Source of the DNA: Betaproteobacteria bacterium
Lineage (GTDB): Bacteria > Pseudomonadota > Gammaproteobacteria > Burkholderiales > Burkholderiaceae
Direction: 5' to 3'
NCBI GenBank assembly: GCA_009927445.1
Contig: RFMZ01000213.1
Span: 45,158-109,157 of the forward strand
DNA length: 64,000 nucleotides
Shown: positions 1-64,000 of the stretch, piece after piece
Position numbering within the stretch: the first letter of the stretch is position 1
How the letters are laid out: the number at the start of each line of letters is the position of its first letter
Made by a program: the position numbers and the translations under genes
The notes under the pieces: model-generated
Seen by the model: only the letters and a program-made list of their open reading frames with translations
What the model was told of the DNA's origin: nothing
Database searches by the model: none

Positions 1-473
1 TCCAAGGGTATGAATCCTTATCGAATTGCTTCAGTCGCTCTTTTAGTGGGTTTGATTGCCTTTAGTGCGGTCATTTTTTCGGAGCCAATGGAATCCCTTT
101 TGTTTCGTATAGGCTCATTTTTAATTGGTTTTGGAGCAGGATTATTTTCAGTAAGTACCTTAATTATTGCGATGCAGATGGATAACTTAGGTATGACTGG
201 ACTAGCATTGGGGCTTGGGGAGCAGTCAATACATCGGCCTCAGGTATCGCAATTTCTTAGGTGGATTGATTCGTGATGTGGTCTCAGATCTGGCTTTAAA
301 CGGCGTATTAGGAGAGGTGATGAATACTCCAGGCATCGGGTATAGCGTTGTATATCACATTGAAATTTATTTTATTCGCGACATTAGTTGCGATGGGCCC
401 ATTAGTTTTGTATCGGAAGAAAGAAGTAAAACTGCAAGCAACAAAGCTTGGATTTGTTGATTTACCAAGTTGA
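1..473 (+). CDS. lhaA: LhaA/PucC-family light-harvesting complex assembly protein, C-terminal part, three frameshifts as read
   Basis: The 3' end of a PucC/BCH2-family membrane protein that runs off the left edge. Family members help assemble light-harvesting complex 1 in the inner membrane. Bases 1-~210 read in frame 1 (hydrophobic segments, then GLALG). The conserved continuation (AWGAVNTSASGIAI, GGLIRDVV, GYSVVYHIEIY, ATLVAMGPL) is recovered only by restoring one base at each of three homopolymers: G4 at 210-213, T3 at 253-255 and T4 at 370-373. The restored frame ends at TGA 471-473, 22 bases before puhA. The position immediately before puhA is the usual lhaA position in proteobacterial photosynthesis clusters. 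The ORF track shows it as two unrelated short ORFs. Three run-length deletions in otherwise conserved sequence suggest base-calling error more than real decay. Confidence 0.85.
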
Positions 474-495
474 ATTTTTAATTAAGGAGATAGTT

Positions 496-1266
496 ATGAC
501 TGGAACTGGAGCAATTACCGCGTACTGGGATGTGGCATCAGTAGTATTTACCCTCTTCATTTTATTTTTTATTGGTTTGGTAGTTCATCTAACCCTAGAA
601 GGTAAAAGAGAGGGCTTTCCGCTGGAGACTGAACGCTATGGCACGATTAAAAATGAAGGCGGCATCTTAGGTATGCCAAGTTCAAAAATATTTAAAACAG
701 AGTTTGGTAAGACTTATGAAGCTCCATTAGCAACTCCGCCTGCGCCAGAGGTGTTAAATGCAGTCCCGGCGCACCACATGAATGGTGCACCACTGGTACC
801 GGTTGGTAACCCTTTGTTGGCTGGAGTTGGTCCTGGATCATATGCGAATCGAGCTGATGTGCCTGATGTAGGATTGCATGGTGAGCCTAGAATAGTACCC
901 CTTCGAAAACTCCCTAGTTTTAGTGTCTTAAAGGGTGACAAAAATCCGATTGGAATGCAAGTTTACGGTGCGGATGATCATTCTGCAGGAGTAATTTCTG
1001 ACGTCTGGATTGATCATATGGAATCGATGATTCGGTATTTAGAAATTCAATTAGCCGGCGGTGGCCATGTCCTGATGCCGATGAACTTTGCCAAAATTCA
1101 CTCTCATCGGGTATCTGTAAAGGCTATTCTAGCAGCCCAATTTAAGCAAGTACCAGTGATCAAAAATCCTGAGCAAATTACCTTGCTAGAAGAAGAAAAA
1201 ATTATGGCTTATTTTGGGGCGGGCACTTTATATGCAACTCCTCAGCGTCAGGAGCCAGTTGCATGA
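496..1266 (+). CDS. puhA: Photosynthetic reaction centre subunit H
   Basis: H subunit of the type-II reaction centre. It caps the L/M core on the cytoplasmic side and guides proton delivery to the secondary quinone. The 256-aa product has one N-terminal membrane helix (about residues 11-31, ASVVFTLFILFFIGLVV) followed by the soluble PRC-barrel-like domain with the family stretches FPLETERYG, RIVPLRKLPSF and GVISDVWIDHMESMIRYLE. Length matches the family (about 250-260 aa). The ORF track opens at 448, but ATG 496 has a clear AAGGAGA ribosome site at 484-490 and gives the normal short N-terminus, so I use 496. It overlaps puhB by ATGA, indicating translational coupling. Confidence 0.96.
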   Translation: MTGTGAITAYWDVASVVFTLFILFFIGLVVHLTLEGKREGFPLETERYGTIKNEGGILGMPSSKIFKTEFGKTYEAPLATPPAPEVLNAVPAHHMNGAPLVPVGNPLLAGVGPGSYANRADVPDVGLHGEPRIVPLRKLPSFSVLKGDKNPIGMQVYGADDHSAGVISDVWIDHMESMIRYLEIQLAGGGHVLMPMNFAKIHSHRVSVKAILAAQFKQVPVIKNPEQITLLEEEKIMAYFGAGTLYATPQRQEPVA

Positions 1267-1976
1267 GAACCGACCTCAATAATGGCCGAGAGTATGAGTT
1301 AGAGGCTGAATATGGCTTGCCGGAGACCTTGCCCAAAGATGAAAGAGTTCTTTGGCAGGGTTCGCCAAACCACTGGGTAATCGCGAAGGAAGTATTTTTT
1401 ATCCGCGTGGTTGCGGCTTATTTTTTAGCCATTATTTTGTATCAGCTCGTCGATGGTTACTACGCCGGTAGTTTGATTAATGGACTGCTTGTTTCTAGTG
1501 TATGGATGGCAGCATTAAGCTTAATCGGTTTATTACTATTATGGTCTTTAGCCTATTTGGTTAGTCGTACAACGGTCTACACCTTAACGAATAAGCGGAT
1601 TGTGATGCGAGTTGGGATTGTCTTGACGATGAGTTTTAACTTACCTCTCAAAACTATTGTGGCCGCAGATATTCGCAAAGGCAAAAAAGGCTTTGGAGAT
1701 ATTCCATTAACTATCTGTGCTGACACAAAGATTGCCTATGTCCATTTATGGCCGCACGCTAGACCGTTTCACTTGGCAAATCCAAAGCCGATGTTGCGGT
1801 GTATCGATCAAGTAGAGCATGTTTCAACACTATTGTCCAGAGCTTGGTGTGCAGAGCATCAAGTTGAATTAAATCAAGTTCAAAATGTGACCAAGACAAA
1901 CTTGGGTAGTTTTGGTAATAGCAACGATTCAGAGATACAACAAAATCAATTTCAACCTGGGCTAGGAACTTTATGA
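1263..1976 (+). CDS. puhB: Photosynthetic complex putative assembly protein PuhB
   Basis: PuhB is a membrane protein that assists reaction-centre assembly. The 237-aa product starts with a soluble segment containing LWQGSPNHWVIAKEVF, followed by two membrane helices (about residues 45-60 and 80-100). A bacterial PH-like domain then holds the family motifs TLTNKRIVMR, FGDIPLTIC and YVHLWPHARPF. The start ATG overlaps the puhA stop by four bases (ATGA), and the end overlaps puhC in the same way. Such tight coupling of puhA-puhB-puhC is typical of the family. The roughly 40-residue polar tail after the PH domain is rich in N and Q and looks poorly conserved. Confidence 0.94.
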   Translation: MRTDLNNGREYELEAEYGLPETLPKDERVLWQGSPNHWVIAKEVFFIRVVAAYFLAIILYQLVDGYYAGSLINGLLVSSVWMAALSLIGLLLLWSLAYLVSRTTVYTLTNKRIVMRVGIVLTMSFNLPLKTIVAADIRKGKKGFGDIPLTICADTKIAYVHLWPHARPFHLANPKPMLRCIDQVEHVSTLLSRAWCAEHQVELNQVQNVTKTNLGSFGNSNDSEIQQNQFQPGLGTL

Positions 1977-2431
1977 GCTATGTCTTTCCAAAATCTACGA
2001 TGCCTGTATCGCTCAAGGCAGCAATTATTTGTGTCCTCATTAGTGTTGTCGGATTTGTGATGTCACAATTATTTAATGACTACCGCTTAAGTAGGTTAGA
2101 TGAAGTGCCGGTTATATCTAGGATGTTGCAATTTAAAGATCAAAAAGATGGTGCTGTTTTAGTGATTGATGTAAAAAATAATGAAGTTTTGGAGGTGATT
2201 GAAGGTGAGGCGGGTTTTGTCCGTGGTGTCCTGCGAGCGATTAACCGAGAAAGGCGGATGCGAGGTATCTCGCAAGAGGAGCCAATGCAACTGGCGGCTT
2301 ATCAAGATGGTCGTTTGATTCTTGAGGATCCAAAAACAAAAGTATTGATCGAGTTAGAGTCATTTGGTAAGACCAATGCTGAATCATTTAGTACCTTACT
2401 GATGAAAAAGACGATGGTAAAGGGTTCCTAA
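1973..2431 (+). CDS. puhC: Photosynthetic complex assembly protein PuhC
   Basis: A 152-aa protein with one N-terminal membrane anchor (about residues 14-33) and a periplasmic domain. The VLVIDVKNNEVLEVIEGEAG stretch and the region FVRGVLRAINRERRMRG are characteristic of PuhC. The family is needed for efficient reaction-centre/light-harvesting-1 assembly. It follows puhB with an ATGA overlap and shares one base (TAATG) with the next ORF, so the four genes 496-2745 are almost certainly one coupled transcript. Confidence 0.92.
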   Translation: MSYVFPKSTMPVSLKAAIICVLISVVGFVMSQLFNDYRLSRLDEVPVISRMLQFKDQKDGAVLVIDVKNNEVLEVIEGEAGFVRGVLRAINRERRMRGISQEEPMQLAAYQDGRLILEDPKTKVLIELESFGKTNAESFSTLLMKKTMVKGS

Positions 2432-2745
2432 TGAGTAAGCAAATAGTCCCTTATCAATTAGAGATGGCTAATACTTGGGAAGATTTATATGCCCATGTTG
2501 ACTTATATGATGTGGATCTTGGTCCTGGGGATATTGTGCAATTAATTGATGCGCCAATAACACTAGCGTATGGTCAAAAGAGGGTTGTCCAGGGTCAGGC
2601 TAAGTATAGGAGGGCCAGTTTATTCTCACGATTTTGGACGCGTTTTATTGCCAGATTTGAGATTACCATGTTGTATGAGGTCAGTTTTTCTTCAACTAGG
2701 TACTATAAAAATAGCGTGCCTAAATTGCATCAAAAACCCATATAA
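2431..2745 (+). CDS. Conserved photosynthesis-cluster protein of unknown function (between puhC and acsF)
   Basis: A 104-aa soluble protein whose ATG overlaps the puhC stop codon (TAATG) and which ends 23 bases before acsF. There is no signal peptide or membrane helix. Visible features are an acidic first half (LYAHVDLYDVDLGPGDIVQL) and a basic segment, RRASLFSRFWTRFIARFEI, followed by YEVSF. A small ORF often sits between puhC and acsF in proteobacterial clusters, and I believe this is that gene, but I know no function for it. Coupling to puhC and acsF suggests a role in complex assembly or in the cyclase step; this is inference from position. Confidence 0.8.
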   Translation: MSKQIVPYQLEMANTWEDLYAHVDLYDVDLGPGDIVQLIDAPITLAYGQKRVVQGQAKYRRASLFSRFWTRFIARFEITMLYEVSFSSTRYYKNSVPKLHQKPI

Positions 2746-2768
2746 CCACTTATTTTTCGGAACTCACT

Positions 2769-3842
2769 ATGAATACATTAGCCCAAGATTTTCAAGCTGG
2801 ACAGATTAATGAAGCGACAGATAGGGCATTAGAAAATACCATGCTAAGTCCGCGATTTTATACGACGGATTTTAAGGAAATGGACCGCATGAGCACCGGT
2901 AGCAGTCGGGTTCAGTGGGATCAGTTAATGCAGGAGTTTGCCAATGATCCCAATAATGCCCACTTTCAAAGACCAGCAGATATGGTTAACGATTATTCAG
3001 ATTTGCCGGAGGGCTTATATCAAGAGTTTTTAGATTTTTTAATCAGTTCGATCACTTCAGAATTTTCTGGTTGTGTGTTGTACGCCGAAATTAAGAAAAA
3101 GATTTCTAATCCTGACTTAAAAGATCTTTTTGGTTATATGGCTCGCGACGAGAGTCGGCATGCTGGCTTCATTAATCAGTGGTTAAAGGACTTTGGTATT
3201 GGCGTAGATTTAGGATTTTTGGCGAGGACAAAAAAATATACATTTTTTAAGCCCAAATTTATTTTTTACGCCACCTACTTATCAGAAAAAATTGGTTACG
3301 CGCGTTACATTAAGATTTTTAGGCAAGTGGAGAAGCATCCCGAGTTTCGATTTCATCCCATATTTTTATGGTTTGAGAAATGGTGTAATGACGAATTCCG
3401 TCATGGAGAAGCTTTTGCCTTATTAATGCGATCAAATCCGGAGTTACTCAGGGGTACAAATCGTTTATGGATCCGTTTTTTCTTACTAGCTGTTTTTGCC
3501 ACGATGTATGTTCGTGATCATGCTAGGGTGGAGTTTCATGAAGCATTAGGTATTACACCGACGCAGTATGACAAAGAAGTCTTGCAACTAACTTCTGATA
3601 TTACAAAGCAGGTATTTCCATTTACGCTCAATTTAAGTGATTCTCGGATGTGGGAGGGCTTTGCCAAACTAAAAGATTTTTCCGATCGGATTGAAGAACA
3701 GAAGTTATTACCGGGCGTGCTTCCAGTTGTAAAGCGCTTATATTTAGGTCTGCGAGCCGGAATTACTTTTTTTGGTTTGTATCTACTACCGGTGGTCCCG
3801 AATGAATTACCTGCGGATGTTCGTCTGCAGCCAGTTTGGTAA
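2769..3842 (+). CDS. acsF: Aerobic magnesium-protoporphyrin IX monomethyl ester (oxidative) cyclase, diiron subunit
   Basis: AcsF forms the isocyclic E ring of (bacterio)chlorophyll using O2, so it marks an aerobic pigment pathway. The 357-aa product carries the carboxylate-bridged diiron signature: EFSGCVLYAE (about residues 98-107), DESRH (127-131) and DEFRHGE (208-214). Length and the TTDFKEMDRM opening fit the family. The Shine-Dalgarno sequence before ATG 2769 is weak, but the start agrees with the usual N-terminus. It overlaps the TTG of the longer puhE reading by a few bases. An electron-donating or accessory partner of the cyclase is not seen in the window and may lie to the left. Confidence 0.96.
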   Translation: MNTLAQDFQAGQINEATDRALENTMLSPRFYTTDFKEMDRMSTGSSRVQWDQLMQEFANDPNNAHFQRPADMVNDYSDLPEGLYQEFLDFLISSITSEFSGCVLYAEIKKKISNPDLKDLFGYMARDESRHAGFINQWLKDFGIGVDLGFLARTKKYTFFKPKFIFYATYLSEKIGYARYIKIFRQVEKHPEFRFHPIFLWFEKWCNDEFRHGEAFALLMRSNPELLRGTNRLWIRFFLLAVFATMYVRDHARVEFHEALGITPTQYDKEVLQLTSDITKQVFPFTLNLSDSRMWEGFAKLKDFSDRIEEQKLLPGVLPVVKRLYLGLRAGITFFGLYLLPVVPNELPADVRLQPVW

Positions 3843-3850
3843 AGGATGGT

Positions 3851-4612
3851 ATGGCCGCATTATTGCCCCCCTTTCTTTTTACAATTTTTGTATGGTGGTT
3901 TAGTACGGGATTTATTTTGTGGTTGGATCGCCTTGCCCCGAAATTTTTCAGGGGAATTATGGCGGTCAATACCTTAGTTTTAATGGCGGCTTTTTACGGC
4001 CTGAGTATGAGTAGTCGATCGGACACAGTTGCCAGTACCTACTGTGCTTTTACTTGTGCGTTACTGATTTGGGGTTGGCAAGAATTAGGATTTTTATTGG
4101 GCTATGTAACTGGCTCAAGACGAACTGCATGTCCGGAAGGGGCAACAGGGTGGCGCAGAGCGAGATATGCGTTTGAAGCTGTTAATCATCATGAACTCGC
4201 TTTAATCTTATTGGGGGTTGGAATTTTCCTAATTAGTATAGATGCCACGAACTTAACTGGTTTGTGGACTTTTGTTATTTTATGGTTGATGCGACAAAGT
4301 GCGAAATTAAATATTTTCCTTGGGGTATTAAACCTGAATGAAAATTTCTTACCAAACCATTTAAAGTATTTACAAACTTATTTTAGGCGTCGGCCGATGA
4401 ATTTTTTGATGCCAATATCTATCCTAGGGTCTTTCATTTTTGTTGTGCCTTTGTGGGGCGGCGCATCAACGTCTGGTGTCTTGCCACACGAGATTGTTTC
4501 TAGCACGATCTTAGCAACGCTTTTGTCTCTAGCCATTTTGGAGCATATTTTATTAGTTTTACCAGTGCAAATAGAATTTTTGTGGAAGTGGGGATTTCGT
4601 CATGAAAGTTAG
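3851..4612 (+). CDS. puhE: PuhE, DUF3623 integral membrane protein of the photosynthesis cluster
   Basis: A 253-aa polytopic membrane protein, about seven helices, of the PuhE/DUF3623 family, proposed to modulate pigment or reaction-centre assembly. Recognisable parts are the loop SRRTACPEGATGWRRARYAF, the segment NHHELALILLG and the loop NLNENFLPNHLKYLQTYFRR. The ORF track begins at a TTG (3836) inside acsF. ATG 3851 has an AAAGGA ribosome site at 3841-3846 and is the better start. It lies directly after acsF and before ispH. Confidence 0.9.
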   Translation: MAALLPPFLFTIFVWWFSTGFILWLDRLAPKFFRGIMAVNTLVLMAAFYGLSMSSRSDTVASTYCAFTCALLIWGWQELGFLLGYVTGSRRTACPEGATGWRRARYAFEAVNHHELALILLGVGIFLISIDATNLTGLWTFVILWLMRQSAKLNIFLGVLNLNENFLPNHLKYLQTYFRRRPMNFLMPISILGSFIFVVPLWGGASTSGVLPHEIVSSTILATLLSLAILEHILLVLPVQIEFLWKWGFRHES

Positions 4613-4652
4613 CCATCGCATGTAGCGATTTGGTGCAGGGAGATTTGTTGAT

Positions 4653-5591
4653 ATGGGACATTTAGATGCGGAAATATTACTAGCGCAGCCAAGAGGTTTT
4701 TGCGCTGGTGTGGACCGTGCGATCAGTATTGTTCAGGAGGCGTTGAACCGATTTGGTGCGCCAATTTATGTGCGTCATCAAATTATTCATAATGCGCGCG
4801 TGATTGCTGAGTTAACAGCTCAGGGAGCGGTTTTTATTAATGAGTTAGACGAAGTGCCGGCTGGCGCAACATTGATTTTTAGTGCGCACGGTGTTTCAGC
4901 GAAGGTCCGTACACAAGCAAGCGCTAGAGACTTTAGAATTTTTGATGCCACTTGTCCGTTAGTGAACAAGGTGCATGCCGAGGTCAAGAAATTACATTTT
5001 GGGGGCATGCAGATTGTAATGATTGGTCACGCTGGCCACCCTGAGGTTGAGGGCACGATGGGACAGGTCGTTGATCGCATTCATTTAGTGCAAGAAATTG
5101 CGGATGTGGATGCGCTACATTTTCCTGAGAATACACAGGTAGCCTACGTTACCCAAACTACCTTATCGATTGATGAGACAAGAGATATCATAGCGGCTTT
5201 AGAAATACGTTTTCCCCAGATACAGCATCCCAAAAAACAAGATATTTGTTATGCTACACAAAATCGCCAGGATGCTGTTAAGGAGCTTGTGCCAATGGTC
5301 GATGTTGTCATTGTGGTGGGAAGTCCGAACAGTTCAAACTCCAATCGATTAAGAGAGTTAGGGCAGCGTCTTGGCGTGCGTTCATACTTGGTTGATCATC
5401 CAGATCAGCTTGAAAGAGCTTGGTTTGAGGGTCAAAAGCGCGTTGGACTAACTGCTGGGGCTTCAGCCCCAGAAAGTCTCACACAAGAGATTTTGGAGCG
5501 CATTCGTGACTTCGGCCCAAGGGTTGTAAAGACATTACCAGGTGTAGAGGAAAATACCATCTTTGCCCTGCCTAAGGGATTAGGAAAGTAA
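4653..5591 (+). CDS. ispH: 4-hydroxy-3-methylbut-2-enyl diphosphate reductase (IspH/LytB)
   Basis: The last enzyme of the MEP isoprenoid pathway. It reduces HMBPP to IPP and DMAPP with a [4Fe-4S] cluster. The three cluster cysteines are in GFCAGV (Cys17), DATCPLV and [10 protein letters not shown]. The HGVS and SSNSNRL motifs are also present, and 312 aa is the usual length. It follows puhE in the same direction and is closed by a terminator, so it seems to be the last gene of the puh/acsF unit. Its place here ties isoprenoid supply (geranylgeranyl tail, carotenoids) to photosystem expression. Whether a second housekeeping copy exists elsewhere cannot be seen. Confidence 0.95.
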
Positions 5592-5601
5592 AATCCCTGA
5601 C

Positions 5602-5623
5602 ATAGGGAAATCCCTATATTTTT
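5602..5623 (+). terminator. Rho-independent terminator after ispH
   Basis: A perfect inverted repeat, ATAGGGA/TCCCTAT (5602-5608 and 5611-5617), is followed by ATTTTT. It lies 11 bases after the ispH stop. The stem is short and the loop tight (AA, or AAAT if one pair opens), so strength is uncertain. Its position just ahead of the bchG promoter region fits the end of one unit and the start of the next. Confidence 0.6.
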
Positions 5624-5646
5624 CAATATCTTAAAGATGAAATAAG

Positions 5647-5690
5647 TGTAAAATTTAGTTGACGTTTATACATGTCAATGTAAAAATACA
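5647..5690 (+). promoter_or_regulatory. Tandem PpsR/CrtJ-type operator (two TGT-N12-ACA boxes, 8 bp apart)
   Basis: TGTCAATGTAAAAATACA at 5673-5690 is an exact TGT-N12-ACA palindrome, the recognition pattern of the photosynthesis repressor/regulator PpsR (CrtJ). TGTAAAATTTAGTTGACG at 5647-5664 is a second copy with one mismatch in the last base (ACG). The boxes are 8 bp apart, the spacing known for cooperative CrtJ/PpsR binding. One box covers the proposed -35 and the other the proposed -10 of bchG. The regulator gene is not in the window. Confidence 0.72.
5659..5687 (+). promoter_or_regulatory. Predicted sigma-70-like promoter of the bchG-dxs unit, possibly leaderless
   Basis: TTGACG (5659-5664) is a good -35. 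A weaker -10, TAAAAA (5681-5686, 16 bp spacing) or AAAAAT (5682-5687, 17 bp), follows. The expected start point then falls at about 5693-5694, on the bchG ATG itself, and no Shine-Dalgarno sequence is visible. This fits a leaderless mRNA but has not been shown. Confidence 0.5.
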
Positions 5691-5693
5691 CTT

Positions 5694-6566
5694 ATGAAAT
5701 TTACTGCTTTTATCGAGTTATTAAAGCCTATCACATGGTTTCCACCCATGTGGGCTTTTATTTGCGGGGCTATTACCGCGGGTACTGCGCTGGGTGGTCA
5801 GTGGGAAATTCTTCTTTTGGGGCTCTTACTCACAGGGCCATTAGTTTGTGCATCTAGTCAAGCAGTCAATGATTGGTTTGATCGGCATGTAGACGCGATC
5901 AATGAACCGAATAGACCGATACCATCAGGCCGGATTCCAGGGCGTTGGGGGTTGTATTTAGGGATCATTTGGTCGATTCTGTCTTTAGTCATTGGTGCGC
6001 AATTAGGTCCTTGGGGACTCGGTGCAACTGCTTTGGCGATTATTTTTTCTTGGGCTTATAGTATGCCCCCCGTGCGCTTAAAACAAAATGGTTGGTGGGG
6101 AAATTTAGCATGTGCAATGAGCTACGAAGGTTTAGCGTGGATTACTGGCGCTGCTCTTTTGTCAATCACAGCCTCACCAAGCCAACCATCCCTTTTATTT
6201 GCAGGTTTATATAGTTTAGGCGCGCACGGAATAATGACGCTCAATGATTTTAAAGCAATCGAGGGCGATCAAAAAATGGGTATTCGCTCCTTACCCGTTC
6301 AGTTAGGGGCGAATCGAGCGGCCCAACTAGCCTGTTTGATTATGCTGATCCCACAATGCATCGTGATTGGATTTTTATTTTTCATGGAGCAAGAGATACA
6401 CGCATTTTTTATTGGTATCTTGGTACTTGCGCAATTAGTTCTGATGAGATATTTTTTACGCGATCCAATTAAAAGAGCACTTTTCTATAGTGGCTTTGGC
6501 GTGCCTCTTTTTGTCAGTGGCATGATGGTAGCGGCATTTGGCATACGACATATGGGTGGTCATTAG
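5694..6566 (+). CDS. bchG: Bacteriochlorophyll synthase (chlorophyll synthase) BchG
   Basis: A UbiA-superfamily membrane prenyltransferase that attaches the C20 tail (geranylgeranyl or phytyl diphosphate) to bacteriochlorophyllide a. The 290-aa protein has the opening ELLKPITWFPPMWAF. The first Mg-diphosphate motif, NDWFDRHVDAINEPNRPIPS, lies at about residues 59-78 and the second, NDFKAIEGD, at about 183-191. About eight to nine membrane helices are visible. ATG 5694 gives the family N-terminus. It stands directly behind the PpsR-type boxes and shares one base (TAGTG) with the next gene, so it is the first gene of a coupled unit. Confidence 0.96.
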   Translation: MKFTAFIELLKPITWFPPMWAFICGAITAGTALGGQWEILLLGLLLTGPLVCASSQAVNDWFDRHVDAINEPNRPIPSGRIPGRWGLYLGIIWSILSLVIGAQLGPWGLGATALAIIFSWAYSMPPVRLKQNGWWGNLACAMSYEGLAWITGAALLSITASPSQPSLLFAGLYSLGAHGIMTLNDFKAIEGDQKMGIRSLPVQLGANRAAQLACLIMLIPQCIVIGFLFFMEQEIHAFFIGILVLAQLVLMRYFLRDPIKRALFYSGFGVPLFVSGMMVAAFGIRHMGGH

Positions 6567-7855
6567 TGTTAGCTCTGAGTCCAATTCAAAGTCTAGGCTG
6601 GCTAAGTATTATCCGCCTCGGATTTGTGCAGACTTCAATTGGCGCTATTGTGGTGATGACAACTTCTACTTTAAATCGCATTATGGTGGTCGAGCTGGCT
6701 TTACCAGCTATCTTGCCGGGCCTATTAGTTGCCTTTCATTATTTCGTGCAAGTAATCAGGCCTAGGATGGGTTTTGCATCAGATCAAGGCTTATATAAAA
6801 CGCCATGGATTTTAGGCGGAATTATCGTGTTAGGCCTTGGTGGGATTGGGGCTGCGATTGGAACGGTCATGATGGCAGAAAACGTCTTGCAGGGAATTAT
6901 CGTTTCCTTTTTTGCATTTTTAATGATTGGTATTGGCGTGAGCATGAGCGGTACTTCTTTATTAGCTCTTCTTGCAAAAAGTGTTGATGATCAAAAACGT
7001 GCGGCGGCAGCAACAATTGTTTGGTTGATGATGATTTTTGGATTTGCCGTAACGAGTATTTTGATTGGAAAATTTTTAGACCCATACTCTCCAGATAAGG
7101 TCATACAAATAGCCATTGTTGTGGCGATTGTTGGCTTTATAGTGACCTATTTAGCATTGCTTCAACTAGAAAAGGGTATCGAGGTAATTCCACCAACCAA
7201 GGTTATTTCAAATCCACTCACCTTCACACAATCTTTTCGTGAGATGTGGAATGACCTGGATATACGTCAATTCACAATCTTTATATTTATATCGATGCTG
7301 GCATTTAGTTCCCAGGATTTAATTATGGAACCATTTGCTGGACTCGTGTTTGACTATACGGTAGGGCAAACTACGAGTTTATCTGGCTTACAACACAGTG
7401 GGGTGCTAAGCGGTATGTTATTAGTAGCCTTTTGCGGTAGCTCTCGACTGAGGAAGTATTTTGGGTCGCTCAAGTCTTGGATTTTTTATGGCTGTTTAAC
7501 CTCCGCATTAGCAATGATGGGTTTGGCAATAGGGGCTTTTGTTGGTAAACCATGGCCACTAGATATGAATGTTTTTCTACTGGGGTTGGCAAATGGGGCA
7601 TTTTCGATTGCTGCAATCGGCTCGATGATGCGTCTTGCAGTAGCTGATGGTTTAGGAAAAGAGGGCGTCAGGATTGGTTTATGGGGAGGTGCGCAAGCCA
7701 TTGCATTTGGCCTAGGCGGTCTATTAGGTGCATCGGTTAGTGACTTAGCTCGCCTATTCATGTCAGAGACTGCAAACGCATACACTCTCGTATTTGCATT
7801 GGAATCATTACTGTTTTTGTACTCAGCAAAATTAGCCGTAAGCATTCGTCGATAA
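6566..7855 (+). CDS. PucC/BCH2-family major facilitator protein between bchG and bchP
   Basis: A 429-aa, twelve-helix protein of the PucC/BCH2 branch of the major facilitator superfamily, often called bch2 or orf428 when it sits between bchG and bchP. Features include IRLGFVQTSIGAIVVMTTSTLNRIMVVELALPA near the N-terminus (first part cited), the conserved loop SFREMWNDLDIRQF, and GLWGGAQAIAFGLGG near the C-terminus. It is a paralogue of the truncated lhaA at the left edge. The GTG start overlaps the bchG stop by one base. Family members are linked to assembly of light-harvesting complexes or bacteriochlorophyll delivery; the exact substrate is not known. Confidence 0.9.
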   Translation: MLALSPIQSLGWLSIIRLGFVQTSIGAIVVMTTSTLNRIMVVELALPAILPGLLVAFHYFVQVIRPRMGFASDQGLYKTPWILGGIIVLGLGGIGAAIGTVMMAENVLQGIIVSFFAFLMIGIGVSMSGTSLLALLAKSVDDQKRAAAATIVWLMMIFGFAVTSILIGKFLDPYSPDKVIQIAIVVAIVGFIVTYLALLQLEKGIEVIPPTKVISNPLTFTQSFREMWNDLDIRQFTIFIFISMLAFSSQDLIMEPFAGLVFDYTVGQTTSLSGLQHSGVLSGMLLVAFCGSSRLRKYFGSLKSWIFYGCLTSALAMMGLAIGAFVGKPWPLDMNVFLLGLANGAFSIAAIGSMMRLAVADGLGKEGVRIGLWGGAQAIAFGLGGLLGASVSDLARLFMSETANAYTLVFALESLLFLYSAKLAVSIRR

Positions 7856-7883
7856 ATACCATGAGAAAATTAGGAAGAACAAT

Positions 7884-9085
7884 ATGACACAAGAAATCTA
7901 TGATGTAGTTGTTGTGGGCGGTGGTCCAGCTGGATCAACTGCGGCCGAAAAGTTAGCCGAAAAAGGTAAAAAAGTCCTCCTCTTAGATCGTGGTGGACGA
8001 GTGAAGCCTTGTGGCGGAGCAATCCCACCAAGATTAATTAAAGACTATAAAATACCAGATTCCTTATTAGTTGCCAAAGCAACTAGCGCTCGGATGATCT
8101 CCCCCAAAAATAAAAAGGTGGATATTCCGATTGAGAATGGTTTTGTTGGCATGGTCGATCGAGGAACCTTTGACGAATGGTTACGGCAAAGGGCCCAGGC
8201 GGCTGGTGCTATTCGTGAAGTTGGTAATTTTTCTGAATTAAAAGAGTTGGATGGCTTGGTGGAAATATCTTATCGCGTTCGGGGAAAGGCTCAAATTGGA
8301 GAAGGAGAGCTTAAAAAGGTATATGCCAGATCTGTAATTGGTGCTGATGGTGCTAAATCAGGAGTTGGACGAGCAGCTGGGGTGGCTGGATGTGCGGAGG
8401 CAAATTACGTGTTTGCGTATCACGAAATTTTACGTAAACCTGAAAAAACATCGATAGATTATGACGCAAGCCGATGTGATGTCATTTATCAGCAGCAAGT
8501 ATCACCTGATTTTTATGGTTGGGTCTTCCCCCATGGAGATACTTTAAGTATCGGAACGGGGAGTGCTGATAAAGGATTTTCTTTAAGAAATGCAGTTGGA
8601 CATTTGCGCGCACAAATTGGTTTTGAAAATGCCGAGCTGATTCGGCATGAAGGAGCACCATTACCTATGAAACCTCTGAAACGCTGGGATAATGGTAAAC
8701 ATGTTGTACTTGCTGGAGATGCTGCTGGAGTAGTTGCTCCATCTTCAGGTGAAGGCATATATTATGCGATGTTGGTGGGGAGCTCGCAGCAAGTGCGATA
8801 GAAGCGTTTTTATTATCGGGCAATCCAGCGAAGTTGAAATTGGCGCGTAAGTCATTTATGAAAGAGCACCGTTTAACTTTTATCGTTTTAGGTATTATGC
8901 AAAGATTTTGGTACATCAATGACAAGCGTCGAGAAAGTTTTGTCAAAATGTGCGAGGATAAAGATGTACAACGCTTGACGTTTGAGTCTTATATGAATAA
9001 AAAACTAGTACGGAAGAAACCACTTGCCCATATCAAAATATTCTTTAAAGATATGGGTCATCTTTTAGGGATTGCTAAAGCATAG
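7884..9085 (+). CDS. bchP: Geranylgeranyl diphosphate/geranylgeranyl-bacteriochlorophyll reductase BchP (one frameshift as read)
   Basis: BchP reduces the geranylgeranyl tail to phytyl, completing bacteriochlorophyll a. The N-terminal FAD-binding site is GGGPAGSTAAE (residues ~11-21), then KPCGGAIPPR and, near the break, LAGDAAGVVAPSSGEGIYYAM. At 8774-8775 the run reads GG where the family needs GGG (LGGELAASAIEAF). Adding one G joins the 305-aa ORF to the downstream frame (KSFMKEHRLTFIVLGIMQRF) that ends at TAG 9083-9085, giving about 400 aa, the family length. Shine-Dalgarno AGGAAGA precedes ATG 7884. As read, the protein would lose its last quarter. Confidence 0.92.
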
Positions 9086-9087
9086 CG

Positions 9088-9573
9088 ATGAGGACTTTTT
9101 TTTTGCAAAGACATATTTGGGCAGCAGGGGCCTGGATTTTTGTCGTGTCTTTTAGTGGTGGTATGTTGACTGAGATTGGTCCTTGGTATTTGAATTTAAA
9201 GCATCCCGATTGGAAGCCGCCGGACTGGGCATTTGGGATAATTTGGACAACAATATTTGTTTTGGCGGCTTTTGCTTGGTCGATCGCTTGGCAAAGAACG
9301 CAAACCGTCAAGCAACGCTTGACTTTGAGCACCTTATTTATCGCTAATGCTCTTTGCAACATGCTATGGAGTGTCCTTTACTTTAAACTGCACCGGCCTG
9401 ATTGGTCTTTGATTGAAGCCTTTTTTTTATGGGGATCTGTACTTGCCATCATCCTAGTAACCCGTTCGTATAGCACTTTATCAGGCTGGTTCATGATGCC
9501 GTATCTAATCTGGGTGAGTTGTGCCATTGCACTTAATTATGAAACGATACGGCTAAATGGCCCGTTTGATTAA
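9088..9573 (+). CDS. tspO: TspO/MBR-family tryptophan-rich sensory protein
   Basis: A 161-aa membrane protein with five predicted helices and many tryptophans, including GPWYLNLKHPDWKPPDWAFG and a late WFMMPYLIWVSCAIALNYE, the hallmarks of TspO. In Rhodobacter, TspO affects photosynthesis gene expression, probably through tetrapyrrole export or breakdown in response to oxygen. It starts two bases after the corrected bchP stop and ends 17 bases before hemA, so it is cotranscribed with pigment genes. A porphyrin-level feedback role is inferred from this position. Confidence 0.9.
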   Translation: MRTFFLQRHIWAAGAWIFVVSFSGGMLTEIGPWYLNLKHPDWKPPDWAFGIIWTTIFVLAAFAWSIAWQRTQTVKQRLTLSTLFIANALCNMLWSVLYFKLHRPDWSLIEAFFLWGSVLAIILVTRSYSTLSGWFMMPYLIWVSCAIALNYETIRLNGPFD

Positions 9574-9590
9574 TTACTAGGAATTCTATT

Positions 9591-10913
9591 TTGAACTTAT
9601 TAACAATTGGCATTAACCATCAAATTGCCCCTTTAGAAATCCGGGAAAAGGTCGCGCTCACTCCCGAGGTAATTAGCGACGCAATGAAAGATTTACGAAG
9701 TTACCTCAATCAAGATGAGGAGAATAATCCATCAGAAGTAGCTATTTTATCCACTTGTAATCGGACCGAAATATATTGTGCAGCGAATGATCATCATATT
9801 CATGATCAGCAAATACAAGAGAAAACGATTGATTGGCTTAGCGCGCAAAGGCGCATGAATAAAAGTGAACTAACGCCCTATATTCAAACTGAGATATCGT
9901 CGGCAGCAGTGCGGCATGTTTTTCGGGTTGGTTGTGGATTAGATTCGATGGTTTTAGGAGAAACGCAGATTCTTGGCCAGATGAAGCAAGCGGTTGCACA
10001 AGCCCAGCAAGCTGGATCCATTGGGACATATTTAAATCAGCTATTTAATAAAACCTTTGCAGTTGCTAAAGAAGTTCGTGGAACCACAGAGATTAGTACG
10101 CATGCCATATCGATGGCCAGTGCGGCAGTGCGACTATCGCATCGTGTTTTAGGAGCGATAGATCAACAGCGTATTTTATTTATTGGCGCTGGTGAAATGA
10201 TTAATTTGTGTGCGGCACATTTTTCTGGCAAATCGCCCAAGCAAATTACAATAGCCAATCGAACCTTTGAGCGCGGTGAGGAATTGGCTAGAATGATTCG
10301 TGATCAGGGGCATCCTTGTGAATCAATCGCTTTATCTGAAGTGCCGCAGCGGCTTGCTCAATTTGACATTGTCGTTTCATGTACAGCTAGTTCACTACCG
10401 ATTATTGGCTTAGGGATGGTCAACACTGCCTTGAAAAATAGGCGGCATCAACCTATGGTAATGATAGACTTAGCAGTTCCGCGTGATATTGAGCCGGAGA
10501 TTAGTAAACTAAGAGACGTCTATTTATATACGGTGGATGATTTAGGTAAGGTGGTTAAAGAGGGCATGGAGTTCCGAACCAACGCTGTTAAGAGTGCCGA
10601 AGAAATTATTAATTTACAGGTTAAGAACTTTATGCATTGGTTAGCACAGCGCTCTTCAGTGCCCTTTATAACCAGTCTGAAGCAACGTAGTGAGGAATTA
10701 CAACGCGTTGAAATTGAAAAGGCTAAGAAAAGGCTCAATCGAGGAGAAGATCCCGCTGATGTGATGACTGAACTAGCTAGAGGACTTGCTAATAAATTTA
10801 TGCACGGATCATTACATTCCTTACATCATGTTGATGATGATAGTGTTGATGATTACCAAAAGGTATTAACTAAAATTTTTATGACTGAAAGTAAAAGAGG
10901 TGGATCGTGTTGA
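9591..10913 (+). CDS. hemA: Glutamyl-tRNA reductase HemA
   Basis: The committing step of C5-pathway tetrapyrrole synthesis: NADPH reduction of Glu-tRNA to glutamate-1-semialdehyde. The 440-aa protein has the catalytic cysteine in STCNRTEIY (Cys56), the [15 protein letters not shown] segment, the nucleotide-binding GAGEMI region and the C-terminal dimerisation helix. The start is TTG 9591, supported by TAGGAA about 8 bases upstream and by the standard N-terminus NLLTIGINH. It sits at the pigment end of the cluster and its stop overlaps the dxs start. Whether it is the only hemA in the genome cannot be told. Confidence 0.96.
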
Positions 10914-12796
10914 AAATGACAAACTTACTCCAAACTATTGATTTACCTTCCCAATTGAGAGAGTTAACGCGCCCACAACTAGACCAATTAGCAAGTGAAT
11001 TAAGAGATTTTGTGATTGATTCTGTTTCACAAACAGGAGGACATTTATCTTCTAACCTTGGAACCGTCGAATTGGCGGTGGCGATTCATTATGTATTTAA
11101 TACGCCCAAAGACTCTGTTATTTGGGATGTGGGCCATCAAAGTTATCCACATAAAATATTGACTGGTAGACGTGACCAAATGGCAACGCTTAGGCAATAT
11201 GGTGGTATTTCAGGCTTTCCAAAGCGAAGTGAGAGTCCTTTTGACACATTTGGAACAGCGCATTCCTCTACTAGTATTTCTGCGGCAACTGGCATGGCTC
11301 ATGCCGCGCGCTTAAGAAAAGAAGAACGGGTTGCGATTGCGGTGATTGGGGATAGTGCAATGACTGGCGGAATGGCATTTGAAGCCATGAATCATGCCGG
11401 CATTTGCCGAGATTTGCCGCTTATTGTTATTTTAAATGACAACGATATGTCGATTTCCCCAGCGGTTGGCGCATTAAATCGGTATTTAGCCAGGCTAATT
11501 AGTAGTCCTTTATATGAAGCTACTAAAAATAGTGTTGGTAATGTATTGTCCATTGTTCCTCCCCTGCGCGAATTCGCCAAACGTCTTGAGGGGCATGCTA
11601 AAGGGATGATTGTGCCAGGTACTATATTTGAAGAGTTTGGATTTAATTATATTGGACCCATCGATGGGCATGATTTAGATTCCTTAATACCCACTTTTCA
11701 AAATATCCAAAAATTAGCCTTGGCTGGTGATGGTCCTCAGTTCATTCATGTCATTACTAAAAAGGGCAAGGGCTATCCATTGGCGGAAGCAGATCCCATT
11801 TTGTATCACGGGCCGGGTAAGTTTGATAAAAAAATTGGGATAGTTCCCAGTAAAACTGCAAGTAAAAAAACCTTTACCCAGATATTTGGCGAATGGGTTT
11901 GCGATATGGCGCAAGTAGATTCTCGGCTCGTGGCTATAACACCAGCCATGCGGGAGGGCTCGGGACTCGTTGAATTTGAAAAACGTTTTCCGAATCGGTA
12001 TTTCGACGTTGGTATTGCGGAGCAGCATGCTGTCACATTTTCAGCAGGTTTAGCCTGCGAGGGTTACAAACCGGTTTTAGCAATTTATTCAACATTTTTG
12101 CAGCGTGGTTACGATCAATTAATTCATGATGTAGCCTTACAAGATTTGCCGGTAGTTTTTGCTTTAGATCGTGCAGGTCTAGTTGGAGCTGATGGGGCAA
12201 CCCATGCTGGCACATTTGATTTAGCCTATTTACGCTGTATTCCGAATATGATTATCATGACGCCGAGTGATGAGAACGAGTGTCGTCAATTATTAACGAC
12301 GGCATTTATGCAGGAGCATCCATCGGCAGTCAGGTACCCGCGGGGCAGTGGTGTTGGAGCCTTGGTTGATTCAGGTTTAACGCGTCTTCCAATCGGTAAA
12401 GGAGTAGTTCGTCGACAAGTTTCTACGACTGCTAAAAAACGTTTAGCTGTTTTAGCGTTTGGAACATTACTCCAGCCATGTCTAGAGGTTGCAGAACAAT
12501 TAGACCTAACGGTGGTTGATATGCGATTTGTCAAACCAATTGATGAGGCGTTATTAAAAGCTTTGTCAACAGATCACGTCGGCTTTATTACCATTGAAGA
12601 AGGTGCAATCCAAGGCGGTGCTGGTAGTGCGTGCGTGGAATTTTTTGTGAGTCAACATATCTTGTTGCCTGTATTGCAACTAGGATTGCCAGACACTTTT
12701 ATTGATCAAGGTGACAGTAATTTATTGTTAGCCAATTGTGGCCTGAGTGCCGCAGGCATTGAACAGTCGATTCGGGGTTATTTTAATATTGGGTGA
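10907..12796 (+). CDS. dxs: 1-deoxy-D-xylulose-5-phosphate synthase Dxs
   Basis: The thiamine-diphosphate enzyme that condenses pyruvate and glyceraldehyde-3-phosphate, first step of the MEP pathway. The 629-aa length fits. Visible are [35 protein letters not shown], the TPP motif GDSAMTGG...NDNDMSI and the transketolase stretch [18 protein letters not shown] 10907 overlaps the hemA stop. AGAGG at 10896-10900 sits at good distance for GTG 10907 and too far for ATG 10916, so GTG is preferred. It closes the bchG-dxs unit, pairing isoprenoid entry with tetrapyrrole entry. Confidence 0.96.
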
Positions 12797-12811
12797 TTTG
12801 AGGAGTTAGCT

Positions 12812-12842
12812 TCTCCAAGCAAATAATCAATTTGCTTGGAGA
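12812..12842. terminator. Perfect 13-bp inverted repeat between convergent dxs and the Ldh2-family gene
   Basis: TCTCCAAGCAAAT (12812-12824) and ATTTGCTTGGAGA (12830-12842) form a perfect stem with a 5-base loop. It lies 15 bases after dxs and 27 before the end of the convergent gene. No T-tract follows on either strand, so it may act as a bidirectional 3' end or processing barrier, not a classical terminator. Confidence 0.5.
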
Positions 12843-12869
12843 GTATTCGTTGAAGAACTTCCTAGGCTT

Positions 12870-13928
12870 TTAAAATTCTAGTGGCTTTACACCAGCTAAT
12901 TGAGCGCACTCATTCAAAGCTTTTAGAAGACCAGGAGGGACTGGTATGCCTTGGGTTAGGCGTTTTGATTTTGACCGAGCCGAGGATTCCCCAGGAACAC
13001 GGATTTCTGTAACTCCTGGCAGGGTTCTAGAGGCTTTTAATTCTTTGACCATTCTTTGTGTATCTGCGATGAGGTGCGCTGTTCCGCCCAAGAAATCCGG
13101 ATTAATTGCGACAACAGTTTGACCCGTATTAGTAACGGCCTGTGAATCAGCATTAAAGTCTACTAATTTAGAACCAACTGCAGCGCCATTCATGCAGCCA
13201 GCAAGTAGGGCAATCATGAGAGATAAACCATAGCCTTTATAGTCGCCGATGGGAAGGAGCATACCTTCGTGTGATCGGTTGGGATCCGTTAAAGGCTTGC
13301 CCTGTTTGTCAATCATCCAACCGACAGGCATTTGCTCGCCCTGTTGGGCTTTCATTTTTACTTTGCCATAAGCGGCCACTGTTGTGGCCATATCTAGGAT
13401 CACAGGGGGATTACCAGGACCGGTTGGTACCGAAATAGCAATTGGGTTAGTCGATAAGAGCATATCAATACCACCCCAAGGAGCCATGTGGTTTGCACTT
13501 CCTACGGCCAGGTATAGGCCAACTAGACCAGCTTCTGCAACCAGATTGGCATAAGTAGAAGCTGCTCCAGCATGATTGCTATAGGAGCATCCAACCCAAC
13601 CAATACCAACTTTTTTAGCTTTTTCAATTGCCAGCATGGTTGCTTTGTGCATGACAAGGTGGCCAATCGCATTATCCCCATGAAGTAATGCAATAGCCGG
13701 TGCATCCTGTAATAATTTCATTTGTGGGTGTAGATTGATACCGTTTTCTGTGATGCGTTTTGCATACTGCTGTAAGCGAAAGATTCCGTGACCATCCGCT
13801 CCGACCAAATCTGAACGGACCATCATGTCAGCGGTCAAATCTGCATCTGCCTTAGGCATATTTAACCCATGGAAAACTGCTGAAATAAAGTTTTTTGCTT
13901 GTTCAGCGCTTAAATAATTGTGGTCCAT
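12870..13928 (-). CDS. Malate/L-lactate dehydrogenase-family (Ldh2) oxidoreductase
   Basis: A 352-aa NAD(P)-dependent dehydrogenase of the Ldh2/YlbC-like family, which reduces or oxidises 2-keto/2-hydroxy acids and imino acids. The conserved DLVGADGHGIFRL at the N-terminus holds the catalytic His. Also present are AVGSANHMAPWGG, STNPIAISVPTG and GDYKGYGLSLMIALLAG. Its ATG lies 19 bases inside the end of the upstream dehydratase gene, so the two are coupled. In the operon context (lactonase, dehydratase) it probably handles a 2-keto-3-deoxy acid or similar intermediate; the true substrate is unknown. Confidence 0.88.
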   Translation of the reverse strand: MDHNYLSAEQAKNFISAVFHGLNMPKADADLTADMMVRSDLVGADGHGIFRLQQYAKRITENGINLHPQMKLLQDAPAIALLHGDNAIGHLVMHKATMLAIEKAKKVGIGWVGCSYSNHAGAASTYANLVAEAGLVGLYLAVGSANHMAPWGGIDMLLSTNPIAISVPTGPGNPPVILDMATTVAAYGKVKMKAQQGEQMPVGWMIDKQGKPLTDPNRSHEGMLLPIGDYKGYGLSLMIALLAGCMNGAAVGSKLVDFNADSQAVTNTGQTVVAINPDFLGGTAHLIADTQRMVKELKASRTLPGVTEIRVPGESSARSKSKRLTQGIPVPPGLLKALNECAQLAGVKPLEF

Positions 13929-15046
13929 TGCCGATCTCCCTGTACATATTGTAATACTGCCGTTTCATTAAATTCAAACCCAAGGCCTGGTGTTTGATGC
14001 AAAATCAAGTCGCCGTTTTCAAAACCCAGTTGCTTATTAATTAGGCGCCGAAAATTCAGTACTTGGTCATCCGTAAAATATTCCACAAAGCGCGCATTGG
14101 AAGTAGCCGCAACTAAGGGCGCATGTAAATCATGGAACCAGTGCGGACAGACGGTAACTCCTTTAGCTGCTGCGTAGGAGGCGATTTTGCGCCATTCTGT
14201 GATGCCGCCACATACCGCAGCGTCCGTTTGTAAAATTTCACAGGCTTCGGACTCAAGCAGTTCACGGTGACGCCAACGTCCAGCTTCGATTTCGCCGGTA
14301 GCCACAGTAATGGATGTTCGGCTTGCTAGGCGGGCGTGTAAATCTATTGCATCTGGCGAGAAAGGTTCTTCTATCCAGTAAGGATTATATTGCTCGAACC
14401 GCTTGATATATTCCATGGCAGTTGGTAAATCATGCCAAGCGTTATTTGCATCCAATGTTACGATGATATCGTCACCCACCGCGTCGCGCACCGCTCGTAG
14501 GCGCTCTTCTTCTTCCCGGGGAGAAAGTCGACCAGTTTTCATTTTTACAGCTCTAAAACCTTTGGCTACGTAGGAAAGCATCTCTTTAGCAAGGTGTGAG
14601 GGGGTTTTCCCATCAAGGTAATAACCACCACTAGCGTAAGCTGGAACACGATCATTGACGACGGCGCCTAGGTAGTGATGCAGCGGTAATTGAGCCGCAC
14701 GCGCGTTCATATCCCAAATGGCATTATCCAGAATAGAGATTGCGCGCATGACTGAACCTGCTCGACCTTGCAACAGCGACTCAGCATACATTTCTTCCCA
14801 CAGGCCTGCACTGCGATGACTTTCTTGACCAATTAGTTTTGGAGCTAGGAGTTGCTCGACGGCCACTTTAGTAATAGCTCCTGCGGCACTACCAACGTAG
14901 CAAAAGCCGATACCCTGAACACCATCCACATTACTCACTTTGACTAGGCAGTAGTGTCTTTCATGGACCGTTCTAGTTGAAAAAGAAGTGATTTGATCGA
15001 GGGGGATACTAACGTGTGCAACTTCAATCGATTGAATTTTTGACAT
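13910..15046 (-). CDS. Mandelate racemase/muconate lactonizing enzyme family protein (probable acid-sugar dehydratase)
   Basis: A 378-aa enolase-superfamily enzyme. The fold residues are clear: KMK (Lys168/Lys170) as base, metal ligands Asp199 (TLDANNAW), Glu226 (WIEEP) and Glu252 (ATGEIE), Asp275, and a histidine in CPHWFH (about 302-305). The KxK plus His-Asp pattern is that of the mandelate racemase subgroup, where many members dehydrate aldonic or aldaric acids. It is the third gene of the SMP-30/GntR operon and overlaps the dehydrogenase start. Substrate not predictable from sequence alone. Confidence 0.9.
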   Translation of the reverse strand: MSKIQSIEVAHVSIPLDQITSFSTRTVHERHYCLVKVSNVDGVQGIGFCYVGSAAGAITKVAVEQLLAPKLIGQESHRSAGLWEEMYAESLLQGRAGSVMRAISILDNAIWDMNARAAQLPLHHYLGAVVNDRVPAYASGGYYLDGKTPSHLAKEMLSYVAKGFRAVKMKTGRLSPREEEERLRAVRDAVGDDIIVTLDANNAWHDLPTAMEYIKRFEQYNPYWIEEPFSPDAIDLHARLASRTSITVATGEIEAGRWRHRELLESEACEILQTDAAVCGGITEWRKIASYAAAKGVTVCPHWFHDLHAPLVAATSNARFVEYFTDDQVLNFRRLINKQLGFENGDLILHQTPGLGFEFNETAVLQYVQGDRQWTTII

Positions 15047-15058
15047 AATTTTTGTTAG

Positions 15059-15796
15059 TTAATTTTCATGATGAGGAGTACTTCTTAAATTCATTTTGAA
15101 TGTATAGCGATTTTCGGGATGTTGTGTGACTGAAATTTCAAAGGGGTTACCATCTTTATCAAAGTATCGCCTCACAACCACTAAACTAGGAGCACCAACC
15201 GCGACACCTAATAACTCAGCATGTTTTTTTGAAAAGCTTGAAGCATGAATTTCTACCTCCGCTTGAGCGATACTAATGCCAAAATGTTCTTCTATTTGAG
15301 CATAGACCATCGCATGCGAGTGCTCATTCAAATTGGTTAGTTTAGCAAAGTGTTGCAACATATAAATATCGGTCCAAGCTAGGCGAAGGTTCGATTCTTC
15401 TTCTAAGCGAACTGCGCCGATATGATACCAAGCAGAGCCAATTGGTGCTTGCAAAATACGTTGTAAGGATTCATCGCATTCGATATATTCTTCGATATGA
15501 TTTTGTCGATACGTGTTGCGGGGGTAATTGAGTATTTCCCCTAAAGAGTTAAAGCTTTGACTGAACCTGCGAGGTTGCGACTTAGAAATAACCTTGGTTG
15601 GAGCACCTTGTTGGCGATGAATATGTCCGCTATCTTGCAGCGACTTGAGGGCGTGTCGAACAGTTTGGCGACTAACTCCGAGGTCATTGCATAAATATTG
15701 TTCGGACGGTAGATTCTCACCTACCGCCCAAACGCCCGACTGGATTTTATGCAAAAGATTTTGAGTAATTTGTCGATAAAGAACGGGACGCTTCAT
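15059..15796 (-). CDS. GntR-family transcriptional regulator, HutC subfamily
   Basis: A 245-aa regulator with an N-terminal winged helix (GENLPSEQYLCNDLGVSRQT, about residues 22-41, then VRHALKSLQDSGHI) and a C-terminal UTRA ligand-binding domain (LLGVAVGAPSLVVVRRYFD, ISVTQHPENRYTF). It lies 9 bases behind the lactonase and 12 before the dehydratase, inside the operon it probably controls. Two palindromes with ACTTGTT half-sites flank the divergent promoter region (16747-16764 and 16875-16896) and are its likely operators. The ligand is presumably a sugar acid or a pathway intermediate. Confidence 0.9.
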   Translation of the reverse strand: MKRPVLYRQITQNLLHKIQSGVWAVGENLPSEQYLCNDLGVSRQTVRHALKSLQDSGHIHRQQGAPTKVISKSQPRRFSQSFNSLGEILNYPRNTYRQNHIEEYIECDESLQRILQAPIGSAWYHIGAVRLEEESNLRLAWTDIYMLQHFAKLTNLNEHSHAMVYAQIEEHFGISIAQAEVEIHASSFSKKHAELLGVAVGAPSLVVVRRYFDKDGNPFEISVTQHPENRYTFKMNLRSTPHHEN

Positions 15797-15805
15797 CCTA
15801 GGTAA

Positions 15806-16732
15806 TTAGCTCAAACCAAACATTTTTTTACCTGCGACTGGGAGGCGGGCTTTGAGAATATCCCCTGACATGGATTCAGTAATATATAAATCCTTGCCAT
15901 CAGGTCCTCCAAAACACAGATTTGCTAGGTGATGATGATGTTTGTTTTCAGAGTAAACCAAATGGGTTGGTAGCATATTGCTATCGAAACGCCAAATACC
16001 AACGCCTAGATGACAAACGAGTAGACCATTCTCGCTATCCATTTCAATACCGTCTGGGCCTGCTGCACCACCTGAAAGTTGAATTGCTACCCCTGTCTTA
16101 GAGACTGAGCCGTCTGCCATTAAGGGCAGACGCCAGATTTGTTGAGAACGAGTTACTGCCACGTAGACATGTTTTTCAGTAGTGCTAAGCGTAATACCAT
16201 TTGGGCTTGGAACATTTAAAGCTAGTCGATCTAATTGACCGTTAGCGCGCAGGCGAAAAACTCTTCCAGTGGGATCGGCAATACCAGTTTGACCTTGGTC
16301 AGTGAAATATAAATCGCCATTAGAGGCGAAATGCAGATCATTTAAACCTTTAAAGGCTTCGCTATACATAGAGCCTAAGATGGTTTCAATTTTTCCTGTT
16401 TGAGTATCTAAACTTAAGAGCCCCATTTTGTAGTCACAGATAAATGCTCGACCATCTTTGTGAAACTTGAGGCCATTCGGCCAGCCATCATATTGTGTAA
16501 TGAGTTCCCATTCGCCTTTAGTTGAGATACGAAAAATTCGACCGTATGGGATATCAACAAACCATAAATTACCTTCTCTATCGAAGGACGGACCTTCTAA
16601 AAAACATTCGATCTCTGCACCCTGGCGGTTGGGATCTGCCCAGGAAGTGCGCTTGGGGTTACGAAACTTGGCTGGCATAGACATAAACGGCTCAGCTTTA
16701 ATTAATTCAACTGGTTGAAATGGATTAAACAT
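15806..16732 (-). CDS. SMP-30/gluconolactonase/LRE family protein
   Basis: A 308-aa six-bladed beta-propeller lactonase of the SMP-30 family. The metal-binding pattern is visible in ECFLEGPSFDREGNLWFVD (Glu near the start), NGLKFHKDGRAFICD, SPNGITLS (Asn) and AGPDGIEMDSENGLLV (Asp). Such enzymes hydrolyse aldonolactones to the open acids, which the downstream dehydratase could then use. No signal peptide is apparent, so it is cytoplasmic. First gene of the minus-strand operon. GGAG lies upstream of the ATG and a near-perfect palindrome sits 14 bases upstream. Confidence 0.9.
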   Translation of the reverse strand: MFNPFQPVELIKAEPFMSMPAKFRNPKRTSWADPNRQGAEIECFLEGPSFDREGNLWFVDIPYGRIFRISTKGEWELITQYDGWPNGLKFHKDGRAFICDYKMGLLSLDTQTGKIETILGSMYSEAFKGLNDLHFASNGDLYFTDQGQTGIADPTGRVFRLRANGQLDRLALNVPSPNGITLSTTEKHVYVAVTRSQQIWRLPLMADGSVSKTGVAIQLSGGAAGPDGIEMDSENGLLVCHLGVGIWRFDSNMLPTHLVYSENKHHHHLANLCFGGPDGKDLYITESMSGDILKARLPVAGKKMFGLS

Positions 16733-16746
16733 CGGTAATAGCTCCT

Positions 16747-16764
16747 AACTTGTTCGAACATGTT
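16747..16764. promoter_or_regulatory. Operator-like palindrome before the SMP-30 operon
   Basis: AACTTGTTCGAACATGTT is an 18-bp palindrome with one mismatched pair. It ends 14 bases upstream of the SMP-30 start, just before its GGAG ribosome site. The half-site ACTTGTT also occurs in the palindrome at 16875-16896. It is probably bound by the GntR/HutC regulator of the operon. Confidence 0.6.
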
Positions 16765-16874
16765 TAAAGAAACAACAGTAAAAGATTTTTTTACTATTTT
16801 GGTAATTAGGTTTTACCCTAAATTACAGTCATTCTAATACTTATTGGTTTAGAATAAGCAGGAAGATATGTATT

Positions 16875-16896
16875 AAAACTTGTTATAACAAGTTTT
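16875..16896. promoter_or_regulatory. Operator-like perfect palindrome before the CoA operon
   Basis: AAAACTTGTTATAACAAGTTTT is a perfect 22-bp palindrome 14 bases upstream of the ATG at 16911 and just before its GGAGG. It shares ACTTGTT with the other operator, whose centre lies 130 bp away. Placement between promoter and ribosome site fits repression of the CoA operon. Confidence 0.65.
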
Positions 16897-16910
16897 TTAT
16901 GGAGGCAAAC

Positions 16911-17837
16911 ATGAAACAAGTAGTCGTAGTCGGGACTGGCATTATGGCAGTAGGCATTGCAGCGGGTTTTTTAGCAACTAGCCACCAGGTGATTCTCCTA
17001 GGCAGAACTCAAAGCAGGGCAAAAGAGCAAGAGGTGGAAATCCTTGCTTTAACTAAAACGATGAATCCAGACTGGGAAGCCTCTGGGGCGAAGCTAGTAA
17101 CGGGCGAAATAGCTAGTTGGGCAGACTGGTCCGAGGTAATTTGGGTGATTGAAACGATTAAAGAGGACATGCAACTTAAGCAAGAGTTATTTGCATCTTT
17201 AGATCAGCGTGTCCCAGAACATATTCCGATTGGTAGCAATAGCTCAGGATTTCCAATTTCTAAAATATCGGCTGGCTTAAAAACGGCCCATCGTATGTTT
17301 AATGCGCATTACTTTATGCCAGCACATATTGTGCCTTTGGTAGAAGTGGTGCTTGGTGAAAAATCGGATCCGGTGATGGGAGAGCAGGTTTGTCAGTTAT
17401 ATCGCCAGGCTAAGAAAAAACCAGTTTTAGTACGCAAGGATATTCCCGGGTTTCTAGCCAATCGGATTCAGCATGCACTGATGAGGGAGGCTTTATCATT
17501 GGTACAAGACGGCATTGCTACGCCGGATGATATCGATACTGCGGTGCGCTATAGTTTTGGATTTCGGTATGCGGCAGTTGGTCCTATGACGCAGAAAGAA
17601 ATTAGTGGTTGGGAGGGGATGGCTGGTGCATCGGTTGAAATTTGGCCTTCTTTATATACCAATCCGAACCTACAGCCTTGTGTTGCTCAAATGATTGAAC
17701 AGGGCAAGTATGGTATGAAATCTAAAGAGGGTTTTAGGAAGTGGAGTGATACCGAGATGGCACAGATGCGGCACAAATATAATGTCCGTTTAAAAGCAGC
17801 TTTTGATGTTTTACAAGTAGAGCCTGATGAGAATTAA
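16911..17837 (+). CDS. 3-hydroxyacyl-CoA dehydrogenase family protein
   Basis: A 308-aa NAD-dependent dehydrogenase with N-terminal Rossmann motif VVGTGIMAVGIAAGF and the family segments SNSSGFPISKIS, NAHYFMPAHIVPLVEVV and DIPGFLANRIQHALMREALSLV. The short length resembles L-carnitine dehydrogenase or 3-hydroxybutyryl-CoA dehydrogenase. The track opens at ATG 16899, but GGAGG (16901-16905) sits five bases before ATG 16911, so the shorter form is used. First gene of an operon with an enoyl-CoA hydratase and a CoA-transferase. Substrate unknown: a hydroxy acid or its CoA ester. Confidence 0.88.
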   Translation: MKQVVVVGTGIMAVGIAAGFLATSHQVILLGRTQSRAKEQEVEILALTKTMNPDWEASGAKLVTGEIASWADWSEVIWVIETIKEDMQLKQELFASLDQRVPEHIPIGSNSSGFPISKISAGLKTAHRMFNAHYFMPAHIVPLVEVVLGEKSDPVMGEQVCQLYRQAKKKPVLVRKDIPGFLANRIQHALMREALSLVQDGIATPDDIDTAVRYSFGFRYAAVGPMTQKEISGWEGMAGASVEIWPSLYTNPNLQPCVAQMIEQGKYGMKSKEGFRKWSDTEMAQMRHKYNVRLKAAFDVLQVEPDEN

Positions 17838-17885
17838 ATTGGCTCATTTTTTTAGTCGTTTTATTATTTTTTACATGGAGCAAAT

Positions 17886-18764
17886 ATGGCTGTAGATCAA
17901 GGAAGACAATATAAAGATATCTTATTTGAAGTGAAGGACCAAGTTGCTTGGATCACGATTAATCGACCACGTGTGTTGAATGCTTTTCGTGAGCAGACTT
18001 TAGATGAAATGATTGAGGCGGTCAAGTTAACTCGAGAAGACCCATCCATTGCCTGTATCGTTTTTAGAGGTGCTGGTGATCGGGCTTTCTCTGCTGGCGG
18101 TGATTTCTATGCCATGAAACGATTAACCTTTACAAATGGCTCTATGTGGAATGACCGCATGCTTGGTTTAGCAATGGCTATCCGTGGCGTGCCAATTCCT
18201 GCGATTGCCATGGTCAATGGCTGGTGTGTCGGTGGTGGTCATGAGTTGGCTTTATGGTGCGACTTAGTGATCGGTTCGGAGAAGTCTATGTTTGGTCAGA
18301 CTGGCGCTAAAGTAGGTGCTTGTCCAACAGTTGGCGCAACGCAATATCTGCCGAGAATTGTTGGTGAGCGAATAGCCCGTGAGATGATTTTCTTAGCGAA
18401 GCGTTTTGATGCTAAAGAAGCAGAAAGAATTGGTTTAATTAATAAATGTGTACCAGAAGAAAAACTTATGGAAGAGACTCTTGCTTGGTGTGAAAACATC
18501 AAGAGTAATAGTTCACAAACTATTCGGATGACAAAGAAGAGTTTGAATTTTGAATCAGATCAACTTTATGCATCATGGCAACATGGCATGGAATTATTAG
18601 CCTACGTCTGGGGATCTGAAGAAAGTCTGGAGGGGATGAATGCCTTCTTAGAAGGTCGCAAACCGGACTTCCAAAAATTCCGCCTCAAAAACAAAGCAGC
18701 ATTAGAAGACTATATGGATGGCTTTCATAAAAATCTCAATGCTCCACCGGATATGCGTGATTAA
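17886..18764 (+). CDS. Enoyl-CoA hydratase/isomerase family protein
   Basis: A 292-aa crotonase-fold protein. The oxyanion-hole segments are RGAGDRAFSAGGDFYAM and MVNGWCVGGGHELALWCD. The C-terminal region is longer than in simple hydratases (GSEESLEGMNAFLEGRKPDF is typical). Related proteins include naphthoate synthase (MenB)-like and 6-oxocyclohex-1-ene-carbonyl-CoA hydrolase-like enzymes, so hydratase, isomerase or C-C hydrolase are all possible. It lies 48 bases after the dehydrogenase and 2 before the CoA-transferase. Confidence 0.85.
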   Translation: MAVDQGRQYKDILFEVKDQVAWITINRPRVLNAFREQTLDEMIEAVKLTREDPSIACIVFRGAGDRAFSAGGDFYAMKRLTFTNGSMWNDRMLGLAMAIRGVPIPAIAMVNGWCVGGGHELALWCDLVIGSEKSMFGQTGAKVGACPTVGATQYLPRIVGERIAREMIFLAKRFDAKEAERIGLINKCVPEEKLMEETLAWCENIKSNSSQTIRMTKKSLNFESDQLYASWQHGMELLAYVWGSEESLEGMNAFLEGRKPDFQKFRLKNKAALEDYMDGFHKNLNAPPDMRD

Positions 18765-18766
18765 TA

Positions 18767-20005
18767 GTGATGTCATCAAATCAGGTAAATCAGCTCCTGC
18801 AATCTTCGACTAGTGAAGGCGCTTTAACTGGGTTTAAAGTGCTTGATCTGAGTCGGGTATTGGCAGGGCCGTGGTGTGGGATGTTGTTAGGTGATATGGG
18901 TGCAGACGTAGTTAAAGTTGAGTCGCCCAAAGCGGGTGACGATACGCGGGCTTGGGGCCCCCCTTTTTTAGAAGGTCAGTCAGCTTATTTTTTAGGATGC
19001 AACCGGAATAAAGAAGGCATTGCTATCGATTTTTCAAAGCCAGTAGGCAAGTCTTTACTGGCTCAACTCATACCGCACTTTGATGTAGTCATTGAAAATT
19101 ACAAGAATGGTACATTAGAAAAGTGGGGTTTTGATCAAGACTGGTTTTTACAGCATGCACCCCAAGTAGTCCGCTGTTCAATTACTGGATATGGCACAGA
19201 AGGTCCTTTGTCCAACTTGCCTGGCTATGACTTTATTCTGCAGGCGGAATCTGGCCTCATGAGTATTTGTGGCCCTGAGGAGGATGTCCCAAGTAAATAT
19301 GGTGTGGCAGTAGTTGATCTGGCTACTGGCATGATGGCTGCGAATGCAATTCAAGGAGCTTTGTTAGCGAGGTACCGAACAGGCCGAGGCCAACATGTAG
19401 AAGTCGCTTTATTTGATACTTCTTTAGCTCTTTTAGCAAATGTTGGTAGTAGTCATTTGGCAACCGGCAAAGAAGCCAGGCGTTTTGGTAACGGCCATCC
19501 AACCATCGTACCTTATACAACTTTCGACGCGGCTGATAAGATGATTGCGTTAGCAGTTGGTAATGATGGTCAATTTGCCAAGTTATCTGAAATCTTGGGT
19601 CATCCGGAGTGGCCATTAGACGATCGGTTCAAAACAAATACTGCTCGTATTGCAAATCGTCGATTAGTCGATTCGATGGTTGGTGATGAATTAAAAAAGA
19701 AAAATTCACAAGAATTGATTACCCAGTTGCGTTTGCACGGTATTCCGGTTGGTCCTGTGAATACGGTGAGTGAAGCTTTATCAACAGAGCACGCAAAAGC
19801 ACGGAACATGGTGTTAGCTATTGCGCATGAAACGATTGGGCATTTTCAGAGTTTAGGCACGCCACTCAAAATGCAGGATACACCAACGAGTATTCGTAGA
19901 CCACCTCCGAGGCTTGGCGAGCATACCCGAGCAGTCTTGGAGAGCTACTTAAAATTAGATCAGACGCAGATTGACGATTTATTTACGAGCGGAATAATTG
20001 GATAG
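18767..20005 (+). CDS. CaiB/BaiF family CoA-transferase
   Basis: A 412-aa class III CoA-transferase, which moves CoA between acyl-CoA and a free acid. The characteristic N-terminus reads VLDLSRVLAGPWCGMLLGDM, followed by ADVVKVESPKAGDDTR and the catalytic aspartate in GYDFILQAESGLMS. GIPVGPVNTVSEAL lies near the C-terminus. It starts two bases after the hydratase stop. It probably activates the acid that the hydratase and dehydrogenase then process. Confidence 0.92.
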   Translation: MMSSNQVNQLLQSSTSEGALTGFKVLDLSRVLAGPWCGMLLGDMGADVVKVESPKAGDDTRAWGPPFLEGQSAYFLGCNRNKEGIAIDFSKPVGKSLLAQLIPHFDVVIENYKNGTLEKWGFDQDWFLQHAPQVVRCSITGYGTEGPLSNLPGYDFILQAESGLMSICGPEEDVPSKYGVAVVDLATGMMAANAIQGALLARYRTGRGQHVEVALFDTSLALLANVGSSHLATGKEARRFGNGHPTIVPYTTFDAADKMIALAVGNDGQFAKLSEILGHPEWPLDDRFKTNTARIANRRLVDSMVGDELKKKNSQELITQLRLHGIPVGPVNTVSEALSTEHAKARNMVLAIAHETIGHFQSLGTPLKMQDTPTSIRRPPPRLGEHTRAVLESYLKLDQTQIDDLFTSGIIG

Positions 20006-20023
20006 AGTGTCTTTATCTAGAGA

Positions 20024-21031
20024 TTAATAAGGAACTTGTACAAGAGTTCTATTTTCTACTGAGCGCACAATCGATTCAAAAATGGCAATGGTATTTGCCA
20101 TTTGTTCAGGGCTAATCGGATAGGGAATCGCCTCGCGGTCTGCTGATATATGGCTATGAAACTGCGCAGGTATTGCTCTAGCAAAGGCATCTAACTCGGT
20201 TCTTAAAGAGTCGATTGGCGGGCATGTAAATCGGTCTATTTTTCCGCCAGAATACCGTACAACAACATCATTTTCGCCAAGTGCTTCAATGGAGGCATGT
20301 TCCCCAAAAATATGTACTCGCCAAAAAAGCGGTGTTGCCCGAACCATCGCAAAATAGCCACTTACACCATTTTTAAACCGCAAAGTAACGGCAGTAGAAT
20401 CACGGGGGTCAATTCCGGTGCGCTGACTACAAACCATTGCTGACAAATCTTGCGCTGGACCTATTAAATTAACGAAGGCTTCAATCATATGAATACCAGT
20501 CCCTGTGAGCCCACCAGCAGGAGATTCGGTCGTTGATTCTCGCCAATCTGAAAAGAACTTTGTGGAGTGTTCGTTACTATAATGTCCCTCAATATGCAGC
20601 ACTTGGCCTAAGATGCCGCTCTTGACCAGTTCGCGTAATTTGGACATGGAAGGCCAAAAGTGTTTATTTTGGCCAACCCCAAGAACTACTTGATTTTTTT
20701 GACAAGCGGCAATTGCTGCCTGAGCATCATTAAAGGTCAGGGTAAGCGGTTTCTCACAAAAGACGTGTTTACCGGCATGAGCGGCTGCAATAATTTGTTC
20801 TGCGTGCAAAGAATGGGGTGTGGCTAAAACAACTGCTTGGATCCTTGGATCCTGTAAAGCATCTAAAAAATTTTCAGATAATTGCATCCCATGTTGGGAT
20901 GCAAACGATTGTGTTTCTTGAATTTCTTTGGTAATACCCAGGCTAAATTGTAATTCTTGACTTTGATGTTGGATGGCTTTGGCAATATTTTTACCCCACC
21001 AACCCATACCAACTAGTGCTGCATTAATCAT
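20024..21031 (-). CDS. Gfo/Idh/MocA family oxidoreductase
   Basis: A 335-aa NAD(P)-dependent sugar/cyclitol dehydrogenase-type protein. N-terminal Rossmann signature VGMGWWGKNIAKAI, then the family lysine-proline motif HVFCEKPLT and HIEGHYSNEHS in the catalytic domain. It converges with the CoA-transferase (18 bases between stops) and is separated from the next minus-strand gene by 150 bases, so it may have its own promoter. Substrate unknown; the surrounding sugar-acid genes make a polyol or sugar acid likely. Confidence 0.88.
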   Translation of the reverse strand: MINAALVGMGWWGKNIAKAIQHQSQELQFSLGITKEIQETQSFASQHGMQLSENFLDALQDPRIQAVVLATPHSLHAEQIIAAAHAGKHVFCEKPLTLTFNDAQAAIAACQKNQVVLGVGQNKHFWPSMSKLRELVKSGILGQVLHIEGHYSNEHSTKFFSDWRESTTESPAGGLTGTGIHMIEAFVNLIGPAQDLSAMVCSQRTGIDPRDSTAVTLRFKNGVSGYFAMVRATPLFWRVHIFGEHASIEALGENDVVVRYSGGKIDRFTCPPIDSLRTELDAFARAIPAQFHSHISADREAIPYPISPEQMANTIAIFESIVRSVENRTLVQVPY

Positions 21032-21181
21032 AAAAATCCTTTGTAAATATTAGTCGTACCGATAGCGCGATTGGGATTGAGCATTCTAGCGCACTGAAAA
21101 TCGCAAGAAAAATTGGTTTATTGAAGGCATATAAGGCACCAGTTTATTCAGTTTAAATCGAATTTTATAGGACTTTAATAA

Positions 21182-22105
21182 CTATGGTGGGGATTGCCGA
21201 TGAATAGCATTGCTCATAATTGCTTCAAAGATAATGGCATTATCCAGATGTTCTTTGCCAATTTTCTTTTGGGACTCTAAAAGTTGGATGTAGATCTCGG
21301 TTAGGGGTAAGTGCTGTTGCATTTTTTTACCGAGTTCGTGAATCAGACCAAAATCTTTCAGGCTTTGATCAACCCGACTTTGCGGATTATCATAAGCACG
21401 TTTGACCATGAGTGGTCCTTTGATTTGCATTACGCTTGATGCTGCAGCAGATTTTTGCAGGGTAGCAAGTAGCTTTTCTGGATCAAGGCCTAATCGAGAA
21501 CCAAAGCAGAGTCCCTCAGCCATCGCCGCACGGTGTAGGCCAAGAACCAGATTAATCGATAATTTGGCTTTGCCAGCATCGCCGGCCTGCCCAATATATT
21601 GTCGGTTCGGTGTAATTACCTCGAGTAGGGGCTCAAGTTGATGAATGAGCTCCTCGGAGCCGCCCATCAAACCAAGGCTATCGCCTCTGGCAACTTGCAT
21701 GCTTGTGCCAGAGATAGGAAGTTCTAAGAAATTGTGACCTAAGCTGATGGTCTTTTGGGCGATAGCTTTAATTTGTTCTGGGTCGCAAGTACTGGTGCAG
21801 ATTACAGATAGAACTTTTCCAAAAGGGACTGCTGGCAGCAAGCCGTTATCTCCAAATAGAGCCATCTCAACTTGTTCGGTATTGAAGACACATAAAATGA
21901 CAGCATGACATTGCTCGGCGATTTCGCACAGAGTTTTAGAGCGTTCAAGACCGAGTTCAGAGCAGCGCTTTGGATTAACATCAAAACCCAGAACAGGAAC
22001 CTGAGCAAGGTCGAGTCGATGAACAAAACCTTGGCCCATGAGTCCCAGGCCAATGACACCAATCGGTTCTTTGATATTGATGAGCGGGGGACTGGATAGT
22101 TTCAT
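21182..22105 (-). CDS. NAD(P)-dependent beta-hydroxyacid dehydrogenase (3-hydroxyisobutyrate dehydrogenase family)
   Basis: A 307-aa enzyme with N-terminal VIGLGLMGQGFVHRL (Rossmann), the substrate-binding LPISGTSMQVARGDSLGLMGG and the catalytic-lysine segment GDAGKAKLSINL. Family substrates include 3-hydroxyisobutyrate, tartronate semialdehyde and related acids. The binding motif reads ISGTSMQVA where most members have VSGG, so the substrate may be atypical. It lies 9 bases after the DctP-like gene in one operon with two binding-protein genes. Confidence 0.85.
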   Translation of the reverse strand: MKLSSPPLINIKEPIGVIGLGLMGQGFVHRLDLAQVPVLGFDVNPKRCSELGLERSKTLCEIAEQCHAVILCVFNTEQVEMALFGDNGLLPAVPFGKVLSVICTSTCDPEQIKAIAQKTISLGHNFLELPISGTSMQVARGDSLGLMGGSEELIHQLEPLLEVITPNRQYIGQAGDAGKAKLSINLVLGLHRAAMAEGLCFGSRLGLDPEKLLATLQKSAAASSVMQIKGPLMVKRAYDNPQSRVDQSLKDFGLIHELGKKMQQHLPLTEIYIQLLESQKKIGKEHLDNAIIFEAIMSNAIHRQSPP

Positions 22106-22114
22106 GGCGGTATT

Positions 22115-23230
22115 TTAGGGTAAAAGATTAGTAAATGGATGCGTCAAGGTTTCTTGCATTAACTCATCGGAAGTTTTTTGGGAGTATTTTTTGGCACTAT
22201 TTTTGATTGCTTGAACTAAGTCTTGAGCTGGGTAGCCTTGTTTTTCAAGTTGTAAGATGAGTTGTTTTTCAACAGGTTCAACTTGCTTACGCCAACGCAG
22301 CTGTTCTGCAGGACTCAGAGTAATAAACTCCATACCATTTTGTTGGAATGCTTCGCATCCTCGAGCACCAGCAAGGCCATAAAACAGTTGTGCACCTGCC
22401 TGCGCCAATGAGCGCAGCCACTGGTTAAAAATTGGTTTGAGTGTAGGCGTTAATTGGTAAAAAAAATGATGAGATAAACCGTACTCCAAATTAACACGTA
22501 CTAAATTAGCTGAAGTTCGGTAATTTGCAAAACGATATAAACCCACAGTATGAGCGGCGCTATCAGAGATGGAGATAGCAAAGACCTTTTCACTCTCGAA
22601 CTGTTTTTTTGCTTCTGGAGTACTACAGCCTATGGGTAGTGCTCCAAGGGCTTTAAATAGATCCGACTCAACACCGTTACTACAAGCAATTTTTTTCCCT
22701 TGCAGATCTTCGAGGGTGCGGATAGGTTCTCGGCTAAAGAGATTGTATTCACTAGTTGCAACCATGCGACCCATCAAGACACCTTGGCGCTCAAAATCAG
22801 CCTTAAAGTACTGATGATAGAGTTCTTCGGAGACTGCTGTTGCGGCTTCTGCGCTATCAAAAATAAAAGGTAAGCTGAGTGCTTGGGCGGCTGGGAAAAG
22901 AGTTGCATCCCAAGCTGAGTAGACTGGGCACATATCTGTTAGGCCAGATTGAAGGGCTTGAATCCCAGCGCGTTCAGGATGTAAGGACCCATCCCAAAAG
23001 GCTTGTACTTGAATAGCTCCTTGGGTCATTTCGGTGAGGCGTTTAAAGGCCGGCTCAAAAACATCCACGACAGCCGGCGAGGATCCGGGAATATGGGCGC
23101 TAACCTTAAGAGTGATTGACTGACTATGAGCGGGGAAGGCCTGATCAATATTTAACCAAGCCCGAGACTGAGTTGTTTTTGATAAAACCTCGCTCACAGA
23201 ATCATTACCAGAAATTTGTCTTGGGTTCAT
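22115..23230 (-). CDS. TRAP-type solute-binding protein, DctP family, without signal peptide
   Basis: A 371-aa protein matching DctP-type receptors (SAHIPGSSPAVVDVFEPAF, DMCPVYSAWDATLFPAAQ, LPFIFDSAEAATAVSEEL, LQGKKIACSNG). These normally deliver acids to a DctQM permease from the periplasm. No hydrophobic signal sequence precedes the domain: about 40 polar residues come first. The gene starts 3 bases after the Bug gene's stop, so no upstream extension is possible in this frame. No dctQ or dctM gene is in the window. It may be cytoplasmic, exported by other means, or carry a 5' error. Confidence 0.82.
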   Translation of the reverse strand: MNPRQISGNDSVSEVLSKTTQSRAWLNIDQAFPAHSQSITLKVSAHIPGSSPAVVDVFEPAFKRLTEMTQGAIQVQAFWDGSLHPERAGIQALQSGLTDMCPVYSAWDATLFPAAQALSLPFIFDSAEAATAVSEELYHQYFKADFERQGVLMGRMVATSEYNLFSREPIRTLEDLQGKKIACSNGVESDLFKALGALPIGCSTPEAKKQFESEKVFAISISDSAAHTVGLYRFANYRTSANLVRVNLEYGLSHHFFYQLTPTLKPIFNQWLRSLAQAGAQLFYGLAGARGCEAFQQNGMEFITLSPAEQLRWRKQVEPVEKQLILQLEKQGYPAQDLVQAIKNSAKKYSQKTSDELMQETLTHPFTNLLP

Positions 23231-23233
23231 ATT

Positions 23234-24268
23234 TTAATCACTTTCTTTCATATTTGCTTCTTTCACAATGTGTGCATATCGAGATATTTCTGCTTGATAG
23301 TATTTAGCAAACTCTGCTGGTGATGAGCCGACAATCCGAAAGCCTTGCTCTTCGAGTTGAGTTCGAATAGATGGTTTTTGGAGAATTTTTTGAGTGCTTA
23401 GATAAATACGTTGCACTATCGCATCAGGAGTTTTAGCTGGTAAAAAAACCCCAAGCCAAGTTTCAATTTCCATTCCAGGAAATCCTAGTTCAGCCGTAGT
23501 TGGGATGTTAGGAGCCATGGCAGATCGTTTGCTTGACATAATCGCTAGGGGGCGAAGTTTACCGCTTTTTAAATGTTGGTTGGCAAGTGAAACACTAGGA
23601 AACATTGCATCAACTTGACCAGCAACAACATCTGTGAGGGCTTGAGCGGTTGACTTATAGGGTACATGTAAGAGATTTATTTTGGCACTAATTTTAAGTG
23701 TCTCACCGGCAAACTGTCCAACACTGCCATTACCCCAAGACGAATAATTTAGCTTACCGGGTTGTTTTTTTGCCAGATCGATTAATTCTTGCAAAGTATT
23801 TACAGGAACCTTGGGATTTACTACAACCACAACGGGTGTTGAGCCGATGACGGTTACTGGAATAAAGTCTTTACGAGGATCGTAATTTAATTTACCCATA
23901 GAAGGGTTTATCACAATGGAGGTTGATTCCATCATAATCAAATAGCCATCTGGTTTCGCACGTGCAAACTGTTCCTCACCAATTACACCATTGGCACCGG
24001 GCTTGTTATCGATCACAATTGCTTGGCCGAGTTCTTCTGTGAGTGATGGCGTAATAATTCTTGCTAGGATGTCGGTAGTTCCGCCGGCAGCCATTGGGAT
24101 TAAGATAGTTACTGGTCGATTCGGATAGTTCTCGACGGGTTGAGCTTGAGAAAAGTTTGATGATAAGCTAGAAAAGCCAACGAGTAGTGCGAAACCAATA
24201 ATGCCCAAGTTGGGATTATTCGTAGGTGTGTGATTTTTTGTCCAGTGATATATTTTCCAGCTAAACAT
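23234..24268 (-). CDS. Tripartite tricarboxylate transporter substrate-binding protein (Bug/TctC family)
   Basis: A 344-aa periplasmic binding protein. An N-terminal hydrophobic segment (about residues 22-42, LGIIGFALLVGF, ending SQAQP) is a likely signal peptide with a long n-region. The Bug motifs follow: YPNRPVTILIPMAAGGTTDILAR, IDNKPGANGVIGEE and VPYKSTAQALTDVV. Bug proteins bind carboxylates or other small metabolites. No TctA/TctB permease is nearby. First gene of an operon with the DctP-like protein and a hydroxyacid dehydrogenase. Confidence 0.9.
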   Translation of the reverse strand: MFSWKIYHWTKNHTPTNNPNLGIIGFALLVGFSSLSSNFSQAQPVENYPNRPVTILIPMAAGGTTDILARIITPSLTEELGQAIVIDNKPGANGVIGEEQFARAKPDGYLIMMESTSIVINPSMGKLNYDPRKDFIPVTVIGSTPVVVVVNPKVPVNTLQELIDLAKKQPGKLNYSSWGNGSVGQFAGETLKISAKINLLHVPYKSTAQALTDVVAGQVDAMFPSVSLANQHLKSGKLRPLAIMSSKRSAMAPNIPTTAELGFPGMEIETWLGVFLPAKTPDAIVQRIYLSTQKILQKPSIRTQLEEQGFRIVGSSPAEFAKYYQAEISRYAHIVKEANMKESD

Positions 24269-24329
24269 CTTTTATCTCCTATTTGTCTGATTCTGTGTGA
24301 TCGTTAGGATTGTATTGTAAGGGTTTTGA

Positions 24330-24344
24330 TTTAGATAATCTAAA
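24330..24344. promoter_or_regulatory. Perfect 15-bp palindrome upstream of the Bug-DctP operon
   Basis: TTTAGATAATCTAAA lies 61 bases upstream of the Bug start, in the gap between this operon and a divergent flavoprotein gene. It is a perfect odd-centred palindrome and could be a regulator site. No cognate regulator is adjacent. Confidence 0.35.
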
Positions 24345-24448
24345 AATTGCAGGCGTTTTGATTCATTACGACTAAAAATAAAGCTCAGAAAATGGCGTGC
24401 AATAGTCAATATTTTAGGATAATGAGCAATACTTAATTGTCCAAAAAT

Positions 24449-26053
24449 ATGATTGCCATTAACGAGTTTCGATTACCGATTGATCACCCTCCAGAGGCTC
24501 TTGAAATAGGTATTTTGAAGAGACTAGAGATTCCTTTGACAGATTTAATTCGTTTTGAGGTATTTAAACGTAGTCATGATGCGAGAAAAAATATCGCATT
24601 AACTTTCAGTTACACACTACATATTTCTGTCCGAGATGAAGCGGCTGTGTTGGCTAAGTGGGCGCATGATCAGCATATTAGACCGGCGCCTGATACTAAA
24701 TACAAGCCTGTTACAAAAGCTTGTGGCGTAAAAAAATTACAGCCAGTTGTAATTGGTTTTGGACCATGTGGAATATTTGCGGCACTCATTTTAGCGCAAA
24801 GCGGTTTTAAGCCGATCGTGTTGGAACGTGGCAAGCCAGTTCGAGAGAGAACACAAGATACTTGGGATTTATGGCGTCGACAGGTGTTGCACCCTGAATC
24901 GAATGTTCAGTTTGGCGAGGGTGGTGCTGGGCTTTTTTCTGATGGCAAGTTGTATAGTCAAATAAAAGATCCGCACTTTTATGGCCGAAAAGTGATTGAG
25001 GAATTTATCAAAGCAGGCGCACCTGCAGAAATTGCTTACGTTGCTAAGCCGCATATTGGAACTTTCCGATTAGTTGGAGTGGTTGAGCGGATGCGTAAAG
25101 AGATTATTGCTCTTGGCGGAGAGATTCGTTTCTCTAGTAAAGTCTCAGAATTTTTAATAGAGGACCAGGCGATTCGTGGGGTCAAGTTAGACAATGGGCA
25201 GGAGGTCTTGAGTGATCAGGTTGTTCTAGCTTTGGGGCATAGTTCTCGGGATACTTTTTACGCTTTGCAGCGTGCAGGAGTGTTTTTAGAGCCCAAGCCA
25301 TTTTCGGTGGGCTTTCGGATTGAGCACCCGCAGTCTTTGATTGATCGTGCTAGGCTCGGCAAATTTGCTGGTAATCCATTAATTGGGGCGGCTGATTACA
25401 AGCTCGTTCATCATGCTAAAAATGGTCGATCCGTTTATAGTTTTTGCATGTGTCCAGGCGGGACAGTGGTGGCGGCGACCTCTGAAGCAAATCAGGTGGT
25501 TACAAACGGGATGAGTCAGTATTCGCGAAATGAGCGTAATGCTAACGCTGGTATTGTCGTTGGTATTACGCCAAGTGATTATCCTGGTGGGGCATTAGCT
25601 GGAATTGAATTTCAGCGACAGCTTGAGGCGCGAGCATTTGTTCTGGGTGGTTCGACTTATGAGGCTCCGGGCCAACTTGTCGGAGATTTTTTAGAAGGCA
25701 AACCATCGACAGTCTGGGGTCAAGTTATTCCGTCCTATAAGCCTGGGGTTCACTTAACCGATTTAGCGAGTAGTTTGCCAGGTTATGCGATTGATGCGAT
25801 GCGTGAGGCGATTGTTGCCTTTGATCAAAAGATCAAGGGTTTTGCGATGTACGATGCTGTTCTAACTGGGATTGAGACGAGAACTTCTGCCCCGTTACGG
25901 ATTACTAGAGGACTTAATTATCAAAGTCTGAATACGCAGGGGTTATATCCAGCTGGCGAGGGGGCTGGGTATGCTGGAGGGATTTTATCTGCAGGTGTTG
26001 ATGGTATTAAGGTGGCGCAGGCAGTAGCTCTAGATTATGAGCAAAAGTCTTAG
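24449..26053 (+). CDS. NAD(P)/FAD-dependent oxidoreductase, COG2509-like
   Basis: A roughly 534-aa flavoprotein of the uncharacterised COG2509 (FAD-dependent dehydrogenase) type. A short N-terminal RNA-binding-like segment (RRLEIPLTDL-type region, LRFEVFKRSHDARK-like) is followed by the FAD site VIGFGPCGIFAALILA (about residue 100) and VLERGKPVRERTQDTW. Further family landmarks are FGEGGAGLFSDGKLYSQ and MCPGGTVVAATSE. The track begins at TTG 24437; ATG 24449 is as plausible, and neither has a clear ribosome site. Substrate unknown. A terminator follows the gene. Confidence 0.82.
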   Translation: MIAINEFRLPIDHPPEALEIGILKRLEIPLTDLIRFEVFKRSHDARKNIALTFSYTLHISVRDEAAVLAKWAHDQHIRPAPDTKYKPVTKACGVKKLQPVVIGFGPCGIFAALILAQSGFKPIVLERGKPVRERTQDTWDLWRRQVLHPESNVQFGEGGAGLFSDGKLYSQIKDPHFYGRKVIEEFIKAGAPAEIAYVAKPHIGTFRLVGVVERMRKEIIALGGEIRFSSKVSEFLIEDQAIRGVKLDNGQEVLSDQVVLALGHSSRDTFYALQRAGVFLEPKPFSVGFRIEHPQSLIDRARLGKFAGNPLIGAADYKLVHHAKNGRSVYSFCMCPGGTVVAATSEANQVVTNGMSQYSRNERNANAGIVVGITPSDYPGGALAGIEFQRQLEARAFVLGGSTYEAPGQLVGDFLEGKPSTVWGQVIPSYKPGVHLTDLASSLPGYAIDAMREAIVAFDQKIKGFAMYDAVLTGIETRTSAPLRITRGLNYQSLNTQGLYPAGEGAGYAGGILSAGVDGIKVAQAVALDYEQKS

Positions 26054-26091
26054 TGAGTCTATGAAAGAGTCATCAGCGATATAAGGGATAA

Positions 26092-26116
26092 AAAAAGGAG
26101 CAGGATGCTCCTTTTT
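26092..26116 (+). terminator. Rho-independent terminator after the COG2509-like flavoprotein gene
   Basis: AAAAAGGAGCA (26092-26102), loop GGA, TGCTCCTTTTT (26106-26116): an 11-bp perfect stem ending in a T-run on the plus strand and in the mirrored T-run on the minus strand. It is 38 bases after the stop at 26053 and also lies downstream of the minus-strand small ORF (26188-26382), so it can serve both. Confidence 0.85.
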
Positions 26117-26187
26117 GGGAAATTTGTTTTAGGTAATAAGCAAATTTAGAGAAACTCTATGATTAGTATTGCTCGTGCGTGAAATTC

Positions 26188-26382
26188 CTAATGGACGGTC
26201 ATTTCTCCATGAGCAGCATTTCCAAAACCCATGACCTTAAAGGATAATTCGTTATATTCTTCTTGAGTGACTGGTTGTTGTCCTCGCGCCGTTCTACGTC
26301 GGTTAAATAGGTCGAGTTCCTGTACGCTATTCGTTGCGTTTAACATGTTGACTGAGTTTCTAGGTAAATCGCTTGATTTCAT
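26188..26382 (-). CDS. Small hypothetical protein (64 aa)
   Basis: A 64-aa soluble, polar protein with no family I recognise; visible are a basic FNRRRTARGQQ stretch and a C-terminus ending HGEMTVH. The track opens at a TTG (26430, 80 aa). The ATG at 26382 has GGAGAG just upstream at proper spacing, so it is the likelier start. It stands alone between two plus-strand genes, with the shared terminator beyond its stop. The coding call rests mainly on the ribosome site and an isolated open frame. Confidence 0.5.
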   Translation of the reverse strand: MKSSDLPRNSVNMLNATNSVQELDLFNRRRTARGQQPVTQEEYNELSFKVMGFGNAAHGEMTVH

Positions 26383-26574
26383 TCTGCTCTCCATATTTGC
26401 AAGTAGACTAGAAACTCTTTGATTTATCAAAACAGTGTCATCGTCTTATGTATTCAACGCAGTCAAACTAATAAAGTTGACAAAAGCATTAAAGAAGAGA
26501 GTAGATTGATTTTTTTGTAAGTTATTGAATAGTATGAATTTTATTGAATTTAATTAAAAGGATCTGAATTGTAG

Positions 26575-29160
26575 ATGAAAATTTTTCGATTAATTTTGAT
26601 CTCAGTAAGCATTTTTTTAGCTTTAACGCTTGGGGGCTTCGTGTACGTTTCTCACCAGTTACCGAGCTGGGCGAAGAAGTTTACTATCGATTATGCCCAC
26701 TCGATAGGCTATCTACTTGATTTTAATGAGTTAAAGGTAAGTTTTTTGAGTCCAAGTGTATCCGTGACTGGTCTTCAAATTAAAACTCTAGATGCGCAAG
26801 TGCCCATCCTCAATTTGCCATCGATCGGGATTCAATTTCAATGGTATCCCTTACTGAGTCGAAGGTTAGAAATCGATGCGATCCAAATAACTAGCCCCCG
26901 AGTATTTTTATCCCGCTCAGATTCTGACTGGAACTGGTTAAAAATGATTGATCGAATTAAAGACCAAGTTGGTGCTCTGAGAAAAAAAGATGCGCCGCCC
27001 TCCCAGCCATGGTTATTTTTAATTCAGGACATTCATTTGACTCAGGGGATTTTACAGATTGACGATCTCCAGCAGTCCTATCGCATGCAATTGCCCGCAA
27101 TTGATTTACGTTTAAAGCAGGTTCGTAATTTTAATCAGGCAAGTCAGCCTGGTCATATTGAGTCTGATTATGCGATTGAACTAGGCGAAGTGATCGTTCC
27201 TATGCCGAACTCGCAAGAGTTATTAGAACTTGGTAAGGTCAGTATAGACGGTGACATAGACTTTGAGCAGGCGCAGCAAATACGCCTGAATGTGCAACTA
27301 AAAATAGCTGATGGCTTAGTTAAAGCTCAGACGGTATTCCAGTTAGACACGAAAGATATCAATAGCAAAATCGAGTTCGAACGTCTTGATCTAACCCCCT
27401 TTGTACGTCTGCATGCGCCGCACATAGTGAAAAATGCCCAGACTGGAAATATATCTGGAAAGGTAAAGGCGGCATATCAAGAGCAGGCTTTTAAACTATC
27501 AGGTGGAATTGATGTTCAAGCGCTTGATTTAGTACCTTGGTTTGATTTGTTGACAACTACCCAGCCTCTGATTGCAAAGTCAGGTATGGCGGATGGGAAG
27601 TTGCAATTTGATTATCAGCCAAAGTCTTTGCAGGTCAAGGCAGATTTGGGTATTACTAAGCTGCAAGTATTTGAGACAGATCAGAAGAGTGAGCTCATTG
27701 CATGGCAGAGAGCGGACTTGCGTAAGATTGATTTTTTCATGCAGGATAAGATTCCTCAATACTTGCATGTGGAGTCAGTAAAAGTTGATGGCTTATCTGG
27801 CAAGTTGACGATTTATGACGATAAGACAACGAATATTGGCCGTCTTTTTAAACCCGCCGGAGTATCTGTCAATCAACCCGCTCAGGATTCTATAAAGAGT
27901 CCTGAAGTTGCAAATACTACGCAAGTAAAAACACCTCAAGACAATGGTAATCCGCGTCCTAAACAATCTGAGTCAGCAATGCAATTCAATATGCAAGTCT
28001 TGGCCATTACAAAAGGAAAAATTGATTTTACGGATTATGCCGTCAAGCCCAATTTCAAAACAGAGATTCATGATTTTCATGGAACCTTGGTCGGCATATC
28101 TACGCAGCCTAAGCGTTATGCAACAGCAGCATTTAATGGCTTGATTGATGAGTCAGGGGATATGCAACTACGCGGGCAGATTGCATTTGAAAATCTCCGT
28201 CGTAATAACGAAATTAGTCTTTCTTTTCGCCGGGTACCTTTATCGTCGATTAATCCCTATTACACAAATTTCGCAGGATATACAGTTCTTAGCGGAACTA
28301 TTTCCTACGACTCATTTTATCGTGTCCGGGACGGCCAGTTAGAGGGTGATAATCGCTTTGTCATTAATCAAATGAAATTAGGCGAGCCTATTCCTGGATT
28401 TAAGGGGCGTAATATTCCATTACGATTACTGGTGGCATTATTGGAAGACAGTGACGGCGTGATCGATCTGGATTTACGGGTTGCTGGTGATATTGACCAT
28501 CCCGATTTTCAGGTCAGTTCTTTATTATGGGATGCTTTTTTTAAGATTGTTGAGAATATTGTTAAAGCCCCCTTTCGACTGTTAGCACGACTAGTTGGGA
28601 TCGAGAATTTTCCAGGAATTTTTTTTGAAGCAGGGTCAGATCAACTCAGACCGTCTGAACTTTTAAAATTGGAGCGAATGATTACAGTTATTGCAAAACG
28701 ACCTAAACTCGTGTTGCAGATTCATGGTTCTTATGATCCGGTTGCAGATCAAGCTAAATTAGCCGCTGACCGAGTGACTAGACAACTACTCCAGCTTGGG
28801 GGATTTCCAATTAGTCAGCAAGAGCCATTACCTGATTTGCCTCTCGCTGATGGGCGTGTACAACAGGCGTTATTAAAGATGTATGCCGCAAAAAATTTGA
28901 CAGTGCCGCCTGATTTAAAGCTGATTTCAGGAGTTGCTGGCGAGTCTAATTGGCGAATTTTATACCGTGAGCTGATCGCTAGAGAAGTTGTTTCAGAGGA
29001 ATCTCTGACGACCTTAGCAAGAAATCGAGCACAGGCGACTAAAAAAGCAATCTTAGAAAAAAATTCGAGTATCGAACAGCAAATTACTTTCGGAGATTTA
29101 CAAAAAGATCCGATCACCAAGGATGGAGTTAGTATCGGAATTAATGCATCCACGCAGTGA
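26575..29160 (+). CDS. DUF748 domain-containing protein (AsmA-like envelope protein)
   Basis: An 861-aa protein with an N-terminal signal anchor (residues ~5-25, LILISVSIFLALTLGGFVYV) and a long periplasmic region of AsmA/DUF748-type beta-rich repeats (SPSVSVTGLQIKT, VDGLSGKLTIYDDKTTNIGRLF). The later TDYAVKPNFKTEIHDFHGTL and LRVAGDIDHPDFQVSSLLWD are typical of DUF748. A low-complexity linker (about residues 430-465) breaks the middle, and the C-terminus has an OmpA-like stretch (AGSDQLRPSELLKLERM). AsmA-like proteins are thought to act in outer-membrane lipid transport or biogenesis. Single gene. Confidence 0.85.
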   Translation: MKIFRLILISVSIFLALTLGGFVYVSHQLPSWAKKFTIDYAHSIGYLLDFNELKVSFLSPSVSVTGLQIKTLDAQVPILNLPSIGIQFQWYPLLSRRLEIDAIQITSPRVFLSRSDSDWNWLKMIDRIKDQVGALRKKDAPPSQPWLFLIQDIHLTQGILQIDDLQQSYRMQLPAIDLRLKQVRNFNQASQPGHIESDYAIELGEVIVPMPNSQELLELGKVSIDGDIDFEQAQQIRLNVQLKIADGLVKAQTVFQLDTKDINSKIEFERLDLTPFVRLHAPHIVKNAQTGNISGKVKAAYQEQAFKLSGGIDVQALDLVPWFDLLTTTQPLIAKSGMADGKLQFDYQPKSLQVKADLGITKLQVFETDQKSELIAWQRADLRKIDFFMQDKIPQYLHVESVKVDGLSGKLTIYDDKTTNIGRLFKPAGVSVNQPAQDSIKSPEVANTTQVKTPQDNGNPRPKQSESAMQFNMQVLAITKGKIDFTDYAVKPNFKTEIHDFHGTLVGISTQPKRYATAAFNGLIDESGDMQLRGQIAFENLRRNNEISLSFRRVPLSSINPYYTNFAGYTVLSGTISYDSFYRVRDGQLEGDNRFVINQMKLGEPIPGFKGRNIPLRLLVALLEDSDGVIDLDLRVAGDIDHPDFQVSSLLWDAFFKIVENIVKAPFRLLARLVGIENFPGIFFEAGSDQLRPSELLKLERMITVIAKRPKLVLQIHGSYDPVADQAKLAADRVTRQLLQLGGFPISQQEPLPDLPLADGRVQQALLKMYAAKNLTVPPDLKLISGVAGESNWRILYRELIAREVVSEESLTTLARNRAQATKKAILEKNSSIEQQITFGDLQKDPITKDGVSIGINASTQ

Positions 29161-29247
29161 TTCCACGCTCATCGTGGGTTTAGACTCAGACTGCTCTATT
29201 TGTAAAGCCTACGCATGGTTGCGGAGGAATATTTTACTTAAGTGTTT

Positions 29248-30277
29248 TTATCTACTCTGAATTTTCAAAAGTTGATCCAGTAGGGGGAAGACATGCCGAG
29301 CATTACCTTCGTAGATTTGCTGACGATCAGCACTTGACAGTTGATGATGAGATTCAATATATCGTTTGGTATCGTCAAAATAAAATCCTGTTTGTGGATC
29401 AATACCGCGAACTGCTCCGATCATTTCAGAAGCAAATAAAATATTTTTTACTGGCACGACTTCTGTCAACAGGTTAATACCGGGTTGGTGATAAACGCAT
29501 GTATCGAAAAAAATATTATTTAAAAGATGTTCAGTTAGAAGTGGCTTTTTTAACTCTTGAGCTAGTCCGCGAAATCTTCCCCAATGGTATGGCACTGCTC
29601 CACCCCCATGTGGAATTAAAAATTTAAGAGCTGGAAACTGGCTAAATAAATCGCCAGTTAAGCATTGCATAAAGGCGGTCGTATCCGCATTGAGATAATG
29701 TGCCCCTGTTGTATGAAAGCAAGGATTACAACTCGTGCTTACATGAATCATAGCGGGGACTTGATATTCGACCATCGTTTCATAAATAGGGAACCAATAT
29801 GGATCAGTTAGTGGCGGGTCTTGCCAGTAGCCGCCTGAAGGGTCAGGATTTAGATTTAATCCCACAAAACCATATTCAGTAAGACATTTTTTTAATTCAG
29901 GAATTGATGTTTTAGGATCAACCCCTTTTGACTGAGGGAGCATTGCTGCGCCGACAAAGTTCTCAGGAAATAATTGGCAAATACGGTAAATGAGTTCGTT
30001 GCAAATGGCTGCCCAAGTAATTGAGGTATTTAAATCACCAATATGGTGGGCCATAAAACTTGCGCGGGGTGAGAAGATCGTTAGATCACTTCCTCTTTCT
30101 TGCATTTTTCAGCAATTGATTTTTTTCAATGGACTCACGAAGTTCATCATCTGAAATCTTTAAATCCGCTGCCTTGGGTCCTAGAGCTGGGGTATTTAAA
30201 TTAGCAATTTGCAGATTACGCCAATTTTCTAGAGCTGCAGGAGATGTTGTGTAATGGCCATGGCAGTCAATAATCAT
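29248..30277 (-). CDS. ligJ: 4-oxalomesaconate hydratase (LigJ family), one frameshift as read
   Basis: An amidohydrolase-superfamily hydratase of the protocatechuate 4,5-cleavage pathway, which hydrates 4-oxalomesaconate to 4-carboxy-4-hydroxy-2-oxoadipate. The N-terminal ORF gives MIIDCHGHYTTSPAALENWR and ISDDELRESIEKNQLLK. The C-terminal ORF continues MQERGSDLTIFSPRASFMAH, then VSTSCNPCFHTTGAHYLNAD and FLIPHGGGAVPYHWGR. They join exactly if one A is removed from the A5 run (plus-strand T5 at 30105-30109), giving about 342 aa, the family length. The start at 30277 is inferred from the family N-terminus. No other lig/pca genes are near. LigJ is my family-level identification. Confidence 0.85.
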
Positions 30278-30409
30278 AGTTTTCTTTCTATTACCGTAAA
30301 GAGTATCAATATTGATTATTCTAATTGATTCATCAAAAATCAAAAATCATCATTACAATCAACAAGTTTAGGGTTGCATAACCCAACTACTATTGCAGAT
30401 GAAGCGCTT

Positions 30410-31489
30410 ATGGATGGATTACGATTAATCAATTTTTTTGTCACTAGCGGTAAGTTTCAGCGAGGTTTACTTTATGCCTTGTGCTGTTTTTTTACGCTAC
30501 ACAATTGGGCTTGGCCCTCTGCGTTGACAGCCTCGCCCTTTACCCAAAATATATTGACTAGTAAACAAATCGAGACCTTGTCCAAAGTCACCTGCCCTGA
30601 ATTTCCTAAGATGGTATCTAGATATCAACAGCGCTTTGCGCAACCTATTCGTATTTGGAGTCAGGCGTATTTAACTAAGGTGAATTACTCAACGGTTTTT
30701 TATCCCTTTTCTGGGCCGGATGTTGTGACAATTTTGTCGATGTTCCCTCGGGCTGATTATTTGGTGTTGGTGGCAGACCAATTGCCAGAATATCAACTCA
30801 TCCAGAGCCCTTTAGAGGCAGCGAGCACCACCTCTGAATTTGAATGTGGGATGTTAGAGCAATTCTCTCAAAGAGGCTACTATTTTACCAATGATTTAAT
30901 TGGCAAGAATGGACCTAAGCCGCGATTCATTCAACTCTTAATCTACAACATTGCCTTTTCGGGTGCCAAGATTTTACAAATACAAATGATCACCGTGAAT
31001 AGTACTGGACTGATCCTTTCTACGGAATCGGGACAACAACCGAGTGGGCTACGCTTTACACTTCGGACTATAGATGGTCGTCTGACGACGGTGGACTATA
31101 TACAAGCCGACTTATCGAATCGCAGGCTAATGAGTCAGCCACAGTTAGTTAAGGCCTTTGAACGCAAGTCTACAGAAGTTGTTTTTATTAAGTCAGCGTC
31201 ACACCTTTTACAAAACCAGCAATTTTCTGTCATGCAGGAAATACTTGTAAGACAAGCGAAGTGGGTTATTCAAGACGAAACAGGCATTGATATAACGCCT
31301 TTGTCAGCCAATTTTGACCTAGAATTATTTGGACGATTTCTGCAGCCAAGCCGTTTATGGCTCAAAAGCTCTGCTGCTGAACGATTAGTTACTTACTATA
31401 CTAAGCATTCGAAGTCGGGGGATTTGCCTTTTAGTTTAGGATATCAAAAAAAAGGTGGTTCAGTTTTATTGATAGGTCAAAAAAAATAG
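30410..31489 (+). CDS. Hypothetical exported protein
   Basis: About 359 aa from ATG 30410 (371 aa from TTG 30374); the start is unsure because neither has a strong ribosome site. An N-terminal hydrophobic stretch (GLLYALCCFFTLHNWAW) looks like a signal sequence. The mature part has no family I recognise. It is rich in beta-type sequence and has a single Cys pair region (SKVTCPEF, FECGMLEQ). The stop TAG is immediately followed by the stop of the convergent M23 gene, with no spacer. Function unknown. Confidence 0.7.
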   Translation: MDGLRLINFFVTSGKFQRGLLYALCCFFTLHNWAWPSALTASPFTQNILTSKQIETLSKVTCPEFPKMVSRYQQRFAQPIRIWSQAYLTKVNYSTVFYPFSGPDVVTILSMFPRADYLVLVADQLPEYQLIQSPLEAASTTSEFECGMLEQFSQRGYYFTNDLIGKNGPKPRFIQLLIYNIAFSGAKILQIQMITVNSTGLILSTESGQQPSGLRFTLRTIDGRLTTVDYIQADLSNRRLMSQPQLVKAFERKSTEVVFIKSASHLLQNQQFSVMQEILVRQAKWVIQDETGIDITPLSANFDLELFGRFLQPSRLWLKSSAAERLVTYYTKHSKSGDLPFSLGYQKKGGSVLLIGQKK

Positions 31490-32986
31490 TTACTGGGTAT
31501 TCATCTGTGAGGAAAATAAGACAATACTTTTTGTCAACAGAGGTTGATCACTCGGTCGCAAAGTCCAGAGATCTAGTTCAAGCATGTTCGATAATGGATT
31601 GAGATATAAGTTATTTTTACGAATCTCAAAATGCAGGTGTGGGCCGGTTGACCTTCCGGTCGAACCAACATAACCAATTTCTAGGCCTCGACGAACCTCG
31701 CTCCCGAGTTGTAATTCAGGATTAAATGCGCTCAAGTGGGCATAGTAGGTCTTATAGTTACCAGGGTGCTCAACAATTACTAAATTGCCATATGCGGCCA
31801 TCGGGCCATATTGGATGATCTTACCATTGGCAACTGCATAAATTGGTGTTCCTTGGGGGGCAGAAAAATCGATACCCTGATGCCCCGAATAGTTGCTATA
31901 TGAGCGCATTGGTCGATTCGTTTTAGAATTTTTTTTATTGGCAATCGACTTGAGGACCCTTGGGCCGTATTGCCCAACACCCCTAGAAATACGCGTGTAG
32001 TTTAACGGGCTAATCCAAAATGTTTGCTCAAGTTCAGTACCTAAGGCAGTAAAAAATCCACCTGGAATATCGTCACGATCAATCCAAAACGCGCTTGCAA
32101 GAACATTTTTCTGCGACTTATCTAGGATCTCAAAGCTAATTACTTGGGCCCACTTATCTTTATTACCAGCATCATAGACGACCCGCGCAAAGCGTTCTTG
32201 TGCGTCAGGATCCTTGGGGTAGAGTTCTTTTACCAAGGAGCCGAGCTCCCAAATTAACTCAGGGGGTATAGAGGTTGTTGCTTTATTGGCTTTATAGATA
32301 ATTAAATCATTGAGATCAATAATTACTTCTAAATAATTCTCAAACCCGGTAGCTAGTGTTTGGGAATCGACTAAAAATATATCTGTAGTTTGAGAGCGAT
32401 AGATCGTTGTAACGACCGAGTCGCGTTCTTTTTTTGCATTACTTAAAATAGAAAAAGCTTGTACTTTACGATTTGAATCTTGTGATATCGCAAAGGGCAG
32501 GCACACACCAACTGAGACTTTAAAAAAACCTGGAACTTGCTTATTAAAAATATCTTCGAATTCTTGGTCAATTATTCCGAGGGATTCAAGCAATTGTGCG
32601 ATCGTGTCACGATGTGGTAAGCAACCTCTTTGGAGAAAAGATCTTGAGCCAAGAACTGAGCTAGCCTTTACAACCTCCGGGGTAGGCATTTGGAGCATAT
32701 TCTCAATAATATTGGGTGTATAGAGAGGTTCAATTCTGAGCGCCGAGGACCCTGTTGAGCGCAGTTTTGGATTCATTGCTTGTTTAGTCGATTTTTTGGG
32801 CGTTGCTTTAGATTTTGGTTTATTTTTATTGGGGACTGTGGAAGCAGTTGGGTTCGATGTGGCAGTCGATGGCGTTGCCACTTGGATGAAATGCCTATTG
32901 AGCGGCGTTGTGGCCTGCAAATGCAGAGGTACCATAAATAGCCCAAGTACCAGAGCAAGTAATAATTTTTGAGCAGAAAAAATCAA
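31490..32986 (-). CDS. M23-family zinc metallopeptidase (LytM domain), exported
   Basis: A 498-aa protein with a signal peptide (LLLALVLGLFMVPLHLQA), a basic/proline linker (NKNKPKSKATPKKS, about residues 50-70), a middle domain and a C-terminal LytM domain. Zinc-site motifs are SGHQGIDFSAPQGTPI and STGPHLHFEI, with YYAHLSAF between them. Such enzymes cut peptidoglycan cross-links or act as amidase activators. All visible zinc ligands are present, so it is probably active. Its start overlaps the upstream hydrolase stop by ATGA. Confidence 0.9.
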   Translation of the reverse strand: MIFSAQKLLLALVLGLFMVPLHLQATTPLNRHFIQVATPSTATSNPTASTVPNKNKPKSKATPKKSTKQAMNPKLRSTGSSALRIEPLYTPNIIENMLQMPTPEVVKASSVLGSRSFLQRGCLPHRDTIAQLLESLGIIDQEFEDIFNKQVPGFFKVSVGVCLPFAISQDSNRKVQAFSILSNAKKERDSVVTTIYRSQTTDIFLVDSQTLATGFENYLEVIIDLNDLIIYKANKATTSIPPELIWELGSLVKELYPKDPDAQERFARVVYDAGNKDKWAQVISFEILDKSQKNVLASAFWIDRDDIPGGFFTALGTELEQTFWISPLNYTRISRGVGQYGPRVLKSIANKKNSKTNRPMRSYSNYSGHQGIDFSAPQGTPIYAVANGKIIQYGPMAAYGNLVIVEHPGNYKTYYAHLSAFNPELQLGSEVRRGLEIGYVGSTGRSTGPHLHFEIRKNNLYLNPLSNMLELDLWTLRPSDQPLLTKSIVLFSSQMNTQ

Positions 32987-33879
32987 TTCAGGGCCTTTAA
33001 GAAATTCTCTAAATCGCGATTGAAATCTTCTGCCTGATCAATAAAAAGTGCATGGCCAGCATTTTTTTCATAAATCTTCATTTGACCGTGGGAATATTTA
33101 CGATGAAAAAGAGTTGCTTGTTCAGTGTAGCGGGGAGTTACAGCATACCAAACGGGAATCTGTAAAGCATAAATTGTTTCGCGGTAGTATTCTCTGGGAT
33201 AGGGTTTTTTCAGAATTGCAAAAGCCTGTGTCGGCTTATGGGCAAGTCGAAGTGTGGAGTGTTCGATCATTTGAAGGAGTTCTGTGGGAATTGGTTGATG
33301 AAAAATCGCAGCAATGAAATCTTTTGTATATTGGTTAAATTGTTCTGTAGTTTGGATCGCTGCAGATTTTTTCTGCGCAACTGGAGGAGTTCCTTCACCG
33401 ATGGAGTTATCTATTAAGACTAATGATTGTAGACCATGCGTGCCATACCTAGAGACATAATCGAGAGTTTCTAAAACACCCAAAGACCAGCCAATTAAAG
33501 TAATATTTTTGGCTTGTGTTTCTTGAAGTAACTCATGAATATCTTGCGCGCGTTTTTGGGCTAAATTTTTTCCTAGATAGATATCGGATTTACCTTGCGA
33601 TCTTGGGCTAAAGGAAATAACTCGGTAGGTCTTTACAAAGTGGTTTAATTGCATCTGAAATATTTCAGCAGGCATGAGCCAGCCTGGCACAAAAACAAGT
33701 GTTCTTGGTCCCGCGCCACCGATCAGATAGTGTATTTTGGTGCCATCAGAAGTAAGGAGAAATTTTTCTTGCATCATCGGTTTGTATGACTCTTGTGCTT
33801 TTGGTGACATCGTATAAACTAGGAGCAAAATAAAGGCAAATACGAGCATTAAGACAGAAGACTTTGTGTAATTGAGCAT
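32983..33879 (-). CDS. Alpha/beta-fold hydrolase, membrane-anchored or exported
   Basis: A 298-aa alpha/beta hydrolase. A hydrophobic N-terminus (SSVLMLVFAFILLLVYTM) is a signal or anchor. The core begins at FLLTSDGTKIHYLIGGAGP. The nucleophile elbow is GWSLGV, the oxyanion region VFVPGWLMPAEIF, and the catalytic histidine is in NAGHALFIDQ. The substrate is unknown. It is coupled (ATGA) to the M23 peptidase, which suggests a shared envelope role. A 14-bp tandem repeat lies upstream. Confidence 0.85.
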   Translation of the reverse strand: MLNYTKSSVLMLVFAFILLLVYTMSPKAQESYKPMMQEKFLLTSDGTKIHYLIGGAGPRTLVFVPGWLMPAEIFQMQLNHFVKTYRVISFSPRSQGKSDIYLGKNLAQKRAQDIHELLQETQAKNITLIGWSLGVLETLDYVSRYGTHGLQSLVLIDNSIGEGTPPVAQKKSAAIQTTEQFNQYTKDFIAAIFHQPIPTELLQMIEHSTLRLAHKPTQAFAILKKPYPREYYRETIYALQIPVWYAVTPRYTEQATLFHRKYSHGQMKIYEKNAGHALFIDQAEDFNRDLENFLKALN

Positions 33880-33934
33880 GTATTATTTTGTAAGCTTATT
33901 ACGTTGGTACTCGGTTCATCTTTTCTCAGTGATG

Positions 33935-33969
33935 AGTAATAGTAGATCAGTAATAGTAGATCAGTAATA
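33935..33969. repeat. Short tandem repeat, 14-bp unit AGTAATAGTAGATC x 2.5
   Basis: Two exact copies (33935-33948, 33949-33962) and half a third (33963-33969). It sits in the divergent promoter gap between the alpha/beta hydrolase and the amino acid permease. Copy number may vary between strains. Confidence 0.8.
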
Positions 33970-34058
33970 TAAATAAGTAATTCTTTGATAAGCCAGTCCG
34001 TTATAAATTGCAGTTAAAGTAGAGCAGATTATTTTTTCAAAACACTAAGTCAATCCAT

Positions 34059-35393
34059 ATGAATGAAACTGTATCATTGAATAAAAAAGCAGAGCCAAAG
34101 CGCTCACTCCGAACCATAGACATTATCTCTTTAATTGTTGGTACTGTTGTTGGTGCGGGTATATTCAAAGTGCCAGCCCTAGTAGCTAGTCAGACCCAAC
34201 ACGAATGGATCATTCTTGGCTTATGGTTATTTGGCGGTCTTATTTCGATCATTGGGGCACTTTGTTATGCGGAATTAGCTACGGCATATCCAAATGTTGG
34301 CGGTGAATACCATTTTTTACAAAAAGCTTACGGCAAGAATATTTCTTTTTTATATGGTTGGGCACGGTCGATCATTATCGTGACTGGCTCTCTTGGGATT
34401 TTAGGGATCACGCTGGGCGACTACATGACCCAAATTATTTCTTTAGGAGCCTATTCATCAACCATTTGGGCCATGTTAACGGTGATTGGTTTGAGTTTAT
34501 TAAATATTCTTGGGATCAAGCAGGGTAAAACTGCGCAGAATATATTGACGCTTTGCGAGGTGGGTGGAATTTTGGCAATTATTGTGACTGGTTTTTTAGT
34601 ACAAACTCCGACGATTGATTCAGCAGGAGTAGCCCCTGAATTACCGAGTTTGGGTGTGGCTAGTCTAGCAATGGTCTTTGTTCTTCTGACATTTGGTGGT
34701 TGGAATGAAGCTGCATATGTCTCTGCAGAGGCAATCGATCAACGTCGAGGGATTCTAAAAGCGCTACTTTTAGGAATTGGTTTAATAACTTTATTGTATT
34801 TGATGGTGAATCTGGCATTTTTACATGCTTTTGGCGCAGTAAAAATGGGCCAGTCAAATGCCCTTGCTAGCGATTTATTTGATATAGCGTATGGTCGCGG
34901 TTCCGCAGTCATTTTTAGTACCATCGTGGTCTTTTCCTGTTTAAACTCGATGAATGCGACGATCATTTTTGGTTCAAGAAGTAGTTATGCGCTTGGTAAG
35001 GATTGGCAAATATTTAGTTGGATTGGTGATTGGCACCAATCTGGCACGCCTAGAAAAGCGATCATCTTGCAGTGCGCTATTGCTCTTTTATTAATCTTCG
35101 GAGCTTCTTTTGCAAGACAAAGTTTTGAATCGATTGTCGAGTTTACGGCACCTGTTTTTTGGTTCTTTATCCTCTTAGTAGGAATTGCTTTATTTATTTT
35201 AAGAAGGCGCTATCCAGATACGGTGATGTCTTGCCCGGTCCCTTTCTATCCAGTATTGCCAGGTATTTTTATTTTGACTGTAGCTTGGCTTTTATGGTCC
35301 AGTTTGGCATATTCCGGCATGGGAGCCTTGGTCGGAGTTGCTTGTTTAGGAGTTGGGGCTATTGTCTTATTGATTGAAAAGTATTCTAAGTAG
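34059..35393 (+). CDS. APC-family amino acid permease
   Basis: A 444-aa, twelve-helix transporter of the amino acid/polyamine/organocation superfamily. The substrate-binding signature in helix 1, IVGTVVGAGIFKVPALVA, is clear, as is helix 2 LCYAELATAYPNVGGEYHFL. LTFGGWNEAAYVSAEAID marks helix 6. The closest family feel is LAT/serine-threonine-type exchangers, but the substrate cannot be assigned. It stands alone; no ribosome site is obvious before ATG 34059. Confidence 0.9.
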   Translation: MNETVSLNKKAEPKRSLRTIDIISLIVGTVVGAGIFKVPALVASQTQHEWIILGLWLFGGLISIIGALCYAELATAYPNVGGEYHFLQKAYGKNISFLYGWARSIIIVTGSLGILGITLGDYMTQIISLGAYSSTIWAMLTVIGLSLLNILGIKQGKTAQNILTLCEVGGILAIIVTGFLVQTPTIDSAGVAPELPSLGVASLAMVFVLLTFGGWNEAAYVSAEAIDQRRGILKALLLGIGLITLLYLMVNLAFLHAFGAVKMGQSNALASDLFDIAYGRGSAVIFSTIVVFSCLNSMNATIIFGSRSSYALGKDWQIFSWIGDWHQSGTPRKAIILQCAIALLLIFGASFARQSFESIVEFTAPVFWFFILLVGIALFILRRRYPDTVMSCPVPFYPVLPGIFILTVAWLLWSSLAYSGMGALVGVACLGVGAIVLLIEKYSK

Positions 35394-35475
35394 ATGTCCT
35401 ACTAGTTTTTTAGTAATAGGTGGTTATGATTGGCTATAGTAAGACTTTGAATAGCTATCTAAAAAGGAGAAAACA

Positions 35476-35736
35476 ATGAAAAATATTTTAATTTTAGTAA
35501 GTATGATGATCATGGTTCAAGTGCAAGCTCAAAATAAGCCAGCTGCTCAGAATCCAAACTGCACGGTGAATGCGACTGAAAAAAAATTAGCTGGCGCCGC
35601 TAAAAATAGTTTTATGCAAAAATGCGAGCGAGATGCGCGCACTGCTTGTGAAAACGATGAGATTAGTCAACGGACAAATGGTGCGGCCAAAGAGGCACAT
35701 ATAAAAAAATGTGTTCGAGAGGCAGTTGGTAGTTAA
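35476..35736 (+). CDS. PsiF-repeat family protein, exported
   Basis: An 86-aa periplasmic protein with a signal peptide (ILILVSMMIMVQVQAQ) and two PsiF-like repeats: KLAGAAKNSFMQKCERDA and the degenerate GAAKEAHIKKCVREA, each carrying a cysteine, with two further cysteines in the mature protein. PsiF was first named as phosphate-starvation-inducible in E. coli; its function is unknown. AAAGGAG precedes the start. It ends 33 bases before the GltS-like gene but has no obvious link to it. Confidence 0.85.
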   Translation: MKNILILVSMMIMVQVQAQNKPAAQNPNCTVNATEKKLAGAAKNSFMQKCERDARTACENDEISQRTNGAAKEAHIKKCVREAVGS

Positions 35737-35769
35737 TGAAATGATGACTCGCTGATTGAAGAAAAAATA

Positions 35770-37398
35770 ATGTTCAAGAAAATCAGAACACTGTCAAGAT
35801 TTCTGCCGTGGGGTATTTGTATCCTGATCGCTTTGTTGATTGTTTCAGGATTACGAATATCGTCGTCTTGGGATATGTGGTTTTTTGCGGTTGTTTTTGT
35901 CTATTTGAGTTGGATGGGTTTGAATGACGTGATGCAGACAAAACATGCCATAACCAATAACTATCCGGTTTCAGGGCACTTACGCTTCTTATTTGAAACG
36001 TTTCGACCAGAGATACGTCAATATCTTTTAGAGTCTGATACTGAAAAGTTACCCTTCTCCCGAAATCAGCGTGCTTTAGTTTATCAACGTGCAAAGGGAG
36101 AGTCTGATAAGCGACCATTAGGTACTATCGAAGACGCCTATCGGCAAGGTATGGAATGGTTACCACATACGATTAATCCCACGAAGCATATAGCCATTAG
36201 TGATTTACGAACTCGCGTTGGTGGTACTAAGTGTCTGATGCCCTATGACATTTCGCTATTTAACGTCTCGGCGATGAGTTTTGGTTCGCTCTCAGGAAAC
36301 GCAATTATGGCCTTAAACAAGGGGGCTAAGATGGGTGGTTTTGCCCATGACACCGGGGAGGGATCTGTTTCAGATTATCACCGGCGACATGGCGGTGATT
36401 TGATTTGGGAGTTAGGCTCTGGTTATTTTGGTTGTCGCAAAGCGGATGGCTCTTTTGATCCTGATCTATTTGCGAAGGTGGCTAGTGAACCACAAATTAA
36501 AATGATTGAGATTAAAATTTCTCAGGGCGCCAAGCCAGGGCATGGCGGAGTTTTACCAGCTGCCAAAATCACGCCAGAAATAGCTAAAACGCGTGGAATT
36601 CCAATGGGGGTAGATTGTATTTCTCCGGCAGGACATTCGAAGTTTAGTACGCCGCTAGAGTTGATGCAGTTTATTGAAGAGTTGCGTAGTTTATCCCAGG
36701 GTAAGCCAATTGGTTTTAAATTATGTATTGGGAAGTTGTCTGAATGGTTTGCGATTATTAAAGCCATGCTTGATACAGGCACGAGACCAGACTTTATTGT
36801 GGTTGATGGCAGTGAGGGCGGTACCGGTGCGGCTCCCGTTGAATTTGTTGATCATGTTGGTACGCCGATGCGCGATGGCTTACGATTAGTGCATGCTAGC
36901 TTAGTAGGGGCTGGCCTGCGCGACGAGATTAAGATTGGAGTTGCCGGCAAGATTATTTCTGCCTTCGATATTGCCCGAGCGTGTGCCATTGGGGCTGATT
37001 GGTGTAATGCGGCGAGAGGGTTTATGTTTGCAGTGGGCTGTATCCAGTCACGGGCCTGCCATACTGATTTATGCCCCACTGGGGTGGCCACTCAGGATGA
37101 GATGCGTCAGCGGGCTTTAAATCCAGAAGATAAATCGCATCGCGTATTTCATTATCATCAAAACACTTTGGTTGCTTTGAGTGAGTTATTGTCAGCGAGT
37201 GGCCATAACCATCCAAATGAGCTCAATGCGAATTCAGTGATTCATCGGAACGGGCTTGGCCGGGCAGTTCCGATGGGGATTAATTTGTTACAACTCGAGC
37301 CGGGTGTATTGCTAAAAAATAACGCGCACGAATATCTCAATAAGCACTTTGATGGCTTAGGATCCTACTGGTTAGAGGCTAGTTCGGCAAATTGGTGA
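35770..37398 (+). CDS. FMN-binding glutamate synthase family protein (GltB-domain-only)
   Basis: A 542-aa protein with two N-terminal membrane helices (about residues 12-50) followed by the FMN/iron-sulphur domain of glutamate synthase. The [3Fe-4S]-type cysteines are in CIQSRACHTDLCPTGVATQ. FMN-domain landmarks are FNVSAMSFGSLSGNA, HDTGEGSVSDYHRRHGGDL and IVVDGSEGGTGAAP. The amidotransferase domain is absent, so it is not a classical GOGAT. Substrate and electron partner are unknown. Its stop is 4 bases from the stop of the convergent site-2 protease. Confidence 0.88.
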   Translation: MFKKIRTLSRFLPWGICILIALLIVSGLRISSSWDMWFFAVVFVYLSWMGLNDVMQTKHAITNNYPVSGHLRFLFETFRPEIRQYLLESDTEKLPFSRNQRALVYQRAKGESDKRPLGTIEDAYRQGMEWLPHTINPTKHIAISDLRTRVGGTKCLMPYDISLFNVSAMSFGSLSGNAIMALNKGAKMGGFAHDTGEGSVSDYHRRHGGDLIWELGSGYFGCRKADGSFDPDLFAKVASEPQIKMIEIKISQGAKPGHGGVLPAAKITPEIAKTRGIPMGVDCISPAGHSKFSTPLELMQFIEELRSLSQGKPIGFKLCIGKLSEWFAIIKAMLDTGTRPDFIVVDGSEGGTGAAPVEFVDHVGTPMRDGLRLVHASLVGAGLRDEIKIGVAGKIISAFDIARACAIGADWCNAARGFMFAVGCIQSRACHTDLCPTGVATQDEMRQRALNPEDKSHRVFHYHQNTLVALSELLSASGHNHPNELNANSVIHRNGLGRAVPMGINLLQLEPGVLLKNNAHEYLNKHFDGLGSYWLEASSANW

Positions 37399-37402
37399 TT
37401 TT

Positions 37403-38047
37403 TCATTGAAACATGAATAGCTCAAGTGCCTCAAGACTCAGCTTGATTAATGGTTCCATCCAGATATCACTGAGTAAGCCAGAGAGCGCAAGCCCTAGCA
37501 GAATAAAAAAACCAAAGGGTTCAATCTTTGACACAAAGCGTGCCTGCTCCATAGGTAAGAGTCCAACGAGGATTCTGCCACCATCAAAGGGTGGTAGTGG
37601 AAAGAGGTTCAGAACTGCTAGTATGACATTCCAATAAATCCCCGCTTTTGCCATACTGATCAGAAGATCTTGCGCATTGGCAGTTGCTAAGAGGATAGAG
37701 AGCAGTAAAGTCCACAGAACGGCTTGGATCCAATTTGATGCCGGACCTGCTAAAGCTACCCAAATCATGTCTCTTTTAGGGTGGTTGAGTGCTAAGAAAT
37801 TGACTGGTACAGGCTTGGCGTAACCAAATAGTATGGGTGAGCCGATTAACTTCAGGACGATTGGAATGAGCAAGGTTCCGACAGGATCAATATGTTTGAT
37901 TGGATTAAGGCTTACTCGGCCCAGATAAAATGCTGTGAAGTCGCCCAAACGCTTCGCTGCATAGGCGTGCGCTGCCTCATGTAAGGTGATAGCTAAAATC
38001 AATGGGATGCCATCGATTAGTAGAGTTTCAACCACGTTTTTTATCAT
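37403..38047 (-). CDS. Site-2 protease family protein (M50)
   Basis: A 214-aa integral membrane zinc protease. The catalytic HEAAHAYAAKRLGD (HExxH) lies in the first helix and the third zinc ligand in NLFPLPPFDGGRIL. It lacks PDZ and CBS domains, so it belongs to the short YwhC/Rip-like group, not RseP. Such proteases cleave membrane-spanning regulators or leftover signal peptides. Gap of 39 bases to the dioxygenase gene upstream; possibly one operon with it and pirin. Confidence 0.9.
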   Translation of the reverse strand: MIKNVVETLLIDGIPLILAITLHEAAHAYAAKRLGDFTAFYLGRVSLNPIKHIDPVGTLLIPIVLKLIGSPILFGYAKPVPVNFLALNHPKRDMIWVALAGPASNWIQAVLWTLLLSILLATANAQDLLISMAKAGIYWNVILAVLNLFPLPPFDGGRILVGLLPMEQARFVSKIEPFGFFILLGLALSGLLSDIWMEPLIKLSLEALELFMFQ

Positions 38048-38086
38048 TGAAAATTCTGGTAGAACTACTTTGAAATGAAGGAATAC

Positions 38087-38920
38087 TTATCGACCATTTA
38101 AACCCAGTCCAAAACTGAGCATGCTAATACTGGCCATTTCAATACCATCGGTAATGACTTGGCATGACTCATTAGGATATTTTACGCCCAAGATATAAAG
38201 TGCTGGCAGATAATGTTCTGGACTTGGCATTGCTAATTTGGCAGCAGTGAGTATTTCAGGATTGGTTTGACGCCAGTTAAGAAGATTTTTTAAGTGATTC
38301 GTCGGCAGATCTGATGCTTGCTTGAATGGTAATAAAGACTTGAAGAAGTTGTTAAATTGGATTGCCCACTGCGCTGCAGGGGGATTTTCAGACCACTGAA
38401 TTTGCGACAAGTTGTGAACCACATTGCCACTACCAATAATTAGTACGCCTTCTTTCCGAAGATTTTGTAATTGCAGCGCGATTTGGACATGTTCTTGTTC
38501 AGTTAAAGACCCATCAAGACTCATTTGCACGACGGGTATATGCGCTTTTGGAAATAGATATTTAAGTACTGACCATGAGCCATGATCTAAGCCCCATTCA
38601 GATTCTTCCAAGACGCAATGTGTAGCTTGTGCTTGAATGAGGTTTTTAATCCGAAGCGCAAGGGATGGCGAACCGGGGGCCGGATATTGGATAGCGCTTA
38701 ATTCTGGTGGGAAATGCTCAAAATCATGAATTGTTTGAGGGTATTGCATGGCGGTAAGCCAGGTACCTCGGGTTACCCAATGCGCAGAAATCATGAGAAT
38801 AGCGCTGGGTCTGAGGTCATATACATTGGCCAGTTTGGACCAAGCATCCGTATATTGATTGGGGTGTAGCGCGTACATCGGGTTACCATGCCCAATAAAA
38901 AGAGCTGGCAGCCGAGGCAT
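38087..38920 (-). CDS. DODA-type extradiol aromatic ring-opening dioxygenase (LigB/YgiD-like)
   Basis: A 277-aa class III extradiol dioxygenase-fold protein. Metal-site segments are ALFIGHGNPMYAL near the N-terminus, ILMISAHWVTRG, and ECGLDHGSW-type EWGLDHGSWSVLKYLF. The end, EMASISMLSFGLG, is usual for YgiD-like members. Homologues open DOPA or similar catechols. The natural substrate here is unknown. It follows pirin by 21 bases. Confidence 0.88.
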   Translation of the reverse strand: MPRLPALFIGHGNPMYALHPNQYTDAWSKLANVYDLRPSAILMISAHWVTRGTWLTAMQYPQTIHDFEHFPPELSAIQYPAPGSPSLALRIKNLIQAQATHCVLEESEWGLDHGSWSVLKYLFPKAHIPVVQMSLDGSLTEQEHVQIALQLQNLRKEGVLIIGSGNVVHNLSQIQWSENPPAAQWAIQFNNFFKSLLPFKQASDLPTNHLKNLLNWRQTNPEILTAAKLAMPSPEHYLPALYILGVKYPNESCQVITDGIEMASISMLSFGLGLNGR

Positions 38921-38941
38921 TAAGGACTTACCTCTAAAAAA

Positions 38942-39670
38942 TTAATGAGTAGCTTGTTGCGGTATGACACGCGGGGGTAGATCAAATAATAAGATTTCAC
39001 AATCTTTTGCTTGGTTGATAACTATGCTTGTTTCTTCAGTGAGCATGAGCGCATCTCCCACTTGCAGAATTTCATCATTAATATGAACTTGTCCACGGGC
39101 AACATGAACGTAGGCTAGACGATTATTTTCGAGAATATAATTCGTTGTTTCAGCACCGTCAAATAAGCCGGCAAATAGTTTTGTATTGGAATGGATAGTG
39201 ACAGAACCATCAGCACCGTCTGGGGATGCAACTAGACGCAGTTTGCCGCGTTTTTCTGCACTCGGAAATAGAGTTTGTTCATAGCTCGGATTGACCCCTA
39301 ATAGATCTGGTTGAATCCAAATTTGTAAGAGGTGGGTCGTTTGATTAGGGGCGTGATTAAATTCACTATGCATCACCCCTTTACCCGCACTCATCCGTTG
39401 TACTTCATTGGGATAAATTGCTTTGCCGTTGCCCATATTATCTTCATGAGCCAGCTCACCTTCAAGAATATACGTAATAATTTCCATATCCCGGTGTCCA
39501 TGGGTACCAAAGCCCTTACCTGAAGCAATCCAATCTTCATTGATGACCCGCAAAGGTCCAAACCCCATAAATTGCGGGTCATGATAATCAGCAAAGGAAA
39601 AGCTGTGAAATGATTTAAGCCAGCCATGGTCGCCATAGCCTCTGTCCTGAGATAGTCGTTTATGTTTCAT
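38942..39670 (-). CDS. Pirin family protein
   Basis: A 242-aa bicupin. Pirin metal ligands are visible in GFGTHGHRDMEIITYILEG and VMHSEFNHAP. The opening KHKRLSQDRGYGDHGWLKSF and FSFADYHDPQFMGFG are family hallmarks. Some pirins are quercetinases and others act as regulators. The track extends to TTG 39682, but ATG 39670 gives the normal N-terminus. Probable operon with the dioxygenase downstream. Confidence 0.92.
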   Translation of the reverse strand: MKHKRLSQDRGYGDHGWLKSFHSFSFADYHDPQFMGFGPLRVINEDWIASGKGFGTHGHRDMEIITYILEGELAHEDNMGNGKAIYPNEVQRMSAGKGVMHSEFNHAPNQTTHLLQIWIQPDLLGVNPSYEQTLFPSAEKRGKLRLVASPDGADGSVTIHSNTKLFAGLFDGAETTNYILENNRLAYVHVARGQVHINDEILQVGDALMLTEETSIVINQAKDCEILLFDLPPRVIPQQATH

Positions 39671-39788
39671 ACAATTATTCAATAGTTCAAAATTTAAGTC
39701 TTAAGGATAGACTATTTTAGAGCAAGCTCGGGATAACCGAGTTATTTGAGGATAAATGACTATTTCAGGTCGCTAGCTATGCCCTGTA

Positions 39789-39821
39789 AGTACATCTCAT
39801 CCGATTGGCCTTAGATGTACT
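39789..39821 (-). terminator. Hairpin downstream of cynS (weak terminator candidate)
   Basis: AGTACATCT (39789-39797) and AGATGTACT (39813-39821) form a 9-bp perfect stem with a 15-base loop, 14 bases beyond the cynS stop. No T-tract follows on the minus strand, so it may be an mRNA 3'-end stabiliser instead. Confidence 0.35.
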
Positions 39822-39835
39822 CTATCGTTTAAACG

Positions 39836-40282
39836 TTAATAGGTCTTGTACGACAAGTACTTACCAGATAAAACTACATTGACGCGATCGCCTTTGGGGT
39901 CAGCCTCACGCTGAATATCCATTGAAAAGTCTATGGCACTCATAATGCCATCGCCAAATTCCTCATGGATAAGTTCTTTAATGGTTGTGCCATAGACGCT
40001 CACAATTTCATACCACCGGTAAATCAATGGGTCAGTAGGTACGGCGCTTGGAAGAGAACCTTTATAGGGTACTATTTGAAGCCAGGCCATTTCTTCATCA
40101 GTTAGATGAAAAAGCTTACCAGCTGCTTCAGCTTGCTCTTTTGTAAAAGTCATTTGTCCTAGGCAAGCTGCTGTAACCCACTCTTTTGATTGGCCAATAG
40201 TTTTGGCAATATCTGCCCACTTGAGACCATTTTTTACTTTTGCGGCAACAATTTTTTGAGTAACAACATCACGATTCATCAT
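39836..40282 (-). CDS. cynS: Cyanase (cyanate hydratase)
   Basis: Decomposes cyanate with bicarbonate to ammonia and CO2. The 148-aa protein carries all three catalytic residues in the expected spacing: Arg89, Glu92 (YRWYEIVSVYG) and Ser115 (GIMSAIDF), equivalent to Arg96, Glu99 and Ser122 of the E. coli enzyme. The N-terminal helix-turn-helix-like domain is present. AGGA precedes the ATGATG start. It is the last gene of a transporter operon and starts 16 bases after the corrected end of the ATPase gene. It provides ammonium from imported or internal cyanate. Confidence 0.96.
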   Translation of the reverse strand: MMNRDVVTQKIVAAKVKNGLKWADIAKTIGQSKEWVTAACLGQMTFTKEQAEAAGKLFHLTDEEMAWLQIVPYKGSLPSAVPTDPLIYRWYEIVSVYGTTIKELIHEEFGDGIMSAIDFSMDIQREADPKGDRVNVVLSGKYLSYKTY

Positions 40283-40298
40283 AGTAGTTCCTGTAGTT

Positions 40299-41167
40299 TT
40301 AGTTAATTAAAGTGGATTCTTGGCCGGGCATCACAATCAGAGGTTCATAACCCGCAAGGGATGTTTTATGATCATTTTGCGCTTGTAATTTTTTAGAACG
40401 GTTCACTAAAAAGTCAACCAAGTGATTCCGGACGGGGTAATACATGGGTTCATGGTGCAAAGTTGCACGTTGCCGATTTTTTGGTAAGTATTGATTACAA
40501 TCTCGGCGATCCTAGCATTTGGCCCATTACTCATTAGCATAATGCGGTCCGATAGGAGGATTGCCTCATCGACGTCGTGCGTAATCATGAAGACAGTTTG
40601 TTTTGTTTCGTGGCAAATTTTGAGGAGTTCATCTTGTATCACTCCGCGAGTGAGTGCATCGAGCGCCCCAAATGGCTCATCAAGTAAAAGCATTTCGGGT
40701 TCGATCGCAAAAGCTCTGGCAATACCAACGCGCTGTTTCATGCCGCCAGATAACTCAGAGGGCTTTTTTTGACCAACACCCGATAAGCCGACTAGGTCGA
40801 GGTATTTTGTGCTGTGCTGCTCAATTTGTTGTTTTTTCCAATCTGGGAACTTGGATTTAACGGCAAAACAGACATTTTCTAGGACAGTCATCCATGGCAT
40901 CAGGGCATGCCCTTGAAAGACTACACCGCGGTCTAAACTTGGCCCTTTGATTTCTCGGCCCAGCATAAAGGCATAACCATTCGTTGCTTGTTCTAGGCCT
41001 GCTAGGACATTTAAGATAGTCGTTTTTCCACATCCAGAATGACCAATGATACAAATAAATTCACCCCGGTTGATTTCGAAATTGATGCCATCAAAAACTG
41101 GTGGGGAGTTAGCGCCATAAGATTTGGATAAATTTTGAACTTGCAAGAATGCATTTTTAGTCTGCAT
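40299..41167 (-). CDS. cynD: Nitrate/cyanate-type ABC transporter ATP-binding protein, one frameshift as read
   Basis: An ABC ATPase of the NrtD/CynD/SsuB group, about 289 aa after correction. Walker A is GHSGCGKTTILN, the signature LSGGMKQRVGIARA, and Walker B LLLDEPFGALDALTRG. As read, the frame ends at 40406 with an abnormal tail. Adding one T to the TT run (plus-strand AA at 40486-40487) restores the conserved tail LHHEPMYYPVRNHLVDFLVN and carries the gene to TAA 40299-40301. ATG 41167 overlaps the permease end by 11 bases; the track's longer start (41227) lies deep inside the permease gene. Confidence 0.9.
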
Positions 41168-42029
41168 AAGATACCGCCTTTTGAAGTTGTCCAAATAATG
41201 TATCAAGTAGCATACCAACGGTACCAATCATGACAATTGCAAAAATAACACTCGAAAGCGAGAGATTATTCCACTCATTCCATAGGAAGTAGCCAATCCC
41301 GGTTCCACCAACTAACATTTCTGCTGCAACGATGACAAGCCAAGCAATCCCCATCGAGATACGCATACCAGTGAGAATGGTTGGTGCTGCGGCAGGTAGG
41401 ATGACTAAAAAAGCTTTTCTGAGGGGATTCACTTCAAGTGTTTTAGCGACATTGAGCCACTCTTTACGCACACTAGCAACACCAAAAGCCGTATTGATCA
41501 GCATGGGCCAAATAGAGCAGATAAAAATAACAAAAATTGCAGAGATAGAGGAGTCCTTAATCGTGTAGAGAGCGATGGGCATCCAGGCCAGAGGCGAGAT
41601 TGGTTTGAGAACTTGGATAAATGGATTGAGTGCTTGATAAAAAAGTGGCGACATCCCAATCAAAAATCCTAGGGGTAAGGCGATCATCATGGCTAACAAG
41701 AAACCAAACCCAACCCTCGATAAGGAGTGCGCTAATTGGATGCCAATACCCTTATCATTTGGACCGTTGTCGTAAAAGGGGTGAGCCAGTTGTTTATAAA
41801 ATGTGCTACCCATTTGTTGCAGACTAGGAAAACCTGTCTTTTGAACAGTATTACCCAGGCTGTTACCCATTAGTTCGTTATATTCAGCAGAGTTCGTATT
41901 GCTAACAGTTGCTGCCATATTTGACTTACTTACTTTGGGTGTAGTACTCACATGCCAAAGCAAAAGTACGAATATAAAAATAAGAACGGATAGCAAAGTA
42001 CCTTTAGTTTTAATTGATAGAGAGGACAT
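41157..42029 (-). CDS. cynB: ABC transporter permease, nitrate/cyanate/taurine type
   Basis: A 290-aa inner-membrane permease with about six helices. The cytoplasmic EAA-type loop is the segment WLNVAKTLEVNPLRKAFLVI followed by LPAAAPTILTGMRISMGIAW. An N-terminal extension (about residues 30-95) includes a helix and a loop usual for NrtB-like permeases. It lies 17 bases after the binding-protein gene and overlaps the ATPase gene. The cyanate assignment comes from the linked cyanase; nitrate or another anion cannot be excluded. Confidence 0.9.
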   Translation of the reverse strand: MSSLSIKTKGTLLSVLIFIFVLLLWHVSTTPKVSKSNMAATVSNTNSAEYNELMGNSLGNTVQKTGFPSLQQMGSTFYKQLAHPFYDNGPNDKGIGIQLAHSLSRVGFGFLLAMMIALPLGFLIGMSPLFYQALNPFIQVLKPISPLAWMPIALYTIKDSSISAIFVIFICSIWPMLINTAFGVASVRKEWLNVAKTLEVNPLRKAFLVILPAAAPTILTGMRISMGIAWLVIVAAEMLVGGTGIGYFLWNEWNNLSLSSVIFAIVMIGTVGMLLDTLFGQLQKAVSYAD

Positions 42030-42046
42030 TTTTTTCCATGTATTGG

Positions 42047-43414
42047 TTACGATTTTTTACTAAAAGAATTTGCATAGGCTTGGGCTTGCATTGGATCAAA
42101 TTCTTTACCCATAATTTTGACTTTGCGATAGCCAGTTTTAGCCTGCTCAGGGATATCCATACCGTTTTCTTGCATATATTTTTTCGCGTCTGTAAGTAGG
42201 AATACTTTTTCAGAGATTGCCTTGTAATTGACATCTCCTTTGACATATCCCCAGCGTTGCATTTGTGTGAGCATCCAGGTTGCCATGGAGTACCAAGGAA
42301 TTGGGTTGAAATCAATCCGGTCGGGTACATTTTGGACATTGCCTAGGCCATCTGCAAACTTTCCAGTTAAGACTTGCATGACTACACTTTCTGGTTGATT
42401 GAGGTAGTTTTGCGGAGAGATTACCTTGGCGATCAGGGGGCGATTTTTCGGATCACTAGCCATGTTTGCAGCATTTAATACAGCCCGATAGAGTGCGGCA
42501 AAGGTATTTGGATTTTGTTTGATGAATTCCTCAGAAGTTCCAAAGGCGCAGCATGGGTGACCATTCCAGATTTCTTTCGTGAGAATATGAATAAATCCCA
42601 CTTCGTCATAGACCGCGCGTTGATTAAATGGGTCAGGTCCCAAAAAGCCATCGATATTGCCGGCTCGCAGATTAGCGACCATTTCTGGTGGGGGAGTAAC
42701 GCGTATTTGAATATCCTTATCGGGATCTAGACCTGCCTGCGCGACGTAATATCGTAATAGAAAATTATGCATGGAGTATTCAAATGGAACCGCAAACTTC
42801 ATCCCTTTCCAGGTGCTTGGGTCTCTTTTGTCTTTATGTTTATTCGCGAGAGTGATTGCTTGCCCATTGACATTTTGAATTGTTGCCACGCGCATGGGGG
42901 TGGGGTCAGAACCAAGCCCCATCGAAATGGACATTGGCATAGGAGATAGAAAATGGGATGCATCATGTTCTTTACTAAGCATTTTGTCTCGGATGAGCGC
43001 CCAGCCAGCAGTTTTCATTAGTGATACATTCAGCCCTTGTTTTTTATAAAAACCTAGTGGGTCAGCCATAATGAGTGGCGTTGCACAGGTAATAGCGATA
43101 AAGCCAAGTTTTAGATCTTTCTTTTCTAATGGCGCTTTTTCTTGGGCCATCGCTTGCAAGGACTCGATTGGTAAGAAGCCTGATAAAGCGCTCATTGCAC
43201 CGCCAGTGCCGACAGACTTTAGAAAGGCTCGACGACGCATTTCGCTCGGAAATAAAGCTTTTACAAGGCTAGCCTCTACAAAATCTGCGCTGAGCTTTTC
43301 GTCATCTACTTGAGGAGATGTGGCCTTGACATGTTCGGCTTCTGATTGATGTTGGCCACAACTACAGCGGCTAAAGAGTGGCTGATCTGGATCGAATGGT
43401 TTAAAAGTATTCAT
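42047..43414 (-). CDS. cynA: CmpA/NrtA-family ABC substrate-binding protein, Tat-exported (probable cyanate receptor)
   Basis: A 455-aa receptor of the NrtA/CmpA/CynA group. A cysteine-containing N-terminal extension (FSRCSCGQHQS, residues 14-24) precedes a twin-arginine signal, RRRAFLKSVGTGG (about 60-72), so export of a folded protein is expected. The binding domain has LKLGFIAITCATPLIMADPL and AVPFEYSMHNFLLRYYVAQA. It is first in the cyn operon. A long upstream gap holds an NtrC-like site. The ligand is inferred from the cyanase; nitrate or bicarbonate are alternatives within this family. Confidence 0.88.
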   Translation of the reverse strand: MNTFKPFDPDQPLFSRCSCGQHQSEAEHVKATSPQVDDEKLSADFVEASLVKALFPSEMRRRAFLKSVGTGGAMSALSGFLPIESLQAMAQEKAPLEKKDLKLGFIAITCATPLIMADPLGFYKKQGLNVSLMKTAGWALIRDKMLSKEHDASHFLSPMPMSISMGLGSDPTPMRVATIQNVNGQAITLANKHKDKRDPSTWKGMKFAVPFEYSMHNFLLRYYVAQAGLDPDKDIQIRVTPPPEMVANLRAGNIDGFLGPDPFNQRAVYDEVGFIHILTKEIWNGHPCCAFGTSEEFIKQNPNTFAALYRAVLNAANMASDPKNRPLIAKVISPQNYLNQPESVVMQVLTGKFADGLGNVQNVPDRIDFNPIPWYSMATWMLTQMQRWGYVKGDVNYKAISEKVFLLTDAKKYMQENGMDIPEQAKTGYRKVKIMGKEFDPMQAQAYANSFSKKS

Positions 43415-43633
43415 GGATTTCCTCTTTATTTTTAAAATGAACGGGGTATGGACATTGTAAGTTGTTACTGGATAAAGTATTTAATGCGTATTTAATTGCA
43501 AAATTGGATTAGATGTAATGATTGTTTGGACGGAAAAAAGAACTGTTGAATAAGATCTGATTATTCAAAATATGGTGGAGGTGAAAACATACGATTGCAC
43601 CAAATAGGATCTTTAGCGCACTTTTTTGGAGTT

Positions 43634-43650
43634 TGCACAAATTTGGTGCA
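43634..43650. promoter_or_regulatory. NtrC-like binding site upstream of the cyn operon
   Basis: TGCACAAATTTGGTGCA matches the NtrC pattern TGCAC-N5-TGGTGCA at every fixed base and is almost palindromic. It lies about 220 bases before the cynA start. A second partial site, TGCACCAAAT, begins at 43596. This suggests induction of cyanate use under nitrogen limitation. Confidence 0.6.
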
Positions 43651-43791
43651 GAGTAAAATACTCATCAATACGGATAGAAATGGATATTCAGAAAGTCATC
43701 GCAAGCGATTAGAAGTCCGGGGTGGTATTGAGGTTAGACTCTATCAATTAGCAAGGTCTGAACATGACGACTAGGTAAATTTTTAAGTAGG

Positions 43792-43874
43792 GGAAGATAT
43801 GTCTTCCAGCAAATCTGGCGAGAAACTCCCCAGATGTTATGTCAATGCGCTTGGGGATTACTGTTTCCCCCCAA
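43792..43874. other. Three consecutive hairpins, possible structured RNA or 3'-end region
   Basis: Hairpin 1: GGAAGA-TATG-TCTTCC (43792-43807). Hairpin 2: ATCTGG-C-GAG-AAA-CTC-C-CCAGAT (43813-43835), nine pairs with one internal mismatch. Hairpin 3: TTGGGG...CCCCAA (43851-43874). They lie between a 45-codon ORF and cynA on the minus strand. No long T-tract follows any of them. No known RNA family was recognised. Confidence 0.4.
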
Positions 43875-43962
43875 TTTCTAATATGACAGGTAGTGTGTTA
43901 TCGACGTTGGATCGTTAAGAAACGACTATCTAAGTTCTAAAAGCCTACAAAGCTTAGATGAT

Positions 43963-44100
43963 TTAGCCAAATACATAGCCAAGATGGGCTGCTGTTATCG
44001 CAAAAAGGATAGCGAGGCAAGTTGCACCGGCAAGCATAACTACGAGGGTAATTACTCGCTTGTTAATTTCTTCTTTCGATTCTTTGTGCCATTCATTCAT
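43963..44100 (-). CDS. Small single-helix membrane protein (45 aa), absent from the ORF track
   Basis: Reads MNEWHKESKEEINKRV, then one membrane helix (VVMLAGATCLAILFAITAA) and ends HLGYVFG. AGGA lies seven bases before the ATG at 44100. A polar charged head followed by a single helix is typical of small membrane subunits or stress peptides, but no family is recognised. It is on the same strand as the SDR gene upstream (44193-44948, 92 bases away) and may share its transcript. Confidence 0.55.
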   Translation of the reverse strand: MNEWHKESKEEINKRVITLVVMLAGATCLAILFAITAAHLGYVFG

Positions 44101-44192
44101 TGTGTGATCCTAGGTAAAGGGTGTAAACCAATTTACATCCATCTGTAAAATATTCTTCTATTATCCACCAAATATAAGGCGAAAAGCAATTT

Positions 44193-44948
44193 TTAACCAC
44201 GTCCTACCATGGGCATCTTACTCGCCATAATAGTCATAAATAGAATATTTGCTTCTAGTGGTAGATTTGCTATATGAACGACCGCATTTGCCACATGGTT
44301 AACGTCCATTCGGTCTTCGACCTTAATTGAGCCATCTGCTTGGATGATCCCGGCAGCCATGCGCTCGGTCATTTCGGTAGCTGCATTACCAATATCAATT
44401 TGGCTACAAACAATATTGTAAGGGCGACCGTCAAGTGCAATGGACTTCGTCAGTCCAGTAATAGCGTGTTTAGTACTGGTATAGGGGGCAGAAAAGGGCC
44501 TTGGCGCATGCGCCGAAATGGAGCCATTGTTGATGATACGACCGCCTTGGGGGTTTTGATGCTTCATGAGTGCAAAGGCTCCTTGGGAGCATAAAAAAGT
44601 TCCACTGAGATTAGTACCCACGGTGGCTAGCCAAAGGTCAAGGGGGATCTCATCAAACTCCATGACAGGGGTGCCTCGTCCCGCATTATTAAATAAGATG
44701 TCTAATCGACCGTATATTTTTTTGACGTTCTCAAACAAATCTTTGACTTGTTCGGCTTGACTGATGTCTAGCGCAATTGCCTGCGCATGGTTCGCTAAAG
44801 ATCCTGCTTGGGCAATTGCTGTCTCTAGAACATCTTGGCGTCGTCCAACAAAAATGACCTGATAGCCACTATTTAGTAGAGCTAGAGCAGAGGCTTTTCC
44901 GATGCCGGTTCCTGCCCCAGTAACGAGGGCTACTTTTTGATTAGTCAT
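44193..44948 (-). CDS. SDR-family oxidoreductase
   Basis: A 251-aa short-chain dehydrogenase. Cofactor motif TGAGTGIGKASAL (about residues 10-22), NNAGRG at the core, catalytic Ser in NNGSISAHAP and YTSTKHAITG with Tyr and Lys. Arg after the first strand (GRRQD) suggests NADP use. Its ATG overlaps the stop of the DMT transporter upstream (ATGA), so they are coupled. Substrate unknown. Confidence 0.9.
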   Translation of the reverse strand: MTNQKVALVTGAGTGIGKASALALLNSGYQVIFVGRRQDVLETAIAQAGSLANHAQAIALDISQAEQVKDLFENVKKIYGRLDILFNNAGRGTPVMEFDEIPLDLWLATVGTNLSGTFLCSQGAFALMKHQNPQGGRIINNGSISAHAPRPFSAPYTSTKHAITGLTKSIALDGRPYNIVCSQIDIGNAATEMTERMAAGIIQADGSIKVEDRMDVNHVANAVVHIANLPLEANILFMTIMASKMPMVGRG

Positions 44949-45829
44949 TTATTGTCCTGATGGATTTCTTGAAACCATAAATATAAACCAGAACCGATGA
45001 CGAGTATCGTTCCAACAATCACCTGTAAATTGGGCGTTTGCCCAAAAACAAGCCAGCCAAATAAAGCCATATAAATCATTTGTTGGTAGAAAAAAGGTGA
45101 TAGTGTTGCAGGCTTCGCATAGCGGTAGGCTAAACCCAGCAGAAAGTGGCTTAAAAATCCAAACAATCCAGTCAAAAATATGACAAAGATATCGAGTGTA
45201 GAGGTAATATTTTCCCAGCTAAAAAATACGAACGGCGCTAAGACGATCGTTGGTCCAAGGGCAGAGTAAAACTGCGTCACCCCAGGATCACTATGGGCTG
45301 CAATTTTTCTCGTTAAAAAATTAAAAAAAGCAAAAATCGTCGCATGGATGAGAATCAAGATCATGGCTGGATGAAAGCCATGACCAAAAGGATCAAGAAT
45401 GATTAGAACGCCTATAAATCCACCGATAATAGCGCACCACTTTGGCGTAGAGAGGGGTTCTTTGTAAAAATAACAGCTAATGAGCGCGATCAGAATTGGA
45501 GATGAAAAGAGGATAGCGGCTGTTTGCGCTAATTGTAGGTATTGCAGGGCAAAAAAATTCAATGCCGTCATCGCCGCAAGCATCGCTGATCTGATGAGTT
45601 GTAATCGAAAATCTTGCACGATAAATATTTGAAGACCGTGCTGCGGAATAAGCCAAGTAGCTGCTAACAGCGCATGGATAGCTAAACGAAGCCAAACTAT
45701 TTCTAGGATAGGTATATGGGTCACTAACCACTTTGCACTGGTATCTAAAGAGGCAAAGCAGAGGGTGGCAAGTGCCACAATCAAAATACCGATGCGGTGT
45801 TTAGCGGGCGTGTCGGCGTATAAGAGCAT
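44945..45829 (-). CDS. DMT-superfamily transporter (EamA family)
   Basis: A 294-aa protein with ten predicted helices in two EamA repeats. The first repeat starts LIVALATLCFASLDTSAKWL and the C-terminal repeat includes LFGFLSHFLLGLAYRYAKPATLSPFFY. Members export amino acids, nucleosides or other metabolites. It is coupled to the SDR gene downstream. The substrate cannot be told. Confidence 0.88.
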   Translation of the reverse strand: MLLYADTPAKHRIGILIVALATLCFASLDTSAKWLVTHIPILEIVWLRLAIHALLAATWLIPQHGLQIFIVQDFRLQLIRSAMLAAMTALNFFALQYLQLAQTAAILFSSPILIALISCYFYKEPLSTPKWCAIIGGFIGVLIILDPFGHGFHPAMILILIHATIFAFFNFLTRKIAAHSDPGVTQFYSALGPTIVLAPFVFFSWENITSTLDIFVIFLTGLFGFLSHFLLGLAYRYAKPATLSPFFYQQMIYMALFGWLVFGQTPNLQVIVGTILVIGSGLYLWFQEIHQDNK

Positions 45830-45991
45830 GCAGATCTTTACTTGGGGATCAAATCAATGAAGTGCACCTTAGGGGGTAAACCTATTCAGCCCAAGGCCTT
45901 TTATGCAATCAATGTTGAAAAGATATTTTTTGAAGCGGTGCATGGCTTGATCAACCAGCACCATGAGCTTACAGAATATGCAGGGGGGCAA

Positions 45992-48027
<2,036 letters not shown>

Positions 48028-48144
48028 AATACGCGCAGTCTTAGAGAGCCTGAAGGAGATTTTTCATTGTACATTTAAAGGGTAAAAGATGTGCATGGGG
48101 AATGTTCCTGTTTGCAAGCGAAAGTCCGATCGATTCGAGTGGGC

Positions 48145-48690
48145 TTAAATTTTTTCTGCTTGTTCTTTTTGATAACGATCAATTCCAGTTAGGATTTCCT
48201 GATGGGCAACTTCCGGTCCTTCCCAGCCCTTAATTTTGACCCACTTGCCGGGTTCTAAATCCTTGTAATGCTCAAAAAAATGTTGAATTTGATTGAGTCG
48301 AAGTGGATTCATATCGGCAGGCTTTTGCCAGTGTGTATAGATTGATAAAATTTTATCTTCCGGGACTGCAAGCAGCTTTGCGTCGCCACCGGCTTCATCC
48401 TCCATTAAAAGAATCCCGATTGCTCGGCAACTGACGACCACACCTGGTATGAGCGGAAATGGGGTGACAACAAGCACATCGACCGGGTCCCCATCGTCCG
48501 AAATGGTTTTTGGGATATAACCATAGTTACATGGGTAATGCATGGAAGTACCCATGAAACGATCCACAAAAATCGCACCGGACTCTTTATCGACCTCGTA
48601 CTTGATTGGGTCAGCGTTCATAGGAATTTCAATAATGACATTGAAATGATTCGGTAAATTTTTACCAGCGGTGACATTATCTAAACTCAT
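48145..48690 (-). CDS. ppa: Inorganic pyrophosphatase (soluble, family I)
   Basis: A 181-aa family I pyrophosphatase. The signature [11 protein letters not shown] is intact, as are [11 protein letters not shown] and [19 protein letters not shown]-like stretches near the N-terminus. It hydrolyses PPi in the cytoplasm. It diverges from the membrane-bound pyrophosphatase gene across about 250 bases, so PPi removal and PPi-driven ion pumping sit side by side. Confidence 0.95.
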
Positions 48691-48937
48691 GCTTTTTCCA
48701 ATTGACTATATAAAGAACTCTAATTTGTAAGAGTATTATTTTAACAAATTAATGTTCTATTATTAAATTGTTTTATTTCAAATAGTTACAAAAGTCTAAG
48801 CTGGAATAAAGATGGCTTATACTTGGGTATTTTCTGATTACATTGATTAATAGGAGTTAGAAAATCCACTCGATCAAGAGTCGGCATGCCTGAGCCTTAT
48901 GGGTGGCAGCTTTAATATAAAAATAGGAGAATTTAGT

Positions 48938-50995
48938 ATGACATCAATACAAACAGGCATTTATTTTGCCTTATTTTGCGGTGTAGTCGCAGTTGTTTAT
49001 GGTTTGGTTACCCGCAGTTGGATTTTGGCGCAAGAGCCTGGGAATGCTAGGATGCAAGAAATTGCTGGGGCGATTCAGCAAGGTGCTGCTGCTTATTTGT
49101 CAAGGCAGTACACTACGATTGCTATTGTGGGTGTGGTTCTAGCCGTCTTAATTGCTCTTTTCTTGGATTTCACTACCGCTTTAGGCTTTGTAATTGGTGC
49201 TGTGCTCTCTGGAGCCTGCGGCTTTATTGGCATGAACGTTTCTGTGCGTGCGAATGTACGGACCGCTCAGGCGGCCACGGTTGGAATGAGTCAGGCGCTC
49301 GATGTGGCTTTTAAAGGTGGCGCCATTACTGGAATGCTCGTGGTTGGTTTGGGTATTTTAGGGGTCGGTGGCTTTTATTTATTTTTGAGTATGCAAGGCG
49401 TTGGGAAGAGCCTATCGGAGGTACTACATCCCCTCATGGGATTTGCTTTTGGTTCTTCCTTAATTTCTATTTTTGCGCGCTTAGGCGGCGGTATTTTTAC
49501 CAAGGGTGCAGATGTAGGGGCAGACTTAGTTGGCAAAGTCGAAGCTGGCATTCCAGAGGATGATCCACGTAATCCAGCAGTGATTGCCGATAATGTGGGC
49601 GACAACGTCGGTGACTGCGCTGGCATGGCTGCTGACTTATTTGAAACCTACGCCGTGACTTTAATTGCTACGATGGTTTTAGGAGCTCTAACTATCCAAT
49701 CTGCCGGGGCTATTGCTGTTGCATATCCCTTAGTTCTTGGTGGCTTATCGATTTTGGCATCGATCGTTGGGTGTTATTTTGTCAAAGCCACGCCAGGTAT
49801 GAAAAATGTGATGCCTGCTTTATATAAAGGCTTAATTATTGCTGGGGTGTTATCTTTAGTTGGTTTTTATTTTGTGACGCAGTGGTTGATTCCTGATGAT
49901 GTTTTAGGAATGGCTGGCAGTCAGATGAGGTTATTTGGTGCGACGGTTGTTGGACTTTTATTAACGGCATTATTAGTTTGGATTACCGAGTACTACACCG
50001 GTACAAATTATGCTCCTGTGCAGCACGTTGCGGAAGCCTCGACCAAAGGTCATGGCACCAATATCATTGCTGGCTTAGGTATTTCGATGAAATCAACTGC
50101 TTGGCCGGTTTTATTTGTTTGCGCTGCAATTTACTGCTCCTTTGATTTGGCAGGTATTTATGGGATTGCGATTGCTGCTACTTCGATGTTATCGATGGCG
50201 GGAATTGTTGTGGCTTTAGATGCTTATGGCCCGATTACCGATAATGCTGGTGGAATTGCTGAGATGGCTGAGATGCCAGAATCAGTGCGCAATATTACGG
50301 ATCCATTAGATGCTGTTGGTAATACTACGAAGGCAGTGACAAAGGGTTATGCGATTGGTTCTGCTGGCTTAGCCGCATTAGTTTTGTTTGCAGACTATAC
50401 CCATGCCTTAGAGGCGGTTGGTCAGAAGGTCAGTTTTGATTTATCGAATCATTTGGTCATTATTGGCTTATTTATTGGTGGATTAATCCCTTATTTATTT
50501 GGTGCGATGGCGATGGAAGCTGTTGGGCGAAGTGCTGGAGCGGTAGTTGAAGAAGTCCGCCGACAGTTTAGGGATATCAAAGGAATTATGGAAGGCACTG
50601 CTAAGCCGGAGTATGGTCGTGCAGTTGATATGCTTACTTCAGCAGCGATTAAGGAGATGATCGTACCGTCATTATTGCCAGTGGTTGTTCCTATTTTGGT
50701 GGGCATGTTTCTTGGACCCGCAGCATTAGGCGGCTTACTCATGGGCACAATTGTGACTGGCTTATTTGTGGCGATCTCCATGTGTACAGGCGGCGGGGCT
50801 TGGGACAATGCCAAGAAGTATATCGAAGATGGCAATCATGGCGGTAAGGGATCTGAGGCCCACAAAGCTGCAGTAACTGGCGATACGGTGGGTGATCCTT
50901 ATAAAGACACTGCTGGTCCGGCAGTGAATCCGTTGATTAAGATTATTAATATTGTTGCTTTGTTGATTGTGCCGCTGCTGCCGATGGCTAAATAA
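48938..50995 (+). CDS. hppA: Membrane-bound proton-translocating pyrophosphatase (K+-independent type)
   Basis: A 685-aa protein with about sixteen helices that couples PPi hydrolysis to ion pumping. Active-site motifs are [38 protein letters not shown] and [10 protein letters not shown]. The motif [15 protein letters not shown] carries Lys where K+-dependent enzymes carry Ala, which predicts a K+-independent H+ pump, not a Na+ pump. ATG 48938 has AGGAG upstream, so the track start at 48899 is too early. PPi energy saving fits a low-nutrient or light-assisted lifestyle. Confidence 0.94.
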
Positions 50996-51023
50996 CTGGA
51001 TTAATTTTGATGGGTTGAAGTAA

Positions 51024-51055
51024 AAAAAGCCAAGGAATGTGTTCCTTGGCTTTTT
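51024..51055. terminator. Bidirectional rho-independent terminator between hppA and trxB
   Basis: AAAAAGCCAAGGAA (51024-51037), loop TGTG, TTCCTTGGCTTTTT (51042-51055): a 14-bp perfect stem flanked by A-run and T-run, so it can end transcripts from both convergent genes. Confidence 0.92.
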
Positions 51056-51086
51056 GCTTTTTTTAGCGAATTTCGAATGTGCTGTT

Positions 51087-52049
<963 letters not shown>

Positions 52050-52133
52050 TTATAAAGAAGAAAAATCTGATTGTGGATAAATCGTCATGAATAAAGTCGA
52101 TTCAATCGCTTGGAGCGGGTTTACAATACATTC

Positions 52134-54473
52134 ATGGGTGAAAATACCGTACCAAGTTCATTGAAACGAAAAAAACCGTTGATCAATCAAGGGCCTGATA
52201 GTCCTCTTTTATCCAAAAAGGCCGCCCGATTTTCGGAACTTTTAATAGAAATTCGATGGTTTTTAGCGCTTGCCTCTTGTATAGGCCTTTTTTGTATTTT
52301 AGTAACTTACGCGCCGAGTGATCCGGCTTGGTCTAATAACTCTGGCGGGCTTGTAAAAAACATTGGGGGGCGACTTGGAGCATACTTTGCGGACCTCATG
52401 CTATTTATTTTTGGAGCTTCTGCATATTGGTGGGTTATTTTATTTGCTAGGCATGTTGCGCAGGGTTGGAAAAGCGTTGTTCGGTCAAAGGATGATTTGC
52501 AAGTTGGACTGGAATTTGCCAAGGACTCTATCTGGGTTCGGTGGCTAGGCTTTCTAATGGTTTTATGTTCGAGTGTTTCTCTAGAGTCAATTCGATTACA
52601 TACCCTACAAATGGCGCTACCCAACCTTCCCGGGGGTGTTTTGGGAGAGATGATTGGTGATCCATTACAAACCCTTTTGGGTTTTACGGGGTCAACTCTA
52701 TTTTTATTATGTATTTTCTTTGCAGGAATTTCTTTATTTTTTCATTTTTCTTGGCTAAATTTTTCTGAGCAAATTGGTCGCTGGGTCGAAGTATTTTATT
52801 TAAAAATTCGTAATCGGCAAGAAAGTGTAGTTGATCGACGGATTGGAGAAATTGCGGCAGTTGAGCGTGAAGAGCATGTCGAAGAGGAGTTAGATAAGTT
52901 TGATACGGTGGAGCCTATGCAGATTGTTAGGCAGGAGTCTGTGATACAGAAGAGTGATCGAGTTGAGCGTGAAAAACAAACAATCTTATTCGATGACTTA
53001 TCTAGCGCCGCATTACCGCCATTATCTTTATTAGACGCTGCGCCTATATCGGTTGAAAGTATATCGGCCGATACACTGGAATTCACATCCCGCTTAATTG
53101 AGCGAAAGTTAAAAGACTTTGGCGTCGAGGCGAAGGTGATTGCGGCTTATCCGGGCCCAATTATTACGCGTTATGAGATTGAGCCTGCGATTGGTGTTAA
53201 GGGGAGTCAAATAGTCAACTTAAGTAAAGACTTAAACCGAGCTTTAGGTACGCAGGCATTGCGGGTGGTTGAGACTATTCCTGGAAAGACTTGCATGGGA
53301 TTGGAGGTGCCTAATCCGAAACGGCAGATGATTAGCTTATCGGAAATTTTAAGTTCAGAGATTTATAATCGCAATTCTTCATTATTGACCTTAGCTTTGG
53401 GAAAAGATATTTCGGGTCAGCCGATGGTGGCAGATTTAGCCAAAATGCCCCATTGCTTAGTTGCTGGGACGACTGGGTCTGGTAAGTCAGTTGGTATTAA
53501 CGCTATGATTTTATCGCTGTTGTATAAAGCCAAGCCTGAAGATGTTCGCTTAATACTCATTGATCCGAAGATGCTTGAGATGGCGATGTATGAGGATATT
53601 CCCCACTTACTTACACCCGTTGTTACCGACATGCGAGAGGCTGCCAATGCCTTACAATGGGCTGTCAAAGAAATGGATCGGCGGTATAAGTTGATGAGTA
53701 AATTTGGCGTACGTAATTTAGCAGGTTTTAATAAAAAAATTGCTGAAGCACACGAAGTTGGCACGCATTTATATAATCCCTTCAGTTTGACCCCAGAAGA
53801 TCCTGAGCCACTTCAAAAAGCGCCGATGATTGTGATTGTGATTGACGAATTAGCTGATTTAATGATGGTGGTTGGCAAGAAATTAGAGGAGTTGATCGCG
53901 CGGATTGCTCAAAAAGCACGCGCCGCTGGCATTCATCTGGTATTGGCTACTCAGCGACCAAGTGTTGATGTAATTACTGGTTTAATTAAAGCGAATATAC
54001 CGACGCGACTATCTTTTCAGGTGAGTAGTCGGATTGATAGTAGAACTATATTAGATCAACAAGGCGCTGAGACATTGCTGGGAATGGGGGATATGTTGTA
54101 TATGCCACCTGGAACAGGCCAGCCGCTTCGCTTGCATGGCGCATTTGTTTCCGATGAGGAGGTCCAACGCGTTGTGGATTGGCTTAAAGAGCGCAGTAGC
54201 CCCAATTACATTGATGCCATATTAGACTCCTCAGCGGAGGATGGTGCGGAGGGTACGGCAAATGATGGTGGCGAGGCCGATCCACTGTATGATCAGGCGG
54301 TTGCAATTGTGCTTGAGAATAAGCGTGCGTCTATTTCTTTTGTGCAGCGTCATTTAAGAATTGGCTACAACCGCGCGGCTCGTCTTTTAGAGGACATGGA
54401 ACGTGCTGGTTTAGTTTCGAAAATGTCTGGTTCAGGAACGCGTGAAATTTTAGGACCCAATCATGAGCGTTAG
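52134..54473 (+). CDS. ftsK: DNA translocase FtsK
   Basis: About 779 aa: four N-terminal membrane helices (first ~210 residues), a short charged linker, the RecA-like motor with Walker [13 protein letters not shown] (about residue 445) and Walker [13 protein letters not shown], and the C-terminal gamma winged-helix domain ([22 protein letters not shown]) that reads KOPS. It couples chromosome segregation to septum closure. The linker is short compared with E. coli FtsK. The track opens at TTG 52110; ATG 52134 is taken as the start. Ends 11 bases inside lolA. Confidence 0.95.
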
Positions 54474-55179
54474 ATTGCGATGTAATCAGTTGTGTTTGTT
54501 CGTTGCTCGGACGAATATGCTGAGACCCTATTTTTTAGGGCTTTTAATTTTAGGGATGCTTGGGATAGGGCAAACTACTTATGCTAACGATGCGGTAGAG
54601 CAATTGCGATCCTTTACTAAAAATACCAAGTCAGCTTCCGGTGATTTTTTACAGCAACAGGTCAGCTTATCCTCAGGTAGTGATGTAAAGCCCCGCGTAG
54701 TTCGGCAACAACAGGGCACTTTTGTATTTTCAAGACCTGGCAGATTTTCATGGAACACATTAAAGCCCTTCGAGCAAGTCATGATTGCAGATGGGAAGCA
54801 GTTGATGATGTGGGATAAGGATTTGAATCAAGTAACTTATCGCAAGGCGAATCTTGCCTTAGCGGCTAGTCCTGCGGCTATCTTGTTTGGCAACACAGCC
54901 TTGGAAGAGTATTTTGAATTAAATAATGCTGGAGAGCGCGGTAATTTATTTTGGGTAGAGTTAATTCCAAAAAACAGTAAGGACAGTGCAGAGGATATGC
55001 CTTATACCAAAATAGGTATTGGGATGGCCGGTAATTTACCAATAGCGATGGAGTTAAGAGATCAGTTTGGTAATATTGTTTTACTTAGTTTTAGTAATTT
55101 AAAAACCAATATTCCGATTTTGCCAAGCCAATTTATTTTTAAGGTACCCTCGGGAGCGGAGGTTTTAAAGTTACAGTGA
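54463..55179 (+). CDS. lolA: Outer-membrane lipoprotein carrier protein LolA
   Basis: A 238-aa periplasmic chaperone that carries lipoproteins from LolCDE to LolB. The signal peptide is [20 protein letters not shown], cleaved before [10 protein letters not shown]. LolA hallmarks are [29 protein letters not shown] and [21 protein letters not shown] 54463 overlaps ftsK and has AGGA upstream, leaving a long signal-peptide n-region. ATG 54517 is the alternative. Confidence 0.93.
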
Positions 55180-55220
55180 TACAAAGTAACAACTAATTGA
55201 CTATGATGATTTGGATATGA

Positions 55221-56552
<1,332 letters not shown>

Positions 56553-56763
56553 TGCAATGCAATACCTGGATGAACATAGATTAAGAAGGATATAAATTCT
56601 AAATAAAGACATTAGTATTTGCGAGGTTTTACATGAAGAGGAGTTTAGAAAAGTTAAAAAATGTATTTACCTCGATGAATTAGTTAAAAAACGAGGCAAA
56701 ATGTTGTAATATATGACGGTTGATATTTAGTTTAATCATAAAAATTGTTAAAACGGAGATGAT

Positions 56764-57828
56764 ATGAAGCAAATCAATATAGGTGTAATTGGTACTGGCT
56801 GGTGTGGTGGCATACGTACAGAAACTGCCCGAAATAATCCACTGGTTAAAGATATTCACATTTCAGAGACGAACGAGATTCGTTTGAAGGAAATGGCAGA
56901 CAAAATTGGTGCTAAAACAGCGACGACTGACTATAAAGAATTATTAAAAATAGATGATATTGATGCGATTATTATTTCTGCCACGCCAGAAACAACGCAT
57001 TTTCCAATGGCACGTGACGCCCTCATTGCGGGTAAGCATGTTTTCTTAGAAAAGCCGATTGCAATCGCACTAGAAGAGGCAGATGAGTTAATTGCTTTAG
57101 CAAAACAAAAGAAGCTTAAATTTACAATTGGTTATTCGCAGCGTTTTAATCCGAAATTTGCTTATGTCAAAAAGGCGATTAAAGATGGCATGATTGGTAA
57201 ACCGGTAAGTATTTTAGTGAGTCGCCATATAACGCGTAGTTTGGGTAAGAAGATAGTTGGCAGAGTGAAGTTGTCACCGGCAGCGATGGAGGCTACTCAT
57301 GATTTGGACTTTGTGTTCTGGTGTTTAGAGCCAGCCAAGCCAGTGAAAATTTATTCCCAAGTCAATTATGGTGCGATGCGTGAGTCAACAGGAGCGGATA
57401 TTCCGGACACTCAGTGGATTATGGTAACGATGGATGATGGTTTAACTTTTGTGGTGGGTGGAGGATGGAGTTTGCCCCCAGGATATCCAAATTTTTCGAC
57501 GACTTGGATCGAATTCATTGGCAGTGATGGCGCCTTATTAGTTGACGATAGTCATAAAGACGTTGTGCTAAATACTGTCAAAAACGGTATGCAATTGCCG
57601 ATGTCGACCATGCCAGGCGAACAAGTAGATCACGTGTACGCTGGACCGATGGCATCAGAGACTATTCATTTTTTAGAGGCTGTAGCACTAGATCGTGATG
57701 TGCTAGTTACTGGTGAGCAGGCTCGGCAGGTGATGGAAGTTTATATGGCTGCCGATTTATCAGCTGAAACGGGAGAGCCGGTATATTTACCATTGCCTGC
57801 TCAACAGTTACATGCTGTGAATGGCTAA
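56764..57828 (+). CDS. Gfo/Idh/MocA family oxidoreductase (first of tandem pair)
   Basis: A 354-aa NAD(P)-dependent dehydrogenase. Rossmann motif GVIGTGWCGGIRTE (residues ~7-20), family Lys in HVFLEKPIAIALEEA and catalytic segment SPAAMEATHDLDFVFWCLE. Preceded by a 211-base gap that should hold the promoter. It begins a three-gene unit with a second Gfo/Idh enzyme and a Bug binding protein. Substrate probably a cyclitol or sugar, by family. Confidence 0.88.
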   Translation: MKQINIGVIGTGWCGGIRTETARNNPLVKDIHISETNEIRLKEMADKIGAKTATTDYKELLKIDDIDAIIISATPETTHFPMARDALIAGKHVFLEKPIAIALEEADELIALAKQKKLKFTIGYSQRFNPKFAYVKKAIKDGMIGKPVSILVSRHITRSLGKKIVGRVKLSPAAMEATHDLDFVFWCLEPAKPVKIYSQVNYGAMRESTGADIPDTQWIMVTMDDGLTFVVGGGWSLPPGYPNFSTTWIEFIGSDGALLVDDSHKDVVLNTVKNGMQLPMSTMPGEQVDHVYAGPMASETIHFLEAVALDRDVLVTGEQARQVMEVYMAADLSAETGEPVYLPLPAQQLHAVNG

Positions 57829-57831
57829 CCC

Positions 57832-58944
57832 ATGCGTGATCGTCAAGCAAAAAATATTGGATTAGCGATTGTCGGGGCTGGAAGAGTTGGCTTATTTCGT
57901 GGAGAAGTTGCTGCTCGCCATGCGCAGGTTGGCTGGATTGGGATTGCCGAAAAAAATCCTGAAAGAGCCAAGCTCATTGGTGATAAGCTTAAAGCAGATT
58001 TTGTAACGGCTGATTATCGTGAATTATTAAATCGTCCTGAGGTCAATGCAACGATTGTTGCTACAGATGAGCACTTACACGTTGATCCAATTCTTTTAGC
58101 TGCTGAACGAAAACACTCCTTGATGATTGAAAAACCATTAGCGACTGATCTGGGTGACTCAGCACGTGTTTTAGCCGCTATTCAAAAAGCCGGCGTTGAT
58201 GCAGTGGTTGGTTATACGCAGCGTTTTCGTAGAAGATGGTTAGCTGCCAAAGAAAAAGTAGCAAGTGGTCAGCTAGGGGATATTACCTTGGTAACTTCTC
58301 GAGCTTTTATGAACCGTTTAGTTGCAATTGATAACTATAAGCGAACAGATCACCCACATAAAATTTCACCGATGGTGATTTCGGGTACGCATGCATTAGA
58401 TATTGTGATGTGGATGATGGCGGGCAAGACGCCGGTTGAAATTTATGCGCGTTCGATTGATAAAGCCTTGGGTCCTGAATGGAAGGGTATTGATGCCACT
58501 TCTGGAGTAATTACTTTTTCTGATGGCACTATTTATCAAGCTACGATTTCTTGGGCATTACCAGTGGTATGGCCAGGCGCGGTTTATAGTTTAGATGTCG
58601 GTATTGTAGGTACGGAAGGTGTTTTGACGATTGATGACACGCACCGAGATATTGTCTTAGCGACGTCCAAGTCGCAGGGTGAGGGTTATGCACCGGATCA
58701 ATCTCGGCGCGTGGATTTTATGGGAAGTTATCCGCCTGGTGATATGGCCTTGGGAGAACTGCGAGGACCGATGCGTGAAGAGACAGAATCATGGCTTAAC
58801 CGTGTTAGCTTGAATTTGCCAACGCCTGCTGCTACAGCAGCGGAGGCTCATTTGAACTTAATGATGACAAAAGCCTTTGATTTATCTGCCAGGTTAAAGA
58901 AGCCTATTCAATTACCAATTACTCCAGAGCAGGACATTTATTAA
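57832..58944 (+). CDS. Gfo/Idh/MocA family oxidoreductase (second of tandem pair)
   Basis: A 370-aa paralogue of the preceding gene, starting 3 bases after its stop. IVGAGRVGLFRGEVAARHA is the Rossmann segment, MIEKPLATDLGD carries the family Lys-Pro, and SPMVISGTHALDIVMWMMAG the catalytic region. The two are diverged (not a recent duplication) and may oxidise successive intermediates or form a heteromer. Substrate unknown. Confidence 0.88.
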   Translation: MRDRQAKNIGLAIVGAGRVGLFRGEVAARHAQVGWIGIAEKNPERAKLIGDKLKADFVTADYRELLNRPEVNATIVATDEHLHVDPILLAAERKHSLMIEKPLATDLGDSARVLAAIQKAGVDAVVGYTQRFRRRWLAAKEKVASGQLGDITLVTSRAFMNRLVAIDNYKRTDHPHKISPMVISGTHALDIVMWMMAGKTPVEIYARSIDKALGPEWKGIDATSGVITFSDGTIYQATISWALPVVWPGAVYSLDVGIVGTEGVLTIDDTHRDIVLATSKSQGEGYAPDQSRRVDFMGSYPPGDMALGELRGPMREETESWLNRVSLNLPTPAATAAEAHLNLMMTKAFDLSARLKKPIQLPITPEQDIY

Positions 58945-59031
58945 TTTGATGTAAATAAGTCTGAAGTCGATCTAACAATTAACATAACACTTAGGCTATT
59001 GTCTTAAAAATGTTGGAATTTTAAGGGTTTT

Positions 59032-60033
59032 TTGATGAATGCTCAGATAAAAAATTTATGGATTTTTGTATTTAATTTATTGGTTGTTTTTTCTTTGTGT
59101 GGATTGCCGGGCTATTCACAGGCTCAAGATTACCCTAATAAACCGATCAAAATGATCATCCCATTCTCACCAGGAGGCGCTTCAGATCTGGTTGGTAGAA
59201 TTTTGCAGACGAAATTTGGGGATCTACTTGGTCAGCCATTGATTATTGAAAACAAGCCTGGCGCCTCAGGAAACATTGGCATGGAGTTGGCAGCAAAATC
59301 CGCGCCAGATGGTTATACATTGTTTCTTGGTAATATTGGCACGATGGCGATTAACCCTGCCTTATATCCAAATATTAAGGTAAACCCATTAAGGGATTTC
59401 ATTTCTGTAACAGAGGTAGTTGACGTTCCAAGCGCGCTTGTGACGACCGCTTCTTTCCCCACAAGCACTGTAGCTGAACTAGTCACTTATTTAAAAGCTA
59501 ACCCAGGTAAATTTAATTTTGCTTCACCAGGTTCTGGCAGCGCCAATCGTTTGCAAACTGAGCGTTTTATGGGACTTACCGGGACTAAACTAGTTCATGT
59601 GCCTTATAAGGGGGGAGCTGGTCCTGCAGCTGTTGGAATGGTTGGAGGTGAGACACAAATGATGTTTGTAACTTTGTCTTCAGCCCAAGAATTTATTAAA
59701 TCTGGTCGATTAAAAGGACTTGCTGTTACGAGCCCAAGCCGGATGCCTGAGTTACCTAATGTCCCAACCATATCCGAGGCAGGTTATAAAGATTTGACGG
59801 GTGGTTCATGGCAAATATTGGCTGTCCCAACTGGAACACCGCGTGATATTGTAAATAAGTTATATACCGCAACGATTAATACATTGATGCTTCCAGAGGT
59901 TAAAGAGAAACTAGAAAAGCAAGGAGCAATAGTGGTAACGAGTAAATCGCCCGAAGCTGCAAGAGAGTTTTTAAGTAATGAGACGCAAAGATGGGGCAGA
60001 GTTGTGAAAGAGACAGGCGCTACTCCCGATTAA
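59032..60033 (+). CDS. Tripartite tricarboxylate transporter substrate-binding protein (Bug/TctC family)
   Basis: A 333-aa periplasmic receptor. Signal peptide IFVFNLLVVFSLCGLPGYSQA ends before QDYPNKPI. Bug landmarks are IIPFSPGGASDLVGR, IENKPGASGNIGMELAAKSA and VPYKGGAGPAAVGMVGG. It lies 87 bases behind the two dehydrogenases and likely binds the compound they oxidise. No permease is nearby. Second Bug gene of the window, diverged from the one at 23234. Confidence 0.9.
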   Translation: MMNAQIKNLWIFVFNLLVVFSLCGLPGYSQAQDYPNKPIKMIIPFSPGGASDLVGRILQTKFGDLLGQPLIIENKPGASGNIGMELAAKSAPDGYTLFLGNIGTMAINPALYPNIKVNPLRDFISVTEVVDVPSALVTTASFPTSTVAELVTYLKANPGKFNFASPGSGSANRLQTERFMGLTGTKLVHVPYKGGAGPAAVGMVGGETQMMFVTLSSAQEFIKSGRLKGLAVTSPSRMPELPNVPTISEAGYKDLTGGSWQILAVPTGTPRDIVNKLYTATINTLMLPEVKEKLEKQGAIVVTSKSPEAAREFLSNETQRWGRVVKETGATPD

Positions 60034-60099
60034 TTGAAAAAGACTTTGGCCAAAAACTGATTTAAAAAAGGGGTGATGTACTTATGTGCTCAATTTCCC

Positions 60100-60606
60100 T
60101 CAAGATGGTTGATAGCGATCAAGCTTGATACTAAGTTCTTTAATCGCTTCTGTTAAAAATAGTAATTCTTGTTCCTTCATTAGGTCTATTTTTTGATGAA
60201 GCATTTCTATTTCTAATTCGGCTTTGACATTAATTTCAAAGTCATCATGAGCTTGTTGTCGATCGATTTCTGATTAGCGATTTTGGCTCATCATGATGGC
60301 GGGCACAGTATAAGCGGCTTGGAAAGATAAGACTCAATTTAATCAGATAAATGGATAAGCATCGCAAGCCGAGGAGCCATTATGGGTATTAAAAATGATC
60401 CATGCAATGATACAAAGGCTTTGAATAATAATAAAGTCCCAAGAGCCCACAGTTTTGGCTACTCCATCAGAAATAACCTAGCCCAATGTAAGGCTTTGCT
60501 TCTCTGGATTGACTTTTAAATTAACCTTTTGGCGGTAAAGTTTTCGGTGGTTTCGGAGTGACTGTAAGACTTCTAGTTTCTCATTGGATATTTTTATTCT
60601 AGACAT
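60100..60606 (-). pseudogene. DUF1003 family membrane protein, inactivated by four in-frame stops
   Basis: One uninterrupted minus-strand frame of 168 codons, from ATG 60606 (AGGAAAG upstream) to TGA 60100-60102. It encodes a DUF1003 protein (VISDGVAKTVGSWDFIIIQS, CDAYPFI, AAYTVPAIMMSQNR, NVKAELEIEMLHQKIDLM). It is broken by TAG (60478-60480), TGA (60328-60330 and 60337-60339 region, PFI-stop-LN-stop-VLS) and TAA (60271-60273). There is no frameshift. The stops fall where Leu, Gln or Glu would be expected, so they are single-base nonsense changes. Missed by the ORF track. Confidence 0.85.
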
Positions 60607-60764
60607 AGTCTTTCCTTTGGTGGTTTAGTTATCTTGTTGATAATTTAGTTAGATGCATATTCATATTTACAAATATTAGCGTTTTATTTTTTATAATTTT
60701 TAGTATCATCTTTCAAGAATAATATAATAGAATATAAAGTATATATTTTGTTGGAGGGTAATCA

Positions 60765-61175
60765 TTGCGCTATATTAAATTTCTCGTTTTAGCAGTCTTT
60801 GTGCTAACTGGATGCGCCAAGGAAAGGGATTTACGTGTTTTATGTAAAGGGACCCTCACTAAAATTGAATTCAAAAATAATGAAGAAATTATTCTTGATA
60901 AAAATGATGAGTTTTTAAATCAATATCAGTTTACGATTGATAAAATTCAAAAAAACAATTATCCATACAAATTTCCCTGTGCAAAAGAAACTGATACGGA
61001 GATTACCTGCGTGATTGATTTCACATTAGGTGATGGGTCAGTTGAAACGATCAAGTTTAATAAATTAAAAAATACGGTTTCAGATATTGTGCTGCGGAAG
61101 AAGACTGCCCCAGGCTTTCCGAGTAAAGAAAGTTTCGAGGGTTTTTGTGAAGTTGTTAGTGCCAAAATTCCTTAA
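60765..61175 (+). CDS. Hypothetical lipoprotein
   Basis: A 136-aa protein with a short signal sequence and lipobox VLTGCAKE (Cys17), so it should be lipid-anchored. The start is TTG, supported by GGAGGG about 6 bases upstream. The mature part is polar, with three more cysteines (LCKGTL, FPCAKE, ITCVID). No family recognised. Its stop overlaps the next gene's start (TAATG), so the two are coupled. A pseudogene lies upstream on the other strand. Confidence 0.72.
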   Translation: MRYIKFLVLAVFVLTGCAKERDLRVLCKGTLTKIEFKNNEEIILDKNDEFLNQYQFTIDKIQKNNYPYKFPCAKETDTEITCVIDFTLGDGSVETIKFNKLKNTVSDIVLRKKTAPGFPSKESFEGFCEVVSAKIP

Positions 61176-61756
61176 TGGTGAGAAGACTTACGCTTTTTTT
61201 CGGACTATTCTTCTATGCAACGATAGCTTATGCCCAGTGGCAACGCATACCGAATCAATTTTCAGAAGACTCCAATTTGTATTCAGATACTTTTATCGAT
61301 GAGATGAAGACTGTCAATCAGATAACAACTTTTAAGATGCGATTAGAAATTAAGAAAAGTGCTCAAAATATATCCAATATGTCGGGCGGGTCAATTCTCA
61401 AAAAAATGAGTTTAAATTGTGTCAATGGGACAGGTTTTCAGTACTATTCGCAGGTTTATTCGGCCAATGGATTAAAGGGGCGCGTGGTGAGTTCTCTGGA
61501 GGCTAAGCCTGGAGAATTATGGTATCCCATGCGTGGTGGTGATAATATTTTTAAGTATGTGTGTAAAAAAGACGCTGCCAATATTACTAGCTCGAAAAAT
61601 CCCAATAATGCTTCTAGTACTGCTGAACAAAAGAAGAGATTGCAAGAATTACAGGCGATGCAATTGACTATTCAGCAACAAATATTTGGTATCGGAACTT
61701 CTGGAGCCGGGCCAAGCAAAGACGATGCTGAGGCTATTAATCAAATTAAAAAGTAA
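61175..61756 (+). CDS. Hypothetical exported protein
   Basis: A 193-aa secreted or periplasmic protein with signal peptide LTLFFGLFFYATIAYA ending before QWQRIP. A Cys pair (LNCVNG, YVCKKD) probably forms a disulphide. The C-terminal third is low-complexity (SSKNPNNASSTAEQKKRLQE) with a short helix rich in Gln. No family recognised. Coupled (TAATG) to the lipoprotein gene. The pair may form an envelope complex; inference only. Confidence 0.7.
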   Translation: MVRRLTLFFGLFFYATIAYAQWQRIPNQFSEDSNLYSDTFIDEMKTVNQITTFKMRLEIKKSAQNISNMSGGSILKKMSLNCVNGTGFQYYSQVYSANGLKGRVVSSLEAKPGELWYPMRGGDNIFKYVCKKDAANITSSKNPNNASSTAEQKKRLQELQAMQLTIQQQIFGIGTSGAGPSKDDAEAINQIKK

Positions 61757-61765
61757 TTACTGCTT

Positions 61766-61789
61766 CCTGTATTAAGAATTTAGTACAGG
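61766..61789. terminator. Hairpin between convergent genes (weak)
   Basis: CCTGTA (61766-61771) and TACAGG (61784-61789) with a 12-base loop, 10 bases after the exported-protein gene. A direct repeat GTATTAAG overlaps it. No T-tract, so only a candidate 3'-end structure. Confidence 0.3.
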
Positions 61790-61812
61790 TATTAAGTAAC
61801 TTGGCAGAACTC

Positions 61813-61941
61813 TTAACACCAGGTATTGGCTAAGAGGTAAATTTGCATATTGGGGTTTTGGTATGCAGTAAAAATGCCGATTGCTAACAAACCCAATCCA
61901 ACAAAGAGCAATCGTTTTAAAAAATTAGGTCTTGAGGTCAT
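61813..61941 (-). CDS. Small single-helix membrane protein (42 aa), coupled to MFS gene, absent from the ORF track
   Basis: Reads MTSRPNFLKR, then a hydrophobic helix (LLFVGLGLLAIGIFTAY) and ends LANTWC. Its ATG overlaps the MFS stop as ATGA (61938-61941), which indicates translational coupling. The basic N-terminus suggests N-in orientation. No family recognised. It could be a small partner of the transporter. Confidence 0.6.
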   Translation of the reverse strand: MTSRPNFLKRLLFVGLGLLAIGIFTAYQNPNMQIYLLANTWC

Positions 61942-63161
61942 GCGGTCACTGGCCTAGCTTGATAGGCTGATTCTTTGATTGGAAAGTTAATTGCAGCTGC
62001 CATGAGGCTTATAACGATTGAAATCGTCCAAACAATATCGTATGAGCCAAATAAATCAAAAAGTTTACCACCAAGCCAAACACCTAAAAAGGCACCTATT
62101 TGATGCGAGAAAAATACAATTCCCCCAAGCATCGACATATTTTTTACTCCAAAAATAGAGCCGACAATACCATTTGTTAGGGGGACTGTACTGAGCCATA
62201 AAACTCCAATAACAGCAGCGAAGATATAAGCACTCACTGCACTAATTGGTAAAAAGACAAAAGCTGCTATCGCCAGAGCACGGCCCGTATAGATTAGACT
62301 TAACAAGTGGGGCTTTGGAAATTTACCTCCCCAAAGACCAAAATAATAGCTCCCTGCAATATTAAATAAACCAATCAGGGCAAGGACATTCGTGCCGACG
62401 GATGGGTTTAGCCCCTGATCAGAAAGATAAGCGGGGAGGTGTGTTGCTAAAAAAGCAATATGAAATCCACATACAAAAAAACCAATGGTTAATAGTCTAA
62501 ATCCATGGTGTCCCATGGCTTGTTTTAAGATTTCGGCCAGAGCAAGAGGTTTCGGTGCGTTTGGGTCATCCTTCGGTTGCGGTTTTTCCATCATAAAAAA
62601 TGCTAATGGAATCATGATGACGGTAATTGCCGTCAAAATGTATAAAGTGGTGCTCCAGTTAAAGGAATTAATTAATTGCATTGTAGCCGGGAGCATTGCG
62701 AATTGTCCAAAAGATCCGATGGACATAGAAAGCCCCAAAGCCATACTTCTCTTTTCAACCGGCACAGATCGGCTAATAACTCCAAAAACAACTGGTGCGG
62801 TAGTACCGGCTAGACCAATACCAATCAGAATCCCTGCAGACCAAATAAGCGCCATGGAGGTTTGGGCACTCGACATTAGATACAGTCCTGCAGCATAGAC
62901 TAGAGTGCCAAGGACGATGACCCAGCCAGCCCCGCGACGATCGGCAATTCGACCCGCAAATGGTTGCGCTATCCCCCAAACGATATTTTGAACTGCTAAA
63001 GATAGTGCAAAGACCTCTCTACCCCAATTATTGTCTAAGCTCATTGGTTGGAGAAAGATCCCGAAGGTGTGTCTTACCCCAAAAGAAATCGCTAGAATAA
63101 TTCCACCGACCCATAGAACCATGGTTGGGGTTCTCCAGTCTACCGACTTAAGATTTTCCAT
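61938..63161 (-). CDS. MFS transporter
   Basis: A 407-aa, twelve-helix major facilitator protein. The loop 2-3 motif is PFAGRIADRRGAGWVI. GVRHTFGIFLQPMSLDNNWG near the N-terminus resembles the oxalate/formate-antiporter and monocarboxylate-type branch. Central loop MMEKPQPKDDPNAPKPLA. Substrate unknown; an organic anion is likely by family. It is preceded by three tiny membrane-protein genes and followed by a fourth, coupled one. Confidence 0.88.
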   Translation of the reverse strand: MENLKSVDWRTPTMVLWVGGIILAISFGVRHTFGIFLQPMSLDNNWGREVFALSLAVQNIVWGIAQPFAGRIADRRGAGWVIVLGTLVYAAGLYLMSSAQTSMALIWSAGILIGIGLAGTTAPVVFGVISRSVPVEKRSMALGLSMSIGSFGQFAMLPATMQLINSFNWSTTLYILTAITVIMIPLAFFMMEKPQPKDDPNAPKPLALAEILKQAMGHHGFRLLTIGFFVCGFHIAFLATHLPAYLSDQGLNPSVGTNVLALIGLFNIAGSYYFGLWGGKFPKPHLLSLIYTGRALAIAAFVFLPISAVSAYIFAAVIGVLWLSTVPLTNGIVGSIFGVKNMSMLGGIVFFSHQIGAFLGVWLGGKLFDLFGSYDIVWTISIVISLMAAAINFPIKESAYQARPVTA

Positions 63162-63190
63162 TACTAACTTTCAGAAAATGTGTATACAAA

Positions 63191-63343
63191 TTATTTTTTA
63201 TCATTACTCGAGTTTAACCATTCGGCAATCTCTGGAAAAGCATCGCTAAAATTCCCCATAAATTCTCTAATCATCAATACTAGGCCAACTATTAATAGGC
63301 AAAAGACACCAATCGATATTAGTAAAAGAGTTGTATTGCTCAT
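63191..63343 (-). CDS. Small membrane protein (50 aa), absent from the ORF track
   Basis: Begins MSNTTLLLISIGVFCLLIVGLVLM, one membrane helix, then a soluble acidic tail (FPEIAEWLNSSNDKK). Its ATG overlaps the stop of the 60-aa ORF upstream (ATGA, 63340-63343) and it ends 29 bases before the MFS start. Coupling on one side and proximity on the other support a real gene. No family recognised. Confidence 0.6.
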   Translation of the reverse strand: MSNTTLLLISIGVFCLLIVGLVLMIREFMGNFSDAFPEIAEWLNSSNDKK

Positions 63344-63522
63344 AATTTTTTATTTAGAATGGCTGATAACTTAAAGTAAATCCCAAAACAAAAAATAGAG
63401 GGTACCCAAATAGCTGTAAAGATAGATTGTTCGCGATCTCCTATTACAAACCATAGATATGCAGAGGTGCAGAAGGAAATCACCACAGCCAGTAAAATAA
63501 AATAATCAGATTTTTTAAACAT
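63340..63522 (-). CDS. Small membrane protein (60 aa)
   Basis: Two hydrophobic helices (FILLAVVISFCTSAYLWFVI and IFTAIWVPSIFCFGIYF) joined by a short charged loop GDREQS. Stop overlaps the next small gene by ATGA. GGGC-type weak ribosome site upstream. No family recognised. Second gene of the run of small membrane proteins before the MFS gene. Confidence 0.6.
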   Translation of the reverse strand: MFKKSDYFILLAVVISFCTSAYLWFVIGDREQSIFTAIWVPSIFCFGIYFKLSAILNKKL

Positions 63523-63540
63523 AAAAGCCCTTTATTAAAT

Positions 63541-63759
63541 TTATAAATATTCCTGGATCCAGTAGCCCATTGCTCCTGCAAGACAACCTGTGATTGCAAC
63601 GGATGCCAGGATACGAATACCCGAGGAAAATCCAATAGCGAATAAATCTAAAGAAAACATACCCAAAAGCCCCATGAAAATAGTTGAGCAACTTGCTAAG
63701 ATCAAAATGAGACCAAAAGTTATAAATACCTTTTGGATCAGATGATTAGTCTTATTCAT
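63541..63759 (-). CDS. Small membrane protein (72 aa)
   Basis: Two membrane helices, the first FITFGLILILASCSTIFMGL and the second IRILASVAITGCLAGAMGYW. LASC resembles a lipobox but hydrophobic sequence continues on both sides, so a membrane protein is more likely than a lipoprotein. First gene of the small-protein/MFS run; 18 bases separate it from the next. No family recognised. Confidence 0.6.
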   Translation of the reverse strand: MNKTNHLIQKVFITFGLILILASCSTIFMGLLGMFSLDLFAIGFSSGIRILASVAITGCLAGAMGYWIQEYL

Positions 63760-64000
63760 GGATAAAACGTAAGTTCATTGGACTATTATAGGGTTGCTAG
63801 GTAATCTTGTGCTTTTAAACCGTAAATGGTAAATTGGTATTATTAAAAAGAATAAAAACCAAGGGAGCGAGCGGTGGATTTCAGATGATTCCATTGACAA
63901 GATCCTTGTGCCTAAAAAAATCATTTCAACAAAGATATTTGGGGGTGATGACCTGGCAAAGCTACATGATCATAATGGACTTATTTAGACGAAAAGAAAA
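63760..64000. other. Right edge, about 240 bp without a supported gene
   Basis: It should hold the promoter of the minus-strand small-protein run. One plus-strand frame is open from ATG 63885 to the window end (MIPLTRSLCLKKS...), but it has no ribosome site and no recognisable product. Another frame reads protein-like near 63884-63985 but has no start codon. Nothing is called. Confidence 0.5.

Follow-up and report, generated by a model that had tools for sequence, protein, structure and literature searches.

The window analysed here is a 64,000-nucleotide stretch of DNA (G000:C148:45158-109157) from a 3.0-Mb genome in 293 contigs. We assigned this genome to a genus group with Polynucleobacter kasalickyi and P. 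hallstattensis. Within the window, bchG lies in a photosynthesis gene cluster, where the puh genes and acsF are followed by ispH (4653-5591), a 102-bp gap, and bchG. The features of the gap and of the genes that follow it are listed below, in positions of the window.

5602-5617, plus strand: palindrome ATAGGGAAATCCCTAT, starting 44 bp upstream of box 1 and centred at about -84.5; candidate second operator
5647-5664, plus strand: PpsR/CrtJ box 1, TGTAAAATTTAGTTGACG, TGT-N12-ACG (one mismatch); predicted -47 to -30
5659-5664, plus strand: -35 element TTGACG, within box 1
5673-5690, plus strand: PpsR/CrtJ box 2, TGTCAATGTAAAAATACA, exact TGT-N12-ACA; predicted -21 to -4
5682-5687, plus strand: extended -10 element AAAAAT (TG in front), with a 17-bp spacer
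5694, plus strand: first base of the bchG ATG and predicted start of transcription, from the ATG spacing and a geometry like that of Rhodobacter capsulatus bchC
5694-6566, plus strand: bchG, bacteriochlorophyll synthase, without a Shine-Dalgarno sequence
6566-7855, plus strand: gene for a pucC-family (PF03209) transporter, second in the unit
7884-9085, plus strand: bchP, geranylgeranyl reductase
9088-9573, plus strand: tspO
9591-10913, plus strand: hemA, the genome's second copy (the other is on contig C167)
10907-12796, plus strand: dxs, the sole dxs found in the genome
12811-12843, plus strand: strong terminator-like hairpin of 14 pairs, 3' of dxs

The ATG at 5694 is the earliest possible start of bchG downstream of an in-frame stop, which leaves little doubt about the start codon. 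From bchG to dxs, neighboring genes overlap or are at most 28 bp apart, and we infer that bchG-pucC-bchP-tspO-hemA-dxs is one operon. The hairpin at 12811-12843 likely closes it. The first-pass annotation had described a unit of bchG, bchP, tspO, hemA, and dxs. All of these genes belong to it, but the pucC-family gene in second place had been missed. In bchP, one base is missing past position 8772 relative to the close relative L008, which breaks the frame; this could reflect either a misassembly in the MAG or a genuine mutation.

A second copy of hemA is also found in the other bchG-bearing relatives that we tested, except for G126. Only one dxs, that of the photosynthesis operon, is found in the window genome and in the two genomes closest to it, G156 and G144 (the latter 99% complete). 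Two copies, the second one elsewhere, are present in seven other relatives that are phototrophic. Because the unit ends with dxs, an essential gene, either the promoter is never fully shut or dxs has another promoter.

Two PpsR/CrtJ boxes overlie the predicted bchG promoter

As the first-pass annotation had reported, an exact box and a box with a single mismatch lie 8 bp apart, and they overlie the -35 and -10 elements. Box 2 is followed by CTT and then by the ATG. The -10 element agrees with the consensus at 4/6 positions. Placement of PpsR operators over the -35 and -10 is textbook knowledge.

The bare pattern TGT-N12-ACA has 8 matches in the window versus 14.8 expected, and 397 in the genome versus 426 for a reversed control. 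As it is not enriched in either, we dropped it as evidence. The longer module, TGTNAA-N6-TTGACR-N8-TGTCA plus a -10 at a distance of 17 bp, exceeds chance by a wide margin. Using a weight matrix built from 54 relatives, with the window and its closest kin left out, the bchG site scored 34.6 bits, while the runner-up in the 109-kb contig scored 15.4 bits and the top score in 60 simulated contigs was 19.3 bits. Also, TGTNAAN6TTGACR occurs without mismatch just once in the 3.0-Mb genome, at the bchG site. These results support a putative PpsR-type operator over the -35 and -10 of bchG.

The two boxes together form a 54-bp nested dyad (9-8-5-10-5-8-9) with 19/27 pairs, because they face each other. 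The dyad was matched in 22/200 random 64-kb sequences, which is borderline, and with 11% of random runs matching it, we dropped it as independent evidence.

The module is conserved upstream of bchG

Counting the window and 80 other loci that we examined, the module precedes bchG in 67 loci, mainly from Burkholderiales but also from Methylobacterium; about 14 of the 80 lack it. The compared loci are related, so these counts are not independent trials.

In an alignment of 56 non-redundant loci anchored on nothing but box 1, all loci share the GT of the first TGT, which is followed by (A/C)AA. TTGAC is invariant as well, but it was part of the search criterion; the next base is A or G. The TGTCA that lies 8 bp past box 1 is conserved at 68-84% per position. 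A -10 of the form nAAAAT at a 17-bp spacer is conserved too (columns 36-40), although it was not used to anchor the alignment. Only the window's subclade retains ACA, the right half of box 2; elsewhere there is just the left half, TGTCA. Thus, the earlier prediction that both boxes and their spacing would be conserved holds up for box 1, for the 8-bp spacing, and for the left but not the right half of box 2. By this pattern, box 1 is the putative deeply conserved operator, not the "exact" box 2. Neither the TGTNAA left half nor the TGTCA in the spacer is a promoter element; to explain both, one has to assume a bound protein.

Within the genus, 40 of the 70 loci checked have the module, and the distance from TTGAC to the ATG is 34-36 nt in 39 of these 40. 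In the other 30, which have no box, bchG comes shortly after puhE or, in the case of P. kasalickyi, immediately after ispH. That bchG follows an upstream gene wherever the module is missing suggests that the module tracks bchG's own promoter, being kept where bchG has one and absent where it does not.

A predicted transcription start at the bchG ATG

Counting from the first T of TTGAC, 66 of the 67 loci with the module have an in-frame ATG at 34-38 nt. Offsets of 34, 35, 36, 37, and 38 nt were seen in 11, 22, 20, 12, and 1 cases (mean 35.5, standard deviation 1.0). Across these loci, the length from the ATG to the core of the protein ranges from 9 to 32 residues, so the N-termini vary. Given the 17-bp spacer and the usual 6-nt gap, an offset of 35 sets +1 on the A of the ATG.

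As a control, we looked for an in-frame ATG in the same 34-38 nt interval after the same box at other genes. We found one for bchF in 3/20 cases, for bchI in 0/13, and for dxs in 0/8 (3/41 overall). This mostly negative control implies that the arrangement is specific to bchG and is not general to PpsR boxes. In the three relatives with the bchF cases (L015, L051, and L076), a PpsR box has its TTGAC 35 nt before the ATG; now and then, genes other than bchG may therefore have leaderless starts too. The bchH promoter (C148:29491-29534, in L006) has another box pair, TGTAAATACCAATAGTCG-N8-TGTAACGATTAGTTTACA, at a spacing of exactly 8 bp, and a TTGACT about 34 nt ahead of the ATG. From this spacing, bchH is a possible second leaderless start.

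The pairing of the window's bchG start with the anti-Shine-Dalgarno sequence is +0.9 kcal/mol, as compared to -3.5 to -8.2 kcal/mol for the later genes of the unit, ispH, and acsF. Averaged over the relatives, bchG starts have -1.8 kcal/mol versus -4.3 kcal/mol for 853 other genes. In the alignment of the relatives, we found no conserved ribosome site between the -10 and the ATG.

The first-pass annotation had placed the transcription start on the bchG ATG, and the comparative evidence supports this indirectly: the 34-38 nt spacing in 66/67 loci, the conserved -10, and the geometry shared with R. capsulatus bchC (see below). The recurrence of this layout across the loci indicates that a putative leaderless arrangement of bchG has been kept over long evolution.

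Leaderless transcripts account for 7% of mRNAs in Methylorubrum extorquens DM4 (PMC9320726). This strain is a relative of L044, L062, and L081, which have the box 1/-35 part of the module before bchG; the paper's text does not mention bchG.

The palindrome upstream of box 1

The first-pass annotation also placed a terminator just upstream of the promoter. The hairpin at 5602-5617 is weak (the stretch has -7.8 kcal/mol, z -0.5), its U run is not kept in relatives, and the motif recurs in a divergent intergenic gap, so we do not uphold this claim. Instead, the position of the palindrome relative to the PpsR boxes is constrained. In 39 of the 40 bchG modules from the genus, TAGGGnAAAnnCCTA (or AAGGGTTTTC) starts 34 or 44/45 bp before box 1. 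After dereplication, 13/14 loci have the palindrome at such a spacing, versus 2.25 expected (maximum 7). The two main spacings are one helical turn apart.

The palindrome is also found at other photosynthesis genes. It lies 35 bp ahead of the bchF box in 9/12 relatives, and L179 has it as AAGGGAAATCCCTATA between the divergent aerR and bchF, a gap without the 3' end of any plus-strand gene. On the window's own contig, it is found at bchC (16866-16880, TAGGGTAAATACCTA, 47 bp) and at bchH (29474). We observed that the distances of TAGGGnAAAnnCCTA from the PpsR boxes at bchG, bchC, bchF, and bchH are helically phased. TAGGGnAAAnnCCTA also occurs at C148:39072 (L005/L006/L007) and in L178-L190.

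The TAGGG motif is not enriched by itself: allowing up to 3 mismatches, there are 91/84 matches in the genome versus 104/105 for the reversed control. The case for the element therefore rests on its position. Around PpsR boxes outside the genus, we found the TAGGG element 9 times versus 2.3 expected (maximum 5), which is a modest excess and is mostly at other genes. A looser pattern gave 13 versus 8 outside the genus, which is inside the null, and at distant bchG promoters there is hardly any trace of the element.

Is the hairpin simply the terminator of ispH? This would account for a stem of 6 pairs followed by ATTTTTC just past ispH. It would not account for the motif near the bchF box (at -35), in a gap that contains no end of a plus-strand gene, or for the fixed spacing to the box of -34 or -44/-45 in 13/14 loci. 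Also, the T run is absent from many relatives. We consider it unlikely, at something like one chance in four, that the hairpin is just a terminator. Because the motif recurs between the divergent aerR and bchF and keeps fixed spacings from the boxes, it is more likely that the TAGGGnAAAnnCCTA palindrome (probe form TAGGGAAATCCCTA) is a second operator, judging by its placement.

We tentatively propose a broader model, to which we give somewhat less than an even chance. In this genus, photosynthesis promoters would combine a PpsR box with a phased, previously undescribed TAGGGnAAAnnCCTA element 34/35 or 44/45 bp upstream (about -74/-84 from the bchG start), bound by an activator. The leaderless bchG would share a core geometry that is fixed across Burkholderiales and Methylobacterium.

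PpsR and the signal

We found ppsR at G000:C148:36573-37904, in the same cluster as bchG. Its product scores 380 bits against TIGR02040, whose curated cutoff is 275, and it has PAS domains and a Fis-type HTH. Across the genus, bchG and ppsR occur jointly in 71 genomes. There are 7 and 4 single finds of these genes, which may reflect incomplete assemblies.

The gene directly ahead of ppsR encodes a B12-binding protein similar to AerR/PpaA. A second gene of this kind is divergent from bchH (the pair is L006:8834-9823 and L006:18541-19515).

A redox response via a cysteine pair is known in Rhodobacter but is not universal in the family. The PpsR of the window genome has a single cysteine, at residue 431 in the HTH, instead of a pair. 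Therefore, this protein cannot form the C249-C420 disulfide known from R. capsulatus. Furthermore, the PpsR of Rubrivivax binds boxes with 8-bp spacing equally well in vitro whether oxidised or reduced (PMC4452267). Taken together, the lone cysteine and the Rubrivivax result do not support the redox-responsive switch that had been suggested for bchG. On the other hand, bchC of R. capsulatus, which likewise has an 8-bp spacing, is redox-responsive (PMC5362033). A one-cysteine mode has been reported for PpsR1 of Bradyrhizobium (PMC4452267), and by analogy, such a redox mode is possible for the window's PpsR.

Similar promoters in other phototrophs

The closest match in layout is bchC of R. capsulatus (PMC5362033). 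Relative to its transcription start, the CrtJ palindromes span -47 to -30 and -21 to -4. If +1 is at 5694, then the boxes in the window fall on identical positions. Both promoters have two TGT-N12-ACA boxes with an 8-bp gap that cover the -35 and -10, and the regulator's gene adjoins aerR in R. capsulatus, much as ppsR adjoins an aerR-like gene here. But bchC is a different gene, and the passages of that study that we consulted do not describe a leaderless arrangement, while for the window's bchG, +1 would be the ATG itself.

Among the betaproteobacteria, Rubrivivax gelatinosus has PpsR and tandem boxes at pucB and crtI, as in the window (PMC4452267). The pucB promoter shares with bchG a TGT-N12-ACG box and an overlap with the -35 and -10. 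The spacing of 8 bp is shared by crtI, but pucB has 9 bp. These are other genes than bchG, and it is their 8-bp pair that is bound independently of redox.

How bchG might be expressed

We infer PpsR binding, the start point, leaderless translation, and the direction of regulation as follows. PpsR would bind at the -35 through box 1, and less tightly at the -10 and the start point through box 2. Bound PpsR would block RNA polymerase until repression is lifted by light, redox, or an AerR-type partner. Transcription would then begin at the A of the bchG ATG, the ribosome would load onto the 5' AUG itself, and bchG-pucC-bchP-tspO-hemA-dxs would be transcribed as the following unit. Our reading of the sequences is that this is probably correct: with good confidence, a sigma-70-type promoter under a PpsR/CrtJ operator would give a leaderless bchG mRNA.

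Read-through from ispH could supply a transcript with a leader, which counts against this proposal, as do the incomplete consensus match of the -10 and the loci that lack the module. The operator might be genuine while the working transcript starts upstream, by read-through or from another promoter, and has a short leader without a ribosome site. The TAAAAT at 5649-5654 would fit another promoter, and the weakness of the hairpin at 5602-5617 leaves read-through possible. Also, because the sole dxs comes last in the unit, the bchG promoter, if it can be fully shut, is not the only source of dxs. Nevertheless, we view an upstream start as improbable: it leaves unexplained why the -35 and the ATG are 34-38 nt apart in 66/67 loci, why the -10 is conserved, and why the geometry is exactly that of R. 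capsulatus. And such a leader would likewise be without a ribosome site.

We give slightly less credence to the idea that the module is mainly a promoter for an alternative sigma factor of the RpoH type, such as SP70 of Roseateles depolymerans, with PpsR playing a small role. In an SP70 mutant of R. depolymerans, bchG was down to 12%, and crt, ppaA, and ppsR were hardly affected (PMC10037100). However, TTGACR-N17-nAAAAT is a sigma-70-like pattern, and the authors of that study did not find RpoH-type sequences in the R. depolymerans cluster (PMC10037100). In the window genome, a single RpoH exceeds the family cutoff; we looked for a second RpoH of the SP70 kind and found none. Nor would a sigma factor need the TGTNAA 12 bp upstream of the -35 or the TGTCA in the spacer.

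Implications

What would be new about the predicted leaderless promoter is the fixed position of a PpsR operator relative to the bchG start codon. In the open literature that we searched, we found no description of this or of leaderless genes that are controlled by PpsR or belong to the bch group. At bchG, the repressor, the polymerase, and the ribosome would share one stretch of about 50 bp. With this module, betaproteobacteria would have a natural candidate for a leaderless gene, and a widely conserved one. Finally, the second phased element is a pointer to a regulator that is missing from the current picture of photosynthesis gene control in freshwater bacteria.
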